Virus record (IMG/VR): IMGVR_UViG_3300023178_000139
Location: 1 to 35,845 of that record
Direction: 5' to 3' (one strand)
Source of the DNA: a virus
Length of the DNA: 35,845 nucleotides
Under the pieces are notes generated by a model. The model searched no databases, was not told where the DNA came from, and saw only the letters and a list, made by a program, of their open reading frames with translations. Made by a program: the position numbers and the translations under genes. This document shows positions 1-35,845 of this stretch, one piece after another. How positions within the stretch are numbered: the stretch's first letter is position 1; every line of letters starts with the position of its first letter.

Positions 1-1333
1 CTATGGCCTGCTGGAAATATTGGGCATAATCACCTTCTAGTTTTCCATTTTCCAGAATGTGACAAAAATCCCTCAACTCATCAGCGCGATTCAATAATGA
101 CCAACGAATAATAGATCTATCTTCATCATCCATATCTGCAAGTTGGTCAGAAATATCTGCTTCGTTTGGTATACTCTTTGTTATAGCGTTCATCTCGCTA
201 AAAGAACAAGCATCATTTATGCGAAGAACTTCTTTGATTGCACTTCGCCCTTGTAGTCTACCAAACGTAATCATTTGGCTTACATGATCCTTGCCGTATT
301 TACCCTTCAGATAATCTATCACATCATCACGCCTCTTTCCCGGAACGTCCATGTCAATATCTGGTAGAGATACGTGACCATCAGTGTTTCGTCCAGCGTT
401 ATAAAACCTTTCAAACAGAAGATCATATTCTACTGGGTCAATCTTTGTAATACCAATTAAATATGATATCAAACATCCAGCCGCAGAACCTCTTCCGGGA
501 CCAGCCAAGCATCCCATGTCATGCTCTACATGCCTGATGATATCCTGAACAATAAGAAAATAACCAAAGAGATTTGCGTCTTTAATGACTTGTAGTTCTG
601 AATTAAATCTGTCTAGATATTTCTGCTTATCTTCTGGCTTCTTTACTTTACCAGTGTCAATAAGGTGACGCTTCCAACCTTCTCTAGCAAGTACTTTGAG
701 GTAGTCTTCTTCGGATAGTCCGTTGGGACAACCGAACTTAGGAAGCATAGGAGGACTGAGAATGTCATAATCTTCACACACCTCGTAGATAAGTTGCAAT
801 TCTTTTGTTACCGCAGCAGGTTGTATACACTTGTCATCGTGCGTAAAGTATTGCGATACTGCTTTGTCCAGTTCGTTCTTGCGAAGCTGTTTTTGTACTT
901 TGGGCAGCGTAGTCTTTAACGCTGAACATAATAACACCCTATGTAGATCAGCCTGTTTAGACTCAGCGTAGTAGCTTGGATGAATGTCTTTACTCGTAGC
1001 TACAAGATTATCTCTTGACATAATCTCTTGACAGAATTTTGTATTAACATTTCCATCTTCGTCTAGAGATGACACCATTTCTATTAAGTCAAACCATCCA
1101 TTTTTATTTCTAGCAAAGACTGTAGTGTTATCAAAAGAGCATCCAAGGATGGGCTTAACACCAACCTTCTTGCAAGCTTGAAAAAACGATACGCAACCAG
1201 AAATAGACTTGTAATCTGCAATACCACATGCTGGATAATCATTATCAGCACAAATCTTAGCAAGTTCAGTTGGTTTTGAGAATCCTTTTAGCAAACTGTA
1301 ATGTGTAAAATTATGCAACGGGAACCAGTTCAT
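1..1333 (-). CDS. dnaE: DNA polymerase III alpha subunit (DnaE-type), partial
   Basis: This is the N-terminal 444 codons of a bacterial-type C-family replicative polymerase; the stop lies beyond the left edge. The start ATG at 1333 is preceded by a good ribosome site (GGAG, 5 bases away). Residues 1 to about 70 match the PHP domain (FTHYSLLKG, then GVKPILGCSF). The palm follows, with GYFLIVQD, AGPGRGSAAG, DPVEYDLLFERF and LPDIDMD, which carries the two catalytic aspartates, then GKYGKDHVSQMITFG. The PHP metal ligands look degraded: the usual HLHVH reads PLHNF and the usual TDHG reads ADYK. The editing site is therefore probably inactive (inference). With the helicase, primase and SSB in the same window, it probably copies the phage genome. 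The family call is secure; whether a separate exonuclease exists elsewhere cannot be seen. Confidence 0.96.
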   Translation of the reverse strand, partial: MNWFPLHNFTHYSLLKGFSKPTELAKICADNDYPACGIADYKSISGCVSFFQACKKVGVKPILGCSFDNTTVFARNKNGWFDLIEMVSSLDEDGNVNTKFCQEIMSRDNLVATSKDIHPSYYAESKQADLHRVLLCSALKTTLPKVQKQLRKNELDKAVSQYFTHDDKCIQPAAVTKELQLIYEVCEDYDILSPPMLPKFGCPNGLSEEDYLKVLAREGWKRHLIDTGKVKKPEDKQKYLDRFNSELQVIKDANLFGYFLIVQDIIRHVEHDMGCLAGPGRGSAAGCLISYLIGITKIDPVEYDLLFERFYNAGRNTDGHVSLPDIDMDVPGKRRDDVIDYLKGKYGKDHVSQMITFGRLQGRSAIKEVLRINDACSFSEMNAITKSIPNEADISDQLADMDDEDRSIIRWSLLNRADELRDFCHILENGKLEGDYAQYFQQAI

Positions 1334-1388
1334 TCAATCTCCTATTCAATTTTTTGGTGGCAAAGGTCTCCTAACAGGCTCTTTATCG

Positions 1389-2087
1389 CTAGGTCTTGGA
1401 TTTGATGTCAAAGGGAAAGTTTTGACTTTGTTCATCGTATCTTTCCTTCATTAATGGGTATAATTTATTAACAGCAATTTTGGAAGCTTTATTGTCCGAT
1501 GGGTAGTGAACACCCTGTAATATTCTAGCCAAGCCACAGTAATCAGACAACTGAAAAAATTCTTCTCGGAGTTCTGGATATAGGTCCGATAAAATATGTG
1601 CAGCTAATTCAGAATACATCGTGTGACCGCTTGGATAAGCTGGAGTATGATGCGTTTCTGTATAAAGAATATCTATATCAACATTGAAATATGGAGCTAA
1701 TTGCTCCGGTCTAGCTCTGTTGTGATAAAACTTTAATGCATACACATATTGTTCTAGCACATTGTAGTATGTGTCAAAAACATCTTTAGGAAATTTCATT
1801 CCACGTTTCGACAAAGAATTAGTAAATAAGTCAAGAGGTTCATTGTCAACCAAGTAAACTAAATCTAATTCTCTTCTTGTTCTGTTTTTAGTAGCTTTTG
1901 CTATCTCTTCAACTTCTCTCTTGGTAGTAAGGCTACTGTTTTTAGGGGGAGGTGGTAAAAGAGATTTAAGTTCTATATCTAAGACAGAAATCTCATCATC
2001 ATAGTTAACTTTATTCTCTAGATATCCAACTTTATCTAGGTCGGCTTTACTATCTATAATTGCTGCTACTTTATTTATTAAGCTCAT
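1389..2087 (-). CDS. PAP2-family acid phosphatase (soluble)
   Basis: The 232-residue protein carries the complete PAP2/vanadium-haloperoxidase signature: K119-x6-R126-P127, then PSGH at 152-155, then R188-x5-H194-x3-D198. The usual SR of the third motif is AR here. The family removes phosphate from lipid phosphates or small phosphomonoesters through a phospho-histidine. No membrane segment is visible, unlike lipid phosphatases, so a soluble acid phosphatase is more likely (inference). The start overlaps the end of the upstream small gene by 17 bases and has a purine-rich GAGAGAG ribosome site. A short proline run lies near residue 45. The substrate is unknown; phosphate scavenging and lipid remodelling are both possible. 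Confidence 0.88.
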   Translation of the reverse strand: MSLINKVAAIIDSKADLDKVGYLENKVNYDDEISVLDIELKSLLPPPPKNSSLTTKREVEEIAKATKNRTRRELDLVYLVDNEPLDLFTNSLSKRGMKFPKDVFDTYYNVLEQYVYALKFYHNRARPEQLAPYFNVDIDILYTETHHTPAYPSGHTMYSELAAHILSDLYPELREEFFQLSDYCGLARILQGVHYPSDNKASKIAVNKLYPLMKERYDEQSQNFPFDIKSKT

Positions 2088-2292
2088 TTTCTCTCTCTAC
2101 GAAGTCTTTTTCTAATCTATGAACAAGTTTACTACCGGCGTGTCTATAAAAGCATGGTAGAAATCCATGTATTAAAAGATAAATACCAGCCCTTATGCAA
2201 TGATATCCATGACCTACTGCAAACCACCAGTGACTCCAGTAGGTCATGTCGTTTCTATCTAAGTGTTCTGCCCATTTTTTCTTTAGTGTCAT
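2071..2292 (-). CDS. small membrane protein, DUF6356-like
   Basis: The 73-residue protein has the pattern WAEHL-x-TYWSHWWFA followed by one hydrophobic helix (about residues 25-45, ending LLIHGFLP) and then HAGSKLVHRLEKDF. This resembles the DUF6356 family of small bacterial and phage proteins, recalled from memory. I prefer the ATG at 2292, two bases after the upstream stop, over an in-frame TTG at 2301 that would overlap it. It is probably an inner-membrane protein. No function is known. The 3-prime end overlaps the PAP2 gene, which suggests translational coupling. Confidence 0.72.
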   Translation of the reverse strand: MTLKKKWAEHLDRNDMTYWSHWWFAVGHGYHCIRAGIYLLIHGFLPCFYRHAGSKLVHRLEKDFVERENELNK

Positions 2293-2294
2293 GA

Positions 2295-3155
2295 TTACCA
2301 AGCCCTACAAGACCAATATCTTGCTTTCCATTTTGGCCCCGGATTATCACAGTTATGTCTAGCCCTGAAGCTTTTTCTTCTCTTTGGGTTGTCCTTCTTA
2401 ATTTCCATATTAGGATCGCCAAAGTTTACTTTAACTACATTACCCTTGTCGTTTTTGACATACACGCTCATTTTCTTGGGACCGTCTGGAGTTCTAAAGG
2501 GCTTATTTAGTTTCACCTTGCGGCCTTGATATTCTACAGCGTAAGATTCTTCTTTTTCAGTTTCTCTAACGTCTGTATATTTCATGTAATCGTATGCTGA
2601 CGCGACATGAGCTTCAGCTTTAGAAATATTATCTTGAACCCAAGCTTCAATTTCCATATCTTCTGTCATCATGCTGTAAAGCTCCATAGCTTGCGATGCA
2701 ATCTTTTTCAATTGAGCCTTAGACATTCCTCCCTCTCCACCTTCTCCAGATTGGGCTTTTTTCCAAGCTTCTGGATCTGGCCTGTCTTTGTCGCCCCTTT
2801 TTGCTGGCTTATAGTTTTTTCCTTCACGTTCTTTCTTTTTACGAATATTTTCCCAAAGACCGGGACGATCAGCCGCCACATCCCATTCTACCACATCTTC
2901 ACCAAAGTCAACATACTCTGCTTCAGATGGAGCGTAAAAATTATCTTCCGTTAACTCTTCTTCTGAGCCATAGTTTTCAAAATACATTTGGAAGTCGGCC
3001 TGAGCTACAGTATCTAAATTTTCGCAAGCTTTACTGAGGCATACTGCGGTCCTCTGGGAAGAGTCTGGATACTCTGATTTCATTTTATCGTCAGACATAC
3101 ATCTGGATATGAAATTTTTTCTATCTTCACCGTCTTTTCTTGAAGGAATTGGCAT
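2295..3155 (-). CDS. mosaic phage protein of three small conserved modules
   Basis: I do not know a function for this 286-residue protein. It reads as three short modules known to me as separate pieces in large phages. Residues 1-45 carry RKDGEDRKNFISRCMSD and the QRTAVC tail. The centre (about 95-140) has GLWENIRKKKEREGKNYKP. The C-terminus (about 225-286) has YVKNDKGNVVKVNFGDPNM, then RRKSFRARHNC and KARYWSCRAW. The first module is often seen near head-maturation genes and the second on its own in T4-like phages. Acidic (50-90) and Gly/Glu-rich linkers join them. The start has an AGGAG ribosome site 6 bases upstream. Structural or DNA-packaging roles are possible but unproven. Confidence 0.85.
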   Translation of the reverse strand: MPIPSRKDGEDRKNFISRCMSDDKMKSEYPDSSQRTAVCLSKACENLDTVAQADFQMYFENYGSEEELTEDNFYAPSEAEYVDFGEDVVEWDVAADRPGLWENIRKKKEREGKNYKPAKRGDKDRPDPEAWKKAQSGEGGEGGMSKAQLKKIASQAMELYSMMTEDMEIEAWVQDNISKAEAHVASAYDYMKYTDVRETEKEESYAVEYQGRKVKLNKPFRTPDGPKKMSVYVKNDKGNVVKVNFGDPNMEIKKDNPKRRKSFRARHNCDNPGPKWKARYWSCRAW

Positions 3156-3156
3156 T

Positions 3157-4017
3157 TTAATCTCCTAAAGTGTCTGTGATGGCAAGTTTAAGAATATGAT
3201 CTATACTTCCCGGAGGTATCTTATTTTTAAAATGTTCGTATGCGCCTTTAATCATTTCGTGTTCTGGGTCTTGTGTGAGTTCTAACCACCCAACAAAATA
3301 ATTCCATATTCTATCTTCTAGAATAAGAGGATATTTTACTCCATTGGGTCTATTAAATCTATGCAGCCACTTGAACTCTGGTAGGCATATCGCTTTACCT
3401 CCTAACTGCCTAAATTTTTCATGTATGTATCCTTCTTCGCCGCCAAAACCCCTGAATTTTTTATTAAATCCAGCCCAGTTTTTTGTTTCACATGAGAAAA
3501 CACCAAGACCTTGCATTGGTATTTCGAATGGTTTACCTTTTTTTAGTTGCTCTTTATCAGTTTCCCATTTGCCATACATTCCAGCGCCCCACCCCGGCTT
3601 AAAATGAGTAGACGGAGAAGAGTGATCAAGGTGATCATAAACCAGAGGTCCATGTATAATGTTTTTGCAGTCTGGATGTTTGTCGTAATAGTCAAGCAAA
3701 CTCTCTATTGCTCCCGGAAAAAACATTACATGACAATCCATTGATATGCAATATTTTCCTTTTGCTAGCCTGAATATTTCATTTCTAACAGCTGTGCTTG
3801 TCTTCAAGGTATATGGAATATAAGTTGCATTTTTGACCCACTTGATGAAATTTTGTTTTGCTTTACCGTGTTCAGAGCTTGGGTTGTTGTCGATAACAAG
3901 TATTTCAACATCGCTTGAATTACATATTGGATGATACATTCTCAACGCTTGAATAGAGAAATACACTCCATCATAGTCATCGTATGTTGCCATCCCAATT
4001 GTGAGTTTTTTATTCAT
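3157..4017 (-). CDS. GT-A fold glycosyltransferase
   Basis: The 286-residue protein has a GT2/GT27-like layout: an N-terminal nucleotide-binding strand (KLTIGMATYDD), the VIDNNPS turn near 41-47, the metal-binding D94-C-H96 in place of a plain DxD, and the acceptor loop FGGEEGYIHEKFRQLGG. A DxH motif is typical of polypeptide GalNAc transferases and related GT-A enzymes. It should move a sugar from a nucleotide-sugar donor. The acceptor (modified DNA base, virion protein or host surface glycan) cannot be read from the sequence. The ribosome site GGGG lies 6 bases before the ATG. It sits between the mosaic protein and the Cas4-like nuclease, away from the other two glycosyltransferases of the window. 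Confidence 0.88.
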   Translation of the reverse strand: MNKKLTIGMATYDDYDGVYFSIQALRMYHPICNSSDVEILVIDNNPSSEHGKAKQNFIKWVKNATYIPYTLKTSTAVRNEIFRLAKGKYCISMDCHVMFFPGAIESLLDYYDKHPDCKNIIHGPLVYDHLDHSSPSTHFKPGWGAGMYGKWETDKEQLKKGKPFEIPMQGLGVFSCETKNWAGFNKKFRGFGGEEGYIHEKFRQLGGKAICLPEFKWLHRFNRPNGVKYPLILEDRIWNYFVGWLELTQDPEHEMIKGAYEHFKNKIPPGSIDHILKLAITDTLGD

Positions 4018-4020
4018 TTA

Positions 4021-5046
4021 TTACCCCGGAGCTTCGTAAAATCCTATATCAAAACCTTCTCTTGTACAATCTCTTATTGTCTTTTCCATTCCGTGTTTTT
4101 TTAGGTGATTCTCTATATAGATACACATATTTTGATCTGTATCTGGCCAATCGTTTTTGCAGAAATGGCACAATTTAGTGCATTTCCAGTTGCTTCTATC
4201 GCTAGAAATGGGTCTTGGTGTGTCATTTTTCTGTATTTCTTGGAATCTGTTTTTAAGCATGTTCAGAAATTTCTTCTGGTCAGATTCATCGAAGCACATA
4301 GAAAATGGGCCTCCATCTTTAATGAAGAAAATGCTCATAATAGCTTGTTTATATTCTGGAAATAGCTTAGAAATAGCATAATTATAAAGCAAAAGCTGTG
4401 GATCAGAGCATAGCTTTTCGTATGTCTTTTCTTCTCCAGTCGCCCAGTCTAGTCTCCTTCCAGTCTTCCAGTCTATTACTTCTATTGTTTCTTCATCTAC
4501 CTTGGTTACTAAGTCTATAGTACCCTTAATTGCTAGTTGTCCTTGGACCGTTTTTCCGTTTGGCATTTTGTATTCAAATTTTGCCCAATCTTCTTCGATT
4601 GGTATGTCGAAGTGAGGCTCTGGTTCAAGAACATCTCTTTTTCTTGGGTCAAATTGTCCAGCGTTATATTTTAGAGTTTTCCATATCAAATTATGACACA
4701 TGTGTTTATCTGACATGTCCCAAGAGTGTACAGATGTTCCGGTGTAAAACTTAAAACTTGCATCTAAAAGTTCGTCAATTAATTCTTCTGACATTAGATC
4801 TGAACGTTTGCATTTTACATCCTTGAGGGCGTCGTCTTTTATTTTTAAGTACTTCACCCTTGAGCTTGCGTCTTGGTCGGCTTTTTTTAATCCAGCCAAG
4901 CACTCCATAACTTTGTGAACAATAGTTCCAAGCTCCGCTTTTTTGCCACTTACAGACTGATGACCAAGAACGTAAGTGATGAAGTACTGCATTTGACAGT
5001 AAGCGTAATTATTATAACTCGATGACCTTACGTATGTAATTAACAT
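4021..5046 (-). CDS. PD-(D/E)XK nuclease with Fe-S cysteines (Cas4/RecB-like)
   Basis: The 341-residue protein shows the RecB/Cas4 nuclease order: GTIVH at 40-44, D178 in IKGTIDLV, D192-W-K194 in IEVIDWKTG, and Q217-LLLY221. One cysteine near the N-terminus (C17) and a C-terminal set (C289, C293, C296, C308) fit a 4Fe-4S cluster of the Cas4/AddB type. Such enzymes resect DNA ends as exonucleases. No Cas1, Cas2 or repeat array is present, so this is a recombination or replication nuclease, not an adaptation gene. It is coupled to the dNMP kinase by a TAATG stop-start overlap. A role in DNA end processing alongside the phage RecA is the simplest reading. Confidence 0.9.
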   Translation of the reverse strand: MLITYVRSSSYNNYAYCQMQYFITYVLGHQSVSGKKAELGTIVHKVMECLAGLKKADQDASSRVKYLKIKDDALKDVKCKRSDLMSEELIDELLDASFKFYTGTSVHSWDMSDKHMCHNLIWKTLKYNAGQFDPRKRDVLEPEPHFDIPIEEDWAKFEYKMPNGKTVQGQLAIKGTIDLVTKVDEETIEVIDWKTGRRLDWATGEEKTYEKLCSDPQLLLYNYAISKLFPEYKQAIMSIFFIKDGGPFSMCFDESDQKKFLNMLKNRFQEIQKNDTPRPISSDRSNWKCTKLCHFCKNDWPDTDQNMCIYIENHLKKHGMEKTIRDCTREGFDIGFYEAPG

Positions 5047-5750
5047 TAATTTCTCCAGATGTGGCTCATTAATAAAGTTTTTTCTTGAAGTTCTGATATA
5101 TCATAACCCTGATTGTCAATTACGTAATCAAATGTATCCCAATCAAAAACGTCTTTATTTAAAGCCGATTCACATTCATGGCTGCTGTGAAGAGTATCTC
5201 TCGTAAGCCTTATTACAAAACCTCCGGCGTCTTTAATTGCGTGAACTTCATTTGGAAATCTTACATCAGGTATAATTGCTATTGATGGTTGCTCTAAGTC
5301 TATGGTTTTCAGTGTTACATCTAGCCAGATCGTATCTTTGATTTTTCTCATGACATTTGTTCCAAAGTATTGTAGAAATTCTCTGGCGGTCATCCCATAA
5401 TTAGTGTCCGTATTTTTGTCGTCATCCGTCCCATAAACTTGCGCAGGGTCTAAGTCAAATAAATCGACACATATCATCTTTAGATAGTCTGCAAAGTGAT
5501 AAATTTTAATATATGGCCAAATATTAGTATTGGCATAAGAGACAAATTCTGGATCTTTTCTTAACAAGTCAAAGATGCCCCATCCTAAATTACCATCCTT
5601 GTCAGTTGTCATGATGTTTAAGTTGCCTAATTCATCCACTTTATAATCTTGTATCATGTGCAAGCTTTTTAACACATCGCCATTGATGATGTTTGCCACC
5701 GTGTTTTTGCCAGACTGTTTTCTTCCAGAAATGCCTATTATTTTAACCAT
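5046..5750 (-). CDS. deoxynucleoside monophosphate kinase (T4 gp1-like)
   Basis: The 234-residue protein starts with a P-loop, GRKQSGKNT at residues 9-17, and carries the family motifs TAREFLQYFGTNVMR (121-135), a following W142, and PDVRFPNE at 161-168. In T4 the enzyme phosphorylates dGMP, dTMP and hydroxymethyl-dCMP to diphosphates, feeding DNA synthesis. The specificity here is not readable. An insertion of about 40 residues (roughly 25-75) follows the P-loop. It is coupled to primase upstream and to the Cas4-like nuclease downstream, both by TAATG overlaps, placing precursor supply inside the replication operon. Confidence 0.92.
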   Translation of the reverse strand: MVKIIGISGRKQSGKNTVANIINGDVLKSLHMIQDYKVDELGNLNIMTTDKDGNLGWGIFDLLRKDPEFVSYANTNIWPYIKIYHFADYLKMICVDLFDLDPAQVYGTDDDKNTDTNYGMTAREFLQYFGTNVMRKIKDTIWLDVTLKTIDLEQPSIAIIPDVRFPNEVHAIKDAGGFVIRLTRDTLHSSHECESALNKDVFDWDTFDYVIDNQGYDISELQEKTLLMSHIWRN

Positions 5751-6766
5751 TAGTAAGTTCCTTTGAGATTGATTAATAGATTCTTGATTTTACTAATACT
5801 CATTTCTCCAATATCTTTGCTTGAGAGTTTTGGGAATGTTAATTTGTACATTCTAGATAAATCTCTTTGTATTTTTACTCTTGCTTCTCTTCCTGCCTGA
5901 TCGTTATCAGTTAGTATTATCAGTTGAGTTATTGGTAGCTTTCTGAGTTTTAGCTCCTGCTCTTTTGATATGGTTTTGCCAAATATGCTAACACAGTTTT
6001 TAACGCCAGCCTCATGCATTTTCCATACGTCTCCTTGTCCCTCAAGGATATACATACAGGAAGTTTCTATTGCCTTGCTAACAGCCCTGTGGTAGTTGTA
6101 GAGATAACACCGCTTGTTAAATCCCGTGGGGTAAAATAAAAACTTTGGCTGTCTATACTCTTTTGTAGATCTTCCTATGAGGCCAACCACTAAGCCTCCG
6201 TCATCGTTATGTATTGGTATTATAGCCCTTTCTTTCATTATCCCACAATCATCACAGTCACCAACTCCAAAATATTTTAAGGTGGATTTATTAAACCCCC
6301 TGCCATTAAAATATAAAGATGGAATGCTATAATTATACTTGTTTACTATTTCCTTATCTTTTACTACTGGCTCTTTAGCATTCAGTTCTTTGATCAAAAC
6401 ACTGAAATCATCTTCGTCTTCAGATGCCATTGGGCCACAATGAGAATAATCAGATGAAATTTTGAATTCTTTTTTGATCCACTTCAGGGCGTCTTTAAAT
6501 TCTAATCGCTTGCCCTCCTGCGCGGACAATGCCCCGGTTATTAGTCCAAATATGTCATTGTTGTATTCGCTTTGGCAGTCTCTTGTCCAGCATTTCCATA
6601 TTCCTCGATCTGGACAGAAAGAAAAAGCTCTTGGATTATCACTTCCCTCATGCACTGGGCATGTAGAATATATGTTATTGTTAAAAGATTCGCATTTCAT
6701 TTCAAGTTTTTCAAAAACTTTTGATGCTTCTTTATTCAATTTAGCTTTAATCTTCTTCAAGTTCAT
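5750..6766 (-). CDS. DNA primase (CHC2 zinc finger plus TOPRIM)
   Basis: The 338-residue protein has an N-terminal zinc-binding region (C36, H39, C59, C64, with an extra C51) in a CPVH context. A linker follows, then a TOPRIM domain with E242-GQG-D246 and the D287-N-D289 acid pair in LIILTDNDQAG. This is the DnaG/T7 gp4 primase core without a fused helicase. It lays RNA primers on single-stranded DNA. The helicase is the next gene upstream and overlaps its start by 20 bases, so the two are likely made in step and act together at the fork. Confidence 0.93.
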   Translation of the reverse strand: MNLKKIKAKLNKEASKVFEKLEMKCESFNNNIYSTCPVHEGSDNPRAFSFCPDRGIWKCWTRDCQSEYNNDIFGLITGALSAQEGKRLEFKDALKWIKKEFKISSDYSHCGPMASEDEDDFSVLIKELNAKEPVVKDKEIVNKYNYSIPSLYFNGRGFNKSTLKYFGVGDCDDCGIMKERAIIPIHNDDGGLVVGLIGRSTKEYRQPKFLFYPTGFNKRCYLYNYHRAVSKAIETSCMYILEGQGDVWKMHEAGVKNCVSIFGKTISKEQELKLRKLPITQLIILTDNDQAGREARVKIQRDLSRMYKLTFPKLSSKDIGEMSISKIKNLLINLKGTY

Positions 6767-8201
6767 TTTTTATTTTATCCATATTTTCAGAACCAACTAA
6801 TCCGGTGTCACCGATGGGTTGATTTTTGAATTCATTTCTTGTTCTAAGTTCTATCAGTTTAGCATGAGATCCAACCATCTGCATGTTAATGTAGTCTCCG
6901 TCGTCCATTCCAGCCCCGTGTCTAGAAACAATTGGAACTAGCTTTCTATTTCCAGCGTTTGGCCCATCTTCTGCTAATTCTTCAGGAGATTTAGCTTTAA
7001 ATATGCTAAATGAAGTACACAGCCAGATCAACCGGTCTGAACCGCTCACCGCATCTGTACTTTCTTTTGTGATTCCATCTCTATTTAATTGCACGAAGGA
7101 TAGACAGGGTATGTCTAGCTTAACGCATAAATTATGAAGAGAGGTAATCTGGAATCCCAACGCTTGATACTCTTGAATATTATTAGTAATAGATGACGAT
7201 GACATAAGCTTTAAATAATCGTAGATGATTAAGCATTCATTTGTTTTTCCTGATTCATCTGTCTTTACTTCTTGCACTATCCACCGACGAATTATATTCA
7301 ATATTTGTTCAAAAGGCTTCCCAGCGACACTAACATAACTATAAGGTATTGATTCTAACTTGGCTACAGCTTCTCTTACTTTCCTGTCTTTCTCTGGATC
7401 ATCAACAAATTTTCCTGTAGCAACTTCATTTATTGGAGTACCGCTAATATTAGCTATCAGTCTATTAAGATGGTCTTCCTTAGACATTTCAGTATCTAGA
7501 ACAAGTACTGGAACACCTATTGAAGATACATTAAGGGCAACATTATCAGCGAATACTGATTTACCAACTTTTGGTCTTGCAGATACAAGATCAACGCACT
7601 TTCTCCTAAGACCACCGCCAATGGCCTCGTCATATTTAGAGAATCCCGTGGGTATACCAATGATATCGCATTTATTTTCTGAGAGGAACTCGACATAATC
7701 TTCTACTCCTGCTCCTATCTTTTCTGGGTTTTCTCCACCGTCATCTTCTCTTAAAAAATCTGTTACGGGATTTTCTAGTATTGATATTATCTCATCTATA
7801 CTTTCGTTTCCAGTTACTTCATCAACGTCGTGGTGTATTTTCAGAGTTAGTTTCTTGATCTTTCGTGCAAATTCAAATTTCTTAAGTTGTGCCGCAAAGC
7901 CGACAATGTTCTGTTGGCTAATTGGAAAATCATAAAGAGATTTGATGTAGTTAATTTCTTGTTTTGTGCTTATCTGCTCTATATAATTTAACTTTTCTGC
8001 GGCAGCTAATACGGTTGCTATGTCTGGCTTTTGTTCGTTGTTTAAAACATGGTCTATGCATTTGAAAAGTATTGAGTTATTAGTATTAACAAAGCTTTCT
8101 GCATTAATAAAATCTGCAATACCAACATATGCGTCCACGCCGTGCTGCAATAGACCGGCAAGAACTGCTCTTTCTGCACCAATGTCTAGTAATTTTTCCA
8201 T
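6747..8201 (-). CDS. dnaB: replicative DNA helicase (DnaB-type)
   Basis: The 484-residue protein has a DnaB N-terminal helical domain (about 1-110), a linker helix and a RecA-fold core starting near 180. Walker A is ARPKVGKS at 208-215, the H1a acid lies in LVLDTEMS (about 234-240), Walker B is CLIIYD at 323-328, and the arginine finger region is SRHGAG near 420. It unwinds the fork as a hexamer. I place the start at 8201 because AGGA sits 5 bases upstream; an in-frame ATG at 8225 would overlap the previous gene by 22 bases. The C-terminus past 460 is short and polar. Confidence 0.95.
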   Translation of the reverse strand: MEKLLDIGAERAVLAGLLQHGVDAYVGIADFINAESFVNTNNSILFKCIDHVLNNEQKPDIATVLAAAEKLNYIEQISTKQEINYIKSLYDFPISQQNIVGFAAQLKKFEFARKIKKLTLKIHHDVDEVTGNESIDEIISILENPVTDFLREDDGGENPEKIGAGVEDYVEFLSENKCDIIGIPTGFSKYDEAIGGGLRRKCVDLVSARPKVGKSVFADNVALNVSSIGVPVLVLDTEMSKEDHLNRLIANISGTPINEVATGKFVDDPEKDRKVREAVAKLESIPYSYVSVAGKPFEQILNIIRRWIVQEVKTDESGKTNECLIIYDYLKLMSSSSITNNIQEYQALGFQITSLHNLCVKLDIPCLSFVQLNRDGITKESTDAVSGSDRLIWLCTSFSIFKAKSPEELAEDGPNAGNRKLVPIVSRHGAGMDDGDYINMQMVGSHAKLIELRTRNEFKNQPIGDTGLVGSENMDKIKNELEED

Positions 8202-8203
8202 AT

Positions 8204-8605
8204 TTATCCTATGCAGTTGTTGCACCTATAATATTCGCCATATACAACAGCGCTATTAACTCTTTCACTCTTTCCGCAAACGCGACATGTAACATCTATT
8301 ATTTTTGGGGAAGGTCTATTTCGTGGAGATGGTTTTATGTCCGGTGTTTCAACATCTTTGTGTTCTCCAGTGTCCTTCCAAGTGTTTGTCTGAGCATTCA
8401 CTTTCTGCTTCCTTTTTTCTGAAAGTTTTTTCTCATCATGCATAGCAAAATTTTCAACATGATTAGGATTGCTTTCTACTTCTTCTTCTGGAAATTCAAT
8501 GTGTGGAGGCATAGTAGTCCAAGTTAAAGAATCTTCAGTAAGTATATCTAGAAGTTCTGTTCTTTCTGCTATTGTTAAGCCTTCTACCAAATTTCTTAAA
8601 TTCAT
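8204..8605 (-). CDS. hypothetical protein with C-terminal zinc ribbon
   Basis: I do not recognise this 133-residue protein. The N-terminal 30 residues are helical (LVEGLTIAERTELLDILTE). The middle is charged and probably disordered. The last 30 residues form a likely zinc ribbon with C107-x2-C110 and C128-x2-C131. Its start overlaps the previous stop as ATGA, and its stop lies three bases before the helicase start. The position between the UvsY-like candidate and the helicase suggests a replication accessory or nucleic-acid-binding adaptor, which is inference only. Confidence 0.8.
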   Translation of the reverse strand: MNLRNLVEGLTIAERTELLDILTEDSLTWTTMPPHIEFPEEEVESNPNHVENFAMHDEKKLSEKRKQKVNAQTNTWKDTGEHKDVETPDIKPSPRNRPSPKIIDVTCRVCGKSERVNSAVVYGEYYRCNNCIG

Positions 8606-9063
8606 GATCTCTTCCCCTTTTCCATTAATATGTCACCCTTGCGCTTTAATTCGTAAACCTTGCCGTCTAATTCTTGTATTCTTGCTTCTGCAACTTGTCT
8701 ATAATTATCAATAGAAGCAGCGTATTCATTTTCAACTACAATCATTTGCATTCTCATTTCGTGCTTGGTATATGGGCTAAACTTTTCATGATATTTAGCT
8801 ACCATTTTTTGTAGCTGATCATTACATAAATTAAATACAACTTTCTGTCTATTGATTTGATCCTGAACATATGAGGCGTATCCATATAGAGCATAAGCGT
8901 AATCAAAAAGCTCTTCTTGATTAAGCTTTTTAACTTGCTCCATCTCCATGTCGGCAGCTAATAGAAATTCTTCACGAAAAGTGGCAAACTTTGTGTTTGT
9001 TTCATTTGTGAATTGATCTAGCTTTTCAAGGAAATTTTCAACGGTTTCTTTAGCTGTTTTCAA
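8602..9063 (-). CDS. all-helical protein; candidate recombination mediator (UvsY-like)
   Basis: The 153-residue protein is almost wholly alpha-helical with heptad-like stretches and no cysteine pair or enzymatic motif. Length, helical content and order (a central helix ending NRQKVVFN, then a C-terminal helix ending LKRKGDILMEKGKR) recall T4 UvsY, which loads the UvsX recombinase onto SSB-coated DNA. The likeness is structural in style, not a firm sequence match. The neighbourhood of recA, helicase and primase favours the idea. It overlaps the endonuclease gene by 14 bases and the zinc-ribbon gene by 4. Confidence 0.75.
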   Translation of the reverse strand: MKTAKETVENFLEKLDQFTNETNTKFATFREEFLLAADMEMEQVKKLNQEELFDYAYALYGYASYVQDQINRQKVVFNLCNDQLQKMVAKYHEKFSPYTKHEMRMQMIVVENEYAASIDNYRQVAEARIQELDGKVYELKRKGDILMEKGKRS

Positions 9064-9472
9064 TTTGTTCTCTCCATTGCTCGTCTGTGTCTGAATATTT
9101 CAACTCAATCAAGTCAATCTTGTTCAACTTGCACCATTCTATTTTATCTTCATCCTTGGCTTTTGCCAATAAAAAATCTGCTTTTGTTTTATGGAAAAAT
9201 GGAGTGAACTCATAGTGTTGTTGCCCATGAACCTCTATTGCCAGCATTATCTGTGGAATATAAAAATCTAAATATAGAACTCCTTTTCTGTGTCTTGGTG
9301 TGCTTCCCGGCAACTTGACTTCTTCAAGTATTCTATAGCTATGGAAGACAGTCTTCAAGACTTCTCTTGCGCGAACGTGGTACTTTGATCTCTTGCGTTT
9401 GTCGTTGGCGGCAACAGAATATCCGTTTAAATTCCAAACGTACTCTCTGCCATTTAAGCCTATAACTTTCAT
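9050..9472 (-). CDS. Vsr-like / PD-(D/E)XK endonuclease fold protein
   Basis: The 140-residue protein starts MKVIGLNGREY and carries a very-short-patch-repair-like core: a basic helix (KRKRSKYHVRAREVL), then LYLDFYIP with the metal-binding aspartate, then LAIEVHGQQHYE with the catalytic-type glutamate, then D..KIEWCKLNKIDLIEL. This is the pattern of the Vsr/DUF559 nuclease group found in phage replication regions and in some homing endonucleases. It may cut or resolve DNA junctions. Ribosome-site support for the ATG at 9472 is weak. Its first 134 bases overlap another ORF in a different frame. Confidence 0.83.
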   Translation of the reverse strand: MKVIGLNGREYVWNLNGYSVAANDKRKRSKYHVRAREVLKTVFHSYRILEEVKLPGSTPRHRKGVLYLDFYIPQIMLAIEVHGQQHYEFTPFFHKTKADFLLAKAKDEDKIEWCKLNKIDLIELKYSDTDEQWREQIENS

Positions 9473-9536
9473 ACAAAATCCATTCTATAAATCTAGCTAG
9501 CAATATACCAGCACATATTTGAAGTATTGTATTCAT
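9339..9536 (-). CDS. small ORF with N-terminal membrane helix, overlapping the endonuclease gene
   Basis: The 65-codon ORF starts at 9536 in an ATGA overlap with the stop of the 29-residue membrane ORF just upstream. Residues 4-22 (LQICAGILLARFIEWILY) would form one membrane helix. The rest is basic and lies in a different frame over the first 134 bases of the endonuclease gene. The exact stop-start coupling speaks for translation; the long overlap speaks for the C-terminal part being incidental. It may serve mainly to hand ribosomes to the endonuclease start at 9472. Function unknown. Confidence 0.45.
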   Translation of the reverse strand: MNTILQICAGILLARFIEWILYESYRLKWQRVRLEFKRIFCCRQRQTQEIKVPRSRKRSLEDCLP

Positions 9537-9622
9537 TTTTTTGGTCTACGCATATAGAAATAAAGAATGATCCACACCGCAATAAGTCCAACAATCTTAG
9601 GCCACACTTCGTTATTATTCAT
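9533..9622 (-). CDS. 29-residue single-pass membrane ORF
   Basis: This tiny ORF begins MNNNEVWPKI, continues into a membrane helix (about residues 9-23, VGLIAVWIILYFYM) and ends in a basic RRPKK tail. That is the layout of an inserted N-out/C-in miniprotein. It starts 8 bases inside the previous small gene and ends in an ATGA overlap with the next, so it is one link in a chain of overlapping ORFs downstream of recA. There is no function to assign. Confidence 0.6.
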   Translation of the reverse strand: MNNNEVWPKIVGLIAVWIILYFYMRRPKK

Positions 9623-9761
9623 TAACAATCTTTTTCAATTTCTTTTCTGCGTTGCGAATGGTTTTCTTTACGTATTCCGTTAACTCATAATCTTTCTTAT
9701 ATACATTAAGAGCATCCAGTATTCTCCAAGCCTCTGTCTTTGTTAGATCTACTTTAGCCAT
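9615..9761 (-). CDS. 48-residue basic helical protein
   Basis: The ORF starts MAKVDLTKTEAWRILDAL and ends NAEKKLKKIVNE. It is highly charged, Lys-rich and predicted helical. Its ATG shares one base with the recA stop (TAATG), which marks translational coupling. The composition would fit a small DNA- or partner-binding protein, but no family is recognised. Its last 8 bases overlap the following membrane mini-ORF. Confidence 0.72.
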   Translation of the reverse strand: MAKVDLTKTEAWRILDALNVYKKDYELTEYVKKTIRNAEKKLKKIVNE

Positions 9762-10870
9762 TAAAACAATTCCTTAATCTTATCGTAAATGAATGATGAC
9801 ATATCTGGATTTTCATTTAAAAACTCAAGCGTATTATTAGCGCCTTGGAATTTAAAAAATCTTTCTATATCCTCTGGTTTGTCAGAGATTTTATTTTGTT
9901 TCAGAATGTTTTGTATTACCGGATCTTCTAGGTTGTCGATAGCGCACTGGATTGTATACCAAGCTCCAGCTGTTTTAATCAATCTAAATTCACAAGCAAT
10001 CTGTACAACTTCTTGGGTTTCATCAATACCAACGCCGTACCTAATCCAGCTTTCTGCTGTGCTATTAGGTGTTCCACCAGCGCAAGATGTTTTGATAGCC
10101 CAGTTTGCTATTTGACCAACGTGAGGGCCACTATCTTTTGGCACTTGCCATCTACCCCTGTGTGTGATAACCATATTGGTTCCAGCTTGATATTGCAACA
10201 TGTTTCCACAGTCTGCCATCTTTGATGGAGCATATGGTGAGCCGCCAGTATTAGCAATGTTGTGAGTAATACATGTTAAGATAATCTTGTTCTTCATAAG
10301 GGTTCCACTGATACGCTTGAAAAACATGGATAGTAATCTTGGAAGTGCGTTGCGAACTCCAGTTCTAACCTCTCCTTCTAGCTCACAAGATGGAACCATG
10401 TTTGATAAAGAATCAGCAATAATTAAACATCCGGGATCATTGTTAATGTAGTATTCAATGATATTAAGGAAGTCTTCTGCTGATAGAATTTTGTCATCAG
10501 TAGATTCTACTATCAGAATATTGTCAGACTGCAACCCTTTAATGCCATCAAAGTTCTGTCGTGATAGTCTGCCTTCTGTATTGACATAAATGACACGCTT
10601 TCCCAAAGCTTGACACTTTGAAGCAAAATGAAGGGCGGTTGTAGTCTTGCCGGATTTGGGATCTCCAGTCATTACTACAACACTACCCTCCCTTAAACCG
10701 CCACCCAAGGCAATGTCGAGTGCTGGTGACACGCCGATTACTTGAAGGCTATTGATAGCCTCAAGAACTTCTGTACCACTCCTAACGACATCTCCATACT
10801 TGCTAACAATTGAATTGCTTACAACGTCGCTTTCAAATTTACTTGAATTCTTTTTCTTTACTTTGCTCAT
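9761..10870 (-). CDS. recA: RecA/UvsX recombinase
   Basis: The 369-residue protein has the RecA core with Walker A GDPKSGKT at 69-76, a following TTTALHFAS helix, a Walker B strand CLIIADSLSNMVP (about 147-159), and the L2-adjacent region around ITHNIANTGG. It forms filaments on single-stranded DNA and drives strand exchange, supporting recombination-dependent replication and repair. It is closer in layout to phage UvsX-type proteins than to host RecA, and the E. coli C-terminal domain is replaced by a shorter acidic-helical tail. The start overlaps the previous stop as ATGA. Nearby genes supply nuclease, helicase and SSB. Confidence 0.94.
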   Translation of the reverse strand: MSKVKKKNSSKFESDVVSNSIVSKYGDVVRSGTEVLEAINSLQVIGVSPALDIALGGGLREGSVVVMTGDPKSGKTTTALHFASKCQALGKRVIYVNTEGRLSRQNFDGIKGLQSDNILIVESTDDKILSAEDFLNIIEYYINNDPGCLIIADSLSNMVPSCELEGEVRTGVRNALPRLLSMFFKRISGTLMKNKIILTCITHNIANTGGSPYAPSKMADCGNMLQYQAGTNMVITHRGRWQVPKDSGPHVGQIANWAIKTSCAGGTPNSTAESWIRYGVGIDETQEVVQIACEFRLIKTAGAWYTIQCAIDNLEDPVIQNILKQNKISDKPEDIERFFKFQGANNTLEFLNENPDMSSFIYDKIKELF

Positions 10871-11388
10871 AAATTCCTCAGTTTATTGAAAATACTTTTT
10901 TGTTTTGGTATAGACTTTGTTCTTCTTGCAACTTCTTCTCTCTTAATTTCTTCAACATTAGCATCTTTTATTTGGTCAGAGATTTTTTTTGATTCCTCTA
11001 CCTCATTATTGTACTTCGTAACAGCTTCTATTGCAACCTTATTGTACTTCCAGCCTCTTGGTCCATACCCTTTAATTCCGATATGGTAAATTTTTTCAAA
11101 ATACTTAGAGTTAATTGCTTCTATAATAATATTTTCTGCAAATTTTTTTTTCAAAGATTGCAAAGCTTTCATGTTTCTCATGAAGCATTCGTGATACTTG
11201 TCGCCAGAGGTCCAAAATTTATAAGAAGGTTTATCCATCTTGAACGTGTCGGTCCATCTTATAATCAAATATTCGGCAACATAAGCCTCAAAAGTACAGT
11301 ATTCTCCAGTGTGAATATGCTTGTACTTATGTGTTTCCGACCATTGCTTTTGATAAGATTGGTTAAATAGTTTTGGCTTTTTGCTCAT
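10867..11388 (-). CDS. conserved phage hypothetical upstream of recA
   Basis: The 173-residue protein is basic and helical, with an aromatic N-terminal block (SYQKQWSETHKYKHIHTGEY), YVAEYLIIRW, and a central IEAINSKYFEKIYHIG. The C-terminal third is Lys/Glu-rich and probably coiled or disordered. I recall similar proteins beside recA-like genes in marine phages, but no function is known to me. The ATGA overlap with recA makes co-translation likely. DNA or RNA binding is plausible from the charge; this is inference. Confidence 0.8.
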   Translation of the reverse strand: MSKKPKLFNQSYQKQWSETHKYKHIHTGEYCTFEAYVAEYLIIRWTDTFKMDKPSYKFWTSGDKYHECFMRNMKALQSLKKKFAENIIIEAINSKYFEKIYHIGIKGYGPRGWKYNKVAIEAVTKYNNEVEESKKISDQIKDANVEEIKREEVARRTKSIPKQKSIFNKLRNL

Positions 11389-11824
11389 GTAGTATCAACG
11401 CTTCCTCAATGCAACAATTTAAATCATCTTCAAATTCTATGTCTTTTATTAGCTCTGGAGTAATGTACAATTGTCTGTATACTTTATTACCCTTTACTAT
11501 TCCAACGCTATAACAATCCTTCGTAGCTCCACCCATCTGCCCCTTAGCAGTTTTGACTAAATATACACCGTCTGAATTAGAAGTATCAATTGGTACAACG
11601 TGACTTCTATATTGTAAACTTATTTTATCTATTCTGGAGCTGGTTTGTGATATGTAATCACCAAAAGAAAGCCACTGCTTATATTCTGTTAAGTAAACTT
11701 CTTGTCCATCAGAAGTACCAACGATAATAAATATTGTTCTTCTCTCAGTGTCGGTTAAGCTTCTATAGAACTTTCTGAAGCTTTCTTTTCCAAAGATATA
11801 ATTCATTTTATTTTCGTTATGCAT
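11363..11824 (-). CDS. hypothetical protein
   Basis: I do not recognise this 153-residue protein. It begins with a helix (KESFRKFYRSLTDTERR), then beta-rich segments (RTIFIIVGTSDGQEVYLTEY and GVYLVKTAKGQMGG) and an acidic C-terminus. It overlaps the upstream HTH gene by 22 bases and the downstream gene by 26. Two possible ATG starts lie at 11824 and 11806, and neither has a clear ribosome site, so translation may depend on coupling. Confidence 0.72.
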   Translation of the reverse strand: MHNENKMNYIFGKESFRKFYRSLTDTERRTIFIIVGTSDGQEVYLTEYKQWLSFGDYISQTSSRIDKISLQYRSHVVPIDTSNSDGVYLVKTAKGQMGGATKDCYSVGIVKGNKVYRQLYITPELIKDIEFEDDLNCCIEEALILHEQKAKTI

Positions 11825-12105
11825 TCCGGGTTTTTCCTTTGTCTTGACTGTTTGGCCTGATCTATCATGGATGATGCGTTTTCTGTCATAATCGTAACGC
11901 CCTTCTGTCTAACAAACTGTTGGCTCACAATAGTTTCTTCGCTGACATGCTCTAAATCTTTTCTTGTTTTTCTCAATACTTTTTCTATACTTGCTACAGA
12001 TCTATTCAAATCTGATGCTAGCTCTTCTGGGGTTAAATTGTTCTGATTGCCAAGAAGATAGTAATTTTCAACTTTACTCAGTGGGCCACGCTTCAATTTA
12101 GCCAT
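11803..12105 (-). CDS. small helix-turn-helix protein
   Basis: The 100-residue protein starts MAKLKRGPLSKVENYYLLG and contains an HTH-like segment (LTPEELASDLNRSVASIEKVL, about residues 24-44) resembling the sigma-region-4/LuxR type of helix pair. A second conserved-looking block, GVTIMTENASSMIDQ, lies near 69-83. I recall similar proteins in T4-like and cyanophage genomes. It may bind DNA and act in transcription control. It overlaps its neighbours on both sides by 8 and 22 bases. Confidence 0.78.
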   Translation of the reverse strand: MAKLKRGPLSKVENYYLLGNQNNLTPEELASDLNRSVASIEKVLRKTRKDLEHVSEETIVSQQFVRQKGVTIMTENASSMIDQAKQSRQRKNPECITKIK

Positions 12106-12439
12106 TAATAAATCCTCTTTGAGATCTTGTTAAAAAAATAGAATTTTTACTCTCTAAGTACTGCATATAATAATCAAAAGTTTTTTGGTTTACTTCTTTC
12201 GTTTTGAGTTGCAAAAATTTTTCTCTATTACTGCTTGCCCCGAGAGGATCATATAGGCTTCCGTTATGAGTACTAACAAAAAACCTTCTAGAGATTATTC
12301 TTGATCCATCTAAAACCGTAACACACTTAGCTAAAGCCATATTATCTGACTCTACAAGTTGACCGTTTCTATCATATTTGCTTTCTTCTGTTTTAAACTT
12401 TTGTAGATTATTTTTTTCTGGATTGTCAATATATCTCAC
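12098..12439 (-). CDS. hypothetical protein, GTG start
   Basis: I do not recognise this protein of 113 residues. I place its start at a GTG at 12439 because the G is shared with the stop of the upstream zinc-ribbon gene (TAGTG) and GAGGA lies 7 bases before it. A longer frame from ATG 12517 exists but would overlap the upstream gene by 79 bases with an unusual, very basic extension. Visible features are an Asn/Lys-rich start, a beta-like block (ALAKCVTVLDGSRIISRRFFV) and a helical C-terminus (KTFDYYMQYLESK). Confidence 0.72.
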   Translation of the reverse strand: MRYIDNPEKNNLQKFKTEESKYDRNGQLVESDNMALAKCVTVLDGSRIISRRFFVSTHNGSLYDPLGASSNREKFLQLKTKEVNQKTFDYYMQYLESKNSIFLTRSQRGFING

Positions 12440-12819
12440 TAGTCTTTCCTCTTTTTTGTTGTTTCTTTTACGTATACTTTTTCGCAAAAATCTTGATTCG
12501 CTCTTTTGTCTGCCCACTTCTTTCTATCTTTTGGGTCTACGTTGTTCATTTCATTTTTTAAAGCATTGTTGACAACTACGTTAAAGTGTTTTTGCTGAAT
12601 TTTTTTCTTGTTTCCTTGTCCGTATGTTGTTTTAAAACAACCATCTGGTTGTTGATTATTGCATGATTTTTTAACACTAAAGTGACTTCCACCATATATT
12701 ATTCTTTCTAGTGATTTTTTCTTGCATTTTGGACATTTTGTTAGTGCTTCATCTTTTATTGATTGATAAACATCTTCCATAAAATGTTTGCAATTACTAC
12801 ATTCATAATCGTATAGCAT
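12439..12819 (-). CDS. FmdB-like zinc-ribbon protein
   Basis: The 126-residue protein opens with an FmdB-type zinc ribbon: YDYECSNCKH (C7, C10), QSIKDEALTKCPKC (C29, C32) and the closing LERIIYGG. The remainder is basic and asparagine-rich with two further cysteines near 53 and 61. In bacteria this fold is annotated as a putative regulatory protein; its biochemical role is not settled. It is joined to PhoH by a TAATG overlap. Nucleic-acid binding would fit the ribbon and the charge. Confidence 0.83.
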   Translation of the reverse strand: MLYDYECSNCKHFMEDVYQSIKDEALTKCPKCKKKSLERIIYGGSHFSVKKSCNNQQPDGCFKTTYGQGNKKKIQQKHFNVVVNNALKNEMNNVDPKDRKKWADKRANQDFCEKVYVKETTKKRKD

Positions 12820-13499
12820 TATGACTCCAGTGCATAAAGTATAGCTCCAATAATTCCGTTTCTCTGTATATCATGATACTCTAATTTGCAAATTCCAACA
12901 CCCGGAACATCAGATAATCTTTCCAAGCAGAAGTCTAATCCACTATACTTGTAGATATCCGTCTGTTTGTTGTCACCATTTATAATTACTTTAGAATGAT
13001 TGCCCATTCTTGTTATGAACATTTTTATCTGTTCATTAGTACAGTTTTGAGCTTCATCTAAAATCATAAATGAATCATGGAATGTGGAACCACGCATGGT
13101 TTCTAATGGTTCAAACCTAATTCTTTTTTGGTTATAATAATAACCAAACTTGTCTCTACCAAGGAAATACTTTAAATTTTCTTCCATTGGCTGTAAATAT
13201 GGTTTAATTTTTTCATTTAATTCCCCCGGCAAAGAACCAATGTCTCTACCAGTACAAACTAAAGGGCGAGTAACTATAACTGTTTCAATTTCATCTTTTA
13301 ATAACTTCTGAGCTGCTAACCCAGCTGGAATAAAAGATTTACCGCTACCAGAAGGTCCGGTGCAGAAAACAACGTCGTTCTCTACAATTGACCTAATATA
13401 TATCTTTTGATTTTCAGTTTTGGCCTCCAAATGGTTTTGCTTAGGTTTCTTTTTCTCTTGTCGCTTTTTTCTATTGTTGTTATTTGCCTGTGCTACCAA
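12819..13499 (-). CDS. phoH: PhoH-like ATPase
   Basis: The 226-residue protein has the PhoH core: Walker A GPSGSGKS at 48-55, TRPLVCTGRDIGSLPGEL (77-94), Walker B FMILDEAQN at 144-152, and the sensor NGDNKQTD at 174-181. A basic, Asn/Lys-rich N-terminus of 30 residues precedes it. PhoH is a P-loop ATPase of the helicase superfamily, widespread in marine phages and often linked to phosphate stress, but its substrate in phages is not established. The start overlaps the dUTPase gene by 20 bases and the stop touches the FmdB-like gene. Confidence 0.93.
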   Translation of the reverse strand: MVAQANNNNRKKRQEKKKPKQNHLEAKTENQKIYIRSIVENDVVFCTGPSGSGKSFIPAGLAAQKLLKDEIETVIVTRPLVCTGRDIGSLPGELNEKIKPYLQPMEENLKYFLGRDKFGYYYNQKRIRFEPLETMRGSTFHDSFMILDEAQNCTNEQIKMFITRMGNHSKVIINGDNKQTDIYKYSGLDFCLERLSDVPGVGICKLEYHDIQRNGIIGAILYALES

Positions 13500-13935
13500 A
13501 GCCGTTACTCCCTCGTTGTGAGGAACCTAGTTCGTCTCTTAACTGTAAAGATACAACAGGAACCTCTTGGAATATCATCTGAGCGATTCTATCCCCACGT
13601 TTTATTTCCACATCTTCATCAGAAGTATTGTAGAGACAAACCATGATCTCTCCTCTGTAGCCAGCATCTATGACACCAGCTAATACATCTATGCCGTGTT
13701 TTACGGAAAGTCCAGAGCGAGGCCAAATTAAACCAGCCATATTGTTACTCATCTCTGTGCTTATCCCAGTTTTAATTACTGTTCGTTTATGTGCAAATAC
13801 AAACTTATCTTCGTCTGAGTATAAATCAAAGCCAGCATCACTTCTATTGGATTTAGTTGGCATCTTAGCTGTTTGAGTTAAAAGTTGAATTCCTACAAAA
13901 TGCATAGTTGGTTTTTCCTTTTTCTTTTTTATCAT
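13480..13935 (-). CDS. dut: dUTPase (trimeric dUTP diphosphatase)
   Basis: All five motifs of the homotrimeric enzyme are present in 151 residues: SDAGFDLYS (32-40), PRSGLSVKHG (72-81), GVIDAGYRGEI (87-97, with the catalytic aspartate), GDRIAQMI (114-121) and the closing RGSNGFGSTG (141-150). It hydrolyses dUTP to dUMP, keeping uracil out of phage DNA and supplying dTMP synthesis. The start at 13935 has AGGA 7 bases upstream; an internal ATG at 13905 would remove a Lys-rich leader. It follows the ribonucleotide reductase by 12 bases, forming a precursor sub-operon. Confidence 0.96.
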   Translation of the reverse strand: MIKKKKEKPTMHFVGIQLLTQTAKMPTKSNRSDAGFDLYSDEDKFVFAHKRTVIKTGISTEMSNNMAGLIWPRSGLSVKHGIDVLAGVIDAGYRGEIMVCLYNTSDEDVEIKRGDRIAQMIFQEVPVVSLQLRDELGSSQRGSNGFGSTGK

Positions 13936-13947
13936 AAAAATTCCTTA

Positions 13948-16146
13948 TTAGCGAATTTCGCAAGATCCTCCAGAGCAGGCCCACTCTTGCTCTGCTTTGA
14001 CATTATTTTCCTCTTCGATAACTTGAGTATAATCTACTTCTTTATATTCACGGTTCATATCTAGCCAGTTTTTCCAATTGTAAACATCTTTCATACAATA
14101 CGTGAGTAGTTTAAGGTCTCCGTTCATGTATCTATCGGCAAATTTTTGGCATCTATCTCTATATTCTTTTTTCTCTGAGCCTTTAATCTTTTGACCAACT
14201 CCTAATAGACTATCACAAGCCGCCCATAAATTATCTTCATAGAGAGAAAGACCAACTTCAATTAAACCGCTTACAAACACTGCCGCATCTCCGTAATGTT
14301 GTATCTGCTCACTAGGTAAATACACTGTTGTGAAGGGAGCTTGTGCATAATCTTTATCACCAGCGATTGGAAGCAGTGAAACACCGCAGAAATACTGGCG
14401 ATTATCATAAATAAAATCTGTCACAGCGTCCCACTCTTCTGGCTTAACGTTAATTGTATTGGAAACATTGTGCGTCAGCCACTTTTGTGTGCATTGTTCT
14501 GGATTTGTACCATTAATTACCCAGTTTTCCTGTGTGCTTTTTACGTATTCTAGTAAGTCTATCGCCCCTAGTTGATTTTTAATCTTAGAACCGTCTGGAA
14601 CTTCTACACAAAACGCCACAACGTCATCCGAGTCGTTATTAGACCATACGGACTCCTCACAAGCTCTAGGGTTGATTGTTTTGAAGTACTGGTATATTGG
14701 CTCCATTTTATTTGCTTGGACTCTACGGATGTATCTCTTGGCGTGATGGGGGTGAATTCCAGAAGAGGTTCCAAGGATACAGCTAGATGTACCTTCTGGC
14801 TTAACGCAGGTGGTACGTGCTGCTTTATTGATACCAATTAGCTTTGCGATTCTTTCATTAGTTTTCTTTACTATTTCTGCACCCTTCTTCTGAACTTTCG
14901 GGTCTAGGCATATTTCATGCTGTTCCATAATCCCCGTCATTGACACTCCCAACAGGGCTTCACGACTAATAATATTCTCAGAAGCTTTACCGAGGTAGGG
15001 GAATTCAGCAAATCCAGCTTGTAGCGTTCCGATAATTGCGGCAGACTCACACGCTGCATAAAAATCTTCTACAGTTTTAACTTTGGCACAGTTAATTGTA
15101 GACAGATTGCAGGCTTGCCATCCACTTTCGCCAGTTGTTTCATCTACGGGCCACATGCCAATTTCCACACATGGATTTACAATCAGCTCTGTAGAGTCAG
15201 ACCATACGAATCCGGGTTCTCCAAATTCTTTCACGGATTGCATAAGTTCATTGAATTGTTTTTTTGATGTTTTATTTCTTAGTAATAGTGCTGAGTTGTT
15301 TGATCGTCCTCTTTGTGGATTATCAATAAACCATGAGCCAGTTTTAGCCTTTGCCATTTCTTCATCGTCAGCAGAGAAAAGACAAATTGTAGCACTACGC
15401 CTAACGCCACCACTAATTACGGCGTCAGCACCAAACATAACAATGTCATATGCTTCGATTGGTTTAATTTTATCGCGGCCCTCTTTAATGATATTGTCTA
15501 GGACTTTCTTGATGCTTGTTAGTGCTTTCTTTAGAGGTTCTGGACCGGGAGCTTTGCCGCCGCTAGATTTTAAATATGATCCAGCCGGTCTAATTTTCGT
15601 GTAATCAAAAGATACATTCTTTCCGTTATATTCTGGAAAAAGATCGCACTTTCTAAAATAGCTTGACACCAATACGCCCACAGCGTCAGACCAACCCTCA
15701 ATAGAATCTTCAATGACAAATTTCTTTTGTCCTTCTTTTGATTTAACTATCTTTGGCAGCTTATCAATATGATGTTTCTGAACAGAAAAGCCAGTACCAC
15801 ATCCACACAATAATAAATACATGCACTCTTGGAAGAAACGTACCCTGTCTGTATAAGACGCAATGCAATTATAGATTCTGGCGTTGTGCTTGAAAACTGG
15901 AGCGCCGCCAAACTGCAAAGCCCGTTGAGAACCAAGAATCTTTTTCTTTCTCATGTCCTCATATGCTTGAGTTATTGCTTCCTTAACGTCCAAAACATTA
16001 TCATCATTAGGATCTACGTATTTGTCAAGCATCATTTGCTTAACTCTGTCAACTGATTCCTGCCAAGTTTCTCTTCTCTTCTTTTCTGGACACCATCTTG
16101 CATATTTAGATACGAACGTATAGTTCATCAATGACTTTATTGACAT
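13948..16146 (-). CDS. nrdJ: adenosylcobalamin-dependent (class II) ribonucleotide reductase
   Basis: At 732 residues the protein is close to the monomeric B12-dependent ribonucleoside triphosphate reductase in length. It shows the paired redox cysteines: C94 in IYNC, the radical-site N324-P-C326-V-E328, C346 in WQACNLST, and the C-terminal shuttle CSGGSC (C724, C729). Other family blocks are GCGTGFSVQ and GGVRRSATICLF. The enzyme makes deoxynucleotides without oxygen or a second subunit but needs host cobalamin. No class I R2 gene is seen, and no intein or intron interrupts it. A GGTGA-like ribosome site precedes the ATG. Confidence 0.95.
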   Translation of the reverse strand: MSIKSLMNYTFVSKYARWCPEKKRRETWQESVDRVKQMMLDKYVDPNDDNVLDVKEAITQAYEDMRKKKILGSQRALQFGGAPVFKHNARIYNCIASYTDRVRFFQECMYLLLCGCGTGFSVQKHHIDKLPKIVKSKEGQKKFVIEDSIEGWSDAVGVLVSSYFRKCDLFPEYNGKNVSFDYTKIRPAGSYLKSSGGKAPGPEPLKKALTSIKKVLDNIIKEGRDKIKPIEAYDIVMFGADAVISGGVRRSATICLFSADDEEMAKAKTGSWFIDNPQRGRSNNSALLLRNKTSKKQFNELMQSVKEFGEPGFVWSDSTELIVNPCVEIGMWPVDETTGESGWQACNLSTINCAKVKTVEDFYAACESAAIIGTLQAGFAEFPYLGKASENIISREALLGVSMTGIMEQHEICLDPKVQKKGAEIVKKTNERIAKLIGINKAARTTCVKPEGTSSCILGTSSGIHPHHAKRYIRRVQANKMEPIYQYFKTINPRACEESVWSNNDSDDVVAFCVEVPDGSKIKNQLGAIDLLEYVKSTQENWVINGTNPEQCTQKWLTHNVSNTINVKPEEWDAVTDFIYDNRQYFCGVSLLPIAGDKDYAQAPFTTVYLPSEQIQHYGDAAVFVSGLIEVGLSLYEDNLWAACDSLLGVGQKIKGSEKKEYRDRCQKFADRYMNGDLKLLTYCMKDVYNWKNWLDMNREYKEVDYTQVIEEENNVKAEQEWACSGGSCEIR

Positions 16147-16178
16147 CGATCACCGTCTTTCCTGTTAGTGGTAATTAT

Positions 16179-16811
16179 TTAGAAATATTTTTCAAGCAAT
16201 CTCACAATAATAAATCTAGCAACTGCTGGTATTATAATGAATACCAAGAGATATGTCAATATTACGGACCCATATTTTTTTTCTTTCGCGTTTTCCCTTA
16301 CGTTTTCTACAACAAAATTATAGCACTGGCGTTTCAATTCTTTTCTTTTTGATGGTCCAGCCTCGCAAAATCCACCAGACTGACTAACTATTGTAGCCCA
16401 TTCTGTGGCGTATTGCAAGCAGTCTTTAGCGATTTTTCTTTTTGTATCATCGGAATATTTTTCTTTTATTTCTTCTTCTATTTGACACTGGTGGCCAGCA
16501 TACGTTAAGTGATCTAGAAAATCAAGTATACTTGATTTATCATAACCAAAACTAATGTCTGGGAAGTTCTTAAGCCTAACAGTTCCACCATCTTTTCTGA
16601 AAACTAATTGTTCAATATATGCGTACAAAGTTATTAGGCGGGTAATTTCTGCTTTGGGATAATTAGTTCCAAAACTTATAGTTGATCTTTCGCCATCATT
16701 ATAGACGTTTGCAACAAGGGGGCTTTCTGATTTAATCTTAAATCCATTTACACTAAATCCCTCGTCACTAAAAATTTTAAATAGAACTTCGCTTATTTCT
16801 TTTGGAGACAT
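16179..16811 (-). CDS. tail-anchored membrane protein of unknown function
   Basis: I do not recognise this 210-residue protein. Its first 180 residues look soluble and mixed alpha/beta. The C-terminus carries one strong membrane helix (YGSVILTYLLVFIIIPAVAR, about 179-198) and a basic end, so it should be anchored with most of the chain in the cytoplasm. Three further membrane or exported proteins lie directly upstream with gaps of 0-3 bases, which suggests a common membrane or envelope role. Confidence 0.78.
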   Translation of the reverse strand: MSPKEISEVLFKIFSDEGFSVNGFKIKSESPLVANVYNDGERSTISFGTNYPKAEITRLITLYAYIEQLVFRKDGGTVRLKNFPDISFGYDKSSILDFLDHLTYAGHQCQIEEEIKEKYSDDTKRKIAKDCLQYATEWATIVSQSGGFCEAGPSKRKELKRQCYNFVVENVRENAKEKKYGSVILTYLLVFIIIPAVARFIIVRLLEKYF

Positions 16812-16814
16812 GGC

Positions 16815-17282
16815 TTACCCCTTTTGAATTAATACCCACGCTATTCCCATAAAATACTCATGAAGAGATTGTTTTTCTTCTGCGGTTACTAGGTGATCAT
16901 CATTTGTTAGAATTTTTTCCAGAATTCTTTTTAGGTTTTCAGATAGTCCCTCGTATTTGTCTACGAGTTTTTTCTTGAAAAAAATTTTTCCAGCAAAAGC
17001 ATAAACGTCGTTTACCTGCTGCACAGATGTTTCATAACCAGAAACTCTTTCAGCAAATTCATAATTAAAAATAGCCAACTTAGCCCTATCGGAAGGCTCA
17101 GATACTATGTCTGAAAAAACACTGATATCTTTTAAGATTTTTTCTGTTGGTTTTTCTACATTCAGTATTTCTGCCGCAGGGTTAGGCTCTGGCTTGGGTT
17201 CTGGTTTATCAAAACCGTCTAGTAAACCTTGACCAAACACAGAATAAAGCAACAAAACAACTGCTATTATTCTTTTGTACAT
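16815..17282 (-). CDS. exported protein with signal peptide
   Basis: The 155-residue protein begins with a classical Sec signal (MYKRIIAVVLLLYSVFGQG) and no lipobox cysteine. A Pro/Glu-rich linker (EPKPEPNP) follows, then a helical domain ending YFMGIAWVLIQKG. Its family is unknown to me. It may act in the periplasm or as a virion part. It lies 1 base from the upstream small membrane gene and 3 bases from the tail-anchored gene, in the same operon. Confidence 0.78.
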   Translation of the reverse strand: MYKRIIAVVLLLYSVFGQGLLDGFDKPEPKPEPNPAAEILNVEKPTEKILKDISVFSDIVSEPSDRAKLAIFNYEFAERVSGYETSVQQVNDVYAFAGKIFFKKKLVDKYEGLSENLKRILEKILTNDDHLVTAEEKQSLHEYFMGIAWVLIQKG

Positions 17283-17283
17283 A

Positions 17284-17550
17284 TTAGTCCTCCGAATTTA
17301 AAAGAGGAAATACCTCATCTAATTTTTCAGCAGCTTCATGTAGCCCTAATTCAACGCACTGTTCTTTGACTGTGTGCCAAGAGCTAACAACGTCTAAGAA
17401 ATTTACGCCTGAATTAGATGGGATTACTACATTCTTTTTCTTGAATAAACTTTTGGCCCAATTAAGCATGGGTTGATAATTTGCTCCTGATAGTAATAAA
17501 AAGGAAGCGACTAAAATTGCCGCAATTCTAAACATCATTTCTGGTTCCAT
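17284..17550 (-). CDS. small membrane protein with helical C-terminal domain
   Basis: The 88-residue protein has one N-terminal membrane helix (about 7-24, FRIAAILVASFLLLSGA). A basic stretch follows (FKKKNVV), then an amphipathic domain with SWHTVKEQCVELGL and KLDEVFPLLN. I recall this last pattern in other phage and bacterial small proteins but cannot name a function. A lysis accessory is possible and not shown. Confidence 0.75.
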   Translation of the reverse strand: MEPEMMFRIAAILVASFLLLSGANYQPMLNWAKSLFKKKNVVIPSNSGVNFLDVVSSWHTVKEQCVELGLHEAAEKLDEVFPLLNSED

Positions 17551-17955
17551 TTATTCCTCCAATGTCTGTAATGGTTTAATAATAACGTCTTTGCCAAATT
17601 TAGATCCGTGGTATGGACAAACTGTTTTATGTCCATCTCCTTGTACAATTACTCCGCTACCTTTACAGATACATTTTTTAGGGTCTTCATGAGGCCCAAT
17701 AATGTCTGGAGTAGGAGTTACATTGAAAACTATTGTCTCGGCTTCGTCAAATGACTTTGAAATATCTTTTTTCCATTCATTAACGTAACCCTCATACATC
17801 TTGGCTATTTCACTGGTGTTGCAACTATAACCATTATTAAACCCGCTAGACCAAGGACTTCCCCCGTCTATTACTTTGGGAATGCTTGGGGCTAGCGAGA
17901 GGGTCAGTATGACTGAAACTAAAGATACTATAACATAATCAAGAAATTTTTTCAT
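17551..17955 (-). CDS. membrane-anchored protein with DnaJ-like zinc half-motif
   Basis: The 134-residue protein begins with an uncleaved signal or membrane helix (about 4-26, DYVIVSLVSVILTLSLAP). An extended region follows, then a CICKGSG...CPYHG block (about 94-116) that looks like one half of the DnaJ cysteine-rich zinc centre (CxCxGxG then CPxH). A metal site outside the membrane would be unusual; the fold may be stabilised by zinc. The start overlaps the upstream stop by 4 bases. The role is unknown, and a structural or chaperone-like part in the envelope is a guess. Confidence 0.78.
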   Translation of the reverse strand: MKKFLDYVIVSLVSVILTLSLAPSIPKVIDGGSPWSSGFNNGYSCNTSEIAKMYEGYVNEWKKDISKSFDEAETIVFNVTPTPDIIGPHEDPKKCICKGSGVIVQGDGHKTVCPYHGSKFGKDVIIKPLQTLEE

Positions 17956-18194
17956 GGAGTACCTCCGTTAACCGCATTGTAATATGCGATATCATCAAAT
18001 CTTGAAGTATACAAGGATTCGACTGCCGTGTATGTTAAACTTGTGTCGAAGTTGACAAAATTACTGTCTGTATTGGTATCGACAGTAAATGATTCTCCAG
18101 TTGGAAAGCAGCTACACACCACGCTTGCGTTACGTGCTACTTCTCTAGTTGAATCTATATTTTGAACTACGTCTGTTGTTGATACAATGGCCAT
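17952..18194 (-). CDS. hypothetical protein
   Basis: I do not recognise this 80-residue protein. It is rich in Thr, Ser, Asp and Val, which fits a beta-structured virion part. It contains a close cysteine pair (CSC near residues 27-29). It lies between the fibre-associated proteins and the membrane-protein set, coupled to the latter by an ATGA overlap. Confidence 0.65.
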   Translation of the reverse strand: MAIVSTTDVVQNIDSTREVARNASVVCSCFPTGESFTVDTNTDSNFVNFDTSLTYTAVESLYTSRFDDIAYYNAVNGGTP

Positions 18195-18196
18195 GT

Positions 18197-18577
18197 TTAT
18201 TCTCCGTTATTAGGTATTTCGAAAATTTCCCAGTTTGTTGTGTTTTCATTCCAAATGTAAGCATTTCCATCGTTTGGTTGTGCTATTGGAGCTTCCCAAG
18301 TGCATGAATCTTCTACAAGAACCCAGCTGTTGTATGGTTTTGGTGGAATAAAGGCATCTCTAGTTTCATCGTATGAGTAACCTATTCCAGCATAGTTTTT
18401 TCTAAAGGGAGTGTCACCTTCTGCGTGAACGCCAGCCCTTGTATTATACGATGTTCTCTTGCAAGTTTTACCAAGCAGAGAACTATAGTACGCCTCCCAA
18501 TTTGTGCTATTTTCATCCTTACCAGCAATAACTGTGGTTACTATGTTGTTTTCGTCTAATATTGCATAATATGGCAT
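18197..18577 (-). CDS. conserved fibre-associated phage protein
   Basis: The 126-residue protein has a block order I recall from many marine and cyanophage genomes near tail fibres: MPYYAILDENNIVTTVI, then CKRTSYNTRAGVH, RKNYAGIGYSYDETRDAFIP, PYNSWVLVEDSCTWEAP and a C-terminal tryptophan-rich strand. The aromatic content suggests a compact beta structure. The function is not established; virion baseplate or fibre attachment is likely from the neighbours. It follows the next protein upstream with no gap. Confidence 0.82.
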   Translation of the reverse strand: MPYYAILDENNIVTTVIAGKDENSTNWEAYYSSLLGKTCKRTSYNTRAGVHAEGDTPFRKNYAGIGYSYDETRDAFIPPKPYNSWVLVEDSCTWEAPIAQPNDGNAYIWNENTTNWEIFEIPNNGE

Positions 18578-18913
18578 CTATATCACCTCTGGCTCTGGGA
18601 ACCAAGAATCTTCATAAGCTTGCTCTACAGCGGTCACTCCGCTAATAACAGTTGATAACGGTATTGGGCCAAGATGAATAGCGGTTGGCTTTTCAAATAC
18701 CCATTTACCATCTAATCTTTCTTTTGGGATTGCCCACCTAGATGTTTGTCCTGAAGCCACTTCTCCAGTTTGAGGTCTTCTTCCAACAATAGCGTCTCCA
18801 GAATCATTAATAACCGAAGGGGTGTATGTTTCAACCCATGACTTAATATTGTTAACAATTAAGTTTTCAGCAGCTATCGCTTCATTTTCTGTATCAAATA
18901 CATAATAGATCAT
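18578..18913 (-). CDS. conserved small phage protein near tail fibres
   Basis: The 111-residue protein starts MIYYVFDTENEAIAAE and contains RWAIPKERLDGKWVFEKP, a pattern I recall from small proteins that sit beside tail-fibre genes in many environmental phages. I choose the ATG at 18913 because it overlaps the adhesin stop as ATGA; an ATG 12 bases earlier lies inside that gene. A role as fibre chaperone or minor virion protein is possible; neither is shown. Confidence 0.8.
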   Translation of the reverse strand: MIYYVFDTENEAIAAENLIVNNIKSWVETYTPSVINDSGDAIVGRRPQTGEVASGQTSRWAIPKERLDGKWVFEKPTAIHLGPIPLSTVISGVTAVEQAYEDSWFPEPEVI

Positions 18914-20520
18914 GTTATACCCCATTTATTGCTTAGATAGCTTTCTACTTGCTGTCTTTGAGCGGTTGATAATGCCGAGTTATATATAATTACTTCTGCA
19001 ATATCTCCTTCTAATAAACCTCCAACAGTGGATGTTGGACCGCCAACATAAAAACGAGAACTAGTATTAATTGTTTGATTATTTGTTGAACTCACACCTA
19101 ATGATGTTGCGTTTTTCCATGCTGATAAATCCGAAGTAGTTGTCCCGTCTAGAATTAATGATAAAATACTATGACTAGATGAAACACTATCATTAAATAT
19201 TCTATTGCCATTAGACACTCTGACTGCTGTTTCTTGACTAACTCCAAAAACACTACCATTTGAAGGGGAGTTTGATGCTGTGCCAAGATACAGTAGATAA
19301 TCTATACTACTTCCAGTATAGTTAGCCACGATAAAAATAGTTCTATTAGTTGAACCGCCAACGGGTGTAGCGACCAAATTCTCAAGCCAATCGCCCCCAT
19401 CAAATCTCAAAACATCCCTACCATTTAATACATTAGAAGTTAGTGCGGGTTGGTTACTAGCTGTACCTTGGGATACGTGATAATCATTCCCAGACTTATC
19501 ATCCCACTGACTTACAGTTCCACCGTTTAATGTGATAGTTTCACTATCGTTAGAGTCTAGCCAAAGCTCTAAACCGCTATATGTTTTTGGATTCCAGAAA
19601 AATTCAATAGTATCAGTACCAGCAGTAAACTGAACAGTAGTATAGCCGCCGCTTGTGGATGATGTGTATGTTAAGCCGCCGCCAATTGTTATTGTAATGG
19701 TGTCTGGGAACTTAATACAAACAAATCCAGAACCTCCGTTACCACCAGTGCCACCTAGATTCCATCCAGTAGAAGAGTCGTGATAGTATGCTCCTCCACC
19801 GCCCCCACCACCAGTATTGGCTGTACCATTATCTCCAGCAGCAGCGGCAGAATCATTTGTTTGATTACCAGATCCACCGTCACCACCTCCACCAGAACCT
19901 CCAGAACCGGGAGTAGCAGTGCTACCCCCACCACCACTAGTATCTCCACCACCACCGCCGCCTGCTCTTGTCACACTAGATCCGGTGATTGAACTCGCTG
20001 TTCCGTTACCTCCATTACCAGCGCCAGAACCAGCTGCATTAGCTCCACCTCCTCCACCACCTTGGGCAAATACGCCGTTCCCTCCGCTTCCATCATTACC
20101 TTGTGCAGAACCGTTGCATCTTGGCGATGTGGACGATCCACCAGCATTAGACAGAAAGCCATTTCCTCCACCGCCAGAACCGCCATTGCCACCAGTTGTT
20201 ACACCACCAGCACCACCACCTGAACCAATTCTTTCTATTGAAGAATCGCTCCCCACAGAATTAGCTGATCCACCAGCACCAACAGTTACAGTGTAACTTG
20301 TTCCAGTATAGTACTTCTTTGTGAACTCTCTATATCCACCAGCACCACCACCTCCCCCTCCAAGAGCCGTACCACCACCGCCACCACCACCAACAATTAA
20401 AACATCTGCATCAAAGGCAGTTTCGCTTCGTACATAATTAGTATCTTCACAGTTATAAATACGTGGAACGAGCGATGAACCAACATAGTGTTGTGAAATA
20501 TCTGTAGATCCAAATTTCAT
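18910..20520 (-). CDS. glycine-rich tail adhesin with LamG-like domain
   Basis: The 536-residue protein has a short N-terminal attachment region (MKFGSTDISQHYVGSS). A long glycine-rich zone (about 43-270) follows with many GGGGGG runs, of the type that forms polyglycine-II helices in phage adhesins such as T4-like gp38 relatives. The C-terminal half (about 310-536) is a concanavalin/LamG-type jelly roll: YSGLELWLDSND, VSQWDDKSGN, VLRFDGGDW and GDIAEVIIYN. It probably binds host surface glycans. The start has a modest AGG site and the context GGTTTAACATG, repeated at the next fibre gene. The low-complexity DNA creates proline-rich shadow frames on the other strand. Confidence 0.88.
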   Translation of the reverse strand: MKFGSTDISQHYVGSSLVPRIYNCEDTNYVRSETAFDADVLIVGGGGGGGTALGGGGGGAGGYREFTKKYYTGTSYTVTVGAGGSANSVGSDSSIERIGSGGGAGGVTTGGNGGSGGGGNGFLSNAGGSSTSPRCNGSAQGNDGSGGNGVFAQGGGGGGANAAGSGAGNGGNGTASSITGSSVTRAGGGGGGDTSGGGGSTATPGSGGSGGGGDGGSGNQTNDSAAAAGDNGTANTGGGGGGGAYYHDSSTGWNLGGTGGNGGSGFVCIKFPDTITITIGGGLTYTSSTSGGYTTVQFTAGTDTIEFFWNPKTYSGLELWLDSNDSETITLNGGTVSQWDDKSGNDYHVSQGTASNQPALTSNVLNGRDVLRFDGGDWLENLVATPVGGSTNRTIFIVANYTGSSIDYLLYLGTASNSPSNGSVFGVSQETAVRVSNGNRIFNDSVSSSHSILSLILDGTTTSDLSAWKNATSLGVSSTNNQTINTSSRFYVGGPTSTVGGLLEGDIAEVIIYNSALSTAQRQQVESYLSNKWGIT

Positions 20521-20527
20521 GTTAAAC

Positions 20528-21292
20528 CTATGTTATGTAATATAGAGTATTAGCGTCGTAACTACCCAAACTATTATAATTAGCCTGACTAATAGCTACA
20601 ATATTTGTAATTTGAACAGAATTAGCAACGGCAGAAGTGTCGCTTAATAAATCTGCACTAAATTCTGTGCCGGTAAGAGTCAATCCATCGCCAGCCGTAT
20701 AGGTAGTGCCAGCGTTATTATCTACATAATCTTTTACAGCCGCCGATGTAGGTAGAGTAGTATCATTATCGTTGCTACTAATACCTTCAGTCTCTGTAAC
20801 GATTGCTGTTGCATTAAAATTAGTTGTATCTATGTTTGTCACTGAGGTTAAATATGTCGAGTTATCGTAACTCCAATTGCCCGCTCCATCATTTTGTAAC
20901 AAGCCGGTCCCATCCGTAATGCTACTAACAGTATGTGCGGTAAAAACAGGGTCTGTTTCTGTTGTGATATATGCCCCCAAGTCTACTACTTGCGATTCGG
21001 TGACTTGTAAAGCTCCAGAATGTTGAACAACCGAACTTTCGGTAATGTTAGCATCTGGCACATTGGTCCATGTTACAATCGATGTTAAATCATTTACTTC
21101 AGATCCACCACCACCACCACCAGTAATTGCGCTTAGTGAAGAAAAAACAGTAGATCCATCACCGATTTTAAGCGTGTTGGTGTCTGTTACAAATCCCGGT
21201 TCTCCACTAGCCAATACTACGGGTGCGGCAGCGCCCCATTCGGCAGCAGTTCCTTTTCTAAATTGGATTCTCGTTTTGCTATAATCTGGCAT
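20528..21292 (-). CDS. tail-fibre protein with Mtd-N-like head module (copy 1)
   Basis: The 254-residue protein starts with the widespread phage-fibre module: RIQFRKGTAAEW, then SGEPGFVTDTNTLKIGDG (about residues 8-50). The rest is Thr/Ser/Asn-rich beta structure, typical of trimeric fibre shafts. It ends with YNSLGSYDANTLYYIT, a terminal tag also found in the neighbouring fibre. Upstream of the ATG, AAGGGG lies 6 bases away. It is probably a distal or side fibre whose head module fixes it to the baseplate; receptor unknown. Confidence 0.84.
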   Translation of the reverse strand: MPDYSKTRIQFRKGTAAEWGAAAPVVLASGEPGFVTDTNTLKIGDGSTVFSSLSAITGGGGGGSEVNDLTSIVTWTNVPDANITESSVVQHSGALQVTESQVVDLGAYITTETDPVFTAHTVSSITDGTGLLQNDGAGNWSYDNSTYLTSVTNIDTTNFNATAIVTETEGISSNDNDTTLPTSAAVKDYVDNNAGTTYTAGDGLTLTGTEFSADLLSDTSAVANSVQITNIVAISQANYNSLGSYDANTLYYIT

Positions 21293-21314
21293 GTTAAACC
21301 CCTTATGTTTTTGA

Positions 21315-21419
21315 CTATGTGTACGCTTGTACGATTACTGTTCCTATGGAAACATTGCTAGCTACTGTATCACCTTTATATACTGTTACAGCTTTATCTC
21401 CAAGGTAAATTGGTGGCAT
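21315..21419 (-). CDS. 34-residue small virion-type protein
   Basis: This short ORF reads MPPIYLGDKAVTVYKGDTVA and continues in the same beta-rich style to QAYT. A strong ribosome site (GAGG, 6 bases upstream) supports translation. It fills the gap between two fibre genes. Small proteins of this 'YLG...Y.G' type occur next to fibre genes in other phages; the function is unknown. Confidence 0.7.
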   Translation of the reverse strand: MPPIYLGDKAVTVYKGDTVASNVSIGTVIVQAYT

Positions 21420-21429
21420 TGTTTACCTC

Positions 21430-22488
21430 TTATGGAACGAAATATATTGTGTTTGGATCTGTTATGTTGTTTTGTTGTAAGTGATTATATGTACCGCTAC
21501 TTACAATTACAGCATTATATACACCACTCACAACTGCTGACCCATAAGCATTAGTTATTGGCTTAGTATTAGAGCTAATTCCGTGTTTAACCACAAGCCA
21601 TTCTTCGTCTATGTTGTCATATATGAAGTCTGCTTTTTCTTTTGGGTAAAGTATACTTCCAACCCCTTCAGAAAATCTAAGTTTATTTCCAGCCGAACTT
21701 CCAACAGCTTGAGGAGTTAAAGTAATATTATAGCTTGACGAGTCATTTAAAATAGTGAATCTTTTGTGTTTGTAGTTTTTATCTATACCAGTTATATTAG
21801 TTCCTGTCGTTGGGGTAACTTTAACAAAATTAGCAGAAGATCCACCTACATTCCAGTTACTCAGCGGGGTAGAACTAACTGTAACTTCGTCAACGGAATA
21901 ATCGTCTTCTTCTATGGAGGGTCTTACAAATAATTCTCCATTAGTACCAGCATCTAAAACAAAAGCTACAGAAATTGCTCCCTGTGTTGGTTTTGTGGTA
22001 GTAAGAGTGCCTGCAACCGTTGGGCTTGCGTATAAAATATCTCCCTGCTGAAAATCAGATCCAGTTGCGTTAATGTTTACCCCATTAGAAGTGGTGTTCA
22101 CATGTGTAACATGTCCGAAGTGTACAATTTCTCCATCGCTACCGTGAGCAATATCTTCTTTTGCTAAACCTAAAAATCTTATTGATTCGATTGTACCATC
22201 AGCTATATATCTATCAATAGTAATAATTTTTCCACCAGCGGTTACACCGTTAGTGTATGTTGCTTGACCTTTATAAATTGTATTTCCGGTATTGTTGTGA
22301 ACGTAATAAACAGAGGCTTCGCTGGGTGGTGATGAGATATCCTCAAAAGATTGTTGTCCGTCACCGACTTTTAAAAGTTTTAAGTCTGTAGCGAAAACTG
22401 GCTCTCCAGAACTCGGAACATAACTAGCCAACTCGGCGGCAGTTCCTCTTTTGAACTGTATTGTTGTTGTGTTTTTGTTTTCTGCCAT
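21430..22488 (-). CDS. tail-fibre protein with Mtd-N-like head module (copy 2)
   Basis: The 352-residue protein opens with the same module as its neighbours (TIQFKRGTAAEL, SGEPVFATDLKLLKVGDG, about residues 9-46). It continues with a beta-rich segment (VYYVHNNTGNTIYKGQATY, IESIRFLGLAKEDIAHGSDG) that resembles fibre domains built of short repeated strands. It ends YNHLQQNNITDPNTIYFVP, close to the ending of copy 1. The start shares a base with the stop of the large RCC1 protein (TAATG). A side-fibre role is likely. Confidence 0.84.
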   Translation of the reverse strand: MAENKNTTTIQFKRGTAAELASYVPSSGEPVFATDLKLLKVGDGQQSFEDISSPPSEASVYYVHNNTGNTIYKGQATYTNGVTAGGKIITIDRYIADGTIESIRFLGLAKEDIAHGSDGEIVHFGHVTHVNTTSNGVNINATGSDFQQGDILYASPTVAGTLTTTKPTQGAISVAFVLDAGTNGELFVRPSIEEDDYSVDEVTVSSTPLSNWNVGGSSANFVKVTPTTGTNITGIDKNYKHKRFTILNDSSSYNITLTPQAVGSSAGNKLRFSEGVGSILYPKEKADFIYDNIDEEWLVVKHGISSNTKPITNAYGSAVVSGVYNAVIVSSGTYNHLQQNNITDPNTIYFVP

Positions 22489-25400
22489 TATGATAATCCT
22501 ATACCGAAAGGTTTGGTTGTTGGTGTGAAATTATTGTCATACCTTATTCCGCTTGAGAGCCGTAATTCGTCAATTTCAAAGTCGTGGAAATATTGGCCAG
22601 ATCCTAATAGCACAGAATCTATTACATAACTAGAACTATCTCTTCCGCTTGCGACAACGTTTCCATCTATGTAAAGTTGTAGCAATTCCACGCTCGATGG
22701 ATTGTCTGGAATTCCGCTTGTTCTTGTTAGTGCTATGTGGTCAAAACCATTGAAGTTGTAATCTTGAATATTTATTAAATTTGTTCCGTCAGTTTTAAAT
22801 ATCTTAAGATCATATCCAGTTGTATCGTTACCGTAATACATAATATTAAGATATTGATTACTGTTGCTGTCATTTAGCGTAATGATTGGGTTTCCAGAAG
22901 GATTAGCATTGATGTCTTCAGATCTATTTCTTGGATTAAAGAAAAATTCAATTGTATACTCTCCATCGAGATTGAAACTAGTATCATATCTCATTGAGTC
23001 GTAACGATATAATCTTAAGCATTCTGAGAATGCTCCGTCTAGATATCTTGTTCCTTCACTGTCGATATTAGTCAAGAAACTTGTGTCATAAGGATAACTG
23101 TTATTCGATAAATCATCTAAACTATTGTCGAAGTGTGAATAAAGAATCACGCTATCAAATAATCCGTCCGTAGCTTCTTCTGGCGAAATAGGCTGAGAAG
23201 TTGATGTGTACTGTCCCTTGCCAACACGATTGACCCCAGCTATTCTCACTAAATAACTTTCTGAATTATTCAGCCCGTCTAAGATGAATGAAAGATTTGA
23301 TACTTGTGGTTGCTGATTATTAAAATTGTTTGACAAAGCATTGTTACTGTAAACGGACCAAGTTACTCCGTTATCAATAGAGTATTCAATGACGTAATGA
23401 GTAACTGCTTCCTGTAGAGCTGTTTCATGACTCCATGATACTAGTAATTGTCGATTACCAACAATATTACTGGTGTTTGCATTTTCAACATTTAAGTTTG
23501 TGGGAACATTGGGAAAATAACTTAATACTGTTGAGTAAGAATGATCTCCACCATTGAACGTGTTTTGCCATCGTATTGGAGACTGCATTTGTGAAGGAAG
23601 ATTTCTAGGAACTCTATCTCCTAATCCTAATTGTCCACGGTCGTTGTCTCCAAACGACCATATGTAATGTTGATTATCAACAAGTTGAGAATGGTTTGCA
23701 CCAGTAGATATTTTTTCAATATTACTTTCACTAAGTCTAAACGGAACTGATCTGTCCAAATTGTCACCAGTACCAAGCTGACCTTTATGGTTTCTACCAA
23801 AACTCAAAACTTGATCTGTATCCGTTTTAATTAAGCTATGGTTTGCTCCAGCTGATATATCTTCAATAACATAATTTGGTTTTTCGTAAAATAGAAGATT
23901 TTTTCCTCCCATGTATCCATGATTGTATGAATATATACTAACCTTGTCAAAATTTCCTAGAACGTCAATATAGACGTTTCCATAATAGAAATTATAAGTT
24001 CCATCGGCAGTTGTGTTAACTAAATTCAAGCATCCACCGTTGATATCTCCATTGTATTTAATAGTATTTGTTTTTCCTCTGTTTAAAATAGCGATTGGAT
24101 CTGATTGTGGGACATTGTAAATTATGTACTGTCCGCTAGATAGCACAAAGCGCTCCAGAGGATTATATTGCTTACCCTGAGTGTAGTCTAAAACGTACAC
24201 CTGTTTATGATTGTATTCTTGTACGTCTACGTATGAACCTGAAGGAAGATATGTAAAATTAACGTCTTGTATTTGTGAAAAATCAAAGTTTATTTTTGTT
24301 GGAATATCAGCGTGGTTGACACTGCCAATACCAAGCTGTCCATATTGATTATTCCCAAAAGCGTATATATCTCCATTACTATCAAGAGCCAACGAGTGAC
24401 TGTTGCCTGCTTTTACTTGAACCCAGTCATTTTTATCTGTAATTTTTTGTGGAACGTGAACATCTCTGTGATCGCCGTCGCCAAGTTGCCCAAAGCTATT
24501 ATTGCCCCAAGTGTATAACTCATTATTTTTTATACCTAAAGAGTGGTGATTACCAGCAGACACTTCTTGCCAGCCACCGTTTAAGCTTTTGTAATAAAGA
24601 ATATCTTGTCCGTTATTTAAATAAGAACCATTTAAAGATGTTAAGCTTGCCTTGTTATAATCTCCAGAAACATCGATAAGAAGGTAGTCTGAATAGTATC
24701 TTTGGTTATTTATAGTTTGTTCTAATACGCCGCCAGAATATGCAATAATGTCAGCGGTGGAATTATGAACTAAAGAAATTGCGTTACTAGGAGATATACC
24801 GCTAACAATGTATTTTCCGTTATTGGCTATAAAATTAGCGTTGATATTAATATCATTTAATGTGAACCTGTTATCTACAGAGTTAATTCCGTTCTCTGTT
24901 AGTCTATTTAGATCTACAAAGTAAACGTCTTTTCCAATAATTGTAAAAGCATCTCTAGCGTTTGTATCTTCAAGACCTAAAGCCCCATAAGATCCATCAC
25001 CACACGAAAATAAATTGCCGCTACTATCTATTGCTAAAGAGTGATGTGATCCAGCCGATATTCTTGACCAAGTTTGCTTAATCGGATAACCAGAACTAAA
25101 AACTTCACCGTTTTTAAAGTATGTGTTTTGTATTTCTGATAGATCTTTTATGTTTGTTCCAACACCATTAGATTCTATTCCTAACTGCCCGTAATAATTG
25201 TAACCGCAAGAATGTAAAATTTTATCATAATCTAAGGCTAGAGTATGATAATTTCCAAGCTCAAAGGTTGACCACTTTTTTCCATTATCAAATACTAGAG
25301 TTGGCTGTAGTTTATCTAAATTATCTGATAAGGACAATTGACCAAACTCGTTATATCCGTAAGAAAGAACATCATCAACAACGGGATCTGGGGTTGTTGT

Positions 25401-25886
25401 TGTAATAACTGTTTCTGAGAAAATGTTTACAAAATATATTACAACGCTTAGCTTTACATCACTTGTTGCTGGAGAATAATTGTTTATTTCATTCCCGTCA
25501 ATTGCTGAGTTATCAACATTAGTTAGAACTACAGAAACTTCATTATCGTTTGATACATAAGCATATCTGATAGTAACATAGTCTGGTAAAATAGAGTCTG
25601 GCACGACAAGTACGGCATAGGTATTTCTAGCATCTATATCTGCAACAGTAATTGCTACCGTTTCCGAAGTATTTGCTTGTATTGCTGGAATGTCTACAGA
25701 TACTGATTTTAAAACATTGTTATGAAATGAAGGCAATTCACTCCAAGGTTTTTTCCCGTCTCCTATTTTTAGCTGACCAACATCTACAGCAAAAGCCGGT
25801 TCACCTTCTTTTAATACTGGGTTGGACTGATGGAATGCAGATTGTTTGCCGCGCCTAAGCTGAATATGCTTATATTGTGAAGACAT
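22488..25886 (-). CDS. giant fibre protein: Mtd-N head, RCC1 propeller with inserts, Fn3 and LamG
   Basis: The 1132-residue protein starts with the shared head module (HIQLRRGKQSAF, EGEPAFAVDVGQLKIGDG). From about residue 175 to 785 at least six RCC1-type blades follow, with repeats such as SAGNHHSLGI, WGNNSFGQLG, AFGNNQYGQLG and SFGDNDRGQLG. Two related inserts interrupt the propeller (about 315-433 and 543-670). The second contains an NHGYMGG block typical of a cupredoxin-like fold. An Fn3 domain (about 790-905, LLVSWSHE) and a LamG/concanavalin domain (about 908-1132, YTIEFFFNP) end it. I use ATG 25886, coupled to the protease stop (TAATG) with GAGG upstream. It is probably a receptor-binding virion protein. 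Confidence 0.88.
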   Translation of the reverse strand: MSSQYKHIQLRRGKQSAFHQSNPVLKEGEPAFAVDVGQLKIGDGKKPWSELPSFHNNVLKSVSVDIPAIQANTSETVAITVADIDARNTYAVLVVPDSILPDYVTIRYAYVSNDNEVSVVLTNVDNSAIDGNEINNYSPATSDVKLSVVIYFVNIFSETVITTTTPDPVVDDVLSYGYNEFGQLSLSDNLDKLQPTLVFDNGKKWSTFELGNYHTLALDYDKILHSCGYNYYGQLGIESNGVGTNIKDLSEIQNTYFKNGEVFSSGYPIKQTWSRISAGSHHSLAIDSSGNLFSCGDGSYGALGLEDTNARDAFTIIGKDVYFVDLNRLTENGINSVDNRFTLNDININANFIANNGKYIVSGISPSNAISLVHNSTADIIAYSGGVLEQTINNQRYYSDYLLIDVSGDYNKASLTSLNGSYLNNGQDILYYKSLNGGWQEVSAGNHHSLGIKNNELYTWGNNSFGQLGDGDHRDVHVPQKITDKNDWVQVKAGNSHSLALDSNGDIYAFGNNQYGQLGIGSVNHADIPTKINFDFSQIQDVNFTYLPSGSYVDVQEYNHKQVYVLDYTQGKQYNPLERFVLSSGQYIIYNVPQSDPIAILNRGKTNTIKYNGDINGGCLNLVNTTADGTYNFYYGNVYIDVLGNFDKVSIYSYNHGYMGGKNLLFYEKPNYVIEDISAGANHSLIKTDTDQVLSFGRNHKGQLGTGDNLDRSVPFRLSESNIEKISTGANHSQLVDNQHYIWSFGDNDRGQLGLGDRVPRNLPSQMQSPIRWQNTFNGGDHSYSTVLSYFPNVPTNLNVENANTSNIVGNRQLLVSWSHETALQEAVTHYVIEYSIDNGVTWSVYSNNALSNNFNNQQPQVSNLSFILDGLNNSESYLVRIAGVNRVGKGQYTSTSQPISPEEATDGLFDSVILYSHFDNSLDDLSNNSYPYDTSFLTNIDSEGTRYLDGAFSECLRLYRYDSMRYDTSFNLDGEYTIEFFFNPRNRSEDINANPSGNPIITLNDSNSNQYLNIMYYGNDTTGYDLKIFKTDGTNLINIQDYNFNGFDHIALTRTSGIPDNPSSVELLQLYIDGNVVASGRDSSSYVIDSVLLGSGQYFHDFEIDELRLSSGIRYDNNFTPTTKPFGIGLS

Positions 25887-26806
25887 TAAAATACCTCGTC
25901 TATAGTCCATTTTACTTTTCGTGGAGGAAAGCCGTCAACATCGCTAAATGCCCACGCTCCATTTTGGTTTAACATACCGGCGGCATCTCTTTCCCTAATC
26001 CAGAAAGACCCTTCTGGCTGTCCAAAACGCTTTGGGCCACCATTAAATACTCCCCAGCTATTTTGTATTAAGAATAAAGTTTCGTTATATACTTCGTGGG
26101 AATCGTCCATCGCCGTCCATGCCATTGCGTGATTCCATGATCCAGATTTACGGGCTATACCATGTTTATCCCTGCGTGATGAAAATCCATAATTACTACA
26201 GACACTTAAAGCATACCCATTGGCAATGGCATCTCTAGCTTCTTCTACAGACTTAATCATACTAATGGTTTTAACTTGATGCCTTTTACCCTCTTTTACA
26301 ACTTCAGAAGGCACTCCTCTTCTTCCCCAACCAGCGCCAAGCATTCCGTCATATTTAGATAAATCTACAAAACCATAATCTTTTCTTACTAAAATTCCGC
26401 CATTTTGGTGGACGAATCTAGCAGCAACAGAGCATGACATACCTTGACCGCCATGACCTCTAGATCCATAAATAGCTTCTGTAGCACCTCTGGCAACAAA
26501 ATCTTCTCTATCCCCACCAATAATTTCATGGCTTCTGGTAACGTCTACGGCGTTGCGTGTAGAGTGACTGACACAATCCCCCGTAACCTGTCGTTCGTGA
26601 CCGCCAAACGTGGGATCATATTTCTGGACAGACTTATAGAGTAATGCCGTTTTACCTTTTCCGCTGCTGTATAAATCAGAAGCTGCCACACCAAACAAGG
26701 GGTGCGGCAGCTCACCAAGAAGTTTGTCCGTGTCTTCGGGGTCACACCATGAGCCTACAAAACCATCCTTGTAAGCATTAAGTAGATCTCTAGGTTTATT
26801 AAACAT
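25886..26806 (-). CDS. papain-fold cysteine peptidase
   Basis: The 306-residue protein has the papain (C1A-like) catalytic set: oxyanion Q73, nucleophile C78 in GDCVSHS, H226 in WNHAMAW and N249 in LIQNSWG. Size and order match the family; no signal peptide or propeptide is obvious. It may cut host envelope proteins during entry or lysis, or process virion proteins. Its neighbours favour an outward-facing role: the holin-like gene ends 4 bases before its start region and the large fibre follows with a TAATG overlap. The GGAG ribosome site is clear. Substrate unknown. Confidence 0.87.
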   Translation of the reverse strand: MFNKPRDLLNAYKDGFVGSWCDPEDTDKLLGELPHPLFGVAASDLYSSGKGKTALLYKSVQKYDPTFGGHERQVTGDCVSHSTRNAVDVTRSHEIIGGDREDFVARGATEAIYGSRGHGGQGMSCSVAARFVHQNGGILVRKDYGFVDLSKYDGMLGAGWGRRGVPSEVVKEGKRHQVKTISMIKSVEEARDAIANGYALSVCSNYGFSSRRDKHGIARKSGSWNHAMAWTAMDDSHEVYNETLFLIQNSWGVFNGGPKRFGQPEGSFWIRERDAAGMLNQNGAWAFSDVDGFPPRKVKWTIDEVF

Positions 26807-26810
26807 TTTT

Positions 26811-27035
26811 TTACTCCGGTACGTTATTTTTGGCCCACTTTACGATAGTATTAATAACAACTGCCGCGATTGGAACAAACATAACGCCCAGATTACCTAA
26901 ATCTAGGTCTGCTAAATTTTCGCCTAAATATGTTAAACCAGCAGCCAAAGCAACAAGTGCGGTGTTTTTACTGATTTCAAGAACGTCTGTAACATTCAAA
27001 CTAAAAGCCGGTGAATTATTGTCTGTATCAGCCAT
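26811..27035 (-). CDS. holin-like small membrane protein
   Basis: The 74-residue protein has two hydrophobic helices (about 23-38, NTALVALAAGLTYLG, and 50-66, VMFVPIAAVVINTIVKW). The loop between them is acidic (ENLADLDLGN) and the tail is short and basic (KWAKNN). That is the class II holin layout. The position before a peptidase gene supports a lysis role, but many small phage membrane proteins share this shape. AGAGG lies just before the ATG. If it is a holin it would set the time of membrane opening. Confidence 0.62.
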   Translation of the reverse strand: MADTDNNSPAFSLNVTDVLEISKNTALVALAAGLTYLGENLADLDLGNLGVMFVPIAAVVINTIVKWAKNNVPE

Positions 27036-27037
27036 TG

Positions 27038-27634
27038 TTATACCTCTTCTTGTAAACTGATTAAAAAGCCGCCATGCTCACTATCGGAAATCCTATACGG
27101 GTAGCCAATAAGCCTAACCGTTGTATTGTTTTGAAGTCTTGTGGTTTTGTTAAACCTTCTATTCATTTTTAAGCAAGAAAAGAATTCTGCTTGCACTTCT
27201 TCTCTTTCTTCTTCTGCGAAAAGATTAATCCAGTCAAAACCCTCTATACTACTTACTATGTCTTTGGTGTAATCTTGCATCATTGCGTTACACCAGACCA
27301 ATCTACCTTCTGCGTCTGTCTCAAACAAAGCAACGTTACTGTAATGTAAAGCGGCTTTTGTTCGTTGTATAATTACTTTTTGTCTTCCTTCTATTCTGCT
27401 ACAGGTGGCTCTCATGTCTATAATAGCATCTTTTATACTATTTCCACCATTTGTTTGTAATTCTTTTTCTATTAAAAGGCGTAGATCATCCACAGACTTG
27501 ATAAAAACATCGTGATTTTTAACGAGTTTTACAAGCGGTTTGACAAACCTCTTCCAGAGAAAAGTAAAGAATCCAATTACACTACCAATTGATCCAACGA
27601 TAATTGCTATTATTTCTGGATTGATTTCGGTCAC
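27038..27634 (-). CDS. membrane-anchored PAS-domain protein
   Basis: The 198-residue protein has one N-terminal membrane helix (about 6-26, IIAIIVGSIGSVIGFFTFLW) and a basic stop-transfer segment. A helical linker (about 45-90) follows, then a PAS domain with ALFETDAEGRLVWCN, DWINLFAEEER and GGFLISLQEEV. PAS folds sense redox, light, small ligands or mediate dimers. No kinase, cyclase or DNA-binding part is attached. I choose GTG 27634 (GGAG 8 bases upstream) over a GTG at 27673 that lies inside the hairpin. It precedes the holin-like gene by 2 bases, which hints at a role in lysis control (inference). Confidence 0.8.
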   Translation of the reverse strand: MTEINPEIIAIIVGSIGSVIGFFTFLWKRFVKPLVKLVKNHDVFIKSVDDLRLLIEKELQTNGGNSIKDAIIDMRATCSRIEGRQKVIIQRTKAALHYSNVALFETDAEGRLVWCNAMMQDYTKDIVSSIEGFDWINLFAEEEREEVQAEFFSCLKMNRRFNKTTRLQNNTTVRLIGYPYRISDSEHGGFLISLQEEV

Positions 27635-27664
27635 AGTGAGAATCTCCAAGTAGAAAGAAAGAGT

Positions 27665-27691
27665 GGAAAGCACCCACTAGGAGTGCTTTCC
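27665..27691 (-). terminator. hairpin after the 27714-28379 gene, probable terminator
   Basis: A perfect 9-base inverted repeat (GGAAAGCAC / GTGCTTTCC) with a 9-base interval forms a stem that can extend to 11 pairs with one bulge. It starts 23 bases after the upstream stop. The following minus-strand sequence is pyrimidine-rich (ACTCTTTCTTTCT) but not a pure U-run, so termination may be partial. It would separate the upstream structural-type gene from the PAS/holin/protease set and lower their expression. Confidence 0.65.
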
Positions 27692-27713
27692 GTAAGCTAG
27701 AATATATAATTAA

Positions 27714-28379
27714 TTATGCTTCGTAGCTATCTCTTGCTTTGTACTCGTCAGTTGTTGGCGCTGCCAATCCACCAAAATGATAGGTTAGTTCGCCCGGAAC
27801 TGCTCTGCTTGGAAGAATTTCCGTAGCAACTGCTGGAGTGCCATCTTCAGGATTCACAAATGTTGATGCAGCACCAGCATCTGTACCCTTTGTTCTACCC
27901 GGAACCATTGCTGTTGAAGGTCTGGCTAGAACATCAAAGGAAGCGTCATCTTCACCAAGCTGTACGCTTGAAACGGTCAGGTGAATTGGGCTTACACTTC
28001 TCAATCCAACCTCTGAGGCTGGCATGGCCACTACAGAACTTGCAGAATTATTAATTTTATTGTTTCCGTCAGCCGTACCAACTCCGCGAATCAAGAAATT
28101 TCTTTCTCCTTCTTGGGCGTTAGGATAAAAAGCAAAAGTGCCATTGTTTAGACCTTTGGCTTCGATTGCGCCGCGAAAATCTTTACTAGAGGGGAAATTT
28201 CTTTTTACTACTACTGAGCCGTATTCGTCACCGCCGTCAGCAACATCTACTAAGCTTCTATTGTTAGTCATTGGACTTCCAGCTGGAATATTCCCACCAT
28301 TTACAACTGTTCCACCATTATTTTCAGTGGTTGCTGAAGTTGATGCTCCATCTAAAACTTGAACTTGAACCGTAGCCAT
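27714..28379 (-). CDS. unknown protein, probably structural
   Basis: I do not recognise this 221-residue protein. It is rich in Ala, Gly, Ser, Thr and Val, lacks cysteine, and has no membrane segment. It begins MATVQVQVLDGAS. Such a composition fits a virion part. The start at 28379 has GGAG 6 bases upstream; the ATG at 28391 is less likely because it overlaps that site. A 70-base leader upstream and a hairpin right after the gene suggest a separately controlled, strongly made product, which is inference. Confidence 0.75.
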   Translation of the reverse strand: MATVQVQVLDGASTSATTENNGGTVVNGGNIPAGSPMTNNRSLVDVADGGDEYGSVVVKRNFPSSKDFRGAIEAKGLNNGTFAFYPNAQEGERNFLIRGVGTADGNNKINNSASSVVAMPASEVGLRSVSPIHLTVSSVQLGEDDASFDVLARPSTAMVPGRTKGTDAGAASTFVNPEDGTPAVATEILPSRAVPGELTYHFGGLAAPTTDEYKARDSYEA

Positions 28380-28449
28380 AATAATCTCCATTTTTTGGAA
28401 CTAAATCATTTCCTTGTCCTTTAATAATCCTCTCCTAGCATAATATACA

Positions 28450-28929
28450 CTATTCAGATTCTTTTTTGATTTTGTGGTAGATTTTTTTTAGCTTTTTTCT
28501 GACTGTTTCACGGCTATAAGATCTACTTTCTGACATTTCCTGAATAGTTTTGTTCATATATTTATCTATAAGTAGCTGCTTATCCTCGTCGCTGTCTAGT
28601 ATGTCTACCAATTCTATTAGAATGTTGTCATTAGATTTTGAAGGTATATTTTCATGTAATATTTTTTTGACGAATTTACCCTTGTTTTCAAACTTGATAG
28701 ATTTCAAGCACTCAATCAAAACACCCTTGTACAAATATGTGGTAAACTTTGTGTTTTTTGACGGGTTGTAGTTAACCAAAGACTTCCACAGCGCGTTTAT
28801 TTTACATGTGTAGATTGTGTCTTGGTCCAATTGCCTCGAAAAGCTTTGACACGCCTTGTTCATTATTTTAACAACGTCTTGGTCTTTTAAAGCTTTTTCA
28901 ATTCTCTGATTTATGTTCATGGTTTTCAT
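28450..28929 (-). CDS. RNA polymerase sigma factor, gp55-like
   Basis: The 159-residue protein has a region-2 block (YNPSKNTKFTTYLYKGVLIE, about residues 54-73) that matches the FDPSKG..F.TYLY..I pattern of sigma-70 region 2. It also has a C-terminal HTH (LLIDKYMNKTIQEMSES, about 118-134, then YSRETVRKKLKKIYHKIK) like region 4. Length and layout resemble the late sigma factors of T4-type phages. It would direct host RNA polymerase to phage late promoters. A TTG at 28935 is an alternative start with tighter ribosome spacing. It sits just upstream of the virion and lysis genes, which would be its natural targets. Confidence 0.82.
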   Translation of the reverse strand: MKTMNINQRIEKALKDQDVVKIMNKACQSFSRQLDQDTIYTCKINALWKSLVNYNPSKNTKFTTYLYKGVLIECLKSIKFENKGKFVKKILHENIPSKSNDNILIELVDILDSDEDKQLLIDKYMNKTIQEMSESRSYSRETVRKKLKKIYHKIKKESE

Positions 28930-29359
28930 TTTCAAAATTCTCCTTTATCAAAGTGTTTTCTATCAATCTACGAACATTTTTAAACTCAAACATCCTTCCA
29001 ATTCCTATAAAAAATCTATATCTACTCATTATATTCATAAGCTCTACGCCTTGTATGGTATCAAGGCTATCTTTAATATCTTGAGTTATGTCAAAATTTG
29101 TATGACCAATCCAGCAATCAAAATTTTGTATAATGTTGGCTTCTTCTATTAATTTGCTAGTTATCGGTATCATGAATGCTTCTGAAGAAGAATCTTCTTC
29201 GTCTTTATCATCAACAATATCGCTGTCGTATTCTTCTACATCCTCAACGTGTAGCTTGTGTTTGCTTAATAGATTTAACAAGAAGTTAGACGACAACTGT
29301 TCTTCTAGTAACGTTTCGTACTTTTGCCAGCCTATTTTCTTCTTAAATTTTTGACTCAT
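28898..29359 (-). CDS. conserved phage hypothetical next to the sigma factor
   Basis: The 153-residue protein begins with a basic helix (MSQKFKKKIGWQKYETLLEE), followed by an acidic stretch (DSDIVDDKDEEDSSSE, about 45-60). It then has a block I recall in T4-like phages beside gp55-like genes: WIGHTNFDIT, GVELMNIMSRYRFFIGIGRMFE. The function is unknown to me. It overlaps the sigma gene start by 32 bases and the upstream gene by 17. Confidence 0.78.
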   Translation of the reverse strand: MSQKFKKKIGWQKYETLLEEQLSSNFLLNLLSKHKLHVEDVEEYDSDIVDDKDEEDSSSEAFMIPITSKLIEEANIIQNFDCWIGHTNFDITQDIKDSLDTIQGVELMNIMSRYRFFIGIGRMFEFKNVRRLIENTLIKENFENENHEHKSEN

Positions 29360-29708
29360 ATTTCATTAGATCCGAAGGTTTAATGCACGGGGATTGTATT
29401 TCTCCAACTTTTTGGCCAGAGTTATCAATAAACGTAATGATGTTAGTTACTTTTTCAAAAGCTTCGCCTTCACCATCTCTCTGAAAAAAAGTTTTTATTA
29501 TGTCTAACGCCTCGCTCTTTGAATCTTTTGCCCCAAAAAGCTGAACTAATGAGCATAAAGACAATATACTATCATCACTATAATCTTTGATATATACGTT
29601 TAATGTTGGTTGTATTTCATGCATATCGCTGATTGTTAATGTTATTTGCGCAGAAATACTTGTGTTTTCATCAGCTTGCTTGTTCTTTCTTTTGAATAAA
29701 TTGAACAT
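29343..29708 (-). CDS. hypothetical protein
   Basis: I do not recognise this 121-residue protein. It opens with a basic amphipathic N-terminus (MFNLFKRKNKQ) and continues with beta strands (SAQITLTISDM) and a helix (KSEALDIIKTFF). Its start lies 38 bases inside the glycosyltransferase gene and its stop 17 bases inside the next, so it is probably co-translated with both. Confidence 0.72.
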   Translation of the reverse strand: MFNLFKRKNKQADENTSISAQITLTISDMHEIQPTLNVYIKDYSDDSILSLCSLVQLFGAKDSKSEALDIIKTFFQRDGEGEAFEKVTNIITFIDNSGQKVGEIQSPCIKPSDLMKYESKI

Positions 29709-30771
29709 GTGTTTGAATCTTTCTGCTAGTGTTATTCCAGTTGAAGCTTTGAGCCGTTCTGACTCCCTGTTCGTTAATTGTAAGGTTTCCAGACTGTTTT
29801 TTCAAGTGAATAGTTTTCATTGCTTCTGAGAACTGATCTATGTTCTTTTGTGTTATCGAACTCCATTGACCAAATCCTTTAAAAAATTTACCATCAACAG
29901 CAATTTCTAGTTCTGGAGTATCTATTAAAATAGAATTATCTTTATTGCAGTACTCTGTATGTGCAGAATTATTAGTAGTAATAACCTTCTTCCCACAAGC
30001 AAGTACTTCTAGCAGCTCTAGGTTCCACCCTTCTGCCCTTGAGGGAAAGATGCCACAATCTATTTGACTCATAATATTATACACTTCTTGAGATGTATTC
30101 ACCCTTGGTATAAACTTTATTTTATCGCCCAGTTTTGTTTGTTTATAAACGTCTTGCCACTTTAACTGTTCATTCTCTGTAAGGAATGGATTTTCACACA
30201 TCATCCATAATTCAACATCATCTTCTGGTGTAAACGCTTTATTAAACATTTGCGGTATAACGTCGTGTCCTTTTCTAACCTCCCATTTTCCACAATTAAA
30301 GAACACTGTATTTTTATTTTTACTTGATTCTGATTTTTGAAATATATCAGTATTTACTCCAAGTGGCACAACGAGAATATTTTCTGGATTCAATTTTAAC
30401 TCTTTTTCGCATATACTTTTTGCCCAACCTGAAGAAACAAATATAAAGTCTAAACTGTTTAGATGATGTTTTTCGTGTTCGGTGAAAACATCTAATTCAA
30501 AGAATGGAAATCCTATTCTTGGACCTTTTCCTACAAATTGCGCCATATCGTGCTGATGCCATATTCTTATGCATGGTGCTGAAAAATCTGGCATATAAGA
30601 ATTCATTATACATTGTTTAATTATGTCGGCGTCCTCTTGACTATCAAGATCTATAGGCCCGATGGGGAATAAAGAAACGTCATACAAACTTGATAAAGTT
30701 TTTACTATGTTTAGACCTGATATTCCATATCCTAGCTTATTAATTGGTGATATTATGTTTATTGCGTTCAT
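29671..30771 (-). CDS. GT-B glycosyltransferase (GT4-like)
   Basis: The 366-residue protein has a GT-B layout: an N-terminal INKLGYGISGLNIVK turn, HQHDMAQF, then VVPLGVNTDIF at the domain link. The donor-binding region is FPSRAEGWNLELLEVLACG, with the E-x7-E arrangement typical of retaining GT4 enzymes. It uses a nucleotide sugar; donor and acceptor are unknown. It is coupled by ATGA to the DUF5672-like gene, so the two probably act in one glycan or base-modification pathway. The 3-prime end overlaps the next gene by 38 bases. Confidence 0.9.
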   Translation of the reverse strand: MNAINIISPINKLGYGISGLNIVKTLSSLYDVSLFPIGPIDLDSQEDADIIKQCIMNSYMPDFSAPCIRIWHQHDMAQFVGKGPRIGFPFFELDVFTEHEKHHLNSLDFIFVSSGWAKSICEKELKLNPENILVVPLGVNTDIFQKSESSKNKNTVFFNCGKWEVRKGHDVIPQMFNKAFTPEDDVELWMMCENPFLTENEQLKWQDVYKQTKLGDKIKFIPRVNTSQEVYNIMSQIDCGIFPSRAEGWNLELLEVLACGKKVITTNNSAHTEYCNKDNSILIDTPELEIAVDGKFFKGFGQWSSITQKNIDQFSEAMKTIHLKKQSGNLTINEQGVRTAQSFNWNNTSRKIQTHVQFIQKKEQAS

Positions 30772-31445
30772 TTGATTAACTCCATTGCCGCTCTGTTAAA
30801 GTTACCGTGAAAACCAAAAGAATTATAAGAGTTTATATCTTCTGAATTAAACATCGGCGTAAATTTTGGGTGGCTATACTCTATAGAAAACTTGTATGCT
30901 AATTCGGCAGTTGGAAATGCTATTCCATTTTCTTCTAATTCTTGTCGTTTATTGACACATAAAAACCAGTCTTCTGGCACAACGTGTCCATGTATAAAAT
31001 GAAAAGGAGTTAGACCAGCCCTTAAATGGGCATCGCTAAAATATTTAATCTTAGAGGATGTTTCTAGAAATTTTTTACTTCTCAATGAAAATCCACCATT
31101 ACCAACAGCAAATCCATAACTGGGCCAAGGAGCGCCTATGTAATCATAGTTTAAAAAATCCTCAGACCACATACTTGTATTGATAACAAAGCCGTCAGGT
31201 TGAACTACTAGGCAATAGTCAGTTGATACAAAGTCTGTTAAACTTTCTACACAGAAGCGTGAATGCATAGCGGTATCTAGGAGACCAATGTTTTTCGTTT
31301 CAAATTCTTTGTCGTCTTCGCATGATAATAGAATAACTTTTTCAAAATCTATAAGACTTGTGCAATGTCTAAGAACTTTTTTGTTCTGCTCTATATCTTG
31401 GGGTCTTCCAGCTATTGCTATAAGCGTTATATTTTCTAATTTCAT
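30768..31445 (-). CDS. DUF5672-like glycosyltransferase
   Basis: The 225-residue protein carries DYIGAPWPSYGFAVGNGGFS, preceded by VVQPDGFVIN and followed by HVVPEDWFLC, which is the DUF5672 pattern. This family is related to GT-A glycosyltransferases and is frequent in capsule and viral loci. It would transfer a sugar next to the GT-B partner. AGGAG lies 7 bases upstream of the ATG, inside the end of the preceding gene. Acceptor unknown. Confidence 0.87.
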   Translation of the reverse strand: MKLENITLIAIAGRPQDIEQNKKVLRHCTSLIDFEKVILLSCEDDKEFETKNIGLLDTAMHSRFCVESLTDFVSTDYCLVVQPDGFVINTSMWSEDFLNYDYIGAPWPSYGFAVGNGGFSLRSKKFLETSSKIKYFSDAHLRAGLTPFHFIHGHVVPEDWFLCVNKRQELEENGIAFPTAELAYKFSIEYSHPKFTPMFNSEDINSYNSFGFHGNFNRAAMELIK

Positions 31446-31446
31446 T

Positions 31447-31959
31447 TCATTCTCCTATAAAAAACCATCTTTTTAGATCTTTTATGTTTTGTCTTCTGTT
31501 TATGCTTTCTAAGTAAGACAACAATTCTTCCATGCTGCTGAATATTTGTTCGTGCGGTATCATAAAAAACAACCAGTTCGGTGCTTGGTGCTTTCCTTGT
31601 TTGCACCATACTAGTATCGGTTTTTTTTGCCTATTAGCTGTAACAATTTCTTCATAAGATCCGCACATATGTACATTCATGTCAATTTGTGCAATCACAA
31701 AGTCTGAAACATCTACGCATCTTAAATCAGCATTTCTGATATGTCCAAATTTATTTCTAATTTTTTCAAATTGGCCAGTTTCTTTATAGTGTTCGATTTG
31801 CTGCCTAGTGTTAACGTCTTCCTTGGCGCTCTCTATTGGCTTTTTGCATGGATCAAGAACTTTAATATTCATTTCTTTTAATTTTGGAGTGATAAAGTCT
31901 CTCCATCCAGCGCCGCCATCTGGCACTCTATCCATAGCGCCGATAAGATACGTTCTCAT
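31447..31959 (-). CDS. nucleoside 2-deoxyribosyltransferase-like protein
   Basis: The 170-residue protein (start ATG 31959, with AGGA 12 bases upstream) has the layout of the nucleoside deoxyribosyltransferase/DUF4406 family: MRTYLIGAMD, a WRDFITPKL helix, RNADLRCVDVSDFVIAQID, then GSYEEIVTA with the likely catalytic glutamate and KPILVWC. These enzymes swap or hydrolyse bases on deoxynucleosides or their monophosphates. A 24-base-longer start at 31983 overlaps the deaminase gene. With the adjoining deaminase it suggests base salvage or production of an unusual base; that is inference. Confidence 0.82.
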   Translation of the reverse strand: MRTYLIGAMDRVPDGGAGWRDFITPKLKEMNIKVLDPCKKPIESAKEDVNTRQQIEHYKETGQFEKIRNKFGHIRNADLRCVDVSDFVIAQIDMNVHMCGSYEEIVTANRQKKPILVWCKQGKHQAPNWLFFMIPHEQIFSSMEELLSYLESINRRQNIKDLKRWFFIGE

Positions 31960-31960
31960 G

Positions 31961-32374
31961 TTACTTAAATTTCCTGAAACCATAATCAGTACTCCAGTAA
32001 ACCTTATTAAAATTCAAAGCATTTAATATATGACTACATCTTTTGCATGGCTTGCTGTTTCTTAGCTGCCCATTTTTATTAAGTCTTATTATGACAAGAG
32101 ATATGGAATCATCTGCGTGTGATCCAGTTATAAGCTTAGATATTAAATCAGTTTCTGCGTGAAGATATGGATAATGCAATTTAATTCCAAAATGTTTTGC
32201 TATTCTGAAAGCTCTTGCATTAGTTTTTTCTGGATTATTTTGACCTATAGCTATAAGCTTACTTTTCTTGAAAGCAAAAGCGAAGTGAAAAAATTTATTT
32301 TTTGAAATCCTACTTCTCTTTGCTTTTTCTAACATAGAATTAGCTATGACTATAGACTGTTTCTGTATTTTCAT
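31961..32374 (-). CDS. zinc-dependent cytidine-deaminase-fold protein
   Basis: The 137-residue protein has the deaminase zinc signature H72-A-E74 and P109-C110-x2-C113. Spacing matches the cytidine/deoxycytidylate deaminase superfamily. The window holds a separate, more typical dCMP deaminase, so this one probably has another substrate (free base, nucleoside or modified pyrimidine). Its stop lies one base from the deoxyribosyltransferase-like start and its own start overlaps the upstream gene as ATGA. Confidence 0.85.
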   Translation of the reverse strand: MKIQKQSIVIANSMLEKAKRSRISKNKFFHFAFAFKKSKLIAIGQNNPEKTNARAFRIAKHFGIKLHYPYLHAETDLISKLITGSHADDSISLVIIRLNKNGQLRNSKPCKRCSHILNALNFNKVYWSTDYGFRKFK

Positions 32375-32805
32375 TTAAACACCAAGCTTATGAACTCTTC
32401 AACAGTTGCGGGCTTATGTTCATTAAAAGTTTTATTCAAAATGAACTGTTTTTCTTTCTTGTATTTAAACCCCAGCGCTGATAGAGCATCAAAACAATCT
32501 TGCTGTAAAGCTGTATAGCCATTGCTATTTCTTTCTTCTGGCTTTTTTTGCTTTTTCTTTTTCTGTGTTTTTTTCTTTTTGTTCTGTGTCTGGCGTTTTT
32601 TGGTTTCTGTACGACTGTTATCGACAGTGCTTTGATTTGTTTTTAATTCACAATCTTTTGCGTAAATGTCTGTTATCCTAAATAATTCAATATTATCCCA
32701 ATCGATGCCAGATGCTTTTTGCATAGCTTGATTTAGATGGTATAAAAAAATACAGACGAAGCCAATTGCTAAAAATTCATCTACTAAAGAATGCTCATGT
32801 CCCAT
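32371..32805 (-). CDS. hydrophobic N-terminus, Lys-rich linker and RuvA-C-like tail
   Basis: The 144-residue protein has a hydrophobic segment (about 10-24, FLAIGFVCIFLYHLN) that may anchor it. A long Lys/Gln-rich stretch (about 68-92) is probably disordered and nucleic-acid binding. The C-terminal 45 residues (YTALQQDCFDALSALGF, ATVEEFISLVF) resemble the RuvA C-terminal three-helix domain. RuvA-C docks onto RuvB ATPase, and similar domains occur alone in phages. It is the first gene after the promoter, with AAAGGAG 7 bases before the ATG. Confidence 0.72.
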   Translation of the reverse strand: MGHEHSLVDEFLAIGFVCIFLYHLNQAMQKASGIDWDNIELFRITDIYAKDCELKTNQSTVDNSRTETKKRQTQNKKKKTQKKKKQKKPEERNSNGYTALQQDCFDALSALGFKYKKEKQFILNKTFNEHKPATVEEFISLVFK

Positions 32806-32826
32806 TGTGGTTCTCCTTTACCTAAG

Positions 32827-32854
32827 AGTATACCACTTTCTATCGGCAAGTCAA
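32827..32854 (-). promoter_or_regulatory. sigma70-like promoter
   Basis: The minus strand reads TTGACT at 32854-32849, a 16-base spacer, and TATACT at 32832-32827. Each hexamer matches the consensus in five of six positions. Transcription should start near 32820, giving a short leader before the AAAGGAG site of the 32371-32805 gene. It lies directly after the terminator of the SSB unit, so it would start a fresh transcript with host RNA polymerase, probably early in infection. Confidence 0.82.
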
Positions 32855-32865
32855 GTGCCATTTCT

Positions 32866-32901
32866 TAAAAAAATAGCCCGACAGTTTCCTATCGGGCTAT
32901 T
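32866..32901 (-). terminator. intrinsic terminator after ssb
   Basis: The minus strand has a perfect 10-base stem (AATAGCCCGA / TCGGGCTATT; 32901-32892 with 32881-32872) with a 10-base loop, followed by an uninterrupted T-run at 32873-32867. This is a classical rho-independent terminator located 25 bases after the SSB stop. It should end the upstream nucleotide/SSB transcript. Confidence 0.9.
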
Positions 32902-32926
32902 CGTCCTTTCTTCATCCAACAAACCT

Positions 32927-33259
32927 TCAAGACGCTTCAGACTTTGTGGTTGCCCCATTTGGACCAAGTGAAATTTCATCTGCCATAACGCAAACAGAAT
33001 TTCTTTGATTGCCTTCCTTGTCCTGATAATCATCAATCTTAATCTTACCCTGAACACCTACAAGTCTTCCTCTTGTTAGGTGATCTTTGAGCGCTTCAGC
33101 CATTTTACCAAAGCATAAGACATTAAGATAAAGAGTTTCATCGTTTCTGCGGTCATTTACCGCCATGCGAAACTTTGACATAGATGTACCCTTCTGCGTC
33201 ACAGAAAAGTCTGCATCCTTAGTTAGACGGCCACAACCTAGCCAAGTATTAATATTCAT
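32927..33259 (-). CDS. ssb: single-stranded DNA-binding protein
   Basis: The 110-residue protein is an OB-fold SSB: MNINTWLGCGRLTKDAD, SKFRMAVNDRR, YLNVLCFGKMAEAL and GVQGKIKIDDYQDKEGN. It coats single-stranded DNA at forks and in recombination. It lacks the acidic DDDIPF-type C-terminal tip by which bacterial SSBs recruit partners and ends in TTKSEAS, so partner docking must differ. It directly follows the preceding small gene with no gap, and an intrinsic terminator follows it. Confidence 0.93.
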   Translation of the reverse strand: MNINTWLGCGRLTKDADFSVTQKGTSMSKFRMAVNDRRNDETLYLNVLCFGKMAEALKDHLTRGRLVGVQGKIKIDDYQDKEGNQRNSVCVMADEISLGPNGATTKSEAS

Positions 33260-33577
33260 TTAAACCTCCAAAGCTGAACGAATTCTACCACGAAAAACTT
33301 GAACACTTCCTCTATTTTTATTGCCAATAGTAGCACTGTATAATTGTCTAGCAAGATCTCTTGGGATTCCAAGCAAGCTAGCGGCACATTCAGCACCATC
33401 TCTTGTGTTTTCAAAAATACCAAATCCAGACTTATGAGCCAATGCAGTAATTGGATTCAAAGTAGTGCCAACATTTGGTCCACTTTGAATTGTGGCATTT
33501 ACTCTATTATTGCTGACCGTCCACTTATACGAACATGCAATATTATCTAACTTGTCAAAAAACTGTGTAGAATTCAT
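33260..33577 (-). CDS. hypothetical protein upstream of ssb
   Basis: I do not recognise this 105-residue protein. It has a beta-like N-terminal half (YKWTVSNNRVNATIQSG) and a helical middle (DGAECAASLLGIPRDLARQLY) followed by a basic end with KNRGSVQVFRGRIR. The last part could contact nucleic acid. A GGAG site precedes its ATG. It abuts the ssb gene. Confidence 0.75.
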   Translation of the reverse strand: MNSTQFFDKLDNIACSYKWTVSNNRVNATIQSGPNVGTTLNPITALAHKSGFGIFENTRDGAECAASLLGIPRDLARQLYSATIGNKNRGSVQVFRGRIRSALEV

Positions 33578-33588
33578 AAGACTCTCCT

Positions 33589-33762
33589 TTAATTGTTTTC
33601 GCTTTTCACTTCACTATTAGTCAACACCAACGAACCTTCATTTAAATAAGCTGAAAGCTTATTGATTTCTTCTTCAATTTGTCTTTTTTGTGCTTCTAAT
33701 TCACCTATAGCTTTTTGTACATTACCAAGGTGTGCTTGAGCCATTTCTTCTACTGTCGGCAT
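33589..33762 (-). CDS. 57-residue coiled-coil protein
   Basis: The short ORF starts MPTVEEMAQAHLGNVQKAI and has a Glu/Lys/Gln-rich heptad stretch (ELEAQKRQIEEEINKL, about 21-36). GGAGAT lies before the ATG, and its tail contains the ribosome site of the next gene. It is a likely small coiled-coil dimer of unknown function. The whole gap between its neighbours is filled by it. Confidence 0.75.
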   Translation of the reverse strand: MPTVEEMAQAHLGNVQKAIGELEAQKRQIEEEINKLSAYLNEGSLVLTNSEVKSENN

Positions 33763-33771
33763 AGATATCTC

Positions 33772-33966
33772 CTATGTTTCAAAAGTTATAAAATCTAAAA
33801 CCTGCTGATGCGTCCAATCTTTTTTATACTCTCCCATTGTTGATAATGTTGCTATCTCTCTGTATTCTTCTTCTAGCTTAACTATCAACTGAACTATTAT
33901 AGACTCTTGGTGTACAAGATAACATTCCTGAACCAGATCTTCTATTTGTTCCTGCCTACTCTTCAC
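33772..33966 (-). CDS. 64-residue helical protein, GTG start
   Basis: The ORF begins at GTG 33966 inside the end of the dCMP deaminase gene, with AAAGGA 8 bases upstream. The protein is acidic and helical (EQIEDLVQECYLVH, IVKLEEEYREIATL) with an aromatic end (DWTHQQVLDFITF). No family is recognised. The overlap indicates coupled translation with the deaminase. Confidence 0.72.
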   Translation of the reverse strand: MKSRQEQIEDLVQECYLVHQESIIVQLIVKLEEEYREIATLSTMGEYKKDWTHQQVLDFITFET

Positions 33967-34396
33967 TCTCGTATTCCTTTAATGTTATACCAGCTTCTTT
34001 GAGTAATTGGCAAGAAATTTCGAAATTTTTTTTCCAACGATCATCGCTATGTACTACCGAAACCACTCTAGTTATACCAGACTGTATAATTAAACCAGCA
34101 CATCTAGAGCAAGGTTGAAACGGCCAAGTGTATAAAGTACATCCTTCTACAGATTTGTTTGCAAACATCAGAGCATTCGCCTCTGCGTGTACTATTATAT
34201 CATATTTTCTCTCTCTGTCAACTAGTCTTTCTTCAGAATCTTCAACGCCTTGTGGAAAACCGTTAAAACCAATAGATACAATTCTATTATTACCATCTAC
34301 TATCACAGCACCCACTTGAGTTGACGGGTCTTTCGACCACGATCCGCATAGTTTGGCTAATTCAAGGAAACGCTTATCCCATTTTGTTGATTTCAT
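33956..34396 (-). CDS. dCMP deaminase
   Basis: The 146-residue protein has SKDPSTQVGAVIVD, GFNGFPQG (43-50), the zinc and catalytic motif HAEAN at 70-74, and PCSRC at 95-99. It converts dCMP to dUMP, the substrate for thymidylate synthesis. The N-terminal block and length match phage dCMP deaminases such as T4 CD. It works with the dUTPase to raise dUMP. Its start lies 23 bases inside the preceding mini-gene. Confidence 0.93.
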   Translation of the reverse strand: MKSTKWDKRFLELAKLCGSWSKDPSTQVGAVIVDGNNRIVSIGFNGFPQGVEDSEERLVDRERKYDIIVHAEANALMFANKSVEGCTLYTWPFQPCSRCAGLIIQSGITRVVSVVHSDDRWKKNFEISCQLLKEAGITLKEYESEE

Positions 34397-34529
34397 ACCA
34401 CAATAATCCTAGATTAGCTAGAGCGTAAGCAAACCACATTAATGCGTGTGGATAATCTTTGCCAATAAAGCAACATCCACATGTCCACAAGTAACACATA
34501 GTAGATATAATTATAGCTGGTAATGTCAT
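34374..34529 (-). CDS. 51-residue membrane protein
   Basis: The short ORF reads MTLPAIIISTMCYLWTCGCC and continues with a second hydrophobic stretch (ALMWFAYALANLGLLWY). Two membrane helices with a short polar turn (GKDYPH) are likely. The ATG overlaps the GMP reductase stop as ATGA, and its end overlaps the dCMP deaminase start by 23 bases. Three cysteines near residues 17-20 are notable. Function unknown. Confidence 0.72.
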   Translation of the reverse strand: MTLPAIIISTMCYLWTCGCCFIGKDYPHALMWFAYALANLGLLWYEINKMG

Positions 34530-35644
34530 TCAACACTTTGATCAAAATGAGTTCTATTTACTACGTTAAATTCTGCACATTTAGACATATCTTTTAGACA
34601 TGTTGAGCCAATATACGCACACGAACTTCGTAAGCCACCCAAGATATCTAAAACAACACCTTCTGCATAACCCTTGTATGGAATAGTTAAAACTCTGCCT
34701 TCACTGGCACGGTAGTCTTTAATTCCACCATACTTAGATTGTGCAGCGTGTGACGACATTCCATAAAACTTTAATTCTACTTTTCTTGTTTCTGTTGGAT
34801 AGCCGGGATTATGAGGTTGCCACCAATCTCTTCCATTCTTGTCTTGAACTGAACACTTGTATTCGTATGTCCATTCGCCCTCACATTCATCTGTACCCGC
34901 CAGTATACCTCCCAGCATAACAAAGTCTGCACCAGCCGCAAACGCCTTGCAAACGTCTGCTGGCTTTCTACAACCCCCGTCAGCACAGATTAACCCAAGT
35001 CTGCCCTTGCCGTTTCTAAGCCCGTGAGCAGCGTGTGAACACTCCATTATAGCAGATAGTTGGGGATATCCACATCCAGTTTTTAATCTTGTAGTACAAG
35101 CAGAACCGGGACCAATACCAACTTTAACAATATCTACTCCACCGTGCAAAATTAATTCTTGCACCATCTCTGGGGTGCATACATTGCCAGCCATAATAAT
35201 TGGTTGTTTACCAAATTCATTTCTTACCTTAGAACAGAAATTAACAAAGTCATCTGTATATCCATTAGCTACATCTATACAGATATTTGGGAACTTGCCA
35301 GTGATATCTGAAAAAGATTTTAGCCTGTCTAGATCATGACCTTTAATGCCAACGCTAAACCACTGATATTTTGGTTCTAGTAAGTGTGCTAAATAATTAG
35401 CGTTTTCATAATGTTTATGTAGACATGTCGGCATCTTGTGTCGCATTAAAGATCTTGACATCGCAAACGTACCAGTGGTATCCATGTTTGCTGCCATGAT
35501 TGGAACGCCATGCCACTCTTCTATAGAATGATAAAATGTAAACTTGCGTTCTAGATCAATTGCTGACCGTGATGCCGTTTTTGTTCTTTGCGGAACTAAC
35601 AACACATCATCGAAATCAAGTTTTGGTTCTGTATTTATTTTCAT
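34526..35644 (-). CDS. guaC: GMP reductase (IMPDH/GMPR family)
   Basis: The 372-residue protein aligns by eye with GuaC along its whole length: FDDVLLVPQ, the substrate loop VGIGPGSACTTR at 175-186 with catalytic C183, GCGYPQLSA, ICADGGC, FVMLGGILAG, FYGMSS and the C-terminal DILGGLRSSCAYIG. No CBS domains are present, and the TTR context favours GMP reductase over IMP dehydrogenase. It reduces GMP to IMP with NADPH, opening a route from guanine to adenine nucleotides. An insert around 255-285 (ECEGEWTYEYKC...) is longer than in E. coli. Only a weak AAGA site precedes the ATG. GMP reductase is uncommon in phages. Confidence 0.92.
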   Translation of the reverse strand: MKINTEPKLDFDDVLLVPQRTKTASRSAIDLERKFTFYHSIEEWHGVPIMAANMDTTGTFAMSRSLMRHKMPTCLHKHYENANYLAHLLEPKYQWFSVGIKGHDLDRLKSFSDITGKFPNICIDVANGYTDDFVNFCSKVRNEFGKQPIIMAGNVCTPEMVQELILHGGVDIVKVGIGPGSACTTRLKTGCGYPQLSAIMECSHAAHGLRNGKGRLGLICADGGCRKPADVCKAFAAGADFVMLGGILAGTDECEGEWTYEYKCSVQDKNGRDWWQPHNPGYPTETRKVELKFYGMSSHAAQSKYGGIKDYRASEGRVLTIPYKGYAEGVVLDILGGLRSSCAYIGSTCLKDMSKCAEFNVVNRTHFDQSVE

Positions 35645-35666
35645 ATTGTTTTCTTAGTAAGCCAAA

Positions 35667-35699
35667 GGACGGGGGAACACACTTGGCATCCCCCCGCCC
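35667..35699 (-). other. GC-rich hairpin upstream of GMP reductase
   Basis: On the minus strand an 11-base arm (GGGCGGGGGGA) can pair with TTCCCCCGTCC, with two G-T wobbles, around an 11-base loop. It lies between the end of the upstream ORF (35707) and the GMP reductase start (35644). The sequence after it (TTGGCTTACT) is not a clear U-run, so it may be a weak terminator or a leader structure. It stands out from the AT-rich surroundings. Confidence 0.7.
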
Positions 35700-35706
35700 A
35701 GAGACA

Positions 35707-35832
35707 TCACACACTCACCAACTCACGCTTCTTTAGAACCTGATTAACACGTTCTAATTTAGCTGTGACTTCAACGATCCACTCCTTGTTACGCTTCTTC
35801 AAGTTATCGTACTTGATATCGTCCTTGGTCAT
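35707..35832 (-). CDS. C-terminal or small helical ORF at the right edge
   Basis: The frame from ATG 35832 codes for 41 residues (MTKDDIKYDNLKKRNKEW... to KKRELVSV), highly charged and helical. The frame stays open to the window edge and no ribosome site is visible in the 13 bases upstream, so this may be the end of a longer protein. Its codons (AAG, GAC, CGT) are richer in G and C than those of the downstream genes. No family is recognised. Confidence 0.5.
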   Translation of the reverse strand: MTKDDIKYDNLKKRNKEWIVEVTAKLERVNQVLKKRELVSV

Positions 35833-35845
35833 ATGAACGACGCTC

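Follow-up and report, generated by a model that had tools for sequence, protein, structure and literature searches.

A conserved PAS, holin-like and papain-fold peptidase cassette as a candidate lysis locus of uncultured tailed phages

Three adjacent viral genes, predicted to encode a membrane-anchored PAS protein, a holin-like membrane protein of 74 amino acids and a papain-fold peptidase, are best explained as the late lysis locus of an extensive uncultured group of tailed phages, probably with Planctomycetota-like hosts, in which the PAS protein would regulate the holin-like protein and the peptidase would attack the host envelope. We consider the chances of this reading to be evenly balanced. 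The cassette lies where the lysis genes are placed in many viruses, and this points to an unfamiliar means of breaking the host cell open. About a hundred environmental contigs contain it, while a search of 50,697 phage records gave no match to the PAS protein or to the peptidase; hence, the arrangement seems to be common yet overlooked. Literature searches for a PAS-holin-papain cassette found no description. The window analysed here is the complete IMG/VR record IMGVR_UViG_3300023178_000139, a linear fragment of 35,845 bases.

Organisation and conservation of the cassette

The original prediction of a tight three-gene cassette at 25886–27634, directly before the fibres, describes the window accurately. 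All three open reading frames are present on the minus strand, encoding a TM–coil–PAS protein of 198 amino acids that starts from GTG (27038–27634), the 74-residue protein (26811–27035) and a peptidase of 306 amino acids (25886–26806), with spacers of 2 and 4 bases between them. The peptidase gene abuts or overlaps the next minus-strand reading frame (22488–25910), a tail-fibre gene whose product has six RCC1 repeats and an Mtd_N domain; the probable fibre start, giving a gene at 22488–25886, overlaps the peptidase stop. In relatives the fibre is an optional neighbour. On the 5' side, folding predicts an intrinsic-terminator-like hairpin with a T-rich tail (27665–27691, minus strand) between the PAS gene and a preceding probable structural gene of 225 amino acids. 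An alternative GTG start for the PAS gene at 27673 would give 211 amino acids and falls inside this hairpin. A little further 5', a sigma-70-region-like protein (28450–28935) is kept in relatives and is a possible late-gene regulator.

The original prediction depended on the same gene order recurring in related phages, and the co-occurrence of the three genes proved to be strong. Two sets of 80 IMG/VR viral loci were fetched independently, one seeded with the PAS family and the other with the 74-residue family, and the order PAS, membrane protein, peptidase (PAS-TM-PEP) was recovered in 66 of the former and 58 of the latter. One of these 58 (L201, 241–1838) has broken frames in the PAS and peptidase genes, reflecting either decay or assembly error. 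Substitution patterns indicate that all three genes evolve under purifying selection, dN/dS being about 0.05–0.28 (one PAS pair was saturated). Given the recurrent order and these low ratios, the cassette is not a chance arrangement. Most relatives also have a hairpin in the same place before the PAS gene, with unrelated stem sequences; over 67 loci the median folding z-score was -3.9, and 67% of loci fell below -3. The conserved hairpin marks the beginning of the PAS-TM-PEP unit.

The adjoining fibre raises two other roles for the peptidase. It could be a tail-associated virion enzyme that cuts host surface proteins during entry, its neighbours being linked to the fibre through co-expression only, and both the overlap with the fibre gene in the window and the long Mtd_N fibres directly 3' of the peptidase in several relatives are consistent with this. 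However, many relatives have small membrane proteins there instead of an adjacent fibre, the structural genes of relative G001 (136 kb) lie on the opposite strand in a distant module, and the constant partners of the peptidase are signal-anchored proteins, no fusion to a virion domain having been seen; we regard an entry role as improbable. Proteases serve in the assembly of many phages, and translational overlap with the fibre gene could equally reflect a protease that processes fibres or other virion proteins. This is very improbable, given that the structural module of G001 has a Clp-type protease of its own and that the peptidase is kept where no fibre is adjacent and missing in relatives that lack it but retain PAS-TM (PEP-less relatives). 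That separate Clp-type gene also led us to reject a prohead protease identity for the peptidase. Both roles are less well supported because the fibre is optional and the structural module of G001 lies elsewhere.

Comparison of gene content across relatives indicates that the cassette is composed of two parts, module A (PAS-TM) and module B (the peptidase with envelope-anchored partners), since each is found without the other. At 13 loci PAS-TM leads directly into ribonucleotide reductase and the peptidase is missing; nor was it found elsewhere in the records to which these loci belong, which extend to 105 kb. Conversely, in the long records of a diverged clade with peptidases 57–60% identical, nothing matched PAS; this clade has homologs of two signal-anchored proteins of the window, of 88 and 155 amino acids, directly 5' of the peptidase (hhalign, 99.9% and 100% respectively). 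In the window these belong to a minus-strand group comprising a protein of 134 amino acids with an N-terminal TM or signal segment and a Cys-rich, zinc-finger-like region (17551–17955), the 88-residue protein with its single TM helix (17284–17550), the helical 155-residue protein (16815–17282) and a protein of 210 amino acids with a C-terminal TM helix (16179–16811). The 155-residue family is present in 71 of 83 peptidase or PAS loci, and two relatives (G419 and G420) lack all four genes of 16179–17955 together with the peptidase. A third lineage, with a peptidase 41% identical, has PAS, TM, a 172-residue protein, peptidase and zinc-finger protein in a single row. The ribonucleotide reductase of the window (13948–16146) looks to be class II, and that of most of the PEP-less group looks to be class I (NrdA/NrdB; L166:4909–7146). 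Thioredoxin-like secreted proteins close the envelope cluster in two relatives (L019:9346–9795 and L020:6809–7201).

This separability suits a reading in which the genes serve during infection, whether to remodel the envelope, to exclude superinfecting phages or to take over the host; PAS and TM would pair up as a membrane sensor or signalling unit, and modification of the envelope by the peptidase and module B would not be the trigger of lysis. The several signal-anchored proteins of module B, and the secreted trypsin-like protease and thioredoxin of some relatives, point the same way. Against it, the cassette sits behind a terminator-like hairpin and beside late structural genes, and one of its proteins is homologous to proteins of actinophage lysis cassettes; we think this reading rather unlikely.

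Predicted properties of the three proteins

The PAS protein comprises a long N-terminal membrane and coil helix, with an NGGxSxKDAI motif in the coil, and a C-terminal PAS domain. It had been described as a membrane PAS protein without an output domain, and the predicted fold and N-terminal TM helix bear this out; neither sequence nor AlphaFold and Foldseek analysis revealed an output domain among its 198 residues. Pfam matches to PAS were weak (E 0.004) and under the cut-off, the window protein scoring 17.8 against the curated 22.6 bits of PF00989, and about half of 27 family members matched at E <0.05. The PAS fold was nevertheless confidently predicted by AlphaFold (pLDDT 85), and Foldseek matched the model to RsLOV (E 8e-7) and to the PAS domains of Aer and NifL. 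All 79 aligned PAS sequences keep two Trp residues and the Cys154 of the long PAS helix. We rejected a LOV photoreceptor: the fold is close, yet the LOV cysteine motif was not seen when the alignment was inspected by eye. In two relatives a TM-coil protein of 103–109 amino acids without PAS occupies the PAS slot (L019:5660–5971 and L020:3014–3343).

Homology of the N-terminal half of this protein to proteins of actinophage lysis cassettes is the best evidence for a lysis role. The TM-coil half matches phrog_9869 in 19 of 27 family members, alignment of the PAS family with four actinophage TM-coil proteins by hhalign gave 95.7% (E 9e-9), and a TM segment, a coil and an NGGS(L/I)(R/K)DA motif are common to the PAS family and PHROGs 9869 and 15431. 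In Thermobifida phage P1312 the TM-coil protein adjoins an amidase and also matches, at E 1e-10, a PHROG that bears the name holin; the gene order is endolysin, holin, gp37 in Streptomyces phage TurkishDelight and gp22, endolysin, holin in Arthrobacter phage Sonali, gp37 and gp22 being the TM-coil proteins. In the fourth actinophage the TM-coil protein lies 0.7 kb before a candidate M15-like protein. The neighbours of the TM-coil protein are endolysin or holin genes in three of four actinophages, and in the cassette they are the holin-like gene and the peptidase.

The second gene had been called a two-helix holin-like protein. Its product is indeed small and hydrophobic, with one TM helix above the hydropathy threshold and a probable second recognised by eye, two being the number in class II holins; similarity to holins did not emerge, database searches and profile comparisons of the 74-residue family with named or known holin families giving no match above noise. 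'Holin-like' is accordingly used here as a tentative description of size, hydrophobicity and position alone. In one relative (L174) the TM slot is taken by a different gene of 60 amino acids, whose resemblance to a holin family is only weak (E 0.08).

The papain fold predicted for the third protein was upheld by its AlphaFold model, its match to xylellain and its invariant catalytic residues. From 47 aligned sequences AlphaFold produced a papain fold (pLDDT 83), for which the top solved neighbour in Foldseek was xylellain (3ois, E 1e-10), followed by cathepsins. Gln73, Cys78, His226 and Asn249, in the order Q-C-H-N, are invariant in 47 of 47 aligned peptidases and retained in the lineage that is 41% identical. 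The sequence falls below the curated cut-off for Pfam C1 (PF00112; 17.5 against 20.7 bits), and a sequence-profile search of the PDB gave no match; the peptidase is assigned to C1A by modelled fold and active site, not by curated Pfam score. No signal peptide was seen by eye. In one relative (L034:6780–8702, a reading frame of 640 amino acids) an intein sits exactly at the catalytic Cys. Among viral proteins, structure matches included C1A-fold phage proteins named, in annotation only, peptidoglycan-binding or N-acetylmuramidase, and these names for wall functions suggest that papain folds may serve as wall-directed phage enzymes.

Taken with the actinophage homology, these named proteins support the lysis function proposed in the original prediction; the three genes do not, however, form an indivisible device.

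Peptidoglycan hydrolases and probable hosts

No peptidoglycan hydrolase had been seen near the cassette, an absence that was borne out and now extends to relatives. PF01510, PF01520, PF00959, PF08291 and PF05257 were found in 0 of 26 related records, which reach 223 kb and may be incomplete, and M23 gave a single sub-threshold match (17.6 bits) in the same 26. When 56 unassigned proteins of G001, and also its giant tail protein, were compared with all of Pfam, again no peptidoglycan hydrolase was recovered; the proteases found in that genome were the Clp-type enzyme of the structural module and a secreted trypsin-type enzyme (L099:14918–15721). The searched relatives thus hold no peptidoglycan-hydrolase lysis set, and the complete endolysin, holin and spanin set elsewhere that would have told against the original prediction did not appear. 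A motif scan of PEP-less relatives, which keep PAS-TM, found no recognisable peptidoglycan hydrolase either, which argues that the peptidase is not simply a substitute for one; as the records are perhaps incomplete too, an unrecognised lysis enzyme is possible.

Hosts are probably Planctomycetota-like, judging from planctomycete-type genes carried by relatives. DUF1501 occurs in 9 of 27 related records, and G001 has a PSCyt2-DUF1501 pair (L099:964–4567), families that we take to be typical of planctomycetes and related phyla. Planctomycete-type genes of these families were also observed in L093 and at G015:C7:55841–60322, and one of the phages has three DUF1501 genes in tandem. G001 further encodes a tmRNA (L099:4570–4908; predicted tag ADTSVLALAA), which indicates a bacterial host. 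A first hint of a host without peptidoglycan came from a contig of a SAR202 (Chloroflexota) MAG, SAR202 being reported to lack peptidoglycan (PMC11994032, PMC10444878). We rejected SAR202 as the main reading, the peptidase having been found in just 1 of 393 Dehalococcoidia genomes and relatives bearing PSCyt2 and DUF1501; PSCyt2 was found in 0 of 148 Dehalococcoidia, in a search that had no positive-control match. Matches in Lokiarchaeota and Flavobacteriales MAGs were taken to be misbinned phage contigs. Planctomycetes possess peptidoglycan (PMC4432640), and a peptidoglycan-cutting enzyme is therefore still expected in their phages, unless the peptidase or an unrecognised protein serves. The peptidase would presumably act on envelope proteins or wall peptides. 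Literature searches on planctomycete phages found no paper.

Proposed mechanism and comparison with known systems

Under the lysis reading, the 74-residue protein would be the holin and the TM–coil–PAS protein its membrane partner or regulator, the cytoplasmic PAS domain setting the moment at which the holin fires. The peptidase, having no signal of its own, would escape by way of the lesion made by the holin and then cleave either envelope proteins or wall peptide bonds, in the role usually played by a peptidoglycan-cleaving endolysin, and the signal-anchored proteins of module B would act together with it. We infer that the small protein acts as a holin, that PAS gates it and that the peptidase is proteolytic, and likewise infer its target, the host and the timing. 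The more specific proposal, that a PAS domain joined to a membrane protein of the lysis cassette times the holin in response to a cytoplasmic signal, redox or ligand, and that the Planctomycetota-like envelope is broken by a papain protease in place of any peptidoglycan hydrolase, is a tentative one that we suspect will not hold in full. Phage lysis timing is usually ascribed to holin accumulation and membrane potential. If a PAS sensor does sit on a membrane protein of a lysis cassette, control of lysis by cell state becomes directly testable, and lysis in which a protease stands in for the peptidoglycan hydrolase would be chemically unusual.

With single-domain PAS and LOV sensors such as RsLOV and the PAS domains of Aer and NifL, the cassette protein shares the PAS fold; it differs in its predicted N-terminal membrane anchor, in having no output domain and in its invariant Cys. 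The peptidase shares fold and Gln-Cys-His-Asn site with xylellain, cathepsins and C1A proteins of uncultured Caudovirales, but is only about 15% identical to known C1A peptidases and is tied to a membrane-protein cassette. Canonical holin-endolysin-spanin systems are likewise compact cassettes with a small membrane protein and a signal-less enzyme, although in the relatives studied here neither a peptidoglycan hydrolase nor recognised spanins were detected. In the lysis cassettes of P1312, TurkishDelight and Sonali, a homologous TM-coil protein stands beside the enzyme, accompanied in two of them by a small holin. Compared with the actinophage 'NGGSLRDAV' TM-coil protein, the version described here carries an additional PAS domain, and where the actinophages have an endolysin that cuts peptidoglycan, the cassette has a peptidase of papain fold.
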